Part shown: piece by piece, positions 1-38,474 of the stretch
Numbering within the stretch: the stretch's first letter is position 1
How the letters are laid out: the number at the start of each line of letters is the position of its first letter
Source of the DNA: Clostridia bacterium
GTDB lineage: Bacteria > Bacillota > Sulfobacillia > DUSP01
NCBI GenBank assembly: GCA_012842575.1
Contig: DUSP01000144.1
Coordinates: 1-38,474 of the forward strand
DNA length: 38,474 nt
Direction: 5' to 3'
Notes under the pieces: model-generated
The model's input: the letters and a program-made list of their open reading frames with translations, nothing else
Database searches by the model: none
What the model was told of the DNA's origin: nothing
Program-made: the position numbers and the translations under genes

Positions 1-1742
1 CCTATGAAGGTGAGGTCGCTCTCGACGGTTTCGGGCGTAACCTTCGAGGGCAGGTAGTCGAGGTGCCTGTATGCGAAGGCCATGACTCTCAGGGCTTCCC
101 GCGCCATTTTGAGCCCCTTCTCGTGCACCGAGCGCCTCGCATTTTCGTCGAAGGGGAGGAGCTCGCCGCCGGGGCCGAGGTGCCACTTGATGAGGCCGTA
201 CAGGGACTCGGGAGCGCCCTTCACGAAGGCCACGTAGCCTTCTTCGATCCAGTCGTCGGCGGCACCGTCCACGCGGTGAGGCTTTGGGGTCCTGTGGATG
301 GTGGTCATCCTCTTGCGTTCGGAGTCGAAGGGGATCTCGGCCGCCCTGGGGTAGTCCTCGAGGAGGCGCTCTCGATCGAGGCCCGCCTTCCTGCCGAGGA
401 CGAGGAGCGCTCCCTCGGTGGGATCGCCCACCACGTCCCACCTGCCGCTTTCGCCCTCCAGTAGGGAGGCGTCGTTGTTGAGCACACAGGCGCGAAGGAG
501 GAGGCGAAGGCATGGGTCGCCGAGGGGCGAAACGGGTACGGACCCCTCATCTGTACTCCTCAAAAACTCGCCGCTCGGCTCGTATCCCGAACCCGTGACC
601 CGCACCGTATCCCCCCACACCCCGGGGAGGACCGCCACGGCCGTCATCTGGTTTTGTGTTATGGTGCCGGTCTTGTCTGAGCAGATGACGGTGGTGCTTC
701 CAAGGGTCTCTACGGCGGAGAGCCTCCTTATGATGGCGTGCCTTTCGACCATTTTGCCCACACCGATGGCGAGGACTATGGTCACCACCGCAGGGAGGCC
801 TTCCGGTATCGCGGCCACGGCGAGGCTAACGGAGGTGAGGAATATGTCGACGACCGCCATGCCCCTGAGGAGGCCCAGAACGAACACCGCCGCCGATACG
901 AGGATGAAGGCCACGCCCAGGGCTTTCCCGAGGCCCGCGAGATCCCTCTGGAGGGGGGTCTTCTCCCGTTTCGCGGCGCTCAGAGCCTCCGCTATCTCCC
1001 CCATGGCGGTCTTCATCCCCGTCCTCACCACGACGCCCCGGCCGCGACCGTACACGACCGCGGTCCCCATGAAGACGGAGTTCGATCTCTCCCCTAAGGA
1101 GGCGTCGGGGGCGAGGACGGCCTCCGCGTCCTTCTCGACGGGGAAAGACTCGCCCGTAAGGGGGGCTTCGTCCACCTTCAACGTCTTGGCCTCGAGGAGG
1201 CGAAGGTCGGCAGGGACCTTGTCCCCGGCAGAAAGGAGCACCAGGTCTCCGGGTACAAGGGAAGAGGCGGGTACGCTCCTTGACCTTCCGTCCCTTATGA
1301 CGGTGGCCTTCGGAGCGGACAGGTTCTTCAAGCGTTCCAGGGACTTTTCAGCCTTGGACTCTTGGACGATCCCGAGGAAGGCATTCAGTACGACTATTCC
1401 GATGATCACGAGGGAGTCCACGATTTCCCCTACGGCCGCCGAGATGACGCTGGCGGCGATGAGGATCAAGACCAGGAAGTCCCCGAGCTGCTCGGCGAGC
1501 CTCATGAGGAGGGTCTTTGGCGGGGCCTCGGCCAGTTCGTTAGGGCCAAAGCGCAAAAGGCGTGAGGAAGCCTCCGCCTCTGTCAATCCCGCCAGGGAAT
1601 GGGTATTGAGGTGTTCTAAGACCCGGTCGAGGGGGACGGAGTGCCAGGCGCTGACCGGCAACCCTTCGGCCTCATTGTGCCGTAGTTGTCGCGCTTCTCC
1701 TCTCTCACCGTGGCGATCCGCCATATTATGACAATCCGCCAT
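1..1742 (-). CDS. Cation-transporting P-type ATPase, SERCA/PMR1-like (3' part beyond window)
   Basis: N-terminal ~580 residues of a P-type ATPase; the gene continues off the left edge. Reading the minus strand I see, in order, a cation-ATPase N-terminal region (HLNTHSLAGLTEAEA), the actuator motif LTGES, the M4 motif AAIPEGLP, the phosphorylation motif ICSDKTGT (D356 counted from 1742) and the start of the nucleotide-binding domain with a KGAPE motif. PEGLP in M4 with no Cys-Pro-Cys and no heavy-metal-binding domain marks a type II (Ca2+ or related cation) pump, so it probably exports Ca2+ or Mn2+ across the membrane using ATP. Two in-frame ATG codons, 1742 and 1724, lie in a short duplication (ATGGCGGAT occurs twice, 18 bp apart); neither has a good ribosome site, so the start is uncertain. 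It lies about 200 bp downstream of the GH18 gene on the same strand. Ion specificity cannot be set because the M5-M8 ligands are outside the window. Confidence 0.9.
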   Translation of the reverse strand, partial: MADCHNMADRHGERGEARQLRHNEAEGLPVSAWHSVPLDRVLEHLNTHSLAGLTEAEASSRLLRFGPNELAEAPPKTLLMRLAEQLGDFLVLILIAASVISAAVGEIVDSLVIIGIVVLNAFLGIVQESKAEKSLERLKNLSAPKATVIRDGRSRSVPASSLVPGDLVLLSAGDKVPADLRLLEAKTLKVDEAPLTGESFPVEKDAEAVLAPDASLGERSNSVFMGTAVVYGRGRGVVVRTGMKTAMGEIAEALSAAKREKTPLQRDLAGLGKALGVAFILVSAAVFVLGLLRGMAVVDIFLTSVSLAVAAIPEGLPAVVTIVLAIGVGKMVERHAIIRRLSAVETLGSTTVICSDKTGTITQNQMTAVAVLPGVWGDTVRVTGSGYEPSGEFLRSTDEGSVPVSPLGDPCLRLLLRACVLNNDASLLEGESGRWDVVGDPTEGALLVLGRKAGLDRERLLEDYPRAAEIPFDSERKRMTTIHRTPKPHRVDGAADDWIEEGYVAFVKGAPESLYGLIKWHLGPGGELLPFDENARRSVHEKGLKMAREALRVMAFAYRHLDYLPSKVTPETVESDLTFI

Positions 1743-1944
1743 ATCGCCACGATATGTGAAGTCGGTTGGATCCTTCTTGTCCAGGGAGGCCCCGCGTGAC
1801 GTTGCCGAGTCCCCTTTAAGTGCCAAAACCGGTCCCTGTCTTTCTTCTACCCACGCTTGTCCGCGCTCAAGGTTTATGCGCGCTCGGACTTTTATCCACT
1901 ATCCACGCTTACTTTTATTCACGCTCAGAGCGACTAAAGCGACT

Positions 1945-3084
1945 CTAGTATTTGCTCAAAAGCCTCCACAACCCCGGATCCTCGAGGCCGAGCCTCCAGA
2001 CCGCCACTCCCCCTAACCCGAATTTCCGTGCCAGGGCTATCTTGAAGGCGGCGCTGTATTTGTTCTCGAAGTACACTGTGTGTTCTTGGGTGCCGCGCCA
2101 GTATTTGAAATATGGGACTTGCGCCCAGTCGTCCCAAATTATCGTCGCTCCGGAAGATCTGGCAACCTCGGCTAGGTAAGGTGCACCGAGCATGCGGCCC
2201 ATTCCCACTGCCTTGCCGTTAGAGGTAGGCCAGTCATATCCGTATGCGGCAAGACCGAGGAGTATACGGTCGGGCGAAATGGCCCTCGTGGCGTATTTTA
2301 ACACGCTTTGGACCCAAGTAAAAGATGCTATCGGTCCCGGATCTCCACCGACCCAATGTTCGTCATAGGCCATGATGACTACCTTGTCGGCAATCCGTCC
2401 GATCCTGGCGTAGTCGAAGGCCCCGGTCCACTGGTCTTTGGGTGCATCGTACGTCTTCCCGGGCATGCATACCGTCAGGAGCTTCCCGCTGCCACGCATT
2501 TTCTGGGCGAGCTCCGCCAGGAAGGCGACGTATTCATCTCTCAGGGCCGGATCGATGTTTTCGAGGTCCACGTTCACTCCGTCATATCCGTACTCCTTTA
2601 GGATCCACACTATGCTGCCGCTGGCCGCACCCCGGGTGTTGGGGTCCGCCAAGATGTCAGAAGCCACCTGGCGTGAAAAGCCCCCGCCTATGAAGTTATG
2701 AACCACTGCCAGTACCTTAAGGCCGTTTTTCCTTGCGAGTCTCATGAGGGAAGCGTCGGGCTTCCCTCCGATAAGCCCCCGTCCGTTAATGGGGTGAAGG
2801 AAGGCCGCAACCGCGTCAATGGCGCCACTGCCGGCGTCGGTAGAGAGGGATGCATAGGCGGCCCGGTCGTAAGGAGAGTCTGAGGCATAATAGGCCAACA
2901 CCGCGAAGCGATCCTTATCCTGGTACGTCATCCCGGAGGAACCGGTGCGCGAGGCAGTAACGAGACCACCGACGACCAGGATCGAGCACAGACTCATTAT
3001 CATGCATAAACCCATTATGAAACCCGTTATGACGGCACCGGTTTTCAGCGGCAGTCGACGCAGTGTTTTGCACCCCTTCGCCAT
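1945..3084 (-). CDS. Membrane-anchored glycoside hydrolase family 18 protein (SleL/YaaH-like)
   Basis: 379 residues. An N-terminal hydrophobic segment (about residues 17-43) follows a basic stretch, so the protein is anchored in or exported across the membrane. The catalytic motif DGVNVDLEN (168-176) is the GH18 active site with the catalytic Glu at 175; the middle Asp of the chitinase DGxDxDxE motif is Asn, as in the spore-cortex N-acetylglucosaminidases SleL/YaaH. Other GH18 strand motifs are visible (LAYYASDSP, IMAYDEHW, LGLAAYGYDW). Inferred role: hydrolysis of a GlcNAc-containing wall or cortex polymer, perhaps in germination. No LysM domain is present, unlike many family members. ATG 3084 has no convincing ribosome site and could be off by a few codons. 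The next gene upstream (aldo/keto reductase) is divergent. Confidence 0.85.
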   Translation of the reverse strand: MAKGCKTLRRLPLKTGAVITGFIMGLCMIMSLCSILVVGGLVTASRTGSSGMTYQDKDRFAVLAYYASDSPYDRAAYASLSTDAGSGAIDAVAAFLHPINGRGLIGGKPDASLMRLARKNGLKVLAVVHNFIGGGFSRQVASDILADPNTRGAASGSIVWILKEYGYDGVNVDLENIDPALRDEYVAFLAELAQKMRGSGKLLTVCMPGKTYDAPKDQWTGAFDYARIGRIADKVVIMAYDEHWVGGDPGPIASFTWVQSVLKYATRAISPDRILLGLAAYGYDWPTSNGKAVGMGRMLGAPYLAEVARSSGATIIWDDWAQVPYFKYWRGTQEHTVYFENKYSAAFKIALARKFGLGGVAVWRLGLEDPGLWRLLSKY

Positions 3085-3286
3085 GTGATGGTATGGGTTC
3101 GTCGGTATCGGCTCGTCGCCACTTCAAGGAACTTCCTGAGAACCCTTTATTACCTGTTATGGTGTGACGTGTCGATTTTACATGGTTTTCCCACGTATTC
3201 CAAATGCCCCTACGGCTGAAAAGCGGGCAGGTGCATTCGGGTTTGATGGTTTATGTAAACACCCTCGTGGACCCGCCGATTTTGGT

Positions 3287-3315
3287 TTGGCTTTAGCCGT
3301 TAAAGGGGATATAGT
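3287..3315 (+). promoter_or_regulatory. Predicted sigma-A-type promoter for the 3403-8459 gene run
   Basis: TTGGCT (3287-3292), a 17-bp spacer and TATAGT (3310-3315), about 90 bp before the TTG start at 3403, in an A/T-rich part of the 318-bp divergent spacer 3085-3402. Nothing else was recognised in that spacer. Prediction from sequence only. Confidence 0.45.
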
Positions 3316-3402
3316 TATATATGGTAAAAAGACTTTCCAAGGGAAGAGCTTTTTGAGGGAAAAGCCTCCAAAAGGCCGGTCGACAATAGCGGGGGGATCT
3401 CG

Positions 3403-4437
3403 TTGCAAAAAAGGCGACTTGGCAGAACTGAGTTAATCGTCCCCATCTTGGGTTTCGGAGGCATTCCGATTGGCGAAAGATGCACCGCCGAAGAAGCAGA
3501 ACGCACTTTGCGCGCCGCCCTCGAAGAAGGTATAGTGTTCTACGATACCGCACGGGCGTATAAGGAAAGCGAAGCCAGGATCGGTAAGGCTTTTAAAAAA
3601 GTCCGGGAAAAAGTCATACTGGCAACAAAAAGCAGAGAAAGGACGCAATCCGCTATCTTACGCGAGATCGACGCAAGCCTGAGCGACCTCGCCACCGACT
3701 ACATCGATCTGTATCAGCTCCACGCGGTAGACAGCGAAGACGACCTGGAGGCGGTTTTGAGTGAGGACGGCGCTCTCCAGGGACTGAAGCGCGCCCGACA
3801 AAGGGGCAAAATCCGCTTCATCGGCGTGACGGGGCATAACCCGGAGATCCTGATCAAGGCATGTAAGACCGGCGAATTCGACACCGTGCAGGTTCCCGTA
3901 AACATCTTAGATCGCTTCATATTCCGCCCCGAAGAAGCGCTTTTGCCGACCGCGCGGTCTATGGACATGGGAGTAATCGCCATGAAGCCCCTCGCCGGCG
4001 GAACCATCAAAGAGCTGGATCTTGCCTTGAGGTATACCTTGAGTCAGGATATCGATGTCGCCATTCCCGGAATGGGTTCGATAAAGGAGGTCTTGGATAA
4101 CGTCGGAGTAGCCCGGCGGTTCGAACCCCTCGATGAGGCAAGTTTTGATCGACTCCTGAAAGAGGCGAAGGCCCTGGGCACCGAAGTATGCCGTCAGTGC
4201 GGGTATTGCCAGCCCTGCCCTCAAGGCATTGAAATCAGAGAGGTCTTTAGACTGGAAGGGATGTTCGACCGATACGAACAAAAAGAGCCGGCACGCGTCG
4301 GATTCAGAAACCTCATCGATTCCGGCTCTAATCCCGCGGAATGCGCCGAGTGCGGTGAATGCGAACAAAGGTGCCCGTACCACCTCCCAATCAGGAGGAA
4401 ACTGAAGAAAGCCGTAGAGAAGTTTCTGAGGGCATAG
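3403..4437 (+). CDS. Aldo/keto reductase with C-terminal ferredoxin-like Fe-S domain
   Basis: 344 residues. The N-terminal ~260 residues form an aldo/keto reductase barrel with the catalytic tetrad visible: D48 and Y53 (FYDTARAY), K76 (ATKS) and H107 (YQLH). The tail carries two cysteine clusters, CRQCGYCQPCPQG and CAECGECEQRCP, resembling a [4Fe-4S]-binding segment; this architecture is a common clostridial AKR subfamily of unknown substrate. Probably a cytosolic NAD(P)-linked carbonyl reductase whose flavin/Fe-S coupling is not established. The TTG start at 3403 follows a G-rich stretch (GGGGGGAT), and the conserved RRLGRTEL start of the family lies right after it. A class IV aminotransferase gene follows in the same direction after about 135 bp. 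Confidence 0.9.
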   Translation: MQKRRLGRTELIVPILGFGGIPIGERCTAEEAERTLRAALEEGIVFYDTARAYKESEARIGKAFKKVREKVILATKSRERTQSAILREIDASLSDLATDYIDLYQLHAVDSEDDLEAVLSEDGALQGLKRARQRGKIRFIGVTGHNPEILIKACKTGEFDTVQVPVNILDRFIFRPEEALLPTARSMDMGVIAMKPLAGGTIKELDLALRYTLSQDIDVAIPGMGSIKEVLDNVGVARRFEPLDEASFDRLLKEAKALGTEVCRQCGYCQPCPQGIEIREVFRLEGMFDRYEQKEPARVGFRNLIDSGSNPAECAECGECEQRCPYHLPIRRKLKKAVEKFLRA

Positions 4438-4572
4438 GCGAACTCCCCGAGGGTATGGGCGTCAAAAGCCAACGGAAAATATTCCGCTATGTTCGCGAGT
4501 TTTTCTGGACGCTTTCTGACATAAGCATTGAAATGCCGAGAAGAAATTCCACATGGAGAGGAGCTCGACGAA

Positions 4573-5739
4573 ATGACGGCTGGTTTGTCAGATGTTCAGT
4601 TGTCGGATGGTCAAATGAAGTTCTCCAAAATGCGGGCCTCGGAGTCGTCCTCATCCCCGATCTACTATTTGAACGGTATCGTGACCACAGGCGAACCGCC
4701 TGCGGTTTCCGTGGAAGACCGGGGTTTTTTCTTCGGAGACGGCATATATGAAGTCATCAGAGTTTATGACGGTAAGCCCTTCTGCCTGCCACAACACCTG
4801 GAGCGACTTCAAAAGAGCGCGAGGGCCGTCGAGCTCGATCTCGACGCTGAACCCCAGCGCCTGTCTCCGACGGCGTTGACTGCCTTGATAAGCGACTTAA
4901 TACGCCAGGGAGGATTTGGTGACGCCAGCATCTACCTTCAACTGACGAGGGGGCAAGCTCCCCGAAACCACGTATACCCCCCTAAAGGTACGCCGCCGAC
5001 TCTATACATCACCATCAAACCGACACCACGACAGCCCGCCGAGATTCTCCAAAACGGGATACGCTGCATAACTGTGGAGGACCTGAGATGGTGGAGGTGT
5101 GACGTCAAGACCTTAAATCTGCTATACAACGTAATGGCCCGCAACAAAGCCACCGAGTATGGCGCGTATGAGGCCATACTCTATAGGGTATTCCCCGTCA
5201 TGAGGAGGCCTCACCCGTCCAGCAAGAGGACATCGGCGGAAGACCGGCTCGTCCAAACCCCTACCGAATGCACTTTTGGCCTTCCAGAGATTCGGATCGC
5301 CCCTGTCCCCATAAACGAATCAAGGGGGAACGGTTGCTGGGGCAGGATGCTCGGGTCGCAGGAAAAGATGCTCGAGTCACAAGGAAACCCACTTGCAGAC
5401 CATTATACCGAGGTAACCGAAGCCAGTTCTGCCAACATCTTTGCAGTGGTGGATGGGAAACTGATTACCCATCCTGCCGATAACCTCATACTCCATGGGG
5501 TAGTGCGCCAGACGGTCATCGAGCTTTGCAGACGCAACGGTATAGAAGTAGTCGAGCGACCCTTCGGCCTCGCCGAACTGGCTCGAGCATCAGAGGCTTT
5601 TCTTACGGGAACTATTCTCGAGATAGCGCCCGTGGTGAATATCGACGGTAAGCCCGTAGCGAACGGTATGCCCGGACCTATAACCCTCGCAGTCGCACAC
5701 CTTTATAAAGAATCATACGAACGAGGCTTTGCATTTTAG
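4573..5739 (+). CDS. Class IV aminotransferase, D-amino-acid-transaminase-like, with a ~70-residue insertion
   Basis: 388 residues from ATG 4573, which has GGAGAGGAG 9 nt upstream; a TTG at 4528 would add 15 residues without a better site. Fold-type IV PLP enzyme. Visible motifs are DRGFFFGDGIYE, RGQAPRNH, WWRCDVKTLNLL (the Lys of DVKTLN is the PLP lysine), YEAIL, EASSANIF and THPADNLILHG. RGxAPRxH and RWxRCDxK point to D-amino-acid transaminase (Dat), which makes D-Glu/D-Ala for peptidoglycan, rather than IlvE, although ilvBN is nearby. Between YEAILYR and TEVTEASS, where Dat has only a few residues, there is about 70 residues of unrelated sequence (DNA about 5191-5409) that ends in a 21-bp tandem duplication (GRMLGSQEK/KMLESQGN). 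The enzyme could still fold if the insertion is a surface loop. The SDR gene follows 79 bp later. Confidence 0.87.
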   Translation: MTAGLSDVQLSDGQMKFSKMRASESSSSPIYYLNGIVTTGEPPAVSVEDRGFFFGDGIYEVIRVYDGKPFCLPQHLERLQKSARAVELDLDAEPQRLSPTALTALISDLIRQGGFGDASIYLQLTRGQAPRNHVYPPKGTPPTLYITIKPTPRQPAEILQNGIRCITVEDLRWWRCDVKTLNLLYNVMARNKATEYGAYEAILYRVFPVMRRPHPSSKRTSAEDRLVQTPTECTFGLPEIRIAPVPINESRGNGCWGRMLGSQEKMLESQGNPLADHYTEVTEASSANIFAVVDGKLITHPADNLILHGVVRQTVIELCRRNGIEVVERPFGLAELARASEAFLTGTILEIAPVVNIDGKPVANGMPGPITLAVAHLYKESYERGFAF

Positions 5740-5818
5740 TCTTCCCCTTTGGGAAACCTTCGAAAAGAGGCGTTCACCGAGGTATTCGAGGTATTCGCTT
5801 GCTTAAGAGGAAGTCACT

Positions 5819-6619
5819 TTGGGGGGCGGGGGGGTTAGTGTGCCGGTCAGGATAACGAGGGATCTATTCGGTCTCGACGGTAAAGTGGCCATCGTAACCG
5901 GCGGCAGCCGGGGCATAGGCAAGGCCGCAGCAAAGGGACTCGCCGTTTTCGGAGCCGACGTGGCCATACTGGGAAGAAGCCCCAAGACCGAAGAAACGGT
6001 TTCGGAGATACAAGCCTTGGGGCGGAGGGCGATTTTCATTCCCACGGATGTTGGAGACGTCGACCAGGCAAGGTCAGGTGTCGAGCGGGTGGTCCGGGAA
6101 TTCGGTACGGTAGATATCCTGGTGAACAATGCCGGTATCGCCAGCGTGGCACCCGCCGAAGAGGTCACCCCTGAAGAATGGGATTCTATAATGGCCGTTA
6201 ACCTTCGCGGGATGTTCTTTATGGCGCAGGCCGTAGCAAAAGTCCTCATTTCCCAGAGAAAACCCGGGCGGATCATCAACATAGGCAGTATATACGGGAT
6301 CGTGGGTAGCGAAATCGGCGCAAGCATCTACCACGCCACCAAGGGAGGGATCGTCAACCTCACCCGCGCCCTCGCCTGCGAGTGGGCACGTTACGGGATT
6401 CTCGTAAACTGTATCGGCCCGGGCTTCATAGTCACGGATATGACTCAGGGAGTCCGCGAAGATCCCGGTCTTAAGCGCGCAATCGAGAACCGGCACGCCT
6501 TGAAACGGTTTGGTACTCCCGAAGAGATCGTCGGCGCAGTGGTGTTCCTGGCGAGCGACGCTTCTACTTTCGTCACCGGCGAGAATCTCTTCGTCGATGG
6601 GGGTTACACCGCCTGGTAA
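5819..6619 (+). CDS. Short-chain dehydrogenase/reductase (SDR)
   Basis: 266 residues, the usual length for classical SDRs. Cofactor motif TGGSRGIGKA, structural NNAG, catalytic Ser in NIGSIYG, YHATK (YxxxK) and the C-terminal VTGENLFVDGG are all present, so it should be an active cytosolic NAD(P)-dependent oxidoreductase of the 3-oxoacyl-ACP reductase/gluconate 5-dehydrogenase type. Substrate unknown. Two starts are possible: TTG 5819 with AAGAGGAAG 5 nt upstream, or GTG 5840 just after a G6-C-G7 tract. If 5819 is used, the G tract is coding (GGGG). Same orientation as the upstream aminotransferase and the downstream permease. Confidence 0.88.
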   Translation: MGGGGVSVPVRITRDLFGLDGKVAIVTGGSRGIGKAAAKGLAVFGADVAILGRSPKTEETVSEIQALGRRAIFIPTDVGDVDQARSGVERVVREFGTVDILVNNAGIASVAPAEEVTPEEWDSIMAVNLRGMFFMAQAVAKVLISQRKPGRIINIGSIYGIVGSEIGASIYHATKGGIVNLTRALACEWARYGILVNCIGPGFIVTDMTQGVREDPGLKRAIENRHALKRFGTPEEIVGAVVFLASDASTFVTGENLFVDGGYTAW

Positions 6620-6842
6620 AGTTAGGGGTTGACGAAGAACGATCGAGTGGCCCCCAAATCACCCATGAGGCTGGGTATGGGGCGAGACTGGCCTGGCCAC
6701 CTTCTGCATTGAGCGTCCTTATTAACCTACGAGACCGGATTGAGGATGGAAAGGACTTCTCGCCTGCCCGCGCCAGCCAGTACCTGGATTTTGCCTATGA
6801 GACCGTATATGAGGGTTAGAAAGGGAAGGCGATGCGCAGGGT
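6620..6842. other. Intergenic spacer without recognised gene
   Basis: 223 bp between the SDR and permease genes. No convincing promoter, terminator or RNA element was found. It holds two related short segments beginning CCTACGAGACCG and CCTATGAGACCG about 70 bp apart, one more example of the local micro-duplications in this window. Confidence 0.4.
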
Positions 6843-8459
6843 TTGAAGGAAAGCTCGTCCTCAACTAATTTGACCTCCCCAGATAACGCAACCTCCTCAA
6901 ACCGCGGCCTGCGGCGCGGCCTCAAAGCCCGCCACCTCGCCATGATATCCATCGGTGGAGTGATCGGGGTGGGCATGTTCCTGGGAAGCGGCGCTACTGT
7001 GCGCCTCGGGGGACCAGGGGTGGTTTTCTCTTATTTACTCGGCGGCGTCATAATGATGCTGGTCATGGTCGCCCTCGGAGAAATGTCCGTCGCTTACCCG
7101 GTCGCCGGCTCGTTTCGAACCTATGCCGCCGAATTTCTTCACCCCTACTTCGGCTTTACCGTGGGTTGGATATATTGGCTTTCGTGGCTCGTCGTCATGT
7201 CGGCAGAAATAGTCGCCGCTACGACCTATATGTCCTTTTGGTTCCCTCGTGGCATGACGTGGATCTTTGGGCTTTTATTCGCCCTGGCCATGACCGTGGT
7301 AAACGTGAGGTCAGTGGAGTCATTCGGCGAATTCGAGTTTTGGTTTAGCCTCATCAAAGTCATGGCCATCCTGGCGTTCATAGCCGTAGGCGCCATGGCC
7401 ATTTTGGGAATAGTGATAAAGCCTGCACTAGGTCTTTCCAATTACACCGGGTACGGCGGGTTCTTTCCCAACGGGTTGAGGGGGGTCTTCCTGGCCATGG
7501 TCATGGTGATGGTGGCTTACGGCGGCACAGAGGTAATCGGAGTGGCGGCGGCCGAGACCCGGGATCCCGAGAAAAACGTGCCCAAGGCGATTAACGGTAT
7601 CGTGGCAAGAACCCTCATCCTCTACGTGGGTTCGATGACGATCCTCGTGGGGACCATTCCGTGGATGAGGGTAGGTTTAGGGGGAAGCCCATTCGTCAAG
7701 GTATTCACCCTACTCGGGATCCCTGCCGCCCCCCACATCATGAACCTGGTGGTGATCTCGGCGGCGCTTTCCTCCATGAACAGCGGTTTATACACGAGCT
7801 CGAGGATGCTATATTCCCTGGCCGAAGTGGGTTTTGCCCCAAGGGCTCTTGCGGTAACAAATCCCAAGACTAAGGTCCCGGCAAGATGCGTCCTCATATC
7901 GACGGCATCGCTTTACCTGGGCGTCCTGGCATACCACCTTTCACCGGCAGGCGCGTTCCTATACATCACTGGTATAGCGGCTTTTGGATTCCTCTTTTCG
8001 TGGTTGGTCATATCCCTCTCCCACATATACTTCAGGCGTTCTTTTGTTAAAACCCACGGTGTCAAAGCGCTTAAGTACAAGATGCCGGGTTACCCTTACA
8101 CTTCATGGTTCGCGCTGGGCGCCATGGTCGTGATCATCGCCACTCTGTGGTTCATCCCCCAACAAAGAGCCGGGCTCCTCTCCGGTCTTGTCCTGCTCGC
8201 CGGGGTGAGCGCTTATTGGCTTTTTCTCACGCGGGAACATACCCTCGCCGGCGGAAGGGTCCCCGCGCCGTTGGCTTGGCTCGAGCGGGCGGGAAGACCT
8301 GGTCCGGTGCTTGGACAGAATATGCTCCTTCGGAGAGAAGGGTCAAGGGAAACGCTCGAGACCCCCGGAGACCTCCCTCCCGTGGCATTCAGCGCACTCG
8401 GTCTCGCTTCATTTTACGGGCTCGAAGATGAACTCGAAGATAGGTCGACCGGCTTTTAA
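6843..8459 (+). CDS. Amino-acid permease, APC superfamily (AAT-like)
   Basis: 538 residues with about 12 hydrophobic segments. The N-terminal signature RGLKARHLAMISIGGVIGVG and FLGSGATV, followed by YPVAGSFRTYA and the YGGTEVIGVAAAETRDP segment, is typical of the AAT family (GabP, AroP, ProY and LysP relatives), which import amino acids by proton symport at the cytoplasmic membrane. The last ~60 residues after the final membrane segment are hydrophilic and less conserved. TTG 6843 gives an N-terminus of the right length; the downstream ATG would remove conserved RHLAM. The stop overlaps the convergent ilvN stop. It follows an aminotransferase and an SDR, so a role in amino-acid uptake for catabolism or D-amino-acid metabolism is possible. 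Substrate not predictable. Confidence 0.88.
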   Translation: MKESSSSTNLTSPDNATSSNRGLRRGLKARHLAMISIGGVIGVGMFLGSGATVRLGGPGVVFSYLLGGVIMMLVMVALGEMSVAYPVAGSFRTYAAEFLHPYFGFTVGWIYWLSWLVVMSAEIVAATTYMSFWFPRGMTWIFGLLFALAMTVVNVRSVESFGEFEFWFSLIKVMAILAFIAVGAMAILGIVIKPALGLSNYTGYGGFFPNGLRGVFLAMVMVMVAYGGTEVIGVAAAETRDPEKNVPKAINGIVARTLILYVGSMTILVGTIPWMRVGLGGSPFVKVFTLLGIPAAPHIMNLVVISAALSSMNSGLYTSSRMLYSLAEVGFAPRALAVTNPKTKVPARCVLISTASLYLGVLAYHLSPAGAFLYITGIAAFGFLFSWLVISLSHIYFRRSFVKTHGVKALKYKMPGYPYTSWFALGAMVVIIATLWFIPQQRAGLLSGLVLLAGVSAYWLFLTREHTLAGGRVPAPLAWLERAGRPGPVLGQNMLLRREGSRETLETPGDLPPVAFSALGLASFYGLEDELEDRSTGF

Positions 8460-8965
8460 GTACTTGCCTTCGCCGGCACAGGCCCCCGTCCAAGCGTTAT
8501 ACGCCCCGTCCGGGCCAGCTCTATGATGCCGTAGTCTTTGAGGATGTCGAGTAAGGCGTCTATTTTGGTTTCCTCTCCGCTCATTTCGATGACGAGGGCT
8601 TCCTTATGGACGTCTACGATTTTCGCCCTGAAGATTTCCACGATATCGATAATGCTGCGACGCCGTTCTTCGGGTGCCGCTACCTTGATCAGAGCGAGTT
8701 CCCTGTGAACGCAGTTGCCGGAAGTCATATCCGCTATCTTTATGACGTCTACCAGCTTCCCGAGCTGGCTCGTCACCTGTCCCAAGGTGTCTTCATTCCC
8801 CCTGACGACCAGGGTGATTCTGGTGACGTCAGGCTCCTCCGTCGGCCCGGCCGCGATGCTCTCGATGTTAAAGGCCCGGCGGCTCAAAAGTCCCGATATC
8901 CTCGCCAAAACCCCGGGCCTGTTTTCGACCAGTACCGCAAGGGTGTGGATGGTTTCGGAATTCAT
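8456..8965 (-). CDS. ilvN: Acetolactate synthase, small regulatory subunit
   Basis: 169 residues, the standard IlvN/IlvH length. The N-terminal ACT domain reads HTLAVLVENRPGVLARISGL and then RRAFNIESI; the C-terminal half has the family motif RELALIKV. It binds the large subunit IlvB, raises activity and confers valine feedback inhibition in branched-chain amino-acid synthesis. ATG 8965 has GAGGTGA 10 nt upstream, inside the 3' end of ilvB; the spacing to ilvB is only 15 bp, so the two are co-transcribed and controlled by the T-box leader at 10842-11149. Its stop codon overlaps the stop of the convergent permease gene (TTAA shared). Confidence 0.95.
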   Translation of the reverse strand: MNSETIHTLAVLVENRPGVLARISGLLSRRAFNIESIAAGPTEEPDVTRITLVVRGNEDTLGQVTSQLGKLVDVIKIADMTSGNCVHRELALIKVAAPEERRRSIIDIVEIFRAKIVDVHKEALVIEMSGEETKIDALLDILKDYGIIELARTGRITLGRGPVPAKAST

Positions 8966-8980
8966 CGTCTTTACTTCACC

Positions 8981-10795
8981 TCAGCCTTCCGGAAAGCAGC
9001 CCATCATTTTGGCTAGACTCCCACCTGCCGGAACCATTGGCAGAACGTTTTCTTCAGGGCAAATCCTGAAATCGATTACGACGGGGCCGTTAAGACTCAT
9101 GGCGCGCTCGAGCCCGGCCCTTACGTCGCGCGCTTTGGTGACGCGCAGTCCGTTACACCCGAGGGCTTCCGCCAACTTGACGTAGTCGGCGCTACCGTTT
9201 AGACAGGAGTGGGAATATCTCTTTCCGAAGAAAAACTCCTGCCACTGCCTCACCATACCGAGATACATGTTATTAAAGACGGCGATTTTCACCGGTAGGC
9301 GTTGCTCCGACGCCGTGACCAGTTCCTGACAATTCATGAGGAGACTCCCGTCTCCGGAAACCAGAAATACCACTTCCCCAGGTCTCCCCACCTGCGCCCC
9401 TATAGCGGCCGGTAAACCATACCCCATCGTGCCGAGGCCACCTGATGTTATGAAGGAGCGGGGTCGCTTGTGTGTATAGTACTGGGCGGCCCACATCTGG
9501 TGCTGACCCACGTCTGTGACCACCACGGCGTTACCGTCCGTGACCCTGTATATTTCTTCGATCACGTACTGAGGCTTAATAGAACACTCCGCATCCGGGT
9601 CGGATTGACGATAGGTGAGGGGGCGCTCCGTTTTCCAACGTGTGACCGTCTCCTGCCATTCGTCGAGGCGGCCACGACCCCGCCTGTGATCGCAGGCCAC
9701 GAAGTCGTCATCCTTCAGGCACTCAAGAAGCGCTGACAAGGACCACCTCAGATCTCCCACTACCGGAACGTCCACTCGCACGTTCTTGCCGATTTCAGCC
9801 GGGTCTATGTCGAAGTGAATTATCTTGGCGTTCGGAGCAAACTCGTCGATTTTACCGGTAACACGATCGTCAAAGCGGACACCGATGCCCAAGAGCAGAT
9901 CACACTCACTAACCGCCATGTTAGCCGCATACGTACCGTGCATGCCGACCATGCCGAGGAAAAGCGGGTCATCGCCGGGGAAGTTGCCGAGCCCCATGAG
10001 ACTCGAGACCACCGGTATGCCGGTAAGTTCGACGATTTCCCTGATGCTATTCCAGGTATTCGAAATAGTCACGCCTCCGCCTATGAAGAGAACCGGCCGT
10101 CTGGCCCGGACTATTTCCTCCGCCGCCTGTTCCACTGCCTCAATTGATCCTTCAAAGATGGGCCGGTATCCACGCAAAGAAACCTCTTTCGGATAACGGT
10201 AGTATCCTTCAGTTTGAGTGATGTCCTTGGGAATATCGATAAGAACAGGTCCCGGCCGGCCTGTCCGGGCTATATAAAAAGCTTCCTTTATGGTCCGGGG
10301 AAGGCGCTGGAGATCCTTTACGATGAAGTTGTGTTTTGTAATGGGGAGCGTGATTCCTGTTATGTCTACTTCCTGAAAAGAGTCGCGACCGAGTAGGGGG
10401 AGAGCCACTTGACCCGTAAACGCCACTACCGGAACCGAGTCCATATAGGCGTTGGCTATCCCCGTGACCAGGTTCGTGGCCCCAGGACCCGAGGTGGCAA
10501 TACAGACGCCCACTCGGCCGGTGGCTCGAGCGTACCCGTCGGCTGCGTGAGCCGCACCCGCCTCATGGCGCGTCAGAATGTGCCTCAACCCTGAGTCGTA
10601 GAGTGCATCGTAAAGAGGTAACACCGCGCCGCCCGGGTAACCGAACACCACTTCTACGCCTTCGGCCTTAAGGGCTTCTATCACCATCTGGGCCCCAGTC
10701 ATGCGGGTGGACGGGTTGGGCACTTCCTGGCAGACGGTGGCTGGGTCTCTTTCTTCCACGCCAGATCTTACATTCACTTCAGGAACCGCCGACAC
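8981..10795 (-). CDS. ilvB: Acetolactate synthase, large catalytic subunit
   Basis: 604 residues from GTG 10795, chosen because GGAGGT lies 8 nt upstream; an ATG at 10834 would place the start upstream of that ribosome site. TPP- and FAD-dependent enzyme condensing pyruvate to acetolactate or acetohydroxybutyrate, the first common step of valine/leucine/isoleucine synthesis. Seen: the catalytic-Glu region RHEAGAAHAADGYARA, FGYPGGAVLPLYDA, and the C-terminal TPP motif GDGSLLMNCQELVTA ending in NN. About 35 residues precede the conserved MTGAQMVIEALKAEG start, a modest N-terminal extension. Upstream is an isoleucine-type T-box; downstream is ilvN. No ilvC follows, since a convergent permease ends the operon. 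Confidence 0.95.
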   Translation of the reverse strand: MSAVPEVNVRSGVEERDPATVCQEVPNPSTRMTGAQMVIEALKAEGVEVVFGYPGGAVLPLYDALYDSGLRHILTRHEAGAAHAADGYARATGRVGVCIATSGPGATNLVTGIANAYMDSVPVVAFTGQVALPLLGRDSFQEVDITGITLPITKHNFIVKDLQRLPRTIKEAFYIARTGRPGPVLIDIPKDITQTEGYYRYPKEVSLRGYRPIFEGSIEAVEQAAEEIVRARRPVLFIGGGVTISNTWNSIREIVELTGIPVVSSLMGLGNFPGDDPLFLGMVGMHGTYAANMAVSECDLLLGIGVRFDDRVTGKIDEFAPNAKIIHFDIDPAEIGKNVRVDVPVVGDLRWSLSALLECLKDDDFVACDHRRGRGRLDEWQETVTRWKTERPLTYRQSDPDAECSIKPQYVIEEIYRVTDGNAVVVTDVGQHQMWAAQYYTHKRPRSFITSGGLGTMGYGLPAAIGAQVGRPGEVVFLVSGDGSLLMNCQELVTASEQRLPVKIAVFNNMYLGMVRQWQEFFFGKRYSHSCLNGSADYVKLAEALGCNGLRVTKARDVRAGLERAMSLNGPVVIDFRICPEENVLPMVPAGGSLAKMMGCFPEG

Positions 10796-10839
10796 CTGAA
10801 TACACCTCCGGAAATATGAGCGCAGAGAGAGCAAATATA

Positions 10840-11149
10840 AAGCCCTCCGCCCTCAGCGTCAAGGCTAAGGGGCGAAGGGCCTCGCGTTACCACCCTTATT
10901 CATCCGGTCCTCGCGAACCGGATCTCACCAGGTACTTGTTCTCCTTGAAGAACGCCATACCCTGCGCCTGTAACGGAGCACACTCCGGCAAGGCTTACTA
11001 TGATTTCAGCCTGCATCTCGGGGATGATTTTCCGGTCGTCCTCGCTCCGGTACCGCTTTTCAGCCACCGCGGCTCTCTGTGACCGGGGACCGCCGTACTC
11101 GTTCCCGTCATTGACCCATTCTCAAGTCTGTGTCCGATTTAGTCAACCC
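10840..11149 (-). promoter_or_regulatory. T-box riboswitch leader of ilvBN (probable Ile specifier)
   Basis: Minus-strand leader with the T-box core AGGGTGGTAACGCG (10884-10897, a variant of AGGGTGGNACCGCG), a Stem III hairpin just before it (ATCCGG...CCGGAT, about 10901-10924), the Stem I distal motifs CAGAGAG...GGCTGAAA, and a GAGTA segment near its 5' base. In the specifier region the sequence GAA-A-AUC-A-UCCCC aligns with the usual GAA-N-codon-N layout, giving AUC (11026-11028), an isoleucine codon. This fits control of branched-chain amino-acid synthesis by tRNA-Ile charging. Presence of a T-box is near certain; the codon call rests on manual alignment. Confidence 0.9.
10842..10880 (-). 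terminator. T-box-controlled intrinsic terminator of ilvBN
   Basis: On the minus strand GCCCTTCGCCCCTTAG pairs with CTGAGGGCGGAGGGC and is followed by a T-rich run (TTTATATTT). Its 5' arm begins directly after the T-box sequence, the standard arrangement in which uncharged tRNA stabilises the competing antiterminator. Confidence 0.85.
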
Positions 11150-11155
11150 TATGGC

Positions 11156-11183
11156 ATTATACTAATGGATTTGGCGCGCGCAA
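11156..11183 (-). promoter_or_regulatory. Predicted promoter of the ilvBN leader
   Basis: Minus strand TATAAT (11161-11156) with TTGCGC 16 bp upstream (11183-11178); TTGATT overlaps further upstream at 20 bp. Placed a few bases before the T-box leader. Sequence-based prediction. Confidence 0.5.
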
Positions 11184-11370
11184 TCAAGACTATAAACTTA
11201 ACCTGCTTTCGTCCCCATCCCTTCGGAAGGCCATCTTAACTTCACAAAATTCCCGACCTCTTATACTGATGAAGATCATCGTGCTGTTAATCTGGTTCTA
11301 TATCTATATGCAAATATCTTCGAAGTATATAGTAGGGAAATGCTTAAGCCCAAAAACAGAATAGCAAGGA

Positions 11371-11468
11371 GCACTGACAAGGGCAAACCTCACCGAAAGG
11401 GAGGGGCGCAAAGCCACGAGTCTAAAGTCCTGTGGTGATCCACAGGTACCATGACAGTCGGGTTGCCA
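11371..11468 (+). promoter_or_regulatory. Cyclic-di-GMP class I (GEMM-I) riboswitch
   Basis: The segment shows the GEMM-I hallmarks in order: GGCAAACC (11382-11389), CCGAAAGG, GGGGCGCAAAGCC, GAGTCTAAAGTC, a short hairpin CTGTGG...CCACAG, then GGTACCATGACAGTC and the closing GGTTGCC (11461-11467) that pairs with GGCAAACC. Class I aptamers bind one c-di-GMP. An overlapping set of helices follows (CCAAAG...CTTTGG and TTCCTAC...GTAGGAA, the latter sharing bases with terminator 1), so an anti-terminator/terminator switch can be drawn. The controlled gene is the secreted metalloprotease at 11610. The spacer 11184-11370 upstream is A/T-rich and must hold its promoter, which I could not assign. Confidence 0.92.
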
Positions 11469-11500
11469 AAGGTTCCTACTGAAAGTCTTTGGCCAAAAAA

Positions 11501-11534
11501 GCCCGCCCGTAGGAAAAGCTCCGGCGGGGTTTTT
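11501..11534 (+). terminator. Riboswitch expression-platform terminator 1
   Basis: CCCGCC (11502-11507) pairs with GGCGGG (11523-11528), followed by TTTTT and preceded by an A6 run. The loop contains GTAGGAA, complementary to TTCCTAC (about 11473-11479) next to the aptamer, giving a possible alternative fold. Confidence 0.75.
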
Positions 11535-11545
11535 GGTTATGAGCC

Positions 11546-11590
11546 GATGGGCTTGTCCGTGCTTCTTGCTCGGACAAGCCCATCAATTTT
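11546..11590 (+). terminator. Second, strong intrinsic terminator before the metalloprotease gene
   Basis: A perfect 14-bp stem, GATGGGCTTGTCCG (11546-11559) with CGGACAAGCCCATC (11571-11584), an 11-nt loop and then AATTTTTT. It lies only about 10 nt before the ribosome site AGGAG of the following gene, so transcription into that gene must pass two terminators in tandem. Confidence 0.8.
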
Positions 11591-11609
11591 TCAGGAGCTA
11601 CAGCACGAC

Positions 11610-12389
11610 ATGAGGACACGAATTACGCTCTTAACACTATTCTCCGTAATTCTCTTCATCAATACCGTAACCTTTGCTCGGGAATGTGGGGCTAGCTTCT
11701 CAGTTCTATCACAGAAAGAAAGTATCAAATACGGGGTCAAAGTAAGGTACGGCCGATATATGCTCCGTACAAATTGGCACGGAATGGAATTCTACCTCGA
11801 TGAACCCGGCTTAAAAACTCATTCCTTAAAACCAATACAACTAGTAGACCGGGAAGCTTACGGCGAAGCGCTAAATGGAGTTTCCTTTCCTCTGCACTGG
11901 CTCACCGAATACCGCATTTGCATTCTACCCTATCGCCTATTTGACTACCCCGATACCCTGGCCCTAACCTTGGACGCTAACGCTACGTACGTTTTCGCTA
12001 CTACCTGGCAACTCACTCCCAGGATGGTACATCGTCTCGCTGTCCATGAACTCGGTCACGTTGTCGACTTTAGATTGATGAACGAAAAGCGATGGGCCGA
12101 ATATAGGAAAATCCGTGGTCTTACAGATACCATGAAATATCGTGATACGAGTCCCTACCATAAAGACCGCCCTCGAGAGGTCTTCGCCGAAGACTTTCGC
12201 CTACTATTTGGAGCGGAATTGGCCGCTAAAAATCCACACGAGAATTTTGGCCTCGCCAACCCAAAGGAAGTGCCAGGGTTAAAGGACTTCTTTCTCTCGC
12301 TGGTCCCAAACATCATTACACTTTCCGATGAAACCACGAGGGCCAACCCTGAGCAATCAGACCCTGTACAGGGGAAAACCCGTCTCTAG
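11610..12389 (+). CDS. Secreted zinc metalloprotease-like protein under c-di-GMP riboswitch control
   Basis: 259 residues from ATG 11610 (AGGAG 11 nt upstream). Upstream codons in frame belong to the riboswitch and terminators and should not be translated. Residues 1-23 form a signal peptide (MRTRITLL then a hydrophobic core to FAREC). The zincin motif HELGH is at 146-150 (VHELGHVVDFR), and a probable third ligand Glu is at 190 within PREVFAEDFRLLFG. The HELGH...E-x-FAE spacing is that of the anthrax-lethal-factor-like/Pro-Pro endopeptidase (M34) type, but I cannot assign the family firmly by eye. In Clostridioides difficile the secreted Pro-Pro endopeptidase PPEP-1 (Zmp1) is controlled by a class I c-di-GMP riboswitch, so this locus may be a functional parallel: a protease that releases surface adhesins. 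Codon use looks more A/T-rich than its neighbours. It is convergent with the group II intron. Confidence 0.8.
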   Translation: MRTRITLLTLFSVILFINTVTFARECGASFSVLSQKESIKYGVKVRYGRYMLRTNWHGMEFYLDEPGLKTHSLKPIQLVDREAYGEALNGVSFPLHWLTEYRICILPYRLFDYPDTLALTLDANATYVFATTWQLTPRMVHRLAVHELGHVVDFRLMNEKRWAEYRKIRGLTDTMKYRDTSPYHKDRPREVFAEDFRLLFGAELAAKNPHENFGLANPKEVPGLKDFFLSLVPNIITLSDETTRANPEQSDPVQGKTRL

Positions 12390-12489
12390 CGTCCCACGTG
12401 GTTCCCGCAATCTTTCGACGGAAATACGTATCTGATTTGGATACCTTCAGGGATCGACTAGGAGGGGGCGGCTAACCCCCGTCCTCTCA

Positions 12490-12524
12490 CACCACCGTAC
12501 GTACCGTTCGGTATACGGCGGTTC
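12490..12524 (-). ncRNA. Group II intron domain V
   Basis: Minus strand ACCGCCGTATAC, CGAACG loop region, then GTACGTACGGTGGT forms the short conserved catalytic hairpin. It begins at the RT stop codon (12523-12525), so the ORF ends exactly where the catalytic RNA core begins. Confidence 0.8.
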
Positions 12525-13779
12525 ACCAAGCTTGACGAATGCTTCGGTAACGTGCGGTCAAACTCATGAGGCCCTGGGCCTCCCAGTATGCGATGCCCAG
12601 GGCTCTGTTCATTGGCCCATGGGCCATTCGCCAGGGCCCTTTGCGGGCATTCGCAAACTGATGCACAACCCATTGCGGTAGACCCAGTGCGCGCAGTTCT
12701 CGGTAGCGCGTCCGGACCCGCTTCCACTGCTTCCAGACGCACATGCGAAGACGGCGTCTCAGCCATTCTTCAAGGGTTCCAAAGACGCTGGGGGTTTCAG
12801 CTAAGGCAAAGTATCCCAGCCACCCGCCCAGGTAGGCGTTGATGCGCCGGATCCGATCGGCCATGGTCACGGGTTTGCTCCGGGAGGTGAATTCCCGGAT
12901 CTTGTTCTTGACCCGTTCAATGGTCTGCGGAGCCAGGCGGATGAGGATTCCCTCTTTGCTCTTGTGCATGCTGAACCCCAGGTACTTCAGCTTCCACGGC
13001 CGGTCCACGCTGCTCTTTGATTCGTTGACCTTGAGTTTTAACCGCCTCTGCAGGAAGTCGCGGATGCTTTGCATGACCCGTTCGGCCGCCCGTCGGCTTC
13101 TGACGTAGATGTTGCAGTCATCGGCATAGCGGACGAACTTGTGGCCCCGCTTGTCAAGCTCTTTGTCGAGGTCGTCAAGGTAGATGTTGGCCAGCAACGG
13201 ACTTAAGGGACCTCCCTGCGGGGTTCCCTCCTCCGTCCGCACGACCACGCCTTCTAACATGACCCCCGCCTGCAGGAAGCGGCGGATGAGCTTGAGGACT
13301 CTCTTGTCCTTCACTTTCCTGGCCACCCGGGCCATGAGGATGTCGTGGTTCACTCCGTCGAAGAACTTCTCGATGTCTACGTCCACGACCCAGTCGTATC
13401 CGGCTTCTGCGTACGAACGCGCCATCCTGACCGCGTCGTGAGCTCGCTTGCCGGGCCTAAACCCGTAACTTGACTCAGAAAACGTCGGGTCGAAGATGGG
13501 CGTAAGCACCTGCAGAAGCGCCTGCTGGATTAGGCGGTCCAAAACGGTGGGTATCCCTAAGAGCCTCATGCCTCCGCCCGGTTTCGGGATTTCGACTCGG
13601 CGGACCGGCTTTGGCTGATAGGTCCCTTGGAGGAGCTGTTCTCGAACTTGGGGCCAGACTTCTCGAAGGAGGTCGCGTAGTTCGTCTACCTGGACTCCGT
13701 CGATTCCGCCTGCGCCTTTGTTCTCCTCGACCCGCTTTAGCGCGGCCCACATATTCTCGCGGGCCACCACCTTCTCCAT
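12523..13779 (-). CDS. ltrA: Group II intron reverse transcriptase/maturase
   Basis: 418 residues from ATG 13779 (AAGGTGA 8 nt upstream); the frame stays open to ATG 13941 and many annotations would use that longer version. RT motifs seen: KGAGGIDGVQVD, PKPGGGMRLLGIPTV, YGFRPGKRAHDA, DVDIEKFFDGVNH, GTPQGGPLSPLLANI, the catalytic RYADD, and KLKYLGFS. The X/maturase domain follows, with a terminal segment ending YWEAQGLMSL. No HNH endonuclease domain is present, as in class C intron proteins. The protein splices the intron RNA and reverse-transcribes it at the target. Encoded in domain IV. Confidence 0.95.
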   Translation of the reverse strand: MEKVVARENMWAALKRVEENKGAGGIDGVQVDELRDLLREVWPQVREQLLQGTYQPKPVRRVEIPKPGGGMRLLGIPTVLDRLIQQALLQVLTPIFDPTFSESSYGFRPGKRAHDAVRMARSYAEAGYDWVVDVDIEKFFDGVNHDILMARVARKVKDKRVLKLIRRFLQAGVMLEGVVVRTEEGTPQGGPLSPLLANIYLDDLDKELDKRGHKFVRYADDCNIYVRSRRAAERVMQSIRDFLQRRLKLKVNESKSSVDRPWKLKYLGFSMHKSKEGILIRLAPQTIERVKNKIREFTSRSKPVTMADRIRRINAYLGGWLGYFALAETPSVFGTLEEWLRRRLRMCVWKQWKRVRTRYRELRALGLPQWVVHQFANARKGPWRMAHGPMNRALGIAYWEAQGLMSLTARYRSIRQAW

Positions 13780-14419
13780 CAGGCCATCACCTTGGTCCTC
13801 GCGAGGTGTTCCTCCGCTTCGTGCCAACGGAAGGCTCAGCCCTTCTGCGGTCCCAGGCGTATTCACCGCTTCCCCCCGCAGACAGGCCCTGTTATGGGTT
13901 TTCTGCTTTCTTTGCCTTCCGTGCGAACTCATCGGGTTCACCTCTGACTTGATGTTCGGGCCTTCCCTGGCCGGGTATGCTCCGTTTAGGTCCGGCCTAT
14001 CCGTTTGCTGCCCCTTTCGTCTGGCAGTGCCTCACTAGCCGGGCCATGCATCGCTCCTCGTTCCAGGTACTATGCCCTCTGCTGACTCCTGCCGGTTCAA
14101 CCGGGCCTCTCGACCCGGCTTGCCAGTATCCCTGGCCTATCCGACAGGCCTCCCCGGGTAAGGGCGCTGTCTTTCCCTCCATCTACCCGCCCCATTTACT
14201 CTTGGCAGCCTTCGGTAGCAAGGACTTCGCGTTGTCATGCACGCTCATCCAGCTGCCACTAGCCTCGCCTGGGGTTCGTGGTCCTCGGGCCGGAGGCTTG
14301 CCGCCGGCTTCCTTCAGATTCCACCTCGCGGTGGACACCCTTGCCTTAAGCTACGGCTACTGCTACCTTCGCCGTTCGGGACTCTCACCCTGAAGACAGC
14401 GCCCATGCCGGGCGCACAT

Positions 14420-14456
14420 GAAAGAGTCCCCCGATGAACCCTCGGGGGACTCTTTC
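14420..14456 (-). terminator. Intrinsic terminator of the CAP-domain gene and intron target site
   Basis: A perfect 15-bp stem: on the minus strand GAAAGAGTCCCCCGA pairs with TCGGGGGACTCTTTC around a 7-nt loop, about 105 bp after the CAP gene stop. The intron begins two bases later (AT|GTGCG), so the usual downstream T-tract has been separated from the stem by the insertion. Confidence 0.85.
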
Positions 14457-14560
14457 ATCACGATAAGACAAAATGTAAACCCAACTGCTCTCTGTCCGTT
14501 CACCTGTTTGTTTGCTCGGGTGCTGAGGCCGACAAACGGTAACCCCAACTCGATACTGTA

Positions 14561-15439
14561 TCAGCCCGTGAACATCTGGGTGACCATCAAGCCGTACGGC
14601 CCGCCTTCGATGATGCCGATTCCGATTCTCTTAAAGCTCGGGTTGAGGATGTTCCGTCTGTGCCCCTCGCTGTTCATCAACCCCGTATGGGCTCGTTCAA
14701 CGGTAGGCGCCCCCGCAAGGTTTTCTCCGGCCGTAGTGTACTTCACCCCTGCCTTCCGCATCATGTCAAAGGGGGAACCGTACGTGGGAGAATCGTGCGA
14801 AAAATAGCCCTTCTCGATCATGTCTTCGCTCTTCATGCGGGCCAACCGCGTCAAGACCTCATCCGCAATCAACGGATGAAGACCTGCCCTCTCGCGCTCC
14901 GCATTGATCAGGTCGAGCATCTCTTGCTCTTTCTCGGTCAAAAACGCGTTCTTTTGCGAGCGCTGTTCGGCAAAACCGCCTTGTGCGTTCCCGGGCTGGT
15001 TTCCGGACCACGAACTGCCAGGCGTCTCGGGGGAAAGACCAGGGGGGTTCTGGGGAGATCCGATGGGGATCCTGATGATCCACGTCTTCCTGCCGTCTTC
15101 TCCGATAAAGACCTTCTCGGTACCCACCGGTAGCCTACCGGAGACGGAAAACCTTATTCTGAACACACTCTGCCCTGTACTAAAAACACTCTGCCCCGTC
15201 GGAGTCTGCTCCGTAGAAGAAACACCCGATGATCCCACTGGAATCGTAACGGTTCCATTGGAAAGTCTGAAATCCCATCCGCTCCACGATCCGGCAAGCG
15301 TCACACCGGGTAAAGCAAAGAGCATCACGAGGAGCATCGCTAAAGCACAGATGTTTCTGAGAAGAACTCTTGCCCGCTTTCTTTTCGACAAAGAAAGGCC
15401 GATGCCGACAATCTCGTTTAGTCGATACCTCACTTTCAT
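14561..15439 (-). CDS. Secreted CAP/SCP-domain protein (YkwD-like)
   Basis: 292 residues from ATG 15439. GTG 15433 fits the AAAGGGGG ribosome site better (6-nt spacing), while a TTG at 15517 extends the frame without a ribosome site. A long signal peptide with basic n-region (KRKRARVLLRN) and hydrophobic core ends near LPGVTLAG. The middle is low in conservation and contains a 21-bp tandem duplication (TGQSVFS/TGQSVFR). The C-terminal ~125 residues are a bacterial CAP domain: EMLDLINAERERAGLHPL, KGYFSHDSP, AGENLAGA and HRRNILNP. Such proteins are extracellular, often linked to the cell wall or spores; enzymatic function is unproven. Its terminator is the landing site of the group II intron. 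Confidence 0.87.
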   Translation of the reverse strand: MKVRYRLNEIVGIGLSLSKRKRARVLLRNICALAMLLVMLFALPGVTLAGSWSGWDFRLSNGTVTIPVGSSGVSSTEQTPTGQSVFSTGQSVFRIRFSVSGRLPVGTEKVFIGEDGRKTWIIRIPIGSPQNPPGLSPETPGSSWSGNQPGNAQGGFAEQRSQKNAFLTEKEQEMLDLINAERERAGLHPLIADEVLTRLARMKSEDMIEKGYFSHDSPTYGSPFDMMRKAGVKYTTAGENLAGAPTVERAHTGLMNSEGHRRNILNPSFKRIGIGIIEGGPYGLMVTQMFTG

Positions 15440-15662
15440 CCCCCTTTCGTCGCCGCGGCTTAAGGTGATTAAGCCGATGATTAAGCCAATTATATAGCGG
15501 ACAAAATGAGAGGACAAAAGTGGAAAGCGACCCTATACTGCTCATATGTGGGGTGATATGGAAATCATGTGAACACTCTCCAAGGCCGTCATTATTAACG
15601 AAGATACCGAAGTATGAGGGGTATAAGTAAAAATATGGGTATTGTTTTGTCGGCCTCCGGTG

Positions 15663-15986
15663 TTATTTGGTCGCCCTACGTCGAACCCCCTTTCTATTGG
15701 ACCTTCTCGGTATGAGCCTAGCCGGGCCCTTCGCCAGTGGATAGACCTCGTCGACCTCGGGATAGTCCTCTTCCGACACCTCTTCGAGATATGTACCACG
15801 GGTCCTCTGTTCGTCGGGATCGAGCCACCCAAACATCACCGGAACGTGTGTAAAGCTGTCGTCATCGGCGGTGTTGAGCGCCGCATTCGCCGACCGCCAC
15901 CTTTTTTCGGTTTGGCGTTGTTCGCCGCGTTGACGGACCTCACCCTCGCCGCCATCGCTTTGATTCCCGACCTTTGTTTCGTCCAT
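15663..15986 (-). CDS. Small acidic hydrophilic protein, unknown function
   Basis: 107 residues. I do not recognise a family. The gene is supported by a near-perfect ribosome site, GGAAGGAGGT, 6 nt before ATG 15986. The protein has no membrane segment or signal peptide, an acidic middle (YLEEVSEEDYPEVDEVY) and a strongly basic C-terminus (RRSNRKGVRRRATK), a polarity seen in small spore or nucleic-acid-associated proteins, although this is only a resemblance. It follows the SipL-like gene on the same strand after a 470-bp repeat-rich spacer, and a short repeat resembling a -10 element lies just upstream. A longer ORF on the opposite strand (15642-16079) lacks a ribosome site. Confidence 0.6.
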   Translation of the reverse strand: MDETKVGNQSDGGEGEVRQRGEQRQTEKRWRSANAALNTADDDSFTHVPVMFGWLDPDEQRTRGTYLEEVSEEDYPEVDEVYPLAKGPARLIPRRSNRKGVRRRATK

Positions 15987-16009
15987 GCCGCTACCTCCTT
16001 CCGCTATTG

Positions 16010-16096
16010 CTTAGTATCAGACAAAACGGACGACTTCGTGCGGGACGAGCAAGGGCGCGTTGGTTTCGCCGTTCCTTAGTATCAGGCAAAACGGTC
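16010..16096. repeat. Direct repeat pair upstream of the small acidic gene
   Basis: CTTAGTATCAGRCAAAACGG occurs at 16010 and 16075, 65 bp apart. On the minus strand this reads CCGTTTTG-Y-CTGATACTAAG; TGATACT resembles an extended -10, so the copies could be duplicated promoter segments for the gene at 15986, though no clear -35 is visible. Confidence 0.6.
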
Positions 16097-16153
16097 GGAT
16101 ATTATCGAAGTGAAGACAGCCATTATAACCCATCGGGCAGGTGGACAGAGCAG

Positions 16154-16254
16154 GCCTCGGCTGCCTTAACGTATGATCGGGTTCGACCGGAGCTCCTGCT
16201 CCAGGAGGTTGGCGAACGCGCCTCGGCTGCCTTAACGTATGATCGGGTTCGACC
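16154..16254. repeat. Perfect 35-bp direct repeat
   Basis: A 35-bp sequence beginning GCCTCGGCTGCC and ending GATCGGGTTCGACC is present at 16154-16188 and 16220-16254, 66 bp apart. It lies in the 470-bp non-coding spacer 15987-16455. A minus-strand ORF through it (16017-16265) merely encodes the repeat twice and has no ribosome site. Confidence 0.85.
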
Positions 16255-16261
16255 TCAACGT

Positions 16262-16321
16262 GCATACTCGTTGTATATACTCATTTTGTATATACCCGTT
16301 TCGGCATATACTCGTTTCGGC
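16262..16321. repeat. Degenerate ~16-bp tandem repeat
   Basis: About 3.5 imperfect copies of TATATACYCGTTTCGG (GCATACTCGTTG, TATATACTCATTTTG, TATATACCCGTTTCGG, CATATACTCGTTTCGG). Together with the neighbouring repeats it fills most of the spacer downstream of the SipL-like gene. Confidence 0.6.
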
Positions 16322-16455
16322 CTTGAAAAACAAAGAAAAAAATCGACGGGGCCCTCGGGCGCACCTATGACCGCGACCCAATTTAGGGGTAGGGTGGCCC
16401 GATAAGCCCCTTCGACAAGCCCCTCAGTTCCCCGGGGACTGCGTCCGTCTACGTG

Positions 16456-18102
16456 TCACCCCTGAGGTGTTACGCAACGCACGTACAGGTGGAAGATGTA
16501 GCCTTCACGCCCATCCGGCAGCCTGACCCTGCGCCAATCGTCCACTTCTTGAAGAATTGTCACCCTATCGCCCCAGTTTCCGACGGCTATGACGGGGAAG
16601 GTGGTTCCGGGACCACTACGTATATTCACGTTGTTCCCGGTGATCACGCCCGCGCATATTCCGGTGACGGTCTCCCCGGGGCATACTACACTGAGTACGA
16701 CGTTTATCTCCCTGGTCGCTATGGCCCTCGCCGTCAGCTCGATGACCGCGCTTACATCGATGGGAGGACACACTTCCTCTTCAGGTGTGAGCCCGGACGG
16801 GATCTGGCATGAAGCATCCACTACCCTCGTGCTCACGTTGACCACCATACCCGGCCTCGCACCGGGTAGACTCACAAAACTGGTGAAACCGAAGGTGCCA
16901 CCGACCACATGGGCCGCTTGCGCCTTGCTCTCGTAGATGGCCTTCAGATCGACGCTACCGTCGATTATCACCTTGTCTTCGATTACTTCGGTCTTGGTGA
17001 TCCTCGTGAACGCACGGCAGTCGATCACTTGTTGAGCACACGGCTTATCTTCCTGGGCCGGGCTGATCCGTTCGCTTATCACCACTTGGGTCATGCCCTC
17101 GCCTACTACCTCTTCGGCCCGGACAAGCGCTCTCTCCACCTGGATGCCAGGGATGCCGGAGACGTTCGTCACCACCCGGACTTCTCTTCGCTCGAATACC
17201 CTCGCCGTGGCTTCCAGGATGATGGTCTTGACGATGGTCTCTTTGTCTTTGTTGTTGTCCCTGTCTTCCGCAACGACGGAGATGTGCTCCACCCGGACGT
17301 CGACGTCTACGTCCATACCCGGCCTGGCGCCGCGGACCTCGACGAAGTCACGGAACGGCAGAGTCTGGGCGACGACCATGACCTGTTGCGACTTGGTAGC
17401 GTAGAGCACCTTGACCTCTATGGAACCTTCGAACAGCACCTTGTTTTCGATTACCCTGGTGTGCTCGATGTTCAGCCGCGCCACCGCATCGATAATTTGT
17501 TCGACGGGGGGCTTGCCGAGTTGTATGAGATTGGCCGTTTCGCGCAAGGCTATTTGCCTCGTGCCCTGACCTACCAGCGATCTGACGCGAAGGATGTCCG
17601 TTTCGACGACCAGCTGCGGCGGGCCCGTCACTTCAGTTACGACTTCGAGCTCCCTTTCCCTCACGACACGAACCCTGACAGCCAGTACGACGGTGGCCGA
17701 GATCTTCGTGGCCCTTTGAGTGTCAGGCTTGACCACTTCGGCGCTCACGTCCTCAACCGTCACCGTCAGGAATACGGAAGCCGGAGGCATAAGACCCTCG
17801 ACATCCACAAAGTCGGAGAATGGAACGGTTACGTGGGCGACGTATACCGGCTGGCCGGGGACGTCGGCCTCGTATATTACCTTGATTTCCACCTCTCCCT
17901 CAAAGATCACTTTTTCCTCTACGACCCTGTGCTTGGTGATCTTCGCGTTGGCGATTACGTCGATGACCTGCGCAACGGGGAGCTTTCCCATTTGCGTGAG
18001 ATCCATTATCGCTCGGACGACGACTTGCTTTACCTCTTCGCCGAGGACCTCCTCAAACGTCAGTCTCTCAGTCCTAACGACACACTGCTGTTGGAGCGGC
18101 AC
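16456..18102 (-). CDS. SipL-like spore protein: three DUF3794 repeats plus SH3b domain
   Basis: 548 residues from GTG 18102, selected because GAAAGGAGGGAG precedes it; the frame is open to 18207 but lacks such a site there. Three DUF3794 (SPOCS) units follow one another, each recognisable by a GEEVKQVVVR/GQGTRQIALR/GEGMTQVVIS start, an AQVIDVIAN/EQIIDAVAR/QQVIDCRAF core and a KVIFEGEVEIKVIYEA-like strand. The last ~70 residues are a bacterial SH3 domain (NVNIRSGPGTTFPVI, GREGYIFHLYV). C. difficile SipL, which tethers the coat ATPase SpoIVA to the forespore, has DUF3794 repeats with a C-terminal LysM domain. Here SH3b replaces LysM, so the binding partner or wall ligand may differ. No signal peptide; probably acts in the mother cell during sporulation. 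Confidence 0.88.
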   Translation of the reverse strand: MPLQQQCVVRTERLTFEEVLGEEVKQVVVRAIMDLTQMGKLPVAQVIDVIANAKITKHRVVEEKVIFEGEVEIKVIYEADVPGQPVYVAHVTVPFSDFVDVEGLMPPASVFLTVTVEDVSAEVVKPDTQRATKISATVVLAVRVRVVRERELEVVTEVTGPPQLVVETDILRVRSLVGQGTRQIALRETANLIQLGKPPVEQIIDAVARLNIEHTRVIENKVLFEGSIEVKVLYATKSQQVMVVAQTLPFRDFVEVRGARPGMDVDVDVRVEHISVVAEDRDNNKDKETIVKTIILEATARVFERREVRVVTNVSGIPGIQVERALVRAEEVVGEGMTQVVISERISPAQEDKPCAQQVIDCRAFTRITKTEVIEDKVIIDGSVDLKAIYESKAQAAHVVGGTFGFTSFVSLPGARPGMVVNVSTRVVDASCQIPSGLTPEEEVCPPIDVSAVIELTARAIATREINVVLSVVCPGETVTGICAGVITGNNVNIRSGPGTTFPVIAVGNWGDRVTILQEVDDWRRVRLPDGREGYIFHLYVRCVTPQG

Positions 18103-18272
18103 AATTCTCCCTCCTTTCGCCCTTCCTCGTTCTGTAGTAATATATGCGTCCCGGCGTTTGAGTGTCACATAACGATAAAGAAAACCCGGTCGCGTCGATG
18201 TATCCAAACTCGATGTACTCGAATATGACGCTACCGGGTAAAGCTTAACGAAAGGTTTTTCGGTTGCAGCAA

Positions 18273-18304
18273 GTGTCTTATACGTCTTGTGTCTTATACG
18301 TCTT
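18273..18304. repeat. 16-bp perfect tandem duplication
   Basis: GTGTCTTATACGTCTT occurs twice head-to-tail in the 277-bp spacer 18103-18379 upstream of the SipL-like gene. A further partial copy (ATAC) follows. No function assigned. Confidence 0.8.
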
Positions 18305-18379
18305 ATACAGCTATCTTGCCAGTCATACGGTCCTGAACCGCTGTTCTCGGTGGCGAAACGTAACGTGAAACCCGCTCGC

Positions 18380-18625
18380 TTATACCGCCTTGACTTCCTT
18401 GATGGCGGGGATCTCGCTCTTTAGCATCCGTTCGATCCCGCCCTTAAGCGTCATCATGGCCATGGGGCATCCGCCGCATGCCCCTTTCAACCTAACCTTG
18501 ACGACACCATCCTGTAGATCGACCAGTTCTACGTCGCCGCCGTCGGCCTGTAGCATCGGCCTCATCTTGCTCAAGGCCTTCTCCACGTCTTCCCGTGTAA
18601 CCTCAGATCCTTCCAACAAATGCAC
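18380..18625 (-). CDS. NifU C-terminal-domain Fe-S protein
   Basis: 81 residues, the full length of stand-alone NifU-C/Nfu proteins. It matches the family from VEKALSKMRPMLQADGGDVEL to the cluster-binding motif CGGCP (C50, C53) and KGGIERML. Such proteins carry a [4Fe-4S] cluster at a dimer interface and hand it to client proteins. The start is GTG 18625, but a TTG at 18616 fits the GGGGG ribosome-like run about as well. It is the last gene of the minus-strand run from 23819, 25 bp after the AAA ATPase; the next gene downstream (SipL-like) is separated by 277 bp. Confidence 0.9.
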   Translation of the reverse strand: MHLLEGSEVTREDVEKALSKMRPMLQADGGDVELVDLQDGVVKVRLKGACGGCPMAMMTLKGGIERMLKSEIPAIKEVKAV

Positions 18626-18650
18626 CCCCGTTTCAAAGATTTCGCGTGTT

Positions 18651-20321
18651 TCACATTTCGTCTTCTATCGCATCGAGGAACGACCGATCGTCCGTGAAGC
18701 GCCGCGCTTGTTCCATGCATAGGGAGATGGACCTCTCCCTTTGGCGTAAGTCTACCGTGAAGGTCGAAGCCGCTTCGAGGAAATCCTCCGGTTCCAATAC
18801 CTCCTTTCCCTTGTTGAAGGCCACACGTTTCGATCGTATGACCAGTTCCTCAAGCTCGGCGCAGGAGAAGTGTCTGGTGATGGGTACCACCTCATCCCGC
18901 AAGAAATCGAGCATCTCTTCTGCCGGTATATTCATAGGCGCTTTAGGCCTGCTGCACGCCTCTTTTAACCCTAGGTGCACCGCCAAAACGTCAAGCCTGG
19001 CCGCCTTGCCGGGGTAAAGGAACGGTATTTTATAATCGAACCTACCGGTTCTGATGAATGCTTCGTCCAAGTGCTCCGGTACGTTCGTGGTTCCCACGAT
19101 GATCGCTTCCCTGTCCGGGCGTCCCAACCACTCGAGAAACTGCGAAAACACCCTCCTTGTTTCTTCTCCCGCCGACCCGTCGGTACTGACGGTTCGCCTT
19201 CCAAAACGGTCGATTTCGTCGACGAAGACGATGGCCGGCGACATCTTTTCCGCCAGCCTGATGGCGTTTTTCATGCGCTGGCCCGACTCCCCGAGCCATT
19301 TCGAGTAGATGTTCTCCGTAACGAGGTTGATGAAAGGGAGCTTGATCTCCCTGGCAAGGGCATTGGCGAACAGGCTTTTCCCGTTTCCCGGCGGACCGAA
19401 AAACAAAACCCCTTTTGGCAATGGTAGCGAAAACTTGCGCGCCCTTTCCGAAAATCTTAGCACATCTATGACGTTCTTCTTTATGAAGTCTTTTATCACT
19501 TGATATCCACCGATATCGGCAAAACCGAAAACCGGATCCCTTATTTCGAGGATTCCGGACCGCTTGACCAGTTCGGACTTTAAGTTCCTGATGGTCTCTA
19601 TGTCAAAGCCTCCGGACTTAAAGTACGTCTCCAGTAATATGCTCTCAAGCTGGTGAAGGTTTAACCCGGCCGTGGCCACCGTCAACTCGTAGAGGCGTTC
19701 ACGGTCAAGGTTCAATTCGAACTCGGCCGCAATCTGGGTTATCATGATGGCCCGCTCCGACTGGGACGACTCATCTACGGGCAATACCACTGCCAGGCCC
19801 CTGGTATAATCGCTCAGAAGCTTTTCGGCGTCGGAGGTAAGGACGAATACGATGGAACCCTTGGTGATCACCTCCGGATCGGTGGCCCATGCGCGTAACG
19901 CGGCCTCGAGCCCGGTCTCCCACTCCCGGTTTTCGGACATGTTCTCAAGGATGAAGGTGGTCTTTGAGGTCTTGAGGAACTGATCCACTTCCTTGAGAAC
20001 GGATTTTAAGTGGCCTATTTCAAATCCTCCGGACGCGCTCAGGCGCTGACCCAGGGGAGAACTGCCGAGTTTTTTCTTATATGGTTCGAAGACCGGTCCG
20101 TTGATTGAAGGAACGAGCCCACCCAGCCCTTCCCACTGATCGTAAACGAACACATGGTCAAAGTCTTTGAACCATTGATCTTTCAGTATGAAGCGCTTGA
20201 GCTGGAAGACCCTCTTTGGATCTGAGGTTTCATAAACGATCACGGGAGAGTAGTTGCTTTTTCGTTTCAAGAGCCCGCTTTCGATCCAACTGTCGTCAAG
20301 TAAGTCCCAAGTGTCACCCAT
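18651..20321 (-). CDS. Ycf46-like AAA ATPase
   Basis: 556 residues from ATG 20321 (GGAAG 5 nt upstream); an ATG at 20384 would add 21 residues with no ribosome site. The C-terminal half is a classical AAA module: Walker A GPPGNGKS (309-316), a pore-region segment, Walker B AIVFVDEID (363-371), and the second region of homology from TTNVPEHLDEAFIRTGRFD, with an arginine finger in RTGRFD. The N-terminal ~280 residues look like a degenerate P-loop-fold domain without Walker A, as in cyanobacterial/plastid Ycf46. Likely a hexameric remodelling ATPase with unknown client. Its neighbours DUF1257 (Ycf35-like) and DUF2997 recur with Ycf46-like ATPases in other genomes as far as I recall, suggesting one complex. 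Confidence 0.88.
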   Translation of the reverse strand: MGDTWDLLDDSWIESGLLKRKSNYSPVIVYETSDPKRVFQLKRFILKDQWFKDFDHVFVYDQWEGLGGLVPSINGPVFEPYKKKLGSSPLGQRLSASGGFEIGHLKSVLKEVDQFLKTSKTTFILENMSENREWETGLEAALRAWATDPEVITKGSIVFVLTSDAEKLLSDYTRGLAVVLPVDESSQSERAIMITQIAAEFELNLDRERLYELTVATAGLNLHQLESILLETYFKSGGFDIETIRNLKSELVKRSGILEIRDPVFGFADIGGYQVIKDFIKKNVIDVLRFSERARKFSLPLPKGVLFFGPPGNGKSLFANALAREIKLPFINLVTENIYSKWLGESGQRMKNAIRLAEKMSPAIVFVDEIDRFGRRTVSTDGSAGEETRRVFSQFLEWLGRPDREAIIVGTTNVPEHLDEAFIRTGRFDYKIPFLYPGKAARLDVLAVHLGLKEACSRPKAPMNIPAEEMLDFLRDEVVPITRHFSCAELEELVIRSKRVAFNKGKEVLEPEDFLEAASTFTVDLRQRERSISLCMEQARRFTDDRSFLDAIEDEM

Positions 20322-20402
20322 TTGAGCTTCCTTTCTTACACAGACCGCATGTCGGCAAGGCGTCAGTAAAGCATCAATGCACATCAGCCGGATAAAGGCG
20401 AA

Positions 20403-20606
20403 TCAGCCGCATAAAGAGGAAAAGTTCGTGTGAAGGCATAATCCCATTTCTTTGAGTTTCTCGATCAAACGAGCGATCTCTTCGTGATCTGCGCCGGTAT
20501 TTAAAGCGAGGCTCGGGTCGAGTATGCCTCCTTCGTGCGCACGTGCCGCTCCACCGTGAGACCGTTCGTATATCTCAATTCGATCTTCGAATACCATGAT
20601 CTCCAA
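20403..20606 (-). CDS. Small orphan protein in the AAA/DUF1257 cluster
   Basis: 67 residues from TTG 20606 (AGGA 8 nt upstream) or 64 from ATG 20597 (GGAG 3 nt upstream). I recognise no family. The first half begins MEIMVFEDRIEIYERSHGG, and the second half is a short predicted helix (HEEIARLIEKLKEMG) followed by CLHTNFSSLCG with two cysteines. It has the same strand and tight packing as its neighbours, 81 bp before the AAA start and about 60 bp after the DUF2997 gene, which supports it being a real member of the operon. It may be a small adaptor. Confidence 0.55.
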   Translation of the reverse strand: MEIMVFEDRIEIYERSHGGAARAHEGGILDPSLALNTGADHEEIARLIEKLKEMGLCLHTNFSSLCG

Positions 20607-20668
20607 GCGAGGAATCCTTTCAGGATGTCCTTCTAAGAGTCCCGCGGCGAGCCCCTCCTCCCTCGCAG

Positions 20669-20902
20669 TCAGAAGTCTTCACCGACCTGGCGCCTCTGCG
20701 GGTTGGATCGGGGTACGAAAGCCCCTGCACCAGAAAGCTCGGGTTTGGGCCTTACGGCGTTCCGGGACAAGGCAATGCCGAATTGGCGCAGCGCTTCCTC
20801 GAGAGCCTCCGCTTCGTTCAAACACTCGGTTCCCTCAAAACCCAAGAAGTCCATCTCCACATGACCACTGGCATCGATCTTAACCCTAACTTCCCTGGCC
20901 AA
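20669..20902 (-). CDS. DUF2997 family protein
   Basis: The core EVRVKIDASGHVEMDFLGFE, followed by GTECLNEAEALEEALRQFG, matches DUF2997, small proteins usually of about 60-70 residues. TTG 20902 with GAGAGGGG 8 nt upstream gives a family-like N-terminus (MAREVRVKI, 77 residues); ATG 20944 extends it by 14 residues but has no ribosome site. The last ~30 residues (from LSRNAVRPKPEL) are an unusual, proline/arginine-rich tail. Function unknown; the family is known for genomic linkage to DUF1257 and Ycf46-like ATPases. A 25-bp tandem repeat array lies directly upstream. Confidence 0.75.
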   Translation of the reverse strand: MAREVRVKIDASGHVEMDFLGFEGTECLNEAEALEEALRQFGIALSRNAVRPKPELSGAGAFVPRSNPQRRQVGEDF

Positions 20903-20988
20903 ACCCAAAACCCCTCTCGAGCCGTAAGCCGCCTTGAAGACCATTCAATGCACGTTTCACGTTCCGTTCTCGATACGTTACCGTTCTC

Positions 20989-21113
20989 GTATGGCCACCC
21001 TCTTACCGGTCTGGTATGACCGCCCTCTTACCTCTCTTGTATGACCACCGTTTTACCTGTTTTGTATGGCTACCGTTTTACCCGTCCGGTATAGCCACCG
21101 TTTTACTTGCTCG
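20989..21113. repeat. Five-copy 25-bp tandem repeat inside the AAA/DUF1257 cluster
   Basis: Five head-to-tail units start at 20989, 21014, 21039, 21064 and 21089. Consensus on plus: GTATGRCCACCSTYTTACC followed by six variable bases (YBKBYB). Every unit is exactly 25 bp, and a decayed copy may precede 20989. The array fills the spacer between the DUF1257 stop (21117) and the DUF2997 gene. No unique spacers, so it is not CRISPR. Confidence 0.9.
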
Positions 21114-21116
21114 AAC

Positions 21117-21566
21117 TCAGAGAACCCCTCTCAAGAGTATTTCTTTACCGCCTTCGGTACGCCTTTCTTCGTATTCGACCTCATAGTGAAGACTTTCCAG
21201 GGCACGCGCGATGGCAACGGCCGAGAAATTCTGGAGGACCCGCTGCTTGATCTTGGAGGCTTCGTACTCAAATCCGCCATAAGCGTCATAGAGAAAGAAA
21301 ACCTCGCCCGTAGACCGATCAACCCGGATCCCGACGCCCCTACCAAAAGACGGTGTAATCACGGCGAAATCACATGGGGCGCTGCGCCCGAAGTAATCCG
21401 TAACTTCCGTAAAAACAAACCCCCCGAACTCCTCGGCCGTGGCCTCCACAGCATCCTTTAACGCTAGCCAGCCGGGTGTCCGTTCAAGTGGAGTCTTGGG
21501 CTCGTCAATATCCACGGGAAGACGGATATCGGCAGCATAAGACGCAATAACGCTCAAGAATTCCAC
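21117..21566 (-). CDS. DUF1257 (Ycf35-like) protein
   Basis: 149 residues. The C-terminal half (FAVITPSFGRGVGIRVDRSTGEVFFLYDAYG... and RALESLHYEVE) fits DUF1257, the family of plastid/cyanobacterial Ycf35, though the N-terminal half is divergent, so the assignment is moderate. GTG 21566 follows AAGGGG closely; TTG 21557 has better spacing. An in-frame stop lies just upstream, so no longer version exists. Cytosolic, no known catalytic motif. Its association with a Ycf46-like AAA ATPase and DUF2997 supports the family call. Confidence 0.7.
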   Translation of the reverse strand: MEFLSVIASYAADIRLPVDIDEPKTPLERTPGWLALKDAVEATAEEFGGFVFTEVTDYFGRSAPCDFAVITPSFGRGVGIRVDRSTGEVFFLYDAYGGFEYEASKIKQRVLQNFSAVAIARALESLHYEVEYEERRTEGGKEILLRGVL

Positions 21567-21668
21567 GCCCCTTTTGATCTAGGGTAATCCGGGTGCAACA
21601 TGACCTCCGACATCCAAATCCGACATCCTAAACGGGAACTCCAACCAAATGGGAAATCCACGGCCCAC

Positions 21669-22673
21669 TTAATCCAGGGTAATTCGCTTCTCCAGGAACT
21701 CGGAACGACGTTTCTCCCAGACGTCGATTTCTCTCCTTACAAGCTCGAGCCTTTCGCGGACCTCGGCCTCCCTGGCCGTCAAGTTCGAGAACTCCTCCTT
21801 CTCTTCTTGCCCGACTCCGAAATCCGGTCCTGCCTGTTTACGCCGGGAGGCGTCTTCGTTTTTTACATCGTCTTTACCTTCGCCATAGCGGCCGGGTTTT
21901 CCCTGGGTTGGCTTAGTCTTTTCCTTATTTTCTCCCCGCCTAATCTCAGATAACCTGAGGTCGCAAAGGGCCAACTGGACTTCAAGTTGCTTCACTCTCT
22001 CCGCCATGTCCGAAAAAGACTCTTCCCGGAAACCAGATGCAGGCGCTTCATGTCGAGAGGTATCATGAGCTTTACGCAAGGATTCCTCTAGATCCGTCTT
22101 TTGGTTTACGAGTTCCTGAATGCGCCGCTTGAGGGTTTCTTTGTCGAGGAAAGCAATTTCATCACGCCATGCCTGAACCTTGACGCTTCGGACCCGCTCT
22201 TTGCCCGGTTCCCTTTGCCATTCATCGACGATTCGTTCGAGGCTTGACATTTCGTCGCGATCCTCCCCGGACGGTTCTTCCTCGGGGGCCTCACGGCCAA
22301 AGGAGGTCCAGGGTCGCCTCGCGTTCAGTTGGCGGGCTTCTTCGAGGAGAGTAGCCTCCTCGTTTCTCAAAGACCTGAGCGCTTTATCGTAAGCTTCAAG
22401 CTTTACCTGCCTCCACGCCATGACTACGGCGAATGACATACCTATCCAAATACCGATACCTGCGGGAACGCTTATCACGTAGAATACCCCGGAGCCGACG
22501 AGGCCGGGAAACCAGTGCAGCGCCAAGCGATTACCGAAATAAAAGCAGGGTGCTGCTATGATAGCCAATACCGCAATGCTCTTCGCGGTGTACTTATATC
22601 GCGAAATCATGTGTATTAGTGCCAAAAAGAGGAGCCAGACAATGATCCCCAGGACGAGAAGGACCATCTGCAT
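21669..22673 (-). CDS. Membrane protein with long cytoplasmic coiled coil, unknown function
   Basis: 334 residues; no family recognised. Three hydrophobic segments in the first ~100 residues (LLVLGIIVWLLFLALIHM, SIAVLAIIAAPCFYFG, FYVISVPAGIGIWIGMSF) are followed by about 230 highly charged residues with heptad-like helices (YDKALRSLRNEEATLLEEAR; TAREAEVRERLELVRREID) and an acidic/basic linker. The shape suggests a membrane-anchored tether. ATG 22673 lies 3 bp after the stop of the HypE-like gene with GGGAGGG inside that gene, so the pair is translationally close. The following DUF1257 gene starts 102 bp later. It may link the downstream AAA complex to the membrane (inference only). Confidence 0.75.
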   Translation of the reverse strand: MQMVLLVLGIIVWLLFLALIHMISRYKYTAKSIAVLAIIAAPCFYFGNRLALHWFPGLVGSGVFYVISVPAGIGIWIGMSFAVVMAWRQVKLEAYDKALRSLRNEEATLLEEARQLNARRPWTSFGREAPEEEPSGEDRDEMSSLERIVDEWQREPGKERVRSVKVQAWRDEIAFLDKETLKRRIQELVNQKTDLEESLRKAHDTSRHEAPASGFREESFSDMAERVKQLEVQLALCDLRLSEIRRGENKEKTKPTQGKPGRYGEGKDDVKNEDASRRKQAGPDFGVGQEEKEEFSNLTAREAEVRERLELVRREIDVWEKRRSEFLEKRITLD

Positions 22674-22676
22674 CGG

Positions 22677-23819
22677 TCATTCCCTCCCAGCATAGGACTG
22701 GCCCGGTACGGATTCGAAGGTCGATGAATCGTGGGTCGAGGACTCGCGACTTGCCAAAGCCCCTGATACGGCCTTCCAGAGTTCGTCGCTTTCAGGGGGG
22801 TAGAGCGTTTCTTTGTTACCGTTCTTTATGAGAACGCGCCCTTCGGGAACGACTCTTCCTATGATCGACGCTTCGATACCTTCCTTCTTCAACAGGGAGA
22901 GAATGGGGTCGGTTTTCGGAGCACTTATGAGCATTGAGCCGCTCGAGATGAGCTTCATCGGGTCTATCGAAAAGAAATCGCAAATCTCTTTTGTCTCCGC
23001 CGCCACCGGTATTCTGTCAACCCAGACCTCCACCCCTACACCGGAGGCCTCGGCCATCTCGTAAATGGCGCCGAGCACCCCGCCCTCGGTGACGTCATGC
23101 ATGGCGGATGCTCCGTTTTTGGATGCTATGAGGCCTTCCTTCACAACACTGATCCTTTCGGTAAACCGTTTGGCTCCCTCCACGACATCAGGCCGAAGCG
23201 CGCCCTTGAGCAACCTTTCGAAATCGGACGCCAATATAGCGGTGCCTTCTATGCCCGCGCCCTTAGTGAGTATAAGCAAATCCCCCGGATTCGCCCCTGA
23301 TGAGGTTATCACCCTGTTGCGAGGAGCCTTTCCGATGGCCGTAGCGGAGATAATCGGCTGAGGGAGTCCTGGAGTGATTTCGGTGTGTCCGCCTAAGATT
23401 TCAATGCCGAGCTCCGAGGCGGCCCTCGCAGCGTCTCCCATGATCCTTTCTATCATGAGAAGATGTAGTGACGCCCTCTCCTTTCCGGACAGGTCTACGC
23501 CTAGGGGCAGTAGGAGGTCTCTATCCAGCTTCTCCGGGCAAAGCACCGTGATGAGGACGCCGATCGGCTCGGCGCCGTTGGACGCCACGTCATTGCACGT
23601 AACGTGCACTGCCAGCCACCCGGCATCTTTTCTCGCTCCGGTGATCGGATCGGTGGAAATCACGCATGCCCACTCTCCGAAGTCGATAACGGCCGAATCC
23701 TCACCAAGCCCGGCGTGGACGATGACTTCGGGCCGTTTCGTCGAAATCCGCCCGAGAACGAAGGTCTTAAGGAGCTCGGGGGGAAGCTTACCCGACTTCA
23801 GGTCGCTCGGATCGCTCAA
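22677..23819 (-). CDS. AIR synthase-related (HypE/PurM-fold) protein
   Basis: 380 residues. Motifs of the PurM/HypE/ThiL/SelD superfamily are seen: HAGLGEDSAVIDFGEW (metal/ATP site), DPITGA, CNDVASNGAEPIGVL, GGHTEITPGL, and MHDVTEGGVLGAIYEMAE. Members bind ATP and form phosphorylated or dehydrated intermediates. HypE itself ends in a conserved Cys that takes the carbamoyl group; here the C-terminus is SYAGRE after a Ser/Thr-rich tail, without that Cys, so this is not canonical HypE. TTG 23819 follows GAGGTGA at 7 nt. It heads the minus-strand run to 18380, with an extended -10 promoter just upstream. Its substrate is unknown. Confidence 0.85.
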   Translation of the reverse strand: MSDPSDLKSGKLPPELLKTFVLGRISTKRPEVIVHAGLGEDSAVIDFGEWACVISTDPITGARKDAGWLAVHVTCNDVASNGAEPIGVLITVLCPEKLDRDLLLPLGVDLSGKERASLHLLMIERIMGDAARAASELGIEILGGHTEITPGLPQPIISATAIGKAPRNRVITSSGANPGDLLILTKGAGIEGTAILASDFERLLKGALRPDVVEGAKRFTERISVVKEGLIASKNGASAMHDVTEGGVLGAIYEMAEASGVGVEVWVDRIPVAAETKEICDFFSIDPMKLISSGSMLISAPKTDPILSLLKKEGIEASIIGRVVPEGRVLIKNGNKETLYPPESDELWKAVSGALASRESSTHDSSTFESVPGQSYAGRE

Positions 23820-23839
23820 AAGCGCGTCACCTCAGGATG

Positions 23840-23848
23840 ATTATAACA
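23840..23848 (-). promoter_or_regulatory. Extended -10 promoter for the HypE-like/AAA gene run
   Basis: Minus strand TGTTATAAT (23848-23840), a TGN-TATAAT extended -10, sits between the aroF stop (23852) and the ribosome site of the next gene. No matching -35. It would give a very short leader and separates this run from the T-box-controlled aroF. Confidence 0.5.
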
Positions 23849-23851
23849 CAC

Positions 23852-24889
23852 CTAGGCTGGTTTGGCTTTCCCATTGACCAACCTCTTCCCTAAAGCTCCC
23901 GCCACTTTTGACACCTCATCCATCAGTATCCCGAATTGAACCGGATCCAAGGACTCCTGCCCATCACAGAGCGCACGACTTGGATCGGGATGCACTTCGA
24001 GCATGAGCCCGTCGGCCCCGACGGCGATCGCTCCTTTGGCCATGGCAGGTACCAGCGCGGAGAGGCCGGTTCCATGACTCGGATCGACTACCACCGGAAG
24101 GTGGCTGAGCTGCTTGACGAGGGCCACAGCCGCAAGATCCAACGTATTCCGCATCATCGTCTCGTAGGTCCTGATCCCTCTTTCACATAGGATTACCTGG
24201 GAGTTACCGGCATCCATCACGTACTCCGCCGCCAGCAACCATTCTTCTATGGTGGCGGCCAAACCCCGCTTCAAGAGCACGGGCTTGTCGGACCGACCGA
24301 CCTCCCTGAGCAGGCGGAAGTTGTGCATGTTCCGCGCCCCCACTTGTAGGATGTCGGCGTACTCGGAAACGAGCTCTACGTCCCTGGTATCGAGGACCTC
24401 GGTAACAACGGGAATATCGACTTCGCTCGCAGCCTCTCTCAGCATCTTCAGGCCTAACTCCTCAAGACCCTGGAAGGCATATGGCGAAGTCCTCGGTTTA
24501 TAGGCGCCTCCGCGGAGTATATCGGCTCCAAGGCTCTTGACGATCCTGGCCGCCTCAAATATCTGGTCTTCATTTTCGACAGCGCAAGGCCCGGCTATCA
24601 CCGCCAGGTGTTCGCCGCCGATACTTACATCACGGACCTTTATCACCGTGTCGTCCCGTTTGAGCTCCCTCCCCACGAGCTTATACGGTTTCATGATGGG
24701 AACTATCTTCTCGACCCCTGGCATATTCAAGACGGCGTCAAGGGCCGCGCCCTTCGTATCCCCTATGGCGCCGATTACCGTCTGCTGTTCGCCGTAAATG
24801 GGATGGGTCTTGAATCCCATATCTTTCAGACGTTGTTCAACGCGTTGACACTGCTCCATGGTGGCATCGTTTCTCATCACGATGATCAT
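23852..24889 (-). CDS. aroF: 3-deoxy-7-phosphoheptulonate (DAHP) synthase, AroF-I beta type
   Basis: 345 residues from ATG 24889, which has GGAGGG 7 nt upstream; an ATG at 24922 lacks one. Catalyses condensation of phosphoenolpyruvate and erythrose 4-phosphate, the first step of the shikimate pathway. An N-terminal ferredoxin-like regulatory domain (MIIVMRNDAT... to ~residue 70), as in the Thermotoga enzyme, precedes the barrel. Barrel motifs: AGPCAVENEDQI, LRGGAYKPRTSPYAFQG, QVGARNMHNF, KPVLLKRGLAATIEEWL, and VDPSHGTG. The Cys, Lys, His and Glu metal/substrate ligands of the family are present. Controlled by a T-box leader with a probable Phe codon, consistent with end-product control by phenylalanine. 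The gene appears alone rather than in a long aro operon. Confidence 0.95.
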   Translation of the reverse strand: MIIVMRNDATMEQCQRVEQRLKDMGFKTHPIYGEQQTVIGAIGDTKGAALDAVLNMPGVEKIVPIMKPYKLVGRELKRDDTVIKVRDVSIGGEHLAVIAGPCAVENEDQIFEAARIVKSLGADILRGGAYKPRTSPYAFQGLEELGLKMLREAASEVDIPVVTEVLDTRDVELVSEYADILQVGARNMHNFRLLREVGRSDKPVLLKRGLAATIEEWLLAAEYVMDAGNSQVILCERGIRTYETMMRNTLDLAAVALVKQLSHLPVVVDPSHGTGLSALVPAMAKGAIAVGADGLMLEVHPDPSRALCDGQESLDPVQFGILMDEVSKVAGALGKRLVNGKAKPA

Positions 24890-24944
24890 CGCTAATCCCT
24901 CCGACTTCAATCTAAAATTCAATCTAAAGCCCCGTCTTCAACTT

Positions 24945-25325
24945 AAAACCCCGTCCCGCAAAGGGACGGGGTTTTGCCCGTGGTACCACCCTATTTGGCC
25001 TGGGACCATTCTCGCCTATCGCGTTCCGGCTTTTCGTTCCGGTTTCTCGTGTTCCGGCGGTTCATCGCGATCATACCCGCAGAGTCGCTCGCCGGAGCCG
25101 CTCGCCCCTTCCCGAGGCCCGCTCATTTTAGAGTACGGGATCAAAGGGGATTGATCCGATACTCCCTTCCCTGACATAACGGTGGAAGTTCCGTCCGCTC
25201 CTACAAGGCCCGCATGGAGCCCTTCAGGCGACCGCTCCCGGGAGAACTTCGCATCGCCGCGTACCGCCGGGCTTACACTCTCCCCGGCTCGCTTGGGGCC
25301 GCCCGCGACCTACTTTTCCCGTTCA
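24945..25325 (-). promoter_or_regulatory. T-box riboswitch leader of aroF (probable Phe specifier)
   Basis: Core AGGGTGGTACCACG at 24979-24992. Stem I is recognisable from AAGTAGGTCGCGG (about 25315), through the distal GAGCCGGGGAGAGTGTAAGCCCGG region, to GAA-G-UUC-U-CCCGGGAGC, which aligns with the conserved GAA-N-codon-N-CC..GGAGC layout. The specifier is therefore read as UUC (25244-25246), phenylalanine. This fits an aromatic-pathway entry enzyme. The long 24993-25200 segment between Stem I and the T-box contains further G/C-rich stems. Confidence 0.9.
24949..24971 (-). terminator. T-box-controlled intrinsic terminator of aroF
   Basis: Minus strand CCCCGTCCC, 5-nt loop, GGGACGGGG, then TTTT. 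It starts 7 nt after the T-box core, the standard terminator/antiterminator layout. Confidence 0.9.
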
Positions 25326-25464
25326 AAGCGTTGTGGGCGCGGTCAATACCGAACCGCTTTACCCAAAGTCGATTTATACAGTTACCTTGCTGCTCACCGA
25401 GTTCGCTCTCGATTCGTGCGCAATGATCGTGCCCGTTTTTCGCACGGCTATTGCTTTGTACGTA

Positions 25465-25494
25465 AATCTAGCACAAGGGAGTCACTCGAGTCAA
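25465..25494 (-). promoter_or_regulatory. Predicted promoter for the aroF leader
   Basis: Minus strand TTGACT (25494-25489), 18-bp spacer, TAGATT (25470-25465), between the histidine-kinase stop (25558) and T-box Stem I. It would leave ~130 nt of transcript before Stem I; a closer start is possible. Confidence 0.45.
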
Positions 25495-25557
25495 TAGCCC
25501 GACTTGCCTCATCAAAAATGTAAGCGAAATGGGTCACGCTCCCGCATTCCTGGCCCC

Positions 25558-27594
25558 TCAGGTCGTGCCGTTCTGGGTGCGTGTCGCCCGGCCGCACGCT
25601 GGCAATGTGAAAGCGAACGTCGACCCCTTTCCAACTTCGCTCACGACATACACGCGCCCCCCATGGGCCTCCACGATCTCTTTGACGATGGAAAGCCCAA
25701 GGCCCGTTCCGCCTCCCTCGCGGCTCCGCGACTTTTCGACCCGGTAGAATCGCTCCCATATGTGGGCGAGGTCCTCCGCAGGAATGCCTGGGCCCTTGTC
25801 TTTCACTTCCACCAACACTTCCTTGGCTTCGGCCAATGGCTCGCCTTCATCCGCCGATACCTCCGCGCTCCCGTCCGCCAAGGCCTCCCCGCTCGCGTCC
25901 GCCGACACCTCCCCACTCCCCTCCGCCGGCACTTCCCCATTCCCGTCCGGCAAGACCTCCTCGGCTCTATTTCCCGACGCCTTCTCATTGCCCATGGCCT
26001 CGCCAGCAGGAATGGACGAAAGCCTCACCTCGATGTAGGAACCTCTAGGCGAGAATCGGGTCGCATTGGAGAGGAGGTTTATCAAGACCTGTTCGATGCG
26101 ATCGCGATCTGCCAATGCTTCGGGCAATCCCGGTTCGGTCAAAAGCACCGCGCGTATTCCCTTTGCATCCATCTCAGGCCCCATCTTTTTCAGTACCGTT
26201 TCCGTGACATCCGAAAGGCGTAACGGTTTCATGTTCCAATTGATCTTCCCCGCTTGCAGTAACGACAGTTCGAGGAGATCCTTGATGAGCCTCTCAAGTC
26301 TCAGAGTCTCATCGTATACGGTTTTGAAGTATCGTTCCCGCGTCTTCGCATCCTCCCCGACCCCGTCCATCAAGGCTTCGAGGAACGCCCTTATGGAAGT
26401 CAAAGGCGTGCGAAGTTCGTGAGAAACGTTGGCGATGAAGTCACGCCTCAGTAGGTCGAGGCGTTTGAGTTCGGTGATATCCTGAAGTACGGCCACTGCC
26501 CCGAACCGATCAAGGCCCTCAAGGCCTCGCCCCACGGGGGAGGCGTGCACCACCACATAGGACTTCCCTTCTCCGATAACGAATTCCTCGGTGGCGGGTT
26601 TACCTTCACGGACCACGCGGAGCATCAAATCCCCGAGGCCCGGAAGTACCGCCTCTAAGTCGCTCACAGGTCTTGATAAGTATTGCCCTTTCTGTACACC
26701 CAGCACGCTTTCGGCGCGGGAGTTCATGAGGGTGATACGGGTAACGGCGTCCTGAACCTGAACCATGCTTGACACCCCGCCATCGCGTTCGGGGTTTTCC
26801 TCTACTTCACAGGCCACCACGCCCTCCGCCATGCTAGCTAGAATGCTTTCTATCTTGCCTTTTTCGCTGGCTAGCTCGTTTATGCTCTTGTCCAGGGTAC
26901 GAGTCAAGGAGCTGAACGTCCTCGCAAGATCGCCTATTTCATCATCGGAATATACGGGGACATCTGTCTTGAAATCCCCCTCCGCCATCCGAATGGCGGC
27001 ACGGTTTATGGCTTGGAGCGGGCGCGAAATGGATCTTGAGAAGGCATAACCCAAAAGTAAAGACAATAACGTGGCCCCGAGGGCGGCATAAACGATGAGG
27101 CGCCGCACCGCTACGAGCGCCGATGTCACGCCGGCTACCGGGGAATATAAGAAGAGGGCGCCCACCACCGTCCCCCTGGAGTAAACGGGAACCCCCACCG
27201 CCAGTGTCGGCTCCTGGATTCCTTTGATTGTACCCCGCTTCGCGATTATCGTCCCCCCGAGTACTGCGGATAGCTCTTCGAGGTCAGGGCGCATTCCAGG
27301 TTGTATGCTCCCCGAACTGATGGTTGAACCCACTACCATGCCATCGGCGTTCACTAAAACGATCCTGGCATTGAGTAGCTCGTCGATCCCGGACAAGAGT
27401 AGGTCCAAGCGTGGGTCCGGGAGAAGGCCTGTAAACCACCGAGGCCGTTCCGATCTGCTCACCGCCACGATCAGCCTGCTTATTTGTTGACCCCTGACGG
27501 CGAGCTCCCTCTCTTTTACGCTAAAGTAGTAGTTCGCGAATAATTGAGAAAAGAGAAACCCCACCACCAGGAGGGTGACGGCTATCAGGATCAT
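25558..27594 (-). CDS. PhoR-like sensor histidine kinase with repeat insertion in the ATP-binding domain
   Basis: 678 residues from ATG 27594. TM1 (1-20), an extracytoplasmic sensor region, TM2 (~165-186), HAMP (~187-240), a PAS-like domain (~245-375), HisKA with phospho-His H392 (ANVSHELRTPLTS), and HATPase with N box (DRIEQVLINLLSNATRFS), G1 (DKGPGIP) and G2 (GGGTGLGLSIV). Between the N box and G1 there is an insertion of about 55 residues, including four 8-residue repeats (553-584). The start is doubtful: the frame is open without a usable start codon back to the response-regulator stop, while ATG 27640 with a good ribosome site leads into this frame only if the T6 tract at 27628-27633 is read as T5. 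It pairs with the response regulator directly upstream. Confidence 0.92.
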   Translation of the reverse strand: MILIAVTLLVVGFLFSQLFANYYFSVKERELAVRGQQISRLIVAVSRSERPRWFTGLLPDPRLDLLLSGIDELLNARIVLVNADGMVVGSTISSGSIQPGMRPDLEELSAVLGGTIIAKRGTIKGIQEPTLAVGVPVYSRGTVVGALFLYSPVAGVTSALVAVRRLIVYAALGATLLSLLLGYAFSRSISRPLQAINRAAIRMAEGDFKTDVPVYSDDEIGDLARTFSSLTRTLDKSINELASEKGKIESILASMAEGVVACEVEENPERDGGVSSMVQVQDAVTRITLMNSRAESVLGVQKGQYLSRPVSDLEAVLPGLGDLMLRVVREGKPATEEFVIGEGKSYVVVHASPVGRGLEGLDRFGAVAVLQDITELKRLDLLRRDFIANVSHELRTPLTSIRAFLEALMDGVGEDAKTRERYFKTVYDETLRLERLIKDLLELSLLQAGKINWNMKPLRLSDVTETVLKKMGPEMDAKGIRAVLLTEPGLPEALADRDRIEQVLINLLSNATRFSPRGSYIEVRLSSIPAGEAMGNEKASGNRAEEVLPDGNGEVPAEGSGEVSADASGEALADGSAEVSADEGEPLAEAKEVLVEVKDKGPGIPAEDLAHIWERFYRVEKSRSREGGGTGLGLSIVKEIVEAHGGRVYVVSEVGKGSTFAFTLPACGRATRTQNGTT
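25843..25938 (-). repeat. 24-bp coding tandem repeat in histidine kinase
   Basis: Four units encode GEVPAEGS, GEVSADAS, GEALADGS and AEVSADEG. They sit in frame in the ATP-binding domain, in a loop between the N and G1 boxes, where related kinases have only a few residues. Confidence 0.8.
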
Positions 27595-27663
27595 GTGAGA
27601 GAAGAAGAGCTTTCCAAACAGGCCCCGAAAAAACGGCCATTTCTTGGCCTTCGTCGTCGTCGC

Positions 27664-28425
27664 TTATACCCTCCCGAGTCGCATATTTGGCGGTTCGAAC
27701 CTGTAACCCGAGCCCCAGACGGTTTTAATGAGACCCCTCTCATCACTCGATTCGACGTCAACATCCCGGTATTCGCCGACGCCACGGTTGGATCCAGTTT
27801 CCGTCTTGAAACCGAGTTTCTCTCTCAACCTCTTTATGTGGGTATCCACGGTTCGGGTGTCGCCAAAGTAGTCGTATCCCCATACCTTTTCCAGGAGCTG
27901 TTCCCGGCTGAACACTCGGCCGGGGTTGCTGGCTAAAAACCACAATAACTCGAACTCCTTTGGGGTAAGGAGGACTTCTTTTTGGTTATAAAACACCCTG
28001 CGCGAAGCCCTGTCAATTTCCAAACCCGGAAAGCGCAATGTTTCCTCAGGGGAAGGCCCCGTATCCGCTCGCCGCAAAACGGCCTTTACCCTCGCCATGA
28101 GTTCCCTGGGACTAAAGGGTTTGGACACGTAATCGTCGGCACCCAACTCAAGACCGAGGACCTTGTCGAATTCCTCGCCTCTGGCCGTCAGCATTATGAT
28201 AGGGACCTGCGATTTGGCCCGGATGCGCCTACATACTTCCCAACCGTCCAGCCGCGGAAGCATCAGGTCCAGAATCACCAGGTCGGGCTTAGTTCGTTCG
28301 AAAGTCGTCAAGGCTTCTTCCCCGTCGGCGGCCTCCTCCACCCCGTATGCGTCACGTTCGAGGTATGCGCGAAGGATTTCGCGTATCTTCTCGTCGTCAT
28401 CGACCACCAGGATTTTCGCGCTCAA
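27664..28425 (-). CDS. OmpR/PhoB-family response regulator
   Basis: 253 residues. The receiver domain has the acidic pair DDD (9-11), phospho-acceptor D53 (LVILDLMLP), T in MLTARG and K in VSKPFSP. The C-terminal winged helix carries LTPKEFELLWFLASNPGRVFSREQLLEKVWGYDY and VDTHIKRLREKLG. Between that recognition region and TVWGSGYRFE, where PhoB has about 10 residues, there are about 27 (FKTETGSNRGVGEYRDVDVE...), an in-frame insertion in the wing. TTG 28425 has AAGGTGA 7 nt upstream. The stop is in the same frame as the following histidine kinase, 69 bp before its first ATG, so they form one operon. Target genes unknown; the adjacent Spy-like gene suggests an envelope-stress role (inference). 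Confidence 0.93.
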   Translation of the reverse strand: MSAKILVVDDDEKIREILRAYLERDAYGVEEAADGEEALTTFERTKPDLVILDLMLPRLDGWEVCRRIRAKSQVPIIMLTARGEEFDKVLGLELGADDYVSKPFSPRELMARVKAVLRRADTGPSPEETLRFPGLEIDRASRRVFYNQKEVLLTPKEFELLWFLASNPGRVFSREQLLEKVWGYDYFGDTRTVDTHIKRLREKLGFKTETGSNRGVGEYRDVDVESSDERGLIKTVWGSGYRFEPPNMRLGRV

Positions 28426-28491
28426 AGATCGTCACCTTCATGCCATTGGGTAGTGTTAGACGTTAGGTAGTTTTGGGCTTTCGGAAACATG

Positions 28492-28539
28492 GATGCGCCG
28501 ACACTATTTTATCACTTATCACCCTTGTGCCGGCGCATC
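28492..28539. other. Long inverted repeat upstream of the response regulator
   Basis: GATGCGCCG (28492-28500) and CGGCGCATC (28531-28539) are perfect complements, extended by CAC/GTG after one mismatch, with a 22-nt A/T-rich loop. It is the only structure seen in the 272-bp spacer 28426-28697. It has no T-run in either direction, so it may be an operator or mRNA structure rather than a terminator. Confidence 0.55.
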
Positions 28540-28697
28540 TCAGTCATCCGCTATTTTGCCGGACCATTTCCTGAGACCTTTTCCTCGGACCATTGGTCGT
28601 CCCGCATACCGACCTCCGCAGCATATCCGTAATACGGTATATCCGCACGATATGCAGGACCTAGGCGGTACCCCGGATCGTTGTGCGATCTCCGCCT

Positions 28698-29438
28698 TTA
28701 CGAGGGATTATTGTAGCCCCAGGGACAGACTCCAGTACCTGCGCCCATGTTCGGGCCTATGCCTGCACCCATGCCCAAGCCTGCTCCGCAGCCACCTCTG
28801 CCACCGTTACCATTTACCGAAGAATTCGCACGCGCTCTGAGCCCCGCGCCGATCCCGGCTCCCACAGCACCACCACGGTTCTTACGGCCCATGCGGTATC
28901 CGGCACACAGGGTTTCGAGCTTGGCTTTCTGTTCGTCGGTCAGGACGCTCAGCACCTCTTGGCGCTTTTCGGAGACTATGGCTTTAATCTCTTGGGCTAC
29001 CTTGAGGATCTCGGAACGTTTGGCTTCCACGGCTTTTTGGTCCACGTTCGAAGTCAGGTATAGTTGTCTGAGTTCAAACCTGAGCTCCCTCAGTTGATCC
29101 CGCAACTCCTGCGTCTTTGTGTAACACTCCTCACTGATCTTCCGGATACGTTCTGCTTGCTCGTCTGTAAGGCCGATCTGATCCGCAAACTTAGTCAACA
29201 GTCCCCTCGCCCCGACGCCGTACATACTCACGCCGCCTTCTTTTGCGCCCGCTACAGGGCCACCGGGGAGAGAGGCGGCGCTACCCGCAGGAGCATCGAG
29301 GTCGGCGACTGTCATTCGGCCTGCCGCGAGCGTCCCACCTGACGCCACCGTTAGGATAGTGCCGGCCGCCAAGAGCAGCGCCAATCCAAGAGTTGCCACC
29401 GACTTGGAGCTTGGTATCCTGCCGTCTTTTCGAATCAT
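28698..29438 (-). CDS. Spy/CpxP-like exported protein with Gly-rich tail
   Basis: 246 residues from ATG 29438 with AAAAGGAGG 9 nt upstream. A signal peptide or N-terminal anchor (SVATLGLALLLAAGTILTVA) is followed by a linker and a helical LTxxQ-type domain: IGLTDEQAERIRKISEE, a long charged helix, and a second motif LSVLTDEQKAKLETL. This is the Spy/CpxP/CnrX-like fold of extracytoplasmic chaperones or metal sensors. The C-terminal ~60 residues are Gly/Ala-rich (GAGIGAGL, GRGGCGAGLGMGAGIG) with two Cys. It is adjacent to a two-component system in the same orientation, a frequent pairing in envelope-stress circuits. The 234-bp spacer to the divergent gene at 29673 shows no clear promoter. Confidence 0.8.
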   Translation of the reverse strand: MIRKDGRIPSSKSVATLGLALLLAAGTILTVASGGTLAAGRMTVADLDAPAGSAASLPGGPVAGAKEGGVSMYGVGARGLLTKFADQIGLTDEQAERIRKISEECYTKTQELRDQLRELRFELRQLYLTSNVDQKAVEAKRSEILKVAQEIKAIVSEKRQEVLSVLTDEQKAKLETLCAGYRMGRKNRGGAVGAGIGAGLRARANSSVNGNGGRGGCGAGLGMGAGIGPNMGAGTGVCPWGYNNPS

Positions 29439-29672
29439 TTTTGCTGTGCCTCCTTTTAGAGACCATTCTACCCGCCGGGTTTAACGTTCCTGTGTCAAGT
29501 CTTTGAACAAATTCCGAACTCTCACGACTCTCTCCTCGTCCCAGCACAGCAGGGAACCTACGATGGGACGTCGAAGGCCTACTGCTGAAGGCATAATTAC
29601 GCATGGAATAATAACCAGGTAAACCCCGCGGTGAGTGAGATTGGTCTCCATAATACAAAGTAGCAAAAGAGG

Positions 29673-31091
29673 GTGGGGCTTTTGTCGTACACGACGAAGA
29701 GCTCGGAGAGATCGAGCCACGACGAGTTAAGACGAGTGGTCATCATGGGGGCCGCCGGAAGGGATTTTCACAATTTCAACGTAAAGTACCGTAACGATGC
29801 GTCCCATAAAGTCGTTTGCTTCACCGCCACTCAAATCCCCGACATAGAGGGTAGGACTTATCCTCCGGAGCTGGCGGGCGAACTTTACCCCGAAGGCATT
29901 CCGATATTGCCCGAAGATGATCTCCCTAAGATCATCAAAGAGTACGATGTGGACGAAGTGGTCTTCGCTTATAGCGACGTCTCCCACGAGTACGTGATGC
30001 ACCGCGCGTCGGTAGCCTTAGCGTCCGGCTCTGACTTCGTATTACTAGGACCCAAATCCACTATGCTCAAATCGTCAAAACCGGTCATAGCCATAGGCGC
30101 AGTCCGAACCGGCTCGGGAAAAAGCCAGACGACGCGAAAGGTCTGCTCGATCCTAAAGGATTTAGGGCTTAGGGTTTCCGTGGTGAGACATCCGATGCCC
30201 TATGGTGATCTCAGGAAACAGATCTGTCAGCGCTTCGAAACATATGCCGACTTGGACAAGTACGAATGCACCATCGAAGAAAGGGAAGAGTACGAACCCC
30301 ACATAGACAGGAAGTGTATAGTGTGGGCGGGTGTGGACTACGAGCTCATCTTACGGTCGTCGGAACGCGAGTCCGATGTGGTGGTTTGGGACGGCGGCAA
30401 CAACGACTTCCCCTTTTATGAACCCGACCTTTTCATAGTGGTGGCAGATCCCCATCGCCGCGGGCATGAAACCACCTATCACCCGGGAGAAACCAACCTT
30501 CTCATGGCCGACATCATTATCATCAACAAAGTGGACACCGCCGACCCGGCCGATGTCGAAGCCCTTCGTGAGACCATAAGAACGGTAAACCCGCGCGCCC
30601 GCGTGATCGAGGCGGCTTCACCCATCCAGGTGTCAAATCCCGATGCCATCCGGGGCAAACGCGTCCTCGTCATCGAAGACGGACCCACCCTGACGCACGG
30701 CGGTATGTCATACGGCGCAGGCGTGATAGCCTCAAAGAGAACGGGAGCGGCAGAACTGATCGACCCGCGGCCCTTTGCCGTCGGAAGCATACGGGAGGCA
30801 TATGAGCGCTACGGGAACATAGGTCCCCTCCTGCCCGCAATGGGATACAGCCGACATCAGATACGTGAGCTCGAAGAGACCATAAATAGAGCCCCGTGTG
30901 ACGTCGTGGTAAGCGCCACTCCCATCGACATCACGAGGGTGGCTCGCATAGAAAAACCCGTGATCCGCATAACGTACGAACTCGAAGAAAGAACCCAGCC
31001 GGGGCTTTCGGAGATCATTCGGTCTCTTGTGGAGAAAGACATGTCGAAACAGCCGCCAAAACCCTCGAAGGTACCGGAGGACAGCCTTTGA
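29673..31091 (+). CDS. Cyclic 2,3-diphosphoglycerate synthetase-like P-loop protein
   Basis: 472 residues from GTG 29673; TTG 29682 after GAGGGTGGGG gives a better-spaced start. An N-terminal Rossmann-like region (RVVIMGAAGRDFHNFNVKYR) precedes a P-loop GAVRTGSGKS (142-151), and IIIINKVDTADP is visible further on. This matches proteins annotated as cyclic 2,3-diphosphoglycerate synthetase or GTPase; the archaeal enzyme cyclises 2,3-bisphosphoglycerate with ATP to make a thermoprotectant. Whether the bacterial relatives do the same is not established. The last ~15 residues (KQPPKPSKVPEDSL) are a charged extension encoded in the overlap with the convergent DUF362 gene, whose 3' end shares 77 bp. 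Confidence 0.85.
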   Translation: MGLLSYTTKSSERSSHDELRRVVIMGAAGRDFHNFNVKYRNDASHKVVCFTATQIPDIEGRTYPPELAGELYPEGIPILPEDDLPKIIKEYDVDEVVFAYSDVSHEYVMHRASVALASGSDFVLLGPKSTMLKSSKPVIAIGAVRTGSGKSQTTRKVCSILKDLGLRVSVVRHPMPYGDLRKQICQRFETYADLDKYECTIEEREEYEPHIDRKCIVWAGVDYELILRSSERESDVVVWDGGNNDFPFYEPDLFIVVADPHRRGHETTYHPGETNLLMADIIIINKVDTADPADVEALRETIRTVNPRARVIEAASPIQVSNPDAIRGKRVLVIEDGPTLTHGGMSYGAGVIASKRTGAAELIDPRPFAVGSIREAYERYGNIGPLLPAMGYSRHQIRELEETINRAPCDVVVSATPIDITRVARIEKPVIRITYELEERTQPGLSEIIRSLVEKDMSKQPPKPSKVPEDSL

Positions 31092-32355
31092 CGAAGGCTC
31101 GGCCCTTGCCGCACTTATAGGCCTTCGCCGTACAATTCCCGATCATCACCGCCTTTTCACAACCGGGGTGGTCGCCCGCACCGCGGCCCACCGCGATGAC
31201 TAGGTTTTCATTACGCTCTTTGGGTAAATAGGACCGTAAGAAGGATACAACGGTTGACGAGCACCCGCTACATGCCTGGTCAGCTATTATCGTGACCCCA
31301 GGGTAGACTTGGCCCATCAGGTCGGGGGTGGCCCTCGTAAACCTGCGTCCAAGGCGCATCCAATCAGAGGGCCATACTTCACAACAGCCCACATTCGGCG
31401 GACCCAATCCTTTTTCCGCGCACAGCGTAAGATGAGGGATCTCCGCCGGTTCGAACCCCATCAAGGAGGCCGCGACGAAGTCCGCTGCCAACAGGTTGTG
31501 GGATGCGATGACCGTATCCATCCTCACCGGTGAACCTCCCCCGGGCCCGAAACCTTCCATGCCAAAGGTTCCATCCACCAGGGCAAATGTCGGAACGAGC
31601 CCGCGGAACGCCGAAAAGATGTCAGCGATAGCTTTATCGAGGGTATGATAGGTTTCATCGCCAGTATGAGTTTGATCTTCACCCAGACCCACTGCCTGCC
31701 CCGATTGACGCATTCCCTCCGCTGCCGGACCCCTTTCGGGCTCCGGCAGCGCGTCTTTCGCCTCCATCAACTGATGCATCCGTATCTTCTCGCGCCTCGG
31801 GAGGCAGCCCTTCAGGTTCTTTACGGACAAGGTGGCCCCGGTATACATATGGGTCTTCATGACCGGTATGGAAACCACGAGGTCAAAGTCGCCGACACAG
31901 GAAGAAACGGCAACGGAGTCGATTATGAGCGGCCCGGGAACCGGCACCCAAACTGGCGGGAAGGCGTCCATATCAAGGACCTCTATCCCTTCCTCTCTCG
32001 CCACTTTCAACAAACCCGACCTCTCCAAGGACTCAAGCGTATCGACCCCGGTTATGGCCCCTTCACCCATGACCACCTCCGAGGCTTGAGCTTTCTTGAA
32101 AAACCTAATGGCTCCGCGAAGGACTTCCGGATTCGTCGCAACGGCGGACCCCGGTTCCCCCATGAAGCCGGCGTTGGGCTTGAGGAGTACTTTTTTGCCA
32201 CGTGTGACTACTTTGCCGCCTTCAAGTCCGTTTGCCGCCCCAAAAAATGCCAGTTCGAGGGCGTTTTCGGCTATTTTGGAGTGATCGGTACCGTGCACCA
32301 CCCATACCGAGTACATCGCTTCGCATTGCGCCACACTTTCAGTTGTCCGCTTCAT
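31015..32355 (-). CDS. DUF362 protein with Cys-rich C-terminal domain
   Basis: 446 residues. The DUF362 core is clear: KVLLKPNAGFMGEPGSAVATNPEVL, SIPVMKTHMYTGATLSVKNLKG and SHNLLAADFVAASLMGF. About 40 extra, low-conservation residues interrupt it after KIRMHQLME (PEPERGPAAEGMRQSG...). The C-terminal ~110 residues contain CSGC, HPGCEK, GNC, KCGKG and KGCPP, a spacing that could bind a metal or Fe-S cluster. Function of DUF362 is unknown, though many members carry ferredoxin domains. ATG 32355 overlaps the symporter gene by 17 bp, so the pair is translationally coupled. Its 3' end overlaps the convergent gene at 29673-31091 by 77 bp. Confidence 0.82.
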   Translation of the reverse strand: MKRTTESVAQCEAMYSVWVVHGTDHSKIAENALELAFFGAANGLEGGKVVTRGKKVLLKPNAGFMGEPGSAVATNPEVLRGAIRFFKKAQASEVVMGEGAITGVDTLESLERSGLLKVAREEGIEVLDMDAFPPVWVPVPGPLIIDSVAVSSCVGDFDLVVSIPVMKTHMYTGATLSVKNLKGCLPRREKIRMHQLMEAKDALPEPERGPAAEGMRQSGQAVGLGEDQTHTGDETYHTLDKAIADIFSAFRGLVPTFALVDGTFGMEGFGPGGGSPVRMDTVIASHNLLAADFVAASLMGFEPAEIPHLTLCAEKGLGPPNVGCCEVWPSDWMRLGRRFTRATPDLMGQVYPGVTIIADQACSGCSSTVVSFLRSYLPKERNENLVIAVGRGAGDHPGCEKAVMIGNCTAKAYKCGKGRAFVKGCPPVPSRVLAAVSTCLSPQETE

Positions 32356-33784
32356 TTCTACCCAATCCCTCTACGAGCTCCTGTACCCTCTTTGGCGGGG
32401 GCGAAGTGACCAGGCTTACTACGACCAGTAAGACTCCCGATATCACCACCGCGGGTATCGTCATGTGCATCCAAGTGTGAAGACCTAACTGAAACCATAG
32501 AGCCGTTCCTATAAATCCACCGACGAGCCCGGCGATTGCTCCCTCACGTGTGGCCCTTTTCCAGTAGAGACCTAAAACCAATATGGGCGAAAAGACGGAT
32601 AAGCCGCCCCAGGCCCACCAATTCACCCATAAAATGCCCGCAAACGGCCGAAGAGCGATTGCGAGCGCGGCCGCGCCCACGACGAGGGTAATGATCCTAC
32701 TCATCACGAGGAGCTCTCTGTCCGAGGCCTTTCCGCGCTTCAGCACTTTGTTGTAGAAGTCCTGGACGACGGCCGTGGTAGATGAGTGTAAAAGGGCATC
32801 AGCCGTAGACATTATGGCGGCCATGACGGCGGCCATAAATATCCCTACGACGGCCTTCGGGGTATAAGTCATGAACAACCTGAGAAACGTGTATTCCGGG
32901 TTATCGATTTTGGGGAAGAGAGTCCTCGCAGCCAGTAATGCGAGGAAGCTTCCCGCCAACATCGTGAGGGACATCCCACCGGCGATGGCGGCAGCCGGTC
33001 TTGCGGTTTTCCCCGACTTCATCCCCATGAACATCATGGCGATATGGGGTTGTCCGGGGTAACCCAAAATACCTGCACCCAACAAGCCTATGGCCGTCGG
33101 TAGGGCTAGTGCCGGCGACAGCAATTCAGGTGCTTGTGACCTCAAGGAGGCGATCATGCCTCCGAATCCGTTCGCTTTTACAAGCCCCACGATGAGACCC
33201 ACAACCACTATGGCTATCATGATTATTCCCTGTATGGTATCGGTGATGGTGACGGATATCAGACCGCCGCACGAAGTGTACGCGATCACCACCAAGGCGC
33301 TTATGAGCATAGATGTCACCTTGGGCCAACCCAGCATCACGTAAAACGCAGCGCCCGCTGCCATAATTTGGCTGGCGGTGTATACTATCATACAGATGAA
33401 AATGATGACGACCGTGATGCTCCTGATGATACGCTTGTCCTCGTCGTAATACCTGGCCTCGAGCACGTCCGGAATGGTGCGCGAGCCCGTGAGACCACTG
33501 AATACTCTCAATCGTTTCGCCAAGACGAGAAAGTTTGTGATGGGGGCAAATCCTGAGGAGAATACGGTGTAAATGGCTTTAAGGCCCATCCCGTAGACCA
33601 TACCCGCCCATGCCAGGAAAAGCCAACCGCTCAAGGCCGCCGCCTGATGTGATATGGCCACGATAAAGGCGCCAAGCCGCCTACCCGCAAGGAAGAAATC
33701 GTCGGCAGATTTCACTTTCCTCGAAGCGTATACGCCGAGGAGTATCATGCCGACCATGTAAGCGACCAATACTGCTAGTACCAC
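32339..33784 (-). CDS. Sodium:solute symporter (SSS family)
   Basis: 481 residues, about 13 membrane segments. N-terminal AYMVGMILLGVYASRKVKSADDFFLAGRRLG and the central GILGYPGQPHIAMMFMGMKS are SSS signatures similar to PutP and pantothenate carriers; MSTADALLHSSTTAV includes the serines that coordinate Na2 in this family. Imports a solute with Na+. GTG 33784 has GGGAGG 9 nt upstream. It lies between a molybdenum hydroxylase operon and a DUF362 gene, so it may import the hydroxylase substrate, but specificity is not readable from sequence. Confidence 0.92.
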   Translation of the reverse strand: MVLAVLVAYMVGMILLGVYASRKVKSADDFFLAGRRLGAFIVAISHQAAALSGWLFLAWAGMVYGMGLKAIYTVFSSGFAPITNFLVLAKRLRVFSGLTGSRTIPDVLEARYYDEDKRIIRSITVVIIFICMIVYTASQIMAAGAAFYVMLGWPKVTSMLISALVVIAYTSCGGLISVTITDTIQGIIMIAIVVVGLIVGLVKANGFGGMIASLRSQAPELLSPALALPTAIGLLGAGILGYPGQPHIAMMFMGMKSGKTARPAAAIAGGMSLTMLAGSFLALLAARTLFPKIDNPEYTFLRLFMTYTPKAVVGIFMAAVMAAIMSTADALLHSSTTAVVQDFYNKVLKRGKASDRELLVMSRIITLVVGAAALAIALRPFAGILWVNWWAWGGLSVFSPILVLGLYWKRATREGAIAGLVGGFIGTALWFQLGLHTWMHMTIPAVVISGVLLVVVSLVTSPPPKRVQELVEGLGRNEADN

Positions 33785-33908
33785 TGCTTCGAGCCTCCCG
33801 TTCTACCGTATTAACCTGCTCTTATCGCTTGTTTGCCGTGATGTGCCATTAAGTGCTGTGATGTACTGTACCTTGGTGCCGTGATGTACTATATACCTTA
33901 AGATACAT

Positions 33909-34133
33909 TTAGGATTCTTGGCTGGAGAATTCTTGGCTGACTTTCTCGCTTCTACTGCCGCTTTTTCCTATCTCACTTCCCCCCTTAGCGTTTTCCGAAG
34001 ACGTGCCCCACGGTATGAAGTAGGTAATGGCCGAAATCATGTAAAAAATAGAACCTGTCAGAGTGAGAATGCCTCGCAAATCCTCTTTCTTGGGTAACTG
34101 TTTTGGACTCACGCTAAAACCCCCGTTCACCAC
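33909..34133 (-). CDS. Small single-span membrane protein next to the symporter
   Basis: Up to 74 residues from GTG 34133; a downstream GTG with GGGGG 7 nt before it would give 67 (MSPKQLPKKEDLRG). One hydrophobic segment (GILTLTGSIFYMISAITYFI) followed by a Ser/Lys-rich tail. No family recognised; small one- or two-span partners are encoded next to several SSS carriers. Same strand, 124 bp upstream of the symporter, in a spacer carrying the repeated GTGATGTACT motif. Confidence 0.5.
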   Translation of the reverse strand: MVNGGFSVSPKQLPKKEDLRGILTLTGSIFYMISAITYFIPWGTSSENAKGGSEIGKSGSRSEKVSQEFSSQES

Positions 34134-34249
34134 TTATACTCCGATACGATGAGCCCATGCGGGTCATACCAATCGGCCTTTTGCCCTTTTCTTTCGCACC
34201 AACAATTTATTCCGAACGGGGGTTTCCTGTTAACAGATAACGGACTCCA

Positions 34250-34274
34250 TAAAACCCGAATCCCGAAACGGGAT
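34250..34274 (-). terminator. Weak intrinsic terminator after the molybdenum hydroxylase genes
   Basis: Minus strand ATCCCG-TTT-CGGGAT directly after the stop codon, followed by TCGGGTTTT. The T-run is short and offset by five bases, so some readthrough into the symporter genes is likely. The rest of the spacer to 34133 shows nothing. Confidence 0.4.
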
Positions 34275-34768
34275 CAAGCCGTACGACGTCGAAGTACCTC
34301 CGCCGCCTCCTTTATGGCGTCTACTATTTGTTTGTATCCGGTGCACCTACAGAGGTTCCCCGAAATGCCTATCTTGATTTCTTCTTCTGTGGGATCTGGA
34401 TTCGCGTCAAGAAGTGCCTTGGCGCTCATGACCATCCCCGGGGTGCAGAAACCGCACTGGATGGCGTTGTTGCGGACAAAAGCCTCTTGGATCGGATGGA
34501 GTTTTCCGTCCTTCTCCATTCCCTCGATGGTGATGATTTCGCTGCCGTCCGCAGACCCCGCGAGAACCAGGCACGAATTGACGGCTTTTCCGTCCATTAT
34601 CACGGTGCACGCACCGCACTCACCGATACCACAGCCTTCCTTTGTGCCGGTAAGATGAAGGTAGTCCCGAAGAAGGTCCAATAGCCTCGTGTTGGCGGGG
34701 CAGGTGACCGTGACCTTCTTGCCGTTCACCGTGAGGTTGACCTCGATTTCGCGACTTCCTGTATCCAC
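34274..34768 (-). CDS. Molybdenum hydroxylase small subunit, two [2Fe-2S] clusters
   Basis: 164 residues from GTG 34768 (GGGGGA 4 nt upstream); the frame runs on to 34906 inside the FAD-subunit gene but without family similarity. The plant-type ferredoxin domain has KEGCGIGECGACTV and the distal NSCL cysteine; the helical second domain has IQCGFCTPGMVMSAKAL and GNLCRCTGYKQIVDAI. Carries electrons from the Mo site to FAD in xanthine dehydrogenase/aldehyde oxidase-type enzymes. Third gene of the L-M-S set, 35 bp after the FAD subunit. Confidence 0.95.
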   Translation of the reverse strand: MDTGSREIEVNLTVNGKKVTVTCPANTRLLDLLRDYLHLTGTKEGCGIGECGACTVIMDGKAVNSCLVLAGSADGSEIITIEGMEKDGKLHPIQEAFVRNNAIQCGFCTPGMVMSAKALLDANPDPTEEEIKIGISGNLCRCTGYKQIVDAIKEAAEVLRRRTA

Positions 34769-34803
34769 ACTGAGTCCCCCTATCCTACATGCTTGAAGGA
34801 ACC

Positions 34804-35697
34804 TCAACTCACGTTCATAGTCTCTGCCATGGCCCTTTTTGCGGCTTGAACGATGGCCCTGCGCGTCAAGACCTTGATCACCGGGGCCTTGTACTCCGTC
34901 GACCATCTTATCCCGCTTCGACGGATCATCTCCGACGACATGAGTTCCCCCGCCTCGCGGGCAAGATCATCCGTGAGCTTCTGTCCTTTGAGGAGGTCTT
35001 CCACCGCACTCACCCGCGACGGAACGGGCATCACCGAACCGACGGCAATCCGAACATCCTTCATGGTGCCTTCGTCATCTGTCCCGATAAGCGCGGCCAC
35101 GTTCATCCGTGATATACTAAGCGCCTTTCGCCTGCCGAGTTTGATGAAGGAGTGGCCATATCTACCGGCCGGCTTCGGGAACACGATTTCCGTTATGATC
35201 TCGTCGGGCCTAAGCGTCGTACGGTAAGGCGCCGCGAAAACTTCGGCCAAGGGCAACAGTCTTTCTCCCGATGTACTACGAACATTGATGCTCGCGTCCA
35301 GCGTCAAGAGCGGGGGAATGGTATCGGCGGCAGGTGAAGCGTTGGCGATATTCCCCCCTACGGTACCTCTGGCCCGAATCTGAGGTGAACCCACTGTCTT
35401 TGCCGCTTCTGCCAGGATCGGCGCGTATTTACGTGTTACTCTCGACTCCGCAAGGGCCGCGTGGCTGGCGAGCGGACCAATGGCCACCTCGTTCCCCCGG
35501 TCTTCTATGAAGTCGAGATCCCTGATCTTACTTATGTCAAGGACCTTCTCTACGTGTTCCACCCTCTTCGACCTGCTCCGCAAGGCAACTAACAAGTCCG
35601 TGCCGCCCGCTATCACAGCGCATGTCCCGGAATAGGCCGCGAGGGTTTTGCACGCTTCGTCGACGCCGGATGCCCGGAGGTATTCGAATGGCTTCAC
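34804..35697 (-). CDS. Molybdenum hydroxylase FAD-binding (CoxM-like) subunit
   Basis: 297 residues, family-typical length. FAD motifs AVIAGGTDLLVALR and RGTVGGNIANASPAADTIPPLL are present, followed by the CO dehydrogenase flavoprotein C-terminal domain (SEMIRRSGIRWSTEYKAPVIKVL). Accepts electrons from the Fe-S subunit. ATG 35697 overlaps the stop of the large subunit (ATGA), indicating coupled translation. Confidence 0.95.
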   Translation of the reverse strand: MKPFEYLRASGVDEACKTLAAYSGTCAVIAGGTDLLVALRSRSKRVEHVEKVLDISKIRDLDFIEDRGNEVAIGPLASHAALAESRVTRKYAPILAEAAKTVGSPQIRARGTVGGNIANASPAADTIPPLLTLDASINVRSTSGERLLPLAEVFAAPYRTTLRPDEIITEIVFPKPAGRYGHSFIKLGRRKALSISRMNVAALIGTDDEGTMKDVRIAVGSVMPVPSRVSAVEDLLKGQKLTDDLAREAGELMSSEMIRRSGIRWSTEYKAPVIKVLTRRAIVQAAKRAMAETMNVS

Positions 35698-38135
35698 TTG
35701 GAAGCACCTCCTTTGCCCCTCTTTAAGCTTTTGCCGAGGAGCACTCTCTCCAGATTGAGGGGAAGTTCTCTTATGCGCCTACCCGTAGCATCCGCCACGG
35801 CGTTCGCTATGGCCGCAGCCACGCACTCCATGGCCCCTTCCCCGAGACTTTTGGCACGGAATGGGCCTACCGGGTCGTCGCTTTCATAGAGGATGGGCTT
35901 CGCCTCCGGTACGTCCATGGACGTAGGTATGATGTACTCGTCGAAATTCGGGTTTAGGATGTCGCCGTCTGAGAATTCCACTTCTTCCATGATGGCCATC
36001 CCCATGCCCATGGCTATTCCACCGTAAATCTGCCCTTTTGCCAAGGCCGGGTTTATGGCCATGCCTACGTCATGGCCCGCGGTCACCTTGAGGACGTCGA
36101 CCGCCCCGGTCTCCATATCCACTTGTACTTCGGCCACCACGCACGCATAAGCGTACGTCGGAAACGCAGGGCCCTGCCCGGTCGGTCGATCCCAAGGGAG
36201 GTCAGGCGGTATGAACCAGAATAACTTCGACACTTCGCGGCCGCTCCAGAAGGCGCGGTTCGCCACCTCTTTGAACGTTATGGATCTGGACGGGTCGCCC
36301 TTTACGAAAATGATACCTTCAGCGGACGTGAGATCTTCGGGGTCACACTCCAGCATCCTCGCGGCGACCTCGAACAGCGCCTTCTTGACCTCCCTCGCGG
36401 CGCCTAGCATCGCTCTCCCACCTGTAAAGGTGCCGCGGGAAGCCACCGTCATGCCCCCGTCAGGTATCGAGGACGTATCAACGCGCTGGTACACGATGTC
36501 TTCGATCTTTACGCCTAGTTCCTCGGCCACTATCTGGGCATGGGCCGTGGACAACCCCTGCCCGTTGTCCGTCAGCCCGGAGCGGATGAGGACGCTTCCG
36601 TCATCCATTACTGCCACAAAGGCGCCCGTTGCGTCCGGGCTCTCGGCGCCCAGGCCGCAACCCCTGAAGCTCGCCGCCAAACCGATGCCCTTTCTGAGCC
36701 TGCCTTCGGGCGCCCCGGTGCTCTGCGCGGCCTCCTCCCGCTCTTTCCGGTAGCGTTCTCGGACGGCGAAGAAATCGGTTTCGTCCAGGACACGCTTGAT
36801 CAAGTCCACCAGGGGTACCGACTGCCCTTCCAGCTTATGTCCCGTCGCAGTGACCGATCCGGGACGGAAGGCATTCTTGAGCCTCAATTCCACGGGATCC
36901 ATGCCGAGGGCTTCCGCAAGCTCGTCCATAAGCGATTCCTGTCCGAAAATCACCTGCGGAGAACTATAGCCTCGCATGGCGCCCCCATATACCTTGTTCG
37001 TATGAACCGCATACACGTCCACTTTCACGTTGGGTATCTCGTAACACCCCGTCGTATGGACACAGGCTCGCCAGTTCATGAATTGGGCTTGAGAGTTGTA
37101 CGCGCCGCCTTCGTCAACGAGCTCCGCCTCAAAGGCCTGTATCTTCCCGTCGCGCGTGGCCCCGACCTTGTAACGGAGGCGGAAGGGATGTCGCTTTGCG
37201 CTTTCGAGGAATGACTCCTCCCTTGTGTTCACCATTTTGACAGGGCGCCCGGTCTTGACCGCCATGACGGCGGCCCGGCCGCACATAAGTCCCATGACTT
37301 CCTCCTTGCCCCCGAAAGACCCGCCAAGGGTCTGCTGGATCACGTGAACCTTGCCTATCTGGGTCCCAAGGGCGACCGCCACGGCCCTTCTCGTCATGAA
37401 CGGGTTCTGTAATGACCCGTAAACGGTGACGGAACCGTCGACGGGATTGGGCACCACGACGGCGGCTTCCGGTTCTATATAGGCGTGCTCGATATATTGG
37501 GTCCTATACTCGCGCTCGATGATCACGTCGCTCTTAGCGAAACCCTCTTCCACATTGCCCTTACGGACGGGCCAGTGCGTATTGCGAACGATATTTCCCG
37601 GGGCATAATCCTGTACCTGTAAAGCCCCCTCCGCCAGTGCTTCCTCTATGCTATACACCCCGGGCAGCGGTTCGTACTCGACCTTGATGGCTCTGATCGC
37701 CTCTTCCGCTATTTGGGGGGTTTCGGCGGCCACCATGGCTATGGCGTCCCCGGTGTAACGCACCTCGTCACCGGCCAAAAAAAGGTAGGTGGACCAGGAT
37801 TGCTCGCCGGGGAGGTCCTTGGCTGTTAACACACAATATACACCCGGCATGGCCTCCGCGGCGGACGTATCCACCGAAAGGATTCTGGCATGGGAATACC
37901 GGCTCCTGAGCACCTTGCCATAAAGCATATTGGGAAAATAGATGTCGGCGGCGTACTTGGCCCGGCCCGTGACTTTCTCGTACGCGTCCACGCGAGGTAC
38001 GGGTTTGTTCACCACACAATACCGACCATCAGAGCGTTGACCTTCGGGTATAGCTTCGCCCGGCATTTGAGATACGACAGGCTCTCGATCGCAAGACTTC
38101 ATAGCTTCAGCGGTAATAACGGCGCCACCTTGCAA
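35694..38135 (-). CDS. Molybdenum hydroxylase large (Mo-cofactor) subunit
   Basis: 813 residues from TTG 38135, which has GGAGGT 6 nt upstream; ATG 38183 or 38165 extend the frame without a site. Xanthine dehydrogenase/aldehyde oxidase-type molybdopterin subunit: RVDAYEKVTGRAKYAADI, QTLGGSFGGKEE, GAMRGYSSPQ, TDNGQGLSTAHAQI and the C-terminal GEGAMECVAAAIANAV with the catalytic Glu. The CO dehydrogenase active-site AYxCSFR loop is absent, so CO oxidation is unlikely; purines, nicotinate-like N-heterocycles or aldehydes are more plausible. First gene of an L-M-S operon with a symporter and DUF362 gene downstream on the same strand. No Mo-insertion chaperone (XdhC) is in the window. Confidence 0.93.
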   Translation of the reverse strand: MQGGAVITAEAMKSCDREPVVSQMPGEAIPEGQRSDGRYCVVNKPVPRVDAYEKVTGRAKYAADIYFPNMLYGKVLRSRYSHARILSVDTSAAEAMPGVYCVLTAKDLPGEQSWSTYLFLAGDEVRYTGDAIAMVAAETPQIAEEAIRAIKVEYEPLPGVYSIEEALAEGALQVQDYAPGNIVRNTHWPVRKGNVEEGFAKSDVIIEREYRTQYIEHAYIEPEAAVVVPNPVDGSVTVYGSLQNPFMTRRAVAVALGTQIGKVHVIQQTLGGSFGGKEEVMGLMCGRAAVMAVKTGRPVKMVNTREESFLESAKRHPFRLRYKVGATRDGKIQAFEAELVDEGGAYNSQAQFMNWRACVHTTGCYEIPNVKVDVYAVHTNKVYGGAMRGYSSPQVIFGQESLMDELAEALGMDPVELRLKNAFRPGSVTATGHKLEGQSVPLVDLIKRVLDETDFFAVRERYRKEREEAAQSTGAPEGRLRKGIGLAASFRGCGLGAESPDATGAFVAVMDDGSVLIRSGLTDNGQGLSTAHAQIVAEELGVKIEDIVYQRVDTSSIPDGGMTVASRGTFTGGRAMLGAAREVKKALFEVAARMLECDPEDLTSAEGIIFVKGDPSRSITFKEVANRAFWSGREVSKLFWFIPPDLPWDRPTGQGPAFPTYAYACVVAEVQVDMETGAVDVLKVTAGHDVGMAINPALAKGQIYGGIAMGMGMAIMEEVEFSDGDILNPNFDEYIIPTSMDVPEAKPILYESDDPVGPFRAKSLGEGAMECVAAAIANAVADATGRRIRELPLNLERVLLGKSLKRGKGGASK

Positions 38136-38183
38136 AGCATGCACCTCCGAATAGAAGTCGATCATACAATGAGGCGGGGGCAC

Positions 38184-38474
38184 GGTCAGTGATTACGAAA
38201 GTGATTACAAAAGCGATCACAAAAGCGAAGCGATTACTAAATCAAAGTGATTGCCAAAGCTTGTTGAACGTTCGCACCCTCGTTCACCCATTGCTTGCAG
38301 AGCTCACAGACCTCATAGAGCATACAGGGAATTCGACATATGTCCATTATAGTCCTTCTACAATGAAGTGTAATTTAACATTCGCCGCTATATCGCTTTA
38401 TCCCTTCTCGGCGACCTGAAGACACCAGACTACATGGTATTTGCAAGAATACGCGATATTGTCGTTGGACTTAA
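38184..38474. repeat. Upstream region of the hydroxylase operon with 12-bp repeats
   Basis: Three contiguous 12-bp units at 38189-38224 (GTGATTACGAAA, GTGATTACAAAA, GCGATCACAAAA) are followed by looser copies (GCGATTACTAAA, GTGATTGCCAAA) to about 38260. The array ends close to the start of the large-subunit gene and could be an operator or a slippage product. The remainder to 38474 is A/T-rich with no recognised gene. A 76-codon plus-strand frame across it is just the repeat translated and has no ribosome site. Confidence 0.65.

Follow-up and report, generated by a model that had tools for sequence, protein, structure and literature searches.

Enzymes of Plasmodium carry low-complexity insertions rich in Asn and Lys. 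Among bacteria, Rickettsia palindromic elements are described as in-frame insertions of ~150 bp in unrelated genes that are presumed to be tolerated by the protein fold; they fall into families whose members are related and share a conserved peptide (PMC10969869). Short variable segments of bacterial genomes are a further described case, for which flanking direct repeats and illegitimate recombination are named (PMC2884548). We analyzed a window of 38,474 nucleotides from the draft genome of a Clostridia bacterium (G000; assembly GCA_012842575.1, contig DUSP01000144.1), in which the gene for a D-amino-acid transaminase (Dat) contains a long in-frame insertion and other genes contain similar ones. 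These inserts are like the familiar ones of Plasmodium in being hydrophilic, predicted to be disordered, lineage-specific, located in loops of conserved housekeeping enzymes and found across the proteome, but they occur in a bacterium with a GC content of 0.55, and the residues that abound in them are Gly, Pro, Ser, Arg, Asp, and Glu rather than Asn and Lys. They share with the Rickettsia elements in-frame placement across unrelated genes; unlike those elements, the G000 inserts are unrelated and the Dat insert is not palindromic (PMC10969869). Like the short variable segments, they are short DNA differences, although the latter were compared between strains within a species (PMC2884548), and here different families of a single order are set side by side. 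We recognized no published report of such a genome-wide pattern in the open-access literature.

The host gene lies at 4597–5739 (+), with residues numbered from 4597; the open reading frame (4528/4597–5739) is a single uninterrupted frame that includes the insert and has no in-frame stop. Its product is a fold-type IV PLP enzyme. D-alanine aminotransferases were the nearest solved chains in a PDB search, and a Foldseek search with the predicted model returned the Dat structures 3lqs and 1daa as best matches (TM 0.95 on target). The NCBIfam model TIGR01121 scored 273.8 bits against a cut-off of 277.45, with its match split on either side of the insert; together, the Pfam (PF01063, Aminotran_4) and NCBIfam matches cover two stretches, one to residue 197 and one from ~272. 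Both the catalytic lysine (K171) and the PLP-binding glutamate (E275), which we take to be equivalent to K145 and E177 of the Bacillus enzyme, are present within this Dat fold. Given that these two residues are invariant across our alignments, the enzyme is probably working. One paralogue was found, as a 314-residue frame on contig 7, and no other Dat match was detected elsewhere in the genome; because its two matching pieces are 12 bases apart, the paralogue does not carry such an insertion.

An aldo/keto reductase gene lies upstream of Dat; downstream are an SDR-like gene (named from sequence), an amino-acid permease gene and acetolactate synthase genes. The large-subunit gene of the last (8981–10834) is preceded by a T-box leader at 10865–11120 (-). 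Further along the window, a c-di-GMP-I riboswitch at 11372–11470 (+) overlaps the start of an open reading frame (11451–12389) with a HELGH metalloprotease-like motif, and a group II intron at 12523–14335 (-) comprises a reverse-transcriptase-like frame (12523–13941) and two Rfam D1–D4 matches (14042–14335).

An earlier note on this DNA, made from the letters alone, had proposed an in-frame insertion of ~70 residues in a D-amino-acid transaminase-like enzyme. Our alignment of this protein with 109 homologues (29 from relatives and 80 from named genomes) confirms it. At 5188–5412 (+), 75 residues replace a three-residue hairpin turn, a net gain of 72 residues (216 nt). The spacing between E192 and E275 is 82 residues here, compared with 10 residues in 85 homologues, 11 in 20, 12 in one and 16 in three. 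The three homologues with 16, Dat proteins of Nitrosomonadales/Gallionella (L090, L106, L108), have six more residues in this turn and show that it accepts small additions in other lineages. The note had also held that the segment was an insertion and not an ancestral domain, a view that orthologues sharing the domain would have contradicted; this too is borne out, because 109/109 homologues have a short turn at the site and lack the insert. The Dat insertion is therefore real and, judged by this alignment, specific to its lineage among the homologues compared. Taken by itself, it is ordinary.

An AlphaFold2 model built on 66 aligned sequences had a mean pLDDT of 84.8, with the core at about 97 and most of it above 90. 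The strands that flank the insert (192–200 and 269–276) were kept in the model. In contrast, pLDDT within the insert was 36–68 and fell below 50 for residues 217–254. The insert is thus predicted to form a disordered loop at the tip of the hairpin.

We examined the DNA of the insert for signs of its origin. The earlier note had described a 21-bp duplication at the end of the insert. A tandem duplication is present, in frame, with copies at 5346–5366 and 5367–5387 (+) that encode MLGSQEK and MLESQGN, but it is imperfect (17/21 bases identical) and stops ~25 bp before conserved sequence resumes. The related suggestion that the insert is repeat-derived visibly holds for these 42 bp only, about the last fifth. 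Elsewhere in the insert, no internal repeat exceeded shuffled sequence, and the first 155 bp resemble the remainder of the gene no more than shuffles do. A 15-base likeness to the gene start was discarded because shuffles do as well. The GC content of the insert equals that of its gene. By codon statistics, the insert falls slightly under the lowest of 82 equal-length gene pieces, and its coding frame scores best of its six frames. In synonymous codon score, the insert (0.095) fares no worse than the remaining gene (0.041).

These properties bear on whether the insert is an error. The draft genome is in 220 contigs, 92.8% complete, with 3% contamination, which would leave room for an assembly error or strain chimera. 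However, the insert has a length that is a multiple of 3, no in-frame stop and intact conserved sequence on both sides; its GC and synonymous codon use are like those of the gene, and similar insertions occur in many other genes. We consider this explanation very unlikely. The clean site between conserved flanks could also suggest an intervening sequence, namely an intron, intein or bypass element that is removed from RNA or protein or bypassed in translation. Against this, the insert is open in frame, its predicted RNA fold is weaker than that of shuffles (z +1.53), and it contains no Pfam family at E 1. No Rfam family, including group I and group II introns, matched the insert in a covariance-model scan that did detect the group II intron at 14042–14335. 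An intervening sequence is highly improbable.

Relatives of the insert were sought widely. Its DNA is single-copy, with no second copy found in its own genome, and no inverted repeat marks its ends. The peptide had no match in the PDB at E 10, hit only itself at E 0.001 when 398 phylum genomes were searched, and gave just three matches, at E 0.5–0.8, among plasmids and phages. No relative was found in viral contigs with the insert and the family alignment as queries, and none in a collection of genome contigs with the single Dat protein. The peptide also matched six further class genomes weakly (best uncalibrated E value 9e-4, at 32% identity); these matches were read as composition, because their frames are unrelated, some cross stops, and none is Dat-like around the match.

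Insertion of other DNA (intergenic, antisense or foreign) by illegitimate recombination, kept since it was open by chance, would fit the first 155 bp, which are devoid of repeats or likeness to the gene above shuffles, and codon statistics at the low edge of genes. Its own genome holds no donor, however, and peptide searches of genomes from the class and phylum, and of phages, plasmids and viral contigs, gave no convincing relative, a result that is uninformative if the event is old; we regard this origin as quite unlikely. The earlier note had instead likened the segment to selfish palindromic coding elements. An in-frame insertion of ~216 bp in the middle of an enzyme does recall the Rickettsia kind, but the insert has neither several related copies nor palindromic or hairpin-forming DNA, and the inserts of other G000 genes are unrelated to it. 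With the weak RNA fold noted above, these results leave the selfish-element proposal scarcely credible.

A further alternative is that the loop was gained once and kept for a role, such as partner binding, dimer regulation or localization. The frame kept across 72 residues and the synonymous codon score, no worse than in the gene remainder, would agree with such a functional module. On the other hand, the insert is predicted to be disordered, its peptide has no relative in Pfam, the PDB or the 398 phylum genomes at the thresholds used, and similar hydrophilic inserts occur in many unrelated G000 proteins. A functional module therefore seems unlikely.

Three further genes of the window have similar inserts. 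A WalK/PhoR-like histidine kinase has a loop insertion within its ATPase domain (25825–26016, -) that adds ~60 residues and has an 8-residue repeat (GEVPAEGS/GEVSADAS and so on); it contains a tandem array of 24 bp x 4.6 at 25850–25960, and the flanking matches are 66–67 residues apart here compared with 15–24 bases in G028, G015, and G001. A DUF362 protein has a 41-residue insertion (residues 195–235; 31651–31773, -), or about 41–44 extra residues, that is absent from G001 and other relatives; G001 and G028 have 27–30 bases there. In the response regulator adjoining the kinase, a family model alone points to a probable loop insertion of ~20 residues in the C-terminal winged-helix domain (27718–27798, -). 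Separately, five tandem copies of a 25-bp unit are found at 20978–21106, outside the long open reading frames listed.

We then compared insertions genome-wide between G000 (~0.7 Mb used) and three relatives (0.34–0.40 Mb each), one of the same order (G001) and two more distant members of the same class (G023, G024). Genes were called greedily and reciprocal-best pairs were aligned, giving 82 pairs (28,891 columns) with G001, 21 with G023 and 28 with G024. Against G001, G000 had 26 insertions of at least 15 residues, in 18 genes, compared with two in G001 (sign test, 3e-6); the counts were 11 compared with 1 at 25 residues or more and 134 compared with 20 at three or more. One of the two G001 insertions (L250/L137) was still counted although the subfamilies differ by family models and the pair are probably not orthologues. 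The largest of the 26 is the Dat insert. No excess was seen against the other two relatives, either at 15 residues or more (3 compared with 3 for G023; 2 compared with 4 for G024) or at three or more (21 compared with 16; 30 compared with 25). In composition, the G000 inserts show an excess of Gly, Pro, Ser, and Asp and a shortage of Ile, Leu, and Val. They are unrelated to one another and to the other G000 sequence used, apart from a single match of 17 bases and two weak ones at the peptide level.

The difference might reflect compactness of G001 itself, but family models show otherwise for most of the scored genes. Outside the window, 15 G000 genes carry insertions; 13 of them (all but L133 and L300) were scanned, together with their G001 partners, against NCBIfam models. 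Four had no family at threshold, and eight of the nine scorable cases were placed on the G000 lineage. Five are clean gains, +19 to +46 residues relative to the profile with partners at -7 to +3: GlyS (+41 in G000, -4 in G001), DnaG (+26, -5), RpoD (+19, -1), WalK (+46, -7), and WalR (+31, +3). Three others, HtrA, an RqcH/EfbA-like protein and a P-type ATPase, are consistent with a G000 gain, as the insert interrupts or shortens their family match. ArgS (+9 compared with -22) was ambiguous.

Tandem arrays (Tandem Repeats Finder, score at least 50) provide a view of the mutational background. Density per Mb was 166 in G000 (first 483 kb), 26 in G001, 90 in G023, and 340 in G024, which has more arrays than G000 at a GC of 0.72; pooled loci of relatives had 46 and the 80 named Dat loci 30. 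When sequence was simulated with matching third-order composition, the densities were 0 per Mb for G000, 4 for G001, 31 for G023, 72 for G024, 13 for the pooled loci and 1 for the Dat loci. In 699 kb of G000 (626 kb coding, 73 kb noncoding), noncoding DNA held 67 arrays in 73 kb (~920 per Mb), about sevenfold denser than in G001 (4 in 30 kb). Periods divisible by 3 were found for 19/67 noncoding compared with 37/50 coding arrays (Fisher, 1e-6), which fits random duplication with selective retention of in-frame changes. Thus, G000 has a genome-wide insertion excess relative to one relative, plus an excess of tandem arrays. Because only three of the 26 insertions overlap an array of score at least 40 (0.77 expected; 32 of 1000 random placements reach three), direct evidence for slippage as the source of the inserts is weak.

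Repair genes were also surveyed. No MutS (TIGR01070) match exceeded the cut-off in G000, whereas 12/12 relatives exceeded it; a residual match of 118 bits is within the range of the relatives' second matches, which we take to be MutS2-like. Similarly, no MutL match in G000 exceeded the cut-off, compared with 22 of 25 relatives; the three exceptions are two incomplete genomes (70% and 85%) and one with a partial match. Since mutS and mutL adjoin in G001 and the G000 assembly is 92.8% complete, a single gap could account for the absence of both. The mutL neighborhood was not found in ~0.7 Mb of G000. Because mismatch repair acts chiefly on loops of a few bases, loss of MutS and MutL would not simply yield 21-bp duplications. 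A contribution of their lack to the insertions is speculative. RecJ loss was ruled out as a cause, RecJ being present.

Overall, the Dat insert is probably a tolerated, lineage-specific expansion of a surface beta-hairpin turn, arising from a tendency of this genome as a whole to gain short DNA. Short stretches would be gained by tandem duplication through strand slippage or by other local insertion. Insertions would arise at any length, and those that survive would be in frame and in exposed loops, persisting as hydrophilic, disordered stretches within the fold. These would then drift until a repeat origin is no longer recognizable, as may have happened in the first four fifths of the Dat insert, which we infer was made by the same mutational process. 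A stronger version, possible but doubtful, is that the lineage lost MutS/MutL or another brake on slippage and that its whole proteome, including a sigma factor, primase and tRNA synthetases, is inflating by in-frame duplications that become disordered loops. If true, this would parallel, in a bacterium, the insertion-rich proteomes of some protists, at a stage when the raw duplications can still be seen between genes.

Conserved bacterial enzymes with disordered insertions are mostly encountered singly; here, many unrelated ones occur in one genome, alongside a plausible mutational source in arrays that are dense between genes and filtered for frame within them. If sister genomes confirm the pattern, it would offer a test of whether loss of mismatch repair is involved and a measure of how far mutation pressure alone, as opposed to selection for function, lengthens bacterial proteins.
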